From: Verrucomicrobiia bacterium
GTDB lineage: Bacteria; Verrucomicrobiota; Verrucomicrobiia; Opitutales; Opitutaceae
Direction of reading: 5' to 3'
DNA: 10,486 bases
Assembly (NCBI GenBank): GCA_030424825.1
Contig: JAUHWE010000105.1
Coordinates: forward strand, 1 to 10,486
Both the position numbers and the translations under genes were made by a program. Shown here in pieces: positions 1 through 10,486 of this stretch; within the stretch, counting starts at the first letter, position 1; each line of letters starts with the position of its first letter. The notes beneath the pieces are model-generated. The model saw only the letters and a program-made list of their open reading frames with translations, did no database searches and was not told where the DNA came from.

Positions 1-990
1 GGTTGGCTGGACGAGGCGGAAGTAGGAATGATCGATCGCGGGGCACCCGATGCGGAGCAAATTTTCAGTGATGTGTACCAACAGGTTTCTCCCGCCATTG
101 AGCCTCTGTTTTTTGAACTATTCGAAAAATTTGAGGATGTGGCTAGTAAGGTAGATCCGGAAGAAGCATCGGTCCACAAAGCGTTTGCCCGGCGAGAACT
201 GCATCCGCTCACCCTGTGCTCGCCCTTCGTCGATCGGTCGTATTCAAAGCCTTTGGGCTATGCGGGCGACTATGAAATGGTCAATATGATGCTCTTGGAG
301 TCGACAGAAAAGCCGACTGGATTGTATGCTAAAATTGTGGATACCTATCACATCAATGCGGCTGCTCCGTTGGCTCATCGAAACCGCATTGTGATGCTCA
401 AGGCGCGTTTGAAAGAAGAAGCGGAACGCGTGGTGGAGGAAGAGCAGCGGCTTCTAACCGTACTTAATGTTGGCTGTGGACCCGCATCGGAAATTCGTCG
501 ATTTATTCGAGAGGAAGCGATTTCGGCTCAAACTTCATTCAAGTTGATGGACTTCAACGTGGAAACCCTAAACTTTGCTCAGGTAAAAGTGGGCGAGGCG
601 ATATCGGACAGTGGTCGCAAACCGATGATCGAGTTTGTCAACAAGTCGATCGACGAGTTGCTCAAAGAAATTCAGCAGGAAGCGGCTTCAGGTGGTGAGC
701 AGTACGATATGGTCTACTGCGCAGGATTGTTCGACTATTTTTCCGATGAAATTTGTAAGCGACTGGTGGCCCTCTTCTATAGCTGGACCCGTCCGAACGG
801 ACTGGTGACGGTAACGAACGTCCACGCCTGTAACCCAAACAAGAATCTCATGGAGCATTTGCTTGAATGGTATCTTGTTTATCGTGACGAAGCGGATATG
901 GAAAAACTAGCGCCGCATGGAACGGACTTCAAAGTTGTTGGTGACGAGACAAACGTTAATGTTTTTCTGGATATACGCAAATCGGATTAA
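1..990 (+). CDS. PhcB-like SAM-dependent methyltransferase (probably 5'-partial)
   Basis: Predicted class I methyltransferase of the family that includes PhcB, which methylates 3-hydroxy fatty acids to make the 3-OH-PAME/MAME quorum signals of Ralstonia. Numbering from the ATG at 28, the glycine-rich SAM motif is LNVGCGP (146-152), the acidic SAM-ribose motif LMDFN lies at 173-177, and motif YDMVYCAGLFDYF at 226-238. Before the Rossmann core is a family-typical block, ELHPLTLCSPFV (57-68) and KPLGYAGDYEM (74-84). The frame is open to the window edge (codons GWLDEAEVG precede the ATG), and many relatives carry an extra N-terminal domain, so the true start may lie outside the window; ATG 28 is the first internal candidate. 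The stop overlaps the kinase start as TAATG, indicating a shared operon and coupled translation. The family assignment is fairly sure; the substrate is inferred from family and neighbours. Confidence 0.8.
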   Translation, partial: GWLDEAEVGMIDRGAPDAEQIFSDVYQQVSPAIEPLFFELFEKFEDVASKVDPEEASVHKAFARRELHPLTLCSPFVDRSYSKPLGYAGDYEMVNMMLLESTEKPTGLYAKIVDTYHINAAAPLAHRNRIVMLKARLKEEAERVVEEEQRLLTVLNVGCGPASEIRRFIREEAISAQTSFKLMDFNVETLNFAQVKVGEAISDSGRKPMIEFVNKSIDELLKEIQQEAASGGEQYDMVYCAGLFDYFSDEICKRLVALFYSWTRPNGLVTVTNVHACNPNKNLMEHLLEWYLVYRDEADMEKLAPHGTDFKVVGDETNVNVFLDIRKSD

Positions 991-992
991 TG
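988..992 (+). promoter_or_regulatory. TAATG stop/start overlap (translational coupling)
   Basis: The methyltransferase stop TAA (988-990) shares its last A with the ATG (990-992) of the sensor kinase. No good Shine-Dalgarno sequence precedes this ATG, so the kinase is probably translated by ribosomes terminating on the methyltransferase, tying signal synthase and sensor levels together. Confidence 0.7.
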
Positions 993-3620
993 ATTAGATT
1001 GGGAAAAGTTCAAGACGAGTTTTTAGACGCGTATAAACTTGAAGACGCAGACCTGAGGCTCCGTCGATATCGAATTGCTTGCGTCCTCTCCCTTGTGGGA
1101 ACGGGTTCCGGCGTTACGCTGGATTACATCGTAAATCCACAGCTACTGTGGCCTCTGGTCCTAGTCCGGTTTACCGCGGTTTTGGCAATATTCATATTGT
1201 TTTTGGTTGCTCAAACTCGATTTACGAGATCGAGGATCGTCCTTTTCAACTTCGTTTGGGCGATGACAGTCAACGCTTCGATCTGCGGGATGGTTTACGT
1301 GACGGGGGGTGCCGTATCGCCCTACTATGCAGGGCTCAATCTCGTGATACTTGCGGCAGGTGTATTGCTGCCGTGGACCCTTGTCGAAACGCTGGTTGTT
1401 TCAATGGCAACGCTCACCATGTACGTGCTCACTTGTGTCGTCTGGGGGTGGGCTCAAAGTCAGGCGGTGGGTTGGAGCCTATTATTCAGCAATGGTTTCT
1501 TTGTCTTTCTGACTGGCCTCATCAGCACGACCTCAAGTCACTTCACGACTCAAGCGCGTATCCGTGATTTCAATCTTAGAAACGAATTGGATTCGCGGAA
1601 CAAGGAACTTGAAGACCTAGATCGATTGAAATCGCAGTTTTTCGCCAACGTAAGCCATGAGTTGCGAACGCCGCTAACCTTAATATTGTCTCCGATCCAA
1701 GACTTGCTCCAGTTACCGGAAGCTCTCTCAGATGTGGCCTCTAAGCATCTTCGAACTGCCCGGGACAACTCCTTGCGATTATTGAAGCTCGTGAACGACC
1801 TGCTTGAAGTGATCAAATTGGAGGAAGGAAAAGCGAGTCTGGAAATCCGCAAGGTCGACTTGAATGCCTTCCTGCGAAGCATGGTCGATTCGATGACTCC
1901 GATGGCTGAGCCACGTGGGATTTCCCTAGAAAAGGATTTCGCCTCGACACCTTTGTACGTTCGAGCGGACTCTTACGCTCTCGAGCGAATCGTTTTGAAC
2001 TTGCTGAGCAACGCCATTAAATTCACCCCTGAAGGGGGTTCCATAACGGCTCGAACTACCCGATTGGATGAAATGGCTCAACTGGAGATAATGGATACCG
2101 GAATCGGAATATCCGAAGAGGATCTGCCACGAATTTTTGAGCGGTTCCAGCAAGTGGACGGTTCCAGCACTCGTCGGTATCAAGGTAGTGGATTGGGGTT
2201 GGCCTTGGTCAAAGATCTCTCAGAGAAAATGGGGGGTGCCATTTCTGCCCAAAGCAAACCCGGTGAAGGTACCGTAATGACGATTAGATTGCCATTAACC
2301 GATGATAGCGCTGAGGCCGTCAACGGGATCGATACGTTATCGGAGCGAAGTGATTTCCTGGAGACGATCCATCAAACTGCGGAACATCGTGCGGCCTTGC
2401 CGCTTAGCTCACCCTTTGAAGAACTGGAATCACGGTTTAGCGCGGGTACAGGACCCACTCTCATGATCGTCGATGACGAGCCTGACATGAGACAGTATCT
2501 GGTCAGCTTTTTGGACTCTGAGTATCGCATATCGCAGGTACGAGACGGGAAGCAGGCGCTGACTCTCGCGAGAAATGTTCATCCTGACCTTATGCTTCTG
2601 GACTTGATGTTGCCGGAAATGGATGGGCACGAGGTGTGTCGCTTGCTTAAGGAAGATCCGCAAACGCGCAATATTAGGATTGTGCTACTCACAGCTCGTG
2701 TCGACGAAGGGGCTAAACTGACTGCTCTGGAAAATGGTGCTGATGATTTTCTGACAAAGCCATTTAGTCGATCAGAGGTGGAGACTCGACTTCGCAATCT
2801 TCACGAAAAATCTCGTTTGGAATCTGAATTGAATGACCGGAACCGGGATTTGGAGATTGCGCTGAATGAGTTGAAAGATGCCCAATCCAGCTTGGTGCGT
2901 AGTGAAAAATTGAATGCTCTTGGCGGTCTCTCTGCCGGATTGCTTCATGAAGTCAATAATCCGCTTAACTATGTAATCTCAGCGATCCAGTTGGCACGGA
3001 TGGAATCTGCCGTACGTGAGAACAGGAATTTGAGGGAGTATTTTGACGATATAGACGAGGGGATCGGGCGTATACGAAATATTGTATCCGATTTGCATGC
3101 CTTTGCTCATCCTTCGGAGTTCGATAAGCAAAAAGAGTTTTGCATGTCTGACGCCATCGATAGCGCTTTGCGGTTCACTGCAAGCGAGTGCAAGGGAATA
3201 CAGATTACTAAGGCGGTGACGAGCGATAGTTCAATTGTCGGCTCTGAGGGGCACATTGTGCAGGTATTAATCAACCTGTTGTCCAATGCGGCAAGTGCCA
3301 TCAAGGAATTGAATTCGGAAAAACCAGGTGAGATTTCTATCAAAGCGGAGCGTTTAGATGATCAATTAAGAGTCAGTGTAACAGATAACGGTGCGGGCAT
3401 GAGCATTGAGACTAAGGAAAGGGTGTTCGAGCCGTTTTTTACCACCAAGGATGTGGGAGGAGGAATGGGGCTTGGGTTGAGTATTTGCCATACCATCATT
3501 AAAAGTCATGGGGGACAAATCCAAATCCAGAGCGTCGAAGGAGTGGGATCCGAATTTACTCTAAATCTCCCACTGGTCCAAGAGCGAATGCTTGATGGCA
3601 AGGCTTTGAATGCTGTCTAG
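990..3620 (+). CDS. PhcS-like membrane hybrid sensor kinase with two kinase modules
   Basis: An 876-residue inner-membrane sensor. Residues 28-185 hold about six hydrophobic helices (near 28-48, 52-74, 83-104, 110-130, 132-154, 160-181) with short loops and no large periplasmic domain, which suits a lipophilic ligand sensed in the membrane. Module 1 has the H-box SHELRTP with His223, an N-box around 335-341, G1 DTGIG (369-373) and G2 GSGLGL (399-404). A receiver follows, with acidic pocket Asp495/Asp496, phosphoacceptor Asp538, Thr568 and Lys590. After a coiled coil (605-640) comes a second, NtrB-type kinase with HEVNNP (His653), N-box NLLSNA (762-767), G1 DNGAG (799-803) and G2 GGGMGLGL (823-830). 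All catalytic motifs look intact. It follows the methyltransferase directly, as phcS follows phcB in Ralstonia. The ligand is inferred; orphan sensing of another cue is possible. Confidence 0.88.
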   Translation: MIRLGKVQDEFLDAYKLEDADLRLRRYRIACVLSLVGTGSGVTLDYIVNPQLLWPLVLVRFTAVLAIFILFLVAQTRFTRSRIVLFNFVWAMTVNASICGMVYVTGGAVSPYYAGLNLVILAAGVLLPWTLVETLVVSMATLTMYVLTCVVWGWAQSQAVGWSLLFSNGFFVFLTGLISTTSSHFTTQARIRDFNLRNELDSRNKELEDLDRLKSQFFANVSHELRTPLTLILSPIQDLLQLPEALSDVASKHLRTARDNSLRLLKLVNDLLEVIKLEEGKASLEIRKVDLNAFLRSMVDSMTPMAEPRGISLEKDFASTPLYVRADSYALERIVLNLLSNAIKFTPEGGSITARTTRLDEMAQLEIMDTGIGISEEDLPRIFERFQQVDGSSTRRYQGSGLGLALVKDLSEKMGGAISAQSKPGEGTVMTIRLPLTDDSAEAVNGIDTLSERSDFLETIHQTAEHRAALPLSSPFEELESRFSAGTGPTLMIVDDEPDMRQYLVSFLDSEYRISQVRDGKQALTLARNVHPDLMLLDLMLPEMDGHEVCRLLKEDPQTRNIRIVLLTARVDEGAKLTALENGADDFLTKPFSRSEVETRLRNLHEKSRLESELNDRNRDLEIALNELKDAQSSLVRSEKLNALGGLSAGLLHEVNNPLNYVISAIQLARMESAVRENRNLREYFDDIDEGIGRIRNIVSDLHAFAHPSEFDKQKEFCMSDAIDSALRFTASECKGIQITKAVTSDSSIVGSEGHIVQVLINLLSNAASAIKELNSEKPGEISIKAERLDDQLRVSVTDNGAGMSIETKERVFEPFFTTKDVGGGMGLGLSICHTIIKSHGGQIQIQSVEGVGSEFTLNLPLVQERMLDGKALNAV

Positions 3621-3650
3621 AACGGCGTATTGAATTAACGAATATAACGT

Positions 3651-3655
3651 AAGGA
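3651..3655 (+). promoter_or_regulatory. Ribosome binding site AAGGA for the response regulator
   Basis: AAGGA sits nine bases before the ATG at 3665 in an A+T-rich 44-base gap. It is the clearest Shine-Dalgarno site in the signalling cluster and supports the ATG at 3665 as the start of the response regulator. Confidence 0.6.
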
Positions 3656-3664
3656 AATTTTATA

Positions 3665-4798
3665 ATGGAAAACGATTTATCAGAAATGGGTATCTTATTA
3701 GTGGATGACGAGGCTCAAACGCTGAAGTATTTTCGTCGCGCTTTTGAAAAGCAGTTCCGAATATTCACGGCGACTAGTGCGGATGAGGGGATAGGTATTC
3801 TACAGGAGAATTCCGAAAGTATCGCGATTCTTATTACAGACCAGCGCATGCCGGAAAAGCGAGGGGTGGAGCTCTTGAAGTATGCCAAGAACGAGTATTC
3901 GGATATCGTTCGCATTCTTACGACGGGCTATACGGATTTAGAGGAGGCCATTGATGCTGTAAATAGTGGTGAAATCCATCGCTATATTACGAAACCCTGG
4001 GACTTGAGCGCCTTGCAGTTGGAACTGAGGCAATCGATGCAGTTCTTTCTGATTCGGCGTGAACGGGACGAATTGCTACGCGAAAAACTCAGCGCAAGGC
4101 AAAGACTGGAAGGGCTTAATCGCATTAGGGAACTGGTTACAATGGCTAGCGGGTTTACGGCGACGCAGCACCCTTTGCTCGCAGTTCAGTTGTTTATCGA
4201 GCAAATTCCAGTGACGACGGATAACCTAAGCGGCAAAAGTTTGAGTGGATGGAATCAGGTTATCAGCGATATTGAGAAGATCTCGACCATCTGCTCCAGT
4301 GTCGCGGAAGCGCTCGAAGCGAGGGGTGCTAAGCCGTTTACATCCGTGTCTTTGGATGCGCTTTTTTTGAAGCCTATTTTCAAAGAATCTGGGAAAACTC
4401 TGACCGTTGAGGTGGGAGAATTGGGTCCCGCAACGGTAGAGGCGAACCTGGAGCTGCTGGAATTAGCGTTTGGCGCGATTCTGGATTGGGTTTCAAATGC
4501 GTCCGATTCGGGCGGAATAGTCGTCAGCTGCCAAGACCAGGATGATCAGCTGCGGATCCAATTGCAGGTAGAGGGTGGTGATTGGGGGAAGACAACGATT
4601 CTAGATTTTCCGGCAGGATTGCTTGGGGCCTATTTCGTGTGTGCCCATCATTTAGGAAGCTTAATGATCGGGACGCAAAAAGATGGGGTTTTCACTATCT
4701 CAGTTGAGCTTCCCAAGAAACACTCTGGAAATCAGCCCGAAGCGTCACCCGACTTATCTTGGCTTGAGCGAGTGCTGCCGAAGTTCGAAAATTGGTAA
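3665..4798 (+). CDS. PhcQ/PhcR-like response regulator with degenerate kinase domain
   Basis: A 377-residue soluble protein. The N-terminal receiver is complete: Asp14/Asp15/Glu16, phosphoacceptor Asp59 in TDQRMP, Thr87 region, and Lys110 in YITKPWD. A helical linker (about 118-155) leads to a kinase-shaped C-terminal half that has lost its working residues. The dimerisation helix reads MASGFTATQHPLL (160-172), where active relatives have a His-Glu-x-x-Asn-Pro motif. The N-box reads AILDWVSNA (271-279), with Trp275 at the Mg-binding Asn position, and no DxGxG or GxGLGL loops follow. It is therefore probably a phospho-acceptor that works by binding partners, not by phosphorylating them. The receiver is clearly paralogous to that of the next gene. 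There is no DNA-binding domain. It lies 44 bases after the sensor kinase on the same strand, with a plausible RBS. The family link to PhcQ/PhcR is inferred. Confidence 0.85.
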   Translation: MENDLSEMGILLVDDEAQTLKYFRRAFEKQFRIFTATSADEGIGILQENSESIAILITDQRMPEKRGVELLKYAKNEYSDIVRILTTGYTDLEEAIDAVNSGEIHRYITKPWDLSALQLELRQSMQFFLIRRERDELLREKLSARQRLEGLNRIRELVTMASGFTATQHPLLAVQLFIEQIPVTTDNLSGKSLSGWNQVISDIEKISTICSSVAEALEARGAKPFTSVSLDALFLKPIFKESGKTLTVEVGELGPATVEANLELLELAFGAILDWVSNASDSGGIVVSCQDQDDQLRIQLQVEGGDWGKTTILDFPAGLLGAYFVCAHHLGSLMIGTQKDGVFTISVELPKKHSGNQPEASPDLSWLERVLPKFENW

Positions 4799-4799
4799 A

Positions 4800-4817
4800 A
4801 TGGGTATCGAAACCCAT
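4800..4817 (+). promoter_or_regulatory. Intergenic hairpin ATGGGT-loop-ACCCAT
   Basis: A perfect six-base inverted repeat with a six-base loop (ATCGAA) starts just after the response-regulator stop codon. No T-run follows, so it is not an intrinsic terminator; it may be an mRNA processing or stability element or an operator. It is short enough to be partly chance. Confidence 0.35.
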
Positions 4818-4834
4818 ATGATTTGGTGATTTTG

Positions 4835-4853
4835 GAATCGCTTCGAACGATTC
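4835..4853 (+). promoter_or_regulatory. Hairpin GAATCG-loop-CGATTC beside the start codon at 4857
   Basis: A perfect six-base stem with a seven-base loop (CTTCGAA) ends three bases before the ATG at 4857, in the place where a ribosome binding site would lie. It would block initiation at 4857 if formed, or leave 4908 as the working start. A role as a protein-binding dyad is equally possible. Confidence 0.35.
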
Positions 4854-4856
4854 TTC

Positions 4857-6464
4857 ATGCAAACTGGAGTTCTTGAATCACAGAGATTTCCTATTTTCCA
4901 TAGCCTAATGCCCCCTATTCCAGACTTCAAAATTCTTTACGTCGATGACGAGGCCAAGTCGTTGAGGTACTTCAAAAAGATCTTTTCGTCTGACTTTAAT
5001 ATTGTGACGGCGGAGTCTGCCGAAGAGGCGTTGGAGATTTTGGGGCAGCCAAATGCAAATATAGGGGTATTGGTGTCGGACCAGCGGATGCCTGTGATTA
5101 CAGGGGTGGAGCTAATCCAAAGAGTTCGTGCCCAATCGCCTGACATTGTGTCCCTGTTGATCACAGCGTTCATGGACTTGGATGTTGCGTTGGAGGCGAT
5201 AAACGAAGGACGCATTTTTCAGTACATCTGCAAACCTTGGAGCACGGATTCGCTAAAGATCGTGTTGCTCGAAGCGGCCCAAACCTATGAGCGCAAAATG
5301 TATTGCGAGGCCCTCGAGGAGAAAAATAGCAAGCTGGAAGAGGCCCGCCGCGTTCAGGACCGATTTATCTACACGTTGAGCCATGAGGTGAGGACACCGG
5401 TTGGCTTGTCTCTGAACTGCTCCGAGGAGTTGCTCGAATCCTCGCTGACTCGAAGGCAGCGGGATTACGTCACGTCCATCAAGGTTCTCAACCAGAGTCT
5501 GCTAAGTGTTTTGGACAACACCTTGGACTACTCGATGTGGGAAGCAGGGAAGCTGAGGCTTTACGAACGGAAATTCCGCCTCTCAGAGCTACTCGAGCGA
5601 GTCGAGCAATCTTTCAGGCCCCAGTTTAAGGCCGCGGGGGTGAAATTCGTCATGGAGTCGGAAGCGGGGATCCATGATTGCGTCGTCGGTGATCCAGACC
5701 GGGTGAGCCAGGTTCTCATTAATCTGTTGAGCAATGCGATTAAGTACTCGGCGGCAGGTAAGGAAATTCGGCTTGGTATCAAGGTCTTGGACGAAAGTGA
5801 AGAACAGCTGAAGCTGCGGTTTTTCGTGAAGGACCAAGGGGATGGCATCGCGCCCGCGATTAGAGACCAATTGTTTAAGCCGTTCTCGCAGTTGCACACC
5901 GGGAAGGAAGGAAATGGTCTCGGACTTCTAATTTCAAAAGAGCTCGTGACTCTCATGGGCGGGGAAATAGGAGTGGATAGCGAGACCGGTAAGGGATCAG
6001 AATTCTGGTTTGAAGTTGATTTAGGAGTTTGCGAGGTGACATCGGATTCCGAAACTTCATTCGACGAGTCTCGCTTCGTCGATAGCGTAGCGGTTTTGCT
6101 GGCGGATGACAGCGCTGTAGGGAGGGCCATGGTCGATGGACTGCTTTCCAAAAAGGGTTATCGGATTGATATTGTCGATGATGGCGTTCAGGCGGTTGAA
6201 AAAGCGAAGCTGAATCGGTACTCGGTCATTATTTTGGATTGCCAAATGCCGGAAATGAACGGTTTGGATGCCACGAAAGCCATCAGGGATGAAGGCTTGA
6301 ACCAAAGCACTCCGATTATTGGCTTAACGGCCATGCCCGCCAGCTTGCTCGAAGACCGGTGGAGAGAGCTGGGATTAGACGAGTACGTAACGAAACCTCT
6401 GGATGGTAGAAAATTTCTGGATACCGTTTTTCGTCTAGCCTGTGCGGAAGCTAATCTAAAATAG
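4857..6464 (+). CDS. PhcR-like receiver-kinase-receiver hybrid protein
   Basis: A soluble hybrid of up to 535 residues. Receiver 1 has Asp30/Asp31, phosphoacceptor Asp75 in SDQRMP, and Lys126 in YICKPWS. After a coiled coil (145-168) the kinase has H-box LSHEVRTP with His176, N-box NLLSNA (289-294), G1 DQGDG (326-330) and G2 GNGLGL (352-357). The C-terminal receiver 2 has Asp417/Asp418, Asp461 in LDCQMP, Thr491 and Lys513. Ralstonia PhcR is likewise a response regulator with a histidine-kinase C-terminus; the second receiver is an addition. No transmembrane helix is seen. Start choice is uncertain: ATG 4857 is the longest frame, but ATG 4908 (Met18) puts the receiver at nearly the same distance from the N-terminus as in the paralogue upstream, and neither has a Shine-Dalgarno site. 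It could relay phosphate between the sensor and an unlinked HPt or regulator; that is inference. Confidence 0.87.
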   Translation: MQTGVLESQRFPIFHSLMPPIPDFKILYVDDEAKSLRYFKKIFSSDFNIVTAESAEEALEILGQPNANIGVLVSDQRMPVITGVELIQRVRAQSPDIVSLLITAFMDLDVALEAINEGRIFQYICKPWSTDSLKIVLLEAAQTYERKMYCEALEEKNSKLEEARRVQDRFIYTLSHEVRTPVGLSLNCSEELLESSLTRRQRDYVTSIKVLNQSLLSVLDNTLDYSMWEAGKLRLYERKFRLSELLERVEQSFRPQFKAAGVKFVMESEAGIHDCVVGDPDRVSQVLINLLSNAIKYSAAGKEIRLGIKVLDESEEQLKLRFFVKDQGDGIAPAIRDQLFKPFSQLHTGKEGNGLGLLISKELVTLMGGEIGVDSETGKGSEFWFEVDLGVCEVTSDSETSFDESRFVDSVAVLLADDSAVGRAMVDGLLSKKGYRIDIVDDGVQAVEKAKLNRYSVIILDCQMPEMNGLDATKAIRDEGLNQSTPIIGLTAMPASLLEDRWRELGLDEYVTKPLDGRKFLDTVFRLACAEANLK

Positions 6465-6475
6465 AACCAATCTCA

Positions 6476-6506
6476 GTTTCAGTTTTCTGTCTTGATCAAC
6501 TGAAAC
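6476..6506 (+). other. Inverted repeat GTTTCAGTT/AACTGAAAC
   Basis: A perfect nine-base inverted repeat with a 13-base spacer lies between the hybrid kinase stop (6464) and metW (6531). A G-run, not a T-run, follows on the + strand, and no T-run flanks it on the other strand, so it does not look like an intrinsic terminator. It may be an operator for metW or a 3' end stabiliser of the signalling transcript. Confidence 0.4.
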
Positions 6507-6530
6507 GGGGGCCTAGGACATTGGCAACGA

Positions 6531-7139
6531 ATGGCTAAGTACAAGGACAGGCGATCCGTAGATATGCAGATCATGCGCGACTGGGTGGAGCCCGGTTCTC
6601 GCGTCCTCGATCTGGGTTGCGGTCGGGGCGTGCTGCTTGAATACCTTAAACAAACGAGACAGACAGAAGGTGTGGGGGTCGATCTAAGTCCCGAGAAGAT
6701 TCACGACTGCGTCAAGCGGGGACTATCCGCATATCTTGGCGACATGATGGATTTTATGGGCTCGTTCCCCGACAACCATTTCGACAGGGTAATTTGCTCC
6801 CGTACGTTGCAGGAACTGGATAGCCCAGCCAAGGTAATCCGTGAGGCGTTGCGCGTGTCGCAAAACTTGACTATCGGGTTTGTCAACTTCGCCTATTGGA
6901 AAAACAGAATAAGCATGTTGCTGCATGGTCGTAGATTGGAGAATGAAGTGTATCCAACGAATTGGGCTGATTCGCGACGAGGCAATCCCCTTTCGGTTAG
7001 GCAGTTCGAGTCCTACTGTAGAGACCAGAAAATCCACATAGCCCGGAAAGTGTTTTTGAGGGGTGACTGGAAACGTGAAACGACACTGGCCCCAAACTGG
7101 TTTTGCGGCTACGCGATCTACGATCTGAGTTCGGGCTAG
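6531..7139 (+). CDS. metW: MetW-like methyltransferase-fold protein, methionine biosynthesis
   Basis: A 202-residue protein close to the usual MetW size. MetW acts with MetX in the homoserine acylation step of methionine synthesis in bacteria that lack MetA; its precise role is a partner or activator function. The SAM-fold motif is VLDLGCGRG (25-33), the acidic residue after strand 2 is Asp51 (GVGVDLSPEK), and the family hallmark block reads CSRTLQEL (89-96), where classical MetW has SQTLQ. The following FVNFAYWKNRISMLLHGR segment (117-134) also matches the family pattern. The start at 6531 has a weak AGGA 12 bases upstream. It shares the strand of the signalling genes with a 66-base gap but is functionally linked to metX, which converges on it tail to tail with a four-base overlap. 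A generic SAM methyltransferase is the alternative. Confidence 0.85.
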   Translation: MAKYKDRRSVDMQIMRDWVEPGSRVLDLGCGRGVLLEYLKQTRQTEGVGVDLSPEKIHDCVKRGLSAYLGDMMDFMGSFPDNHFDRVICSRTLQELDSPAKVIREALRVSQNLTIGFVNFAYWKNRISMLLHGRRLENEVYPTNWADSRRGNPLSVRQFESYCRDQKIHIARKVFLRGDWKRETTLAPNWFCGYAIYDLSSG

Positions 7140-8278
7140 GTGGAAAGAAAGTCACGCACGAGATTAAAAAGCTCGTTGGATTCAATGAGAAACGAATCGT
7201 GCCCGAGATCCAGATCCAGCTCAGTATAGGAAGCCTCGATCCCTTGTCTCAACATTGCGAGTACAATCTCCCGATTCTGCTTTGGGGGAAACAGCCAGTC
7301 CGTTGTGAACGCGACCGACAGCGCTTTGCATTTTAGAGGCTTAAAAGCCTCGTTAAGACTTCCGTAGGCGCTTTCTAGATCGAAGTAGCCCAAGGCGCGT
7401 GTAAAATACAAATACGTGTTGGCATCAAAACGATTAATGAAGCTCTGTGCTTGATATTTCAGATAGCTTTCAACTTCAAACTCGATATTGAAAGAATAGC
7501 GATTCCCTTGGCCTACTTGACGTTTTCGTCCGAACTTGCGATCCATGCTGCGATCGGATAGGTAAGTGATATGGGCCATCATTCTCGCGATCGCTAAACC
7601 TACGTTGGGCCCCTTGTCTGCATCGTAGTTCCCTTGATGCCACTCGGGATCCTGCATGATGGCCTGTCTTCCCACTTCGTCAAAGGCTATGGCCTGAGCG
7701 TTTTGCCTCCAAGTTGTCGCCATGGGGATGATACGTCGAACGAAAGACGGATATTCAATTGCCCATTGAAGCACTTGCATCCCTCCCATTGATCCGCCGA
7801 TGACGGCGTAAAGTTCCGATACACCTAGACTATCTAGAAGTATCTTTTGCGAACGGATCATGTCCCTAATGGTAACGAACGGAAACGTGAGATTGTAAGG
7901 CTGTCCGGTTCGAGGATCGATCGATTTGGGTCCCGTTGACCCCTGGCATCCCCCGATGCAATTGGCGCAAAGAACAAAAAACCGGTTGGTATCGATGGGC
8001 TTGCCCGGTCCGATCAAGCTATTCCACCAGCCCGGTTTCCGGTCCTTGAGCGAGTGTACGCCAGCACAGTGGTGGTCTCCTGTGAGCGCGTGGGCGACGA
8101 GGATGACATTGTCGCGCTGCGCATTGAGTTGCCCGTAGGTCTCGTATCGAAGCGTAAACTTGGGAATGGATTGACCGCTTTCAAACTCGAAGGCGTTCTC
8201 GCAGTGAAAGTCCAGAGGAGAAACGAGTCCAATTTCTCCATCGTAGCTCTGGGCAATATCTTCCTCAGCGGGATTCAT
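7136..8278 (-). CDS. metX: Homoserine O-acyltransferase MetX
   Basis: An alpha/beta-hydrolase-fold enzyme that transfers an acyl group from acyl-CoA to homoserine, the first committed step to methionine. Counting from a TTG at 8299 (387 residues), the catalytic triad is Ser170 in the nucleophile elbow GGSMGG, Asp334 in FTTDWLFPP and His367 in LGHDSFL. The substrate-side segments LVAHALTGDHH (67-77) and CIGGCQGSTGPKS (114-126) are typical of the family. I prefer the ATG at 8278 (residue 8) over the TTG, since conservation begins only near DGEIGLVSPLDF; neither has a strong ribosome site. Acetyl- or succinyl-CoA preference cannot be decided here. It is the last gene of the minus-strand run yidC-yebC-metX, 76 bases after yebC, and shares its stop-codon bases with metW on the other strand. 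Confidence 0.95.
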   Translation of the reverse strand: MNPAEEDIAQSYDGEIGLVSPLDFHCENAFEFESGQSIPKFTLRYETYGQLNAQRDNVILVAHALTGDHHCAGVHSLKDRKPGWWNSLIGPGKPIDTNRFFVLCANCIGGCQGSTGPKSIDPRTGQPYNLTFPFVTIRDMIRSQKILLDSLGVSELYAVIGGSMGGMQVLQWAIEYPSFVRRIIPMATTWRQNAQAIAFDEVGRQAIMQDPEWHQGNYDADKGPNVGLAIARMMAHITYLSDRSMDRKFGRKRQVGQGNRYSFNIEFEVESYLKYQAQSFINRFDANTYLYFTRALGYFDLESAYGSLNEAFKPLKCKALSVAFTTDWLFPPKQNREIVLAMLRQGIEASYTELDLDLGHDSFLIESNELFNLVRDFLST

Positions 8279-8308
8279 CGAAGAAAGGAGATGGCGCAAA
8301 TGAATTTC

Positions 8309-8322
8309 GCCTGCAAGCAGGC
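8309..8322 (-). promoter_or_regulatory. Palindrome GCCTGC-TT-GCAGGC upstream of metX
   Basis: Read on the minus strand this is a perfect six-base dyad with a two-base centre, 31 bases before the preferred metX ATG. It lies in the short yebC-metX gap and could be an operator or a small hairpin in the leader. I see no SAM riboswitch signature around it and the gap (about 76 bases) leaves little room for one. Confidence 0.35.
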
Positions 8323-8354
8323 TTCTGCACTATGACGCTGTTTAGTAGAAACGT

Positions 8355-9104
8355 CTATTCGTCTGCTGGCATGAACTCTTCGGGAATGTCAGCGTTGTGA
8401 AACACGTTCTGGACATCGTCCAAGTCGTCTAGAGCGTCGATAATCCTCAGCACTTGCTTTGCGTCTTCAGCACTGGAGATTGGGGTGAGGTTCTCTGGGA
8501 GGTACGCGAGTTCTGCATTGTCTGGCTCGATTTCCGCCTGTGAGAGAGCCTGGCTCACACTGTCGAACTCTGTCAGAGGGGCCAACACTTCAAAGTATTC
8601 CTCTTCGACTTTCAGGTCTTCCGCTCCTGCCTCGAGCACAATCTCCATCAAAGTCTCCTCATTGGTCTTTTCTTTAGAAATGATAAACTGACCGGTTCGT
8701 TGGAACATGAACGAGACCGCTCCCGCTCCCCCTAGATTGCCTCCATTCTTGGAGAAGGTTGACCGTACATCAGACGCGGCTCGATTCTTGTTGTCGGTTG
8801 TGACTTCGACAATGACCGCCACTCCATGGGGCGCGTACCCCTCGTAGACAAACTCCTCGTAGATGACTCCCGGAAGTTCGCCGGTTCCCTTCTTGATGGC
8901 CCGTACCGTGTTGTCGATCGGCATGTTCTCAGCTCTCGCTTTGAGGAGTACCGTACGGAGCTTCGGATTCATGTCCGGATCTCCTCCACCGTTCTTGGCG
9001 GCGAGAGTGATTTCCTTGGAAAGCCGGCTGAATATCTGGCCGCGCTTAGCGTCGGCAGCGCCTTTTTTCCGCTTGATGGTAGACCATTTACTGTGTCCGG
9101 ACAT
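8355..9104 (-). CDS. yebC: YebC/PmpR/TACO1-family translation or regulatory protein
   Basis: A full-length 249-residue member of the YebC family, cytoplasmic proteins related to mitochondrial TACO1. Members have been described as DNA-binding regulators (PmpR) and, more recently, as factors helping ribosomes through proline-rich stretches; which applies here is not visible. The hallmark N-terminus MSGHSKW is followed by a basic KRKKGAADAKRG segment (11-22), FSRLSKEI (25-32) and the family motif NMPIDNTVRAIKKGTG (60-75). The EGYAPHGVAVIVEVTTDNKNR block (88-108) and GGNLGGAGAVSFMF (120-133) complete the pattern. The C-terminus is strongly acidic. The start is fixed by the conserved MSGHSKW. It lies 56 bases after yidC and 76 before metX on the same strand, so co-transcription is likely. 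Confidence 0.96.
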   Translation of the reverse strand: MSGHSKWSTIKRKKGAADAKRGQIFSRLSKEITLAAKNGGGDPDMNPKLRTVLLKARAENMPIDNTVRAIKKGTGELPGVIYEEFVYEGYAPHGVAVIVEVTTDNKNRAASDVRSTFSKNGGNLGGAGAVSFMFQRTGQFIISKEKTNEETLMEIVLEAGAEDLKVEEEYFEVLAPLTEFDSVSQALSQAEIEPDNAELAYLPENLTPISSAEDAKQVLRIIDALDDLDDVQNVFHNADIPEEFMPADE

Positions 9105-9160
9105 GTTTGATGGAAGAACTTGGAGGGTTGATTGACTCGGTTCGGTTCGCTATCTGGATC

Positions 9161-9760
9161 CTACCGTTTTTTCTTCTTCTTTTTGGGGGCTTCCATCGCC
9201 TTTTTCAAGGCTGCAGGTAACACGAGCTCAAAGTCGTCCTTTTTGCGATTTATCATCCATTGCTGGCCGATCGTGAAGACGTTGTTGACCGTCCAATAGA
9301 GAACGAGTCCCGAAGCGAAAGAGTAGATGATCGGAAAGAATATGTAGGGCATGAACTTCATCATCTTCACCTGAGCGTTGTCCACGGAGGGGGTAGGCAT
9401 CATGCCCATTTGGATAACGAGCGACACGAGATAGACGAAGGGGAGAAAATTGAATTGGTCACCCATGAAGGGGATCGTGAAGGGCAGGGTGAAAATGCCT
9501 TCTTCCATAGAGAGATCTGGAATCCAGAGGAAACTGGCCAATCGAAGCTCAGCTGCGCTTCTCAACATGTAGAATAGGCCGAAAAAGATGGGGATCTGAA
9601 TCAGCATAGGGAGACAGCCGGCGACTGGGTTCACCTTGTTAAGCTTATACATCTCCATCATCAGCTGTTGCTTTTTCTGGGGATTGTCGCCGAACTTCTC
9701 GTTGATCGCCTTCATCGGCTCGCCAAGCTTGCCCATCTTTTTCATAGACCGCGAGGACAT
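9161..9760 (-). CDS. yidC: YidC/Oxa1 membrane insertase, C-terminal part only (5' end missing)
   Basis: The conserved C-terminal core of YidC, which inserts proteins into the inner membrane alone or with SecYEG. Visible are the cytoplasmic C1 helices SMKKMGKLGEPM (5-16), NPVAGCLPMLIQIPIFFGLFYML (44-66), a helix at 104-121, the YWTVNN segment (155-160) and a basic tail KKKKKKR (193-199) that may contact ribosomes. Family members of Gram-negatives are usually 500-600 residues; TM1, the large periplasmic domain and most of TM2 are absent. Homology continues upstream of the ATG at 9760 as VIKILFLPINL up to about 9793 (Lys at 9785-9787 sits where the key TM2 Arg is in E. coli), then the frame turns into IRES and hits TGA at 9806-9808. 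So this is a broken or rearranged gene, not a natural short start. Whether the cause is biological or an assembly join cannot be told here. Confidence 0.9.
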   Translation of the reverse strand: MSSRSMKKMGKLGEPMKAINEKFGDNPQKKQQLMMEMYKLNKVNPVAGCLPMLIQIPIFFGLFYMLRSAAELRLASFLWIPDLSMEEGIFTLPFTIPFMGDQFNFLPFVYLVSLVIQMGMMPTPSVDNAQVKMMKFMPYIFFPIIYSFASGLVLYWTVNNVFTIGQQWMINRKKDDFELVLPAALKKAMEAPKKKKKKR

Positions 9761-9793
9761 GAGGTTGATGGGGAGGAAGAGGATTTTGATGAC

Positions 9794-9931
9794 ACTCTCT
9801 CGTATTCAAGAGGAGAGGCTTTGAAATCCTTGAAAAACACCTTCGATCGATTGGATGATCGAATCCGGCGAATGGAAAGTCATGTGACGGAAAAAGATTT
9901 TGATTGGGAACAAAGGTTGAAAAGTTCCTGA
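9794..9931 (+). pseudogene. C-terminal remnant of a PspC/PspB-type envelope-stress protein
   Basis: A + strand reading frame ends at TGA 9929-9931. Its last 40 codons (from 9809) encode a charged helix with heptad spacing: EALKSLKNTFDRLDDR, then IRRMESHVTEKDFDWEQRL. The pattern Arg-Met-Glu-x-x-Val-Thr-x-x-x-Phe near the C-terminus recalls the coiled-coil tails of PspC-domain proteins, and the helix also resembles the end of PspB. Upstream of about 9794 the same frame runs antisense through yidC and has no membrane or PspC domain, so the N-terminal part is lost at the same point where yidC loses its 5' end. It was probably a membrane protein of a phage-shock-like operon continuing into the small membrane protein at 10013. 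The family call rests on a short stretch and is tentative. Confidence 0.5.
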
Positions 9932-9950
9932 TCTGTGTCAACTATTGTTC

Positions 9951-10000
9951 AGGAGGAATGAGAATTCGAAAATGAATTCCCGGTGAAAAGGGGTTCCTCC
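9951..10000 (+). promoter_or_regulatory. Leader hairpin pairing GGAGGAA with TTCCTCC
   Basis: In the 81-base gap before the small membrane protein, GGAGGAA (9952-9958) is exactly complementary to TTCCTCC (9994-10000). Between them two GAATTC copies (9962-9967 and 9974-9979) can pair across a six-base loop. The outer stem would hide the only strong Shine-Dalgarno-like sequence of the region. That sequence precedes only tiny frames (ATG 9958, five codons; ATG 9972, four codons). Confidence 0.4.
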
Positions 10001-10012
10001 AATTAGTAAAAA

Positions 10013-10216
10013 ATGAAAAGTAACAGGAAACTGTTCTGGTTGACGCTGGGTGTTTCCTTGGTTTTGGGAGCTTTCACAGCCACTGCATGGTGGATTGCGG
10101 GAGCAGAGGAGTCAGACATTGATCCGAAAGAAATTTCATTTGAAAAAATTCGGCAAGCTGATTTCCACAGAACTTTGGAATATTACGCAGATCAATCCAG
10201 AGGAGAATTGAAATGA
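10013..10216 (+). CDS. Small single-pass membrane protein, unknown function
   Basis: A 67-residue protein I do not recognise. It has a basic start (MKSNRK), one hydrophobic helix (about residues 7-29, LFWLTLGVSLVLGAFTATAWW), and an acidic, hydrophilic tail of about 38 residues with predicted helix (EISFEKIRQADFHRTLEYY). The topology is either an N-terminal anchor with the tail outside the cytoplasm or a cleaved signal peptide, with AGA near 29-31 as a possible site. No Shine-Dalgarno site precedes the ATG. The gene follows the PspC/PspB-like remnant by 81 bases on the same strand and is closed by a strong terminator, so it is the last gene of that operon. A companion role in envelope stress is guesswork from position. 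Confidence 0.65.
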   Translation: MKSNRKLFWLTLGVSLVLGAFTATAWWIAGAEESDIDPKEISFEKIRQADFHRTLEYYADQSRGELK

Positions 10217-10224
10217 AAATGAAC

Positions 10225-10259
10225 GAGGTCGGGTATTTTTACCCGGCCTCTTTTTTTTT
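10225..10259 (+). terminator. Strong rho-independent terminator
   Basis: An 11-base stem (10225-10235 with 10240-10250, one G-U pair) with a four-T loop is followed by nine T residues. It starts eight bases after the stop of the small membrane protein and ends the operon containing the PspC/PspB-like remnant. Confidence 0.93.
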
Positions 10260-10434
10260 GAAAAAAATTTGTAATATTCCTGAAATCCGTTCGTCTAAAA
10301 TTACAGATCGCAGAAATCAGTTTGAAAATAGTGAAACTGATTCCTGAGATTTAAAGATACAAATTCCTGGTTTCTCAACGAGATGGATTTGGTGTCTTTT
10401 GAATTTGTTCCATAGTTGGGTTGTTGGTTCGATG
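10260..10434 (+). other. A+T-rich intergenic stretch, no gene seen
   Basis: This stretch between the two hairpins has no convincing coding frame on either strand and no tRNA or known riboswitch pattern. A TTGAAA box at 10322-10327 has no well-spaced -10 partner. It could hold the promoter of a gene beyond the window or a small RNA ending at the hairpin 10435-10471, but nothing in it is strong enough to call. Confidence 0.3.
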
Positions 10435-10480
10435 AAGCGGAGTGGTGATTTTTAGAATCACTGCTCCGCTTTATTGTTTT
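10435..10480 (+). terminator. Terminator-like hairpin with T-rich tail
   Basis: A 16-base stem (10435-10450 with 10456-10471, two G-U pairs) with loop TTTAG is followed by TATTGTTTT. It reads as an intrinsic terminator on the + strand, although no gene is visible between it and the terminator at 10225-10259. The minus-strand flank is not T-rich. Confidence 0.6.
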
Positions 10481-10486
10481 CGCTTT

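Follow-up and report, generated by a model that had tools for sequence, protein, structure and literature searches.

Phc-like genes behind a polyketide synthase gene in Verrucomicrobiota, a candidate system for cell-to-cell signalling

The phcBSRQ genes of Ralstonia and Cupriavidus encode the 3-OH PAME / 3-OH MAME quorum-sensing system, and in Ralstonia PhcB methylates the carboxyl group of 3-hydroxy fatty acids. A printed survey of Proteobacteria called the phc cluster restricted to Betaproteobacteria, and a literature search for Phc or quorum sensing outside that class yielded, from excerpts of open-licence papers, a palmerolide study only. According to the excerpts available, PhcA activation in Ralstonia requires that PhcS autophosphorylate at H230 (PMC11960443), and Ralstonia PhcQ acts by binding PhcA and keeping it stable (PMC13320629); the Cupriavidus genes are called PhcR and PhcQ here because their order and domains match the description given for Ralstonia (PMC8578825). 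The locus studied here lies outside this group. The window, meaning the whole stretch of 10,486 nucleotides analysed, is the entire contig C573 of a MAG of 5.04 Mb in 811 contigs (completeness 89%, contamination 5.5%), and its features, together with one on contig C797 of the same genome, are as follows.

L084:5870-6259 (contig C797): N-terminal 130 residues of PhcB, from a search with full-length PhcB
1..990, + strand: phcB-like methyltransferase, C-terminal 329 residues, from the ORF list; reading frame open at the left contig end
990..3620, + strand: phcS-like sensor kinase, long form, with membrane sensor, HK1, REC and HK2 (Pfam, alignment)
1656..1658, + strand: H223, putative phosphoacceptor His of HK1 (alignment; domain absent from the Burkholderiales PhcS rows)
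2601..2603, + strand: D538, putative phosphoacceptor Asp of the internal receiver (alignment; domain likewise absent from the Burkholderiales PhcS rows)
2946..2948, + strand: H653, His of HK2, aligning with H231 of Cupriavidus PhcS
3665..4798, + strand: phcQ-like gene (gene 3), a receiver (D59) and a C-terminal part with neither H-box nor Pfam match (Pfam, pattern, receiver tree)
4857..6464, + strand: gene 4, PhcR-like in layout, a REC-HisKA-HATPase-REC hybrid with D75, H176 and D461 (Pfam, receiver tree)
6531..7139, + strand: metW-like gene, 66 bases downstream of gene 4

As an earlier note on this DNA had it, the four genes lie together on one strand and the first two overlap as TAATG, position 990 being common to both; S and Q are 44 bases apart, and Q and gene 4 are separated by 58. 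The metW-like match (162 bits) stays under its cut-off of 189.5, and metX, yebC and the C-terminus of yidC lie beyond it. That the host is not one of the Burkholderiales was borne out as well, the closest PhcB relatives among the best 80 of 197 (L001-L008, 55-68% identical to the window's PhcB) being Pelagicoccus, Puniceicoccaceae, Opitutaceae and Opitutales records and one MAG titled Gammaproteobacteria. From these relatives we take the host to be one of the Opitutales-type Verrucomicrobiota. The note's central claim, a Phc-like operon outside its usual host group, holds for gene content, similarity, linkage and host, but the operon starts outside the window, with a polyketide synthase (PKS) gene. 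We regard it as confirmed that the Phc-like genes are real and that a Phc-type operon is present in an unusual phylum.

The methyltransferase N-terminus, which the note proposed to seek to the left, was found as residues 1-130 at the end of C797. A full-length PhcB query gave only two matches in its own genome, one in the window and one at the end of this 6,260-base contig; about a dozen codons, judged by alignment with relatives, are absent between the two contigs, which are unjoined in the assembly. A single reading frame, 1,943 residues long and open on the 5′ side, takes up the remainder of C797; it belongs to the PKS, and its stop lies 37 bases before phcB. It is very improbable that C797 and C573 are not genome neighbours and meet here by a coincidence of assembly or binning. 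Their separateness, the contamination of the MAG and a search for an exact end overlap of 10-60 bases, which found none, speak for such a coincidence, but C797 ends inside phcB and holds the missing N-terminus as the sole other PhcB match in the genome, and the PKS is followed by phcB on single contigs in 16 relatives, of which L006 keeps the identical order PKS-B-S-gene3-gene4-metW-metX.

Kinship with PhcB is evident from 44% identity over 323 residues with the Cupriavidus necator protein (L068) and from the PhcB tree, in which Cupriavidus and Paraburkholderia PhcB fall inside the set; the enzyme is thus not placed in a clade with an unrelated substrate, the outcome that the earlier note had named as speaking against its reading. 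Pfam matches to class I methyltransferases were weak and under the cut-off. Plasmid methyltransferases of Rhizobium, Pantoea, Pseudanabaena and Enterobacter were considered as close relatives and set aside as too distant (24-28% identity); four of them served as the outgroup on which the tree, built without 14 of the 80 loci (near copies or fragments), was rooted by choice, the split having an SH-aLRT of 94 and no star. Since existing sources already name some family proteins 3-hydroxypalmitic acid methyl ester biosynthesis protein, placing such proteins in this family is not in itself novel.

The linkage of phcB to a kinase gene was followed in the best 80 of the 197 relatives of PhcB, which by record title comprise 37 loci from Verrucomicrobiota, 39 from Pseudomonadota (19 Beta, 10 Gamma, 6 Alpha, 4 unassigned), 2 from FCPU426 and 2 from Planctomycetota, four phyla in all. 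An S-like ORF stands directly behind phcB in 77 of these 80 loci, and the pairing is therefore not due to chance. In the other three (L055, L073 and L074) the contigs end 425, 357 and 680 bases past phcB, so that a kinase relative is present on all 77 contigs of sufficient length, the reverse of the missing linkage that the note had thought could undo its case. Surveys with profile A1, which overlap the 80-locus set in some genomes, found phcB in 22 of 387 genomes of Verrucomicrobiota (S adjacent in 21 of the 22), in 9 of 343 of Planctomycetota (S behind in 9 of 9), in 2 of 369 of Gammaproteobacteria (S in both) and in 18 of 372 of the window's own order. The Phc-type system is rare and patchy, yet it crosses phyla.

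Pfam finds two HisKA and two HATPase stretches in the S protein, with one receiver between them. The six-helix membrane kinase of the earlier note is compatible with a hydropathy scan showing seven overlapping hydrophobic windows at S residues 47-178, although such a scan gives no helix count; the protein is Phc-like as claimed, but it combines two kinase parts with an internal receiver, which the PhcS of Burkholderiales does not. The Cupriavidus PhcS lacks HK1-REC in the alignment, where 49 of 172 sensor and 95 of 221 HK2 residues are identical to those of the window; HK2 matches at 42% identity over 255 residues. S rows could be aligned for 75 of the 80 loci, five being without a pick; leaving aside two wrong-frame picks (L070 and L077) and seven incomplete rows, 66 among these best 80 of 197 relatives are classifiable, 47 as the long form, in which the three phosphosites are H, D and H (L020 and L024 being truncated), and 19 as a short form of sensor and HK2. 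The short form is found in 16 of the 19 Betaproteobacteria, the other three being unclassified, and in the Verrucomicrobia subdivision 3 loci L027, L043 and L049, whose PhcB adjoins that of the long-form L044 in the tree. Because of these two occurrences, the latter beside a long-form locus, the short form seems to have had at least two origins, the direction of change being one that we infer. The alignment suggests that the experimentally studied PhcS is without an HK1-REC module that most of its relatives carry.

The receiver with degenerate kinase and the receiver-kinase hybrid of the earlier note are both present, but gene 3 is PhcQ-like and stands third, giving the order B-S-Q, and gene 4 does not belong to the PhcR group. 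Pfam matches only a receiver in gene 3, and no H-box was found there by pattern. The best Cupriavidus match of its receiver part is the fourth gene, in the PhcQ position (45% over 161 residues), and over its full length gene 3 matches the Salinisphaera fourth gene (380 aa, 35%). When 60 receivers from 30 of the 80 loci are placed in a tree, gene 3 falls with Burkholderiales PhcQ (SH-aLRT 96) in a mixed set of 24 rows that also holds gammaproteobacterial third genes and Hyphomicrobium receivers, and no Burkholderiales PhcR. Gene 4, in which Pfam finds two receivers, HisKA and HATPase, is similar to PhcR in its REC-HK layout (26% over 385 aa); its receiver groups with those of other Verrucomicrobiota (5 rows, SH-aLRT 99), and PhcR orthology was rejected because the tree separates it from Burkholderiales PhcR. 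Pfam shows no DNA-binding domain in either protein.

The domains of the PKS were assigned by alignment to its full-length relative in L001, which is KS-AT-DH-ER-KR-ACP by Pfam, and by one DH match of its own. The same PKS precedes phcB by 2-60 bases in 16 of the best 80 of 197 relatives (L001-L016; starts taken from the longest ORF, and the L008 PKS in frame-broken pieces), and is absent from all 60 further loci that extend 1500 bases or more upstream, the upstream sequence of L033, L034, L060 and L078 being too short to judge. These 16 loci and the window form one PhcB clade (17 rows, SH-aLRT 99). Two of the carriers, Puniceicoccaceae bacterium K14 (L002) and Coraliomargarita sp. SDUM461004 (L015), are probably isolates, as their record titles bear no MAG label. 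The KS Cys/His/His, AT Ser, DH His/Asp, KR Ser/Tyr and ACP Ser are kept in all 16 aligned PKS rows (15 loci and our own, L008 omitted). In the window's subclade (L001, L002, L003, L006 and our own) the ER cofactor motif is changed, and the products there may for this reason be less reduced. In trees of the PKS and of PhcB for the same 16 rows, a Coraliomargarita-type and a Spartobacteria/Terrimicrobium-type group are seen in both; the position of L005 differs between the trees, and those of L006 and L013 are unsettled. Pfam shows no thioesterase domain within the L001 PKS protein, and the window's genome (89% complete) has one PF01648 phosphopantetheinyl transferase match, AcpS-like in length. 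To judge by its domains and distribution, the PKS is of the highly reducing type I and tied to one PhcB clade.

A second kind of synthase was met in another Verrucomicrobiota lineage. In G320, a single case and the only one among six genomes surveyed from its order to have phcB, a 2,603-residue FAAL-ACP-KS-AT-cMT-KR-ACP synthase overlaps the phcB start by 29 bases (longest-ORF start); phcS lies behind phcB, and after a further 373 bases the next long ORF encodes a TonB-dependent receptor. As KR is present without DH or ER, the synthase is predicted to make a 2-methyl-3-hydroxy acid from a fatty acid by one round of extension, alpha-methylation and reduction, and this would be near the acids that PhcB is known to esterify. 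Within the window's order, 11 of the 18 genomes with phcB have the PKS adjoining it and seven do not. Five of the seven belong to genus g202 and have a PhcB of another clade, 39-42% identical to that of L001; a sixth g202 carrier has a PKS-type PhcB together with the PKS (the operon of L001), so that presence of the PKS follows the clade of PhcB and not the host. The remaining two are of genus g234 (G1159, and G1138 with its phcB cut by the contig end), whose PhcB lies near or in the PKS clade. Inside that clade the G1159 protein sits on a long branch and lacks residues that do not vary in A1, among them some of the KPLGYAGDYEMVN and CAGLFDY stretches; in this one sequence, that would fit loss of the PKS with decay or change of PhcB. 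The order-wide tree behind these placements includes 29 of the 80 loci plus the survey loci, with 13 named loci left out, and contains three zero-distance pairs, L132/L007, L134/L016 and L135/L005, apparently the same genome in each case.

The genes themselves, their kinship, the PKS beside phcB and its conserved active-site residues, all directly seen, lead us to a reading to which we give somewhat better than an even chance: the window would be the 3′ portion of an operon for making and sensing a signal, PKS-phcB-phcS-phcQ-RR/HK, transcribed together, in which an acid built by the PKS is esterified by PhcB and sensed by PhcS. The iterative, highly reducing PKS would assemble a fatty-acid-like chain on its own ACP, the chain would leave as a free acid through a postulated thioesterase, and PhcB would methylate its carboxyl group. 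The methyl ester would then exit the cell, accumulate and be bound by the membrane sensor of PhcS, and phosphate could pass from HK1 (H223) over REC (D538) to HK2 (H653) and on to the receivers of PhcQ and the hybrid regulator; PhcQ, having no Pfam DNA-binding domain, might act on a partner. The identity of the signal and a cell-density function are what we infer from this arrangement. The carbon chain of the signal is probably the work of the PKS, a signal other than 3-OH PAME or MAME is conceivable, and the gene content hints at an undescribed kind of bacterial signal. Counted against a PKS-made signal were the seven of 18 order genomes without an adjacent PKS, two of them with a PhcB near or in the PKS clade, the patchiness (18 of 372), the ER motif change and the tree conflict of L005, as well as the lack of a thioesterase domain in the L001 PKS, the lone phosphopantetheinyl transferase match, the restriction of the second synthase type to one genome and the unjoined state of C797 and C573.

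A plain Phc system, in which PhcB esterifies ordinary 3-hydroxy fatty acids of primary synthesis as in Ralstonia and the PKS product is unrelated and merely co-regulated, is in our judgement rather unlikely. PhcB does occur without this PKS adjacent in 60 of the best 80 of 197 relatives, and its conserved motifs are common to rows with and without the PKS; it would be hard to reconcile with two different PKS types placed tightly before phcB, with PKS presence tracking the PhcB clade, and with the changed A1-invariant motifs and long branch of the PKS-less near relative G1159 (one row). A PKS with a tailoring methyltransferase and local regulators is also a common layout of secondary-metabolite clusters, so that PhcB could methylate a PKS lipid or natural product while the kinases respond to some other cue and serve only to regulate the cluster. 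The lack of a recognised output gene and the four LysR HTH matches in the genome leave room for such a cluster; we nevertheless consider it distinctly unlikely, since the PhcB-PhcS pairing is kept across phyla without such a PKS and since, at 11 columns of the PhcS sensor, conservation reaches 95% or more of 74 rows. A PKS-made acid, esterified by PhcB and sensed by PhcS, is the reading that we carry forward.

The N-terminal domain of PhcB was folded alone because Foldseek and VIA-align searches with the whole model were dominated by the methyltransferase part. The domain is predicted to adopt a PilZ barrel fold (pLDDT 80.9), its top structural matches being PilZ structures, and the model suggests that PhcB carries a PilZ-fold domain. 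RxxxR and D/NxSxxG are the PilZ motifs, and they are not evident by eye in alignment A2; the predicted fold would fit c-di-GMP input through PhcB, which may or may not occur. Compared with the PilZ proteins MrkH, PP4397 and YcgR, the modelled N-terminus has 13% identity, and the L001 PhcB protein has no Pfam PilZ match. Excerpts of open-licence papers gave no description of a PilZ-fold domain in PhcB, the passages of PMC10576176 and PMC10667535 holding pil gene names and a general mention.

Like phcBSRQ of Ralstonia and Cupriavidus, the locus has PhcB-, PhcS- and PhcQ-like genes adjacent on one strand, with the HK2 His aligned to the Cupriavidus PhcS His; unlike it, the locus has a PKS in front, the order B-S-Q, a REC-HK-REC gene 4 outside the PhcR group, a PhcS with an extra HK1-REC, and a host of another phylum. 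The PKS resembles iterative highly reducing type I synthases in domain order, and the longest NCBIfam match of the L001 protein (residues 17-2096) is to NF041183, mycobacterial Pks2, the phthioceranic/hydroxyphthioceranic acid synthase; as its 1055 bits stay under the 2400-bit cut-off it is not Pks2, and unlike Pks2 it stands before a signal-type methyltransferase and a kinase. The Lqs system and PhcX, an LqsR-family response regulator, resemble the locus in having receiver proteins close to a sensor kinase and a signal synthase, as the excerpt available describes (PMC10653808); in contrast to Lqs, the synthase here is PhcB-type. The Phc kind of signalling reaches well beyond Betaproteobacteria, and Verrucomicrobiota gain a candidate cell-to-cell signalling system that can be put to the test; because a quorum-sensing receptor family is linked to a dedicated polyketide synthase, the signal structure becomes predictable and searchable. 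We further propose, tentatively and at somewhat less than an even chance, that PKS-built methyl-ester autoinducers form a signal class of their own in Verrucomicrobiota: since at least two PKS types would have been recruited before the same PhcB-PhcS pair, the enzyme that builds the chain would be exchangeable and might set a private dialect, with esterification and sensing unchanged, and the Ralstonia system would be a reduced form that takes its chains from primary metabolism and has a shortened PhcS.

A second dehydratase match of the polyketide synthase (PKS) type was found in the window's own genome (G000:C449:8530-8976), where it lies in an open frame of 1849 aa on a contig different from those bearing phcB. 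An operon of the PKS type is also present in a MAG (locus L004) that bears the title Gammaproteobacteria and yet is placed nested among Opitutia, a placement reflecting either transfer or misbinning. In addition, one part of a PKS on an Enterobacter ludwigii plasmid (L085:6628-9765) bears a distant resemblance to PhcB, at 25% over 71% of the query, and is perhaps a fused counterpart.

Genome G217 encodes a PhcB-like protein of 685 residues with an N-terminal response-regulator receiver (L118:2089-4146), followed by a phcS-like kinase, and in Candidatus Anammoximicrobium (L020, about 8 to 11 kb) two phcB-like genes stand in tandem with phcS behind the second, the genome containing two more, weaker matches.

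Paraburkholderia graminis has a conjugative plasmid (L081:7584-11959) on which a phcB-like gene is accompanied by a gene for an ATP-binding protein, at the position of phcS, and by two response-regulator genes. Given this location, the phc module may be mobile.

The HK1-REC part of the long PhcS (window positions 990-3620) is absent from the three Verrucomicrobia subdivision 3 loci (L027, L043 and L049) and from the Burkholderiales PhcS entries.
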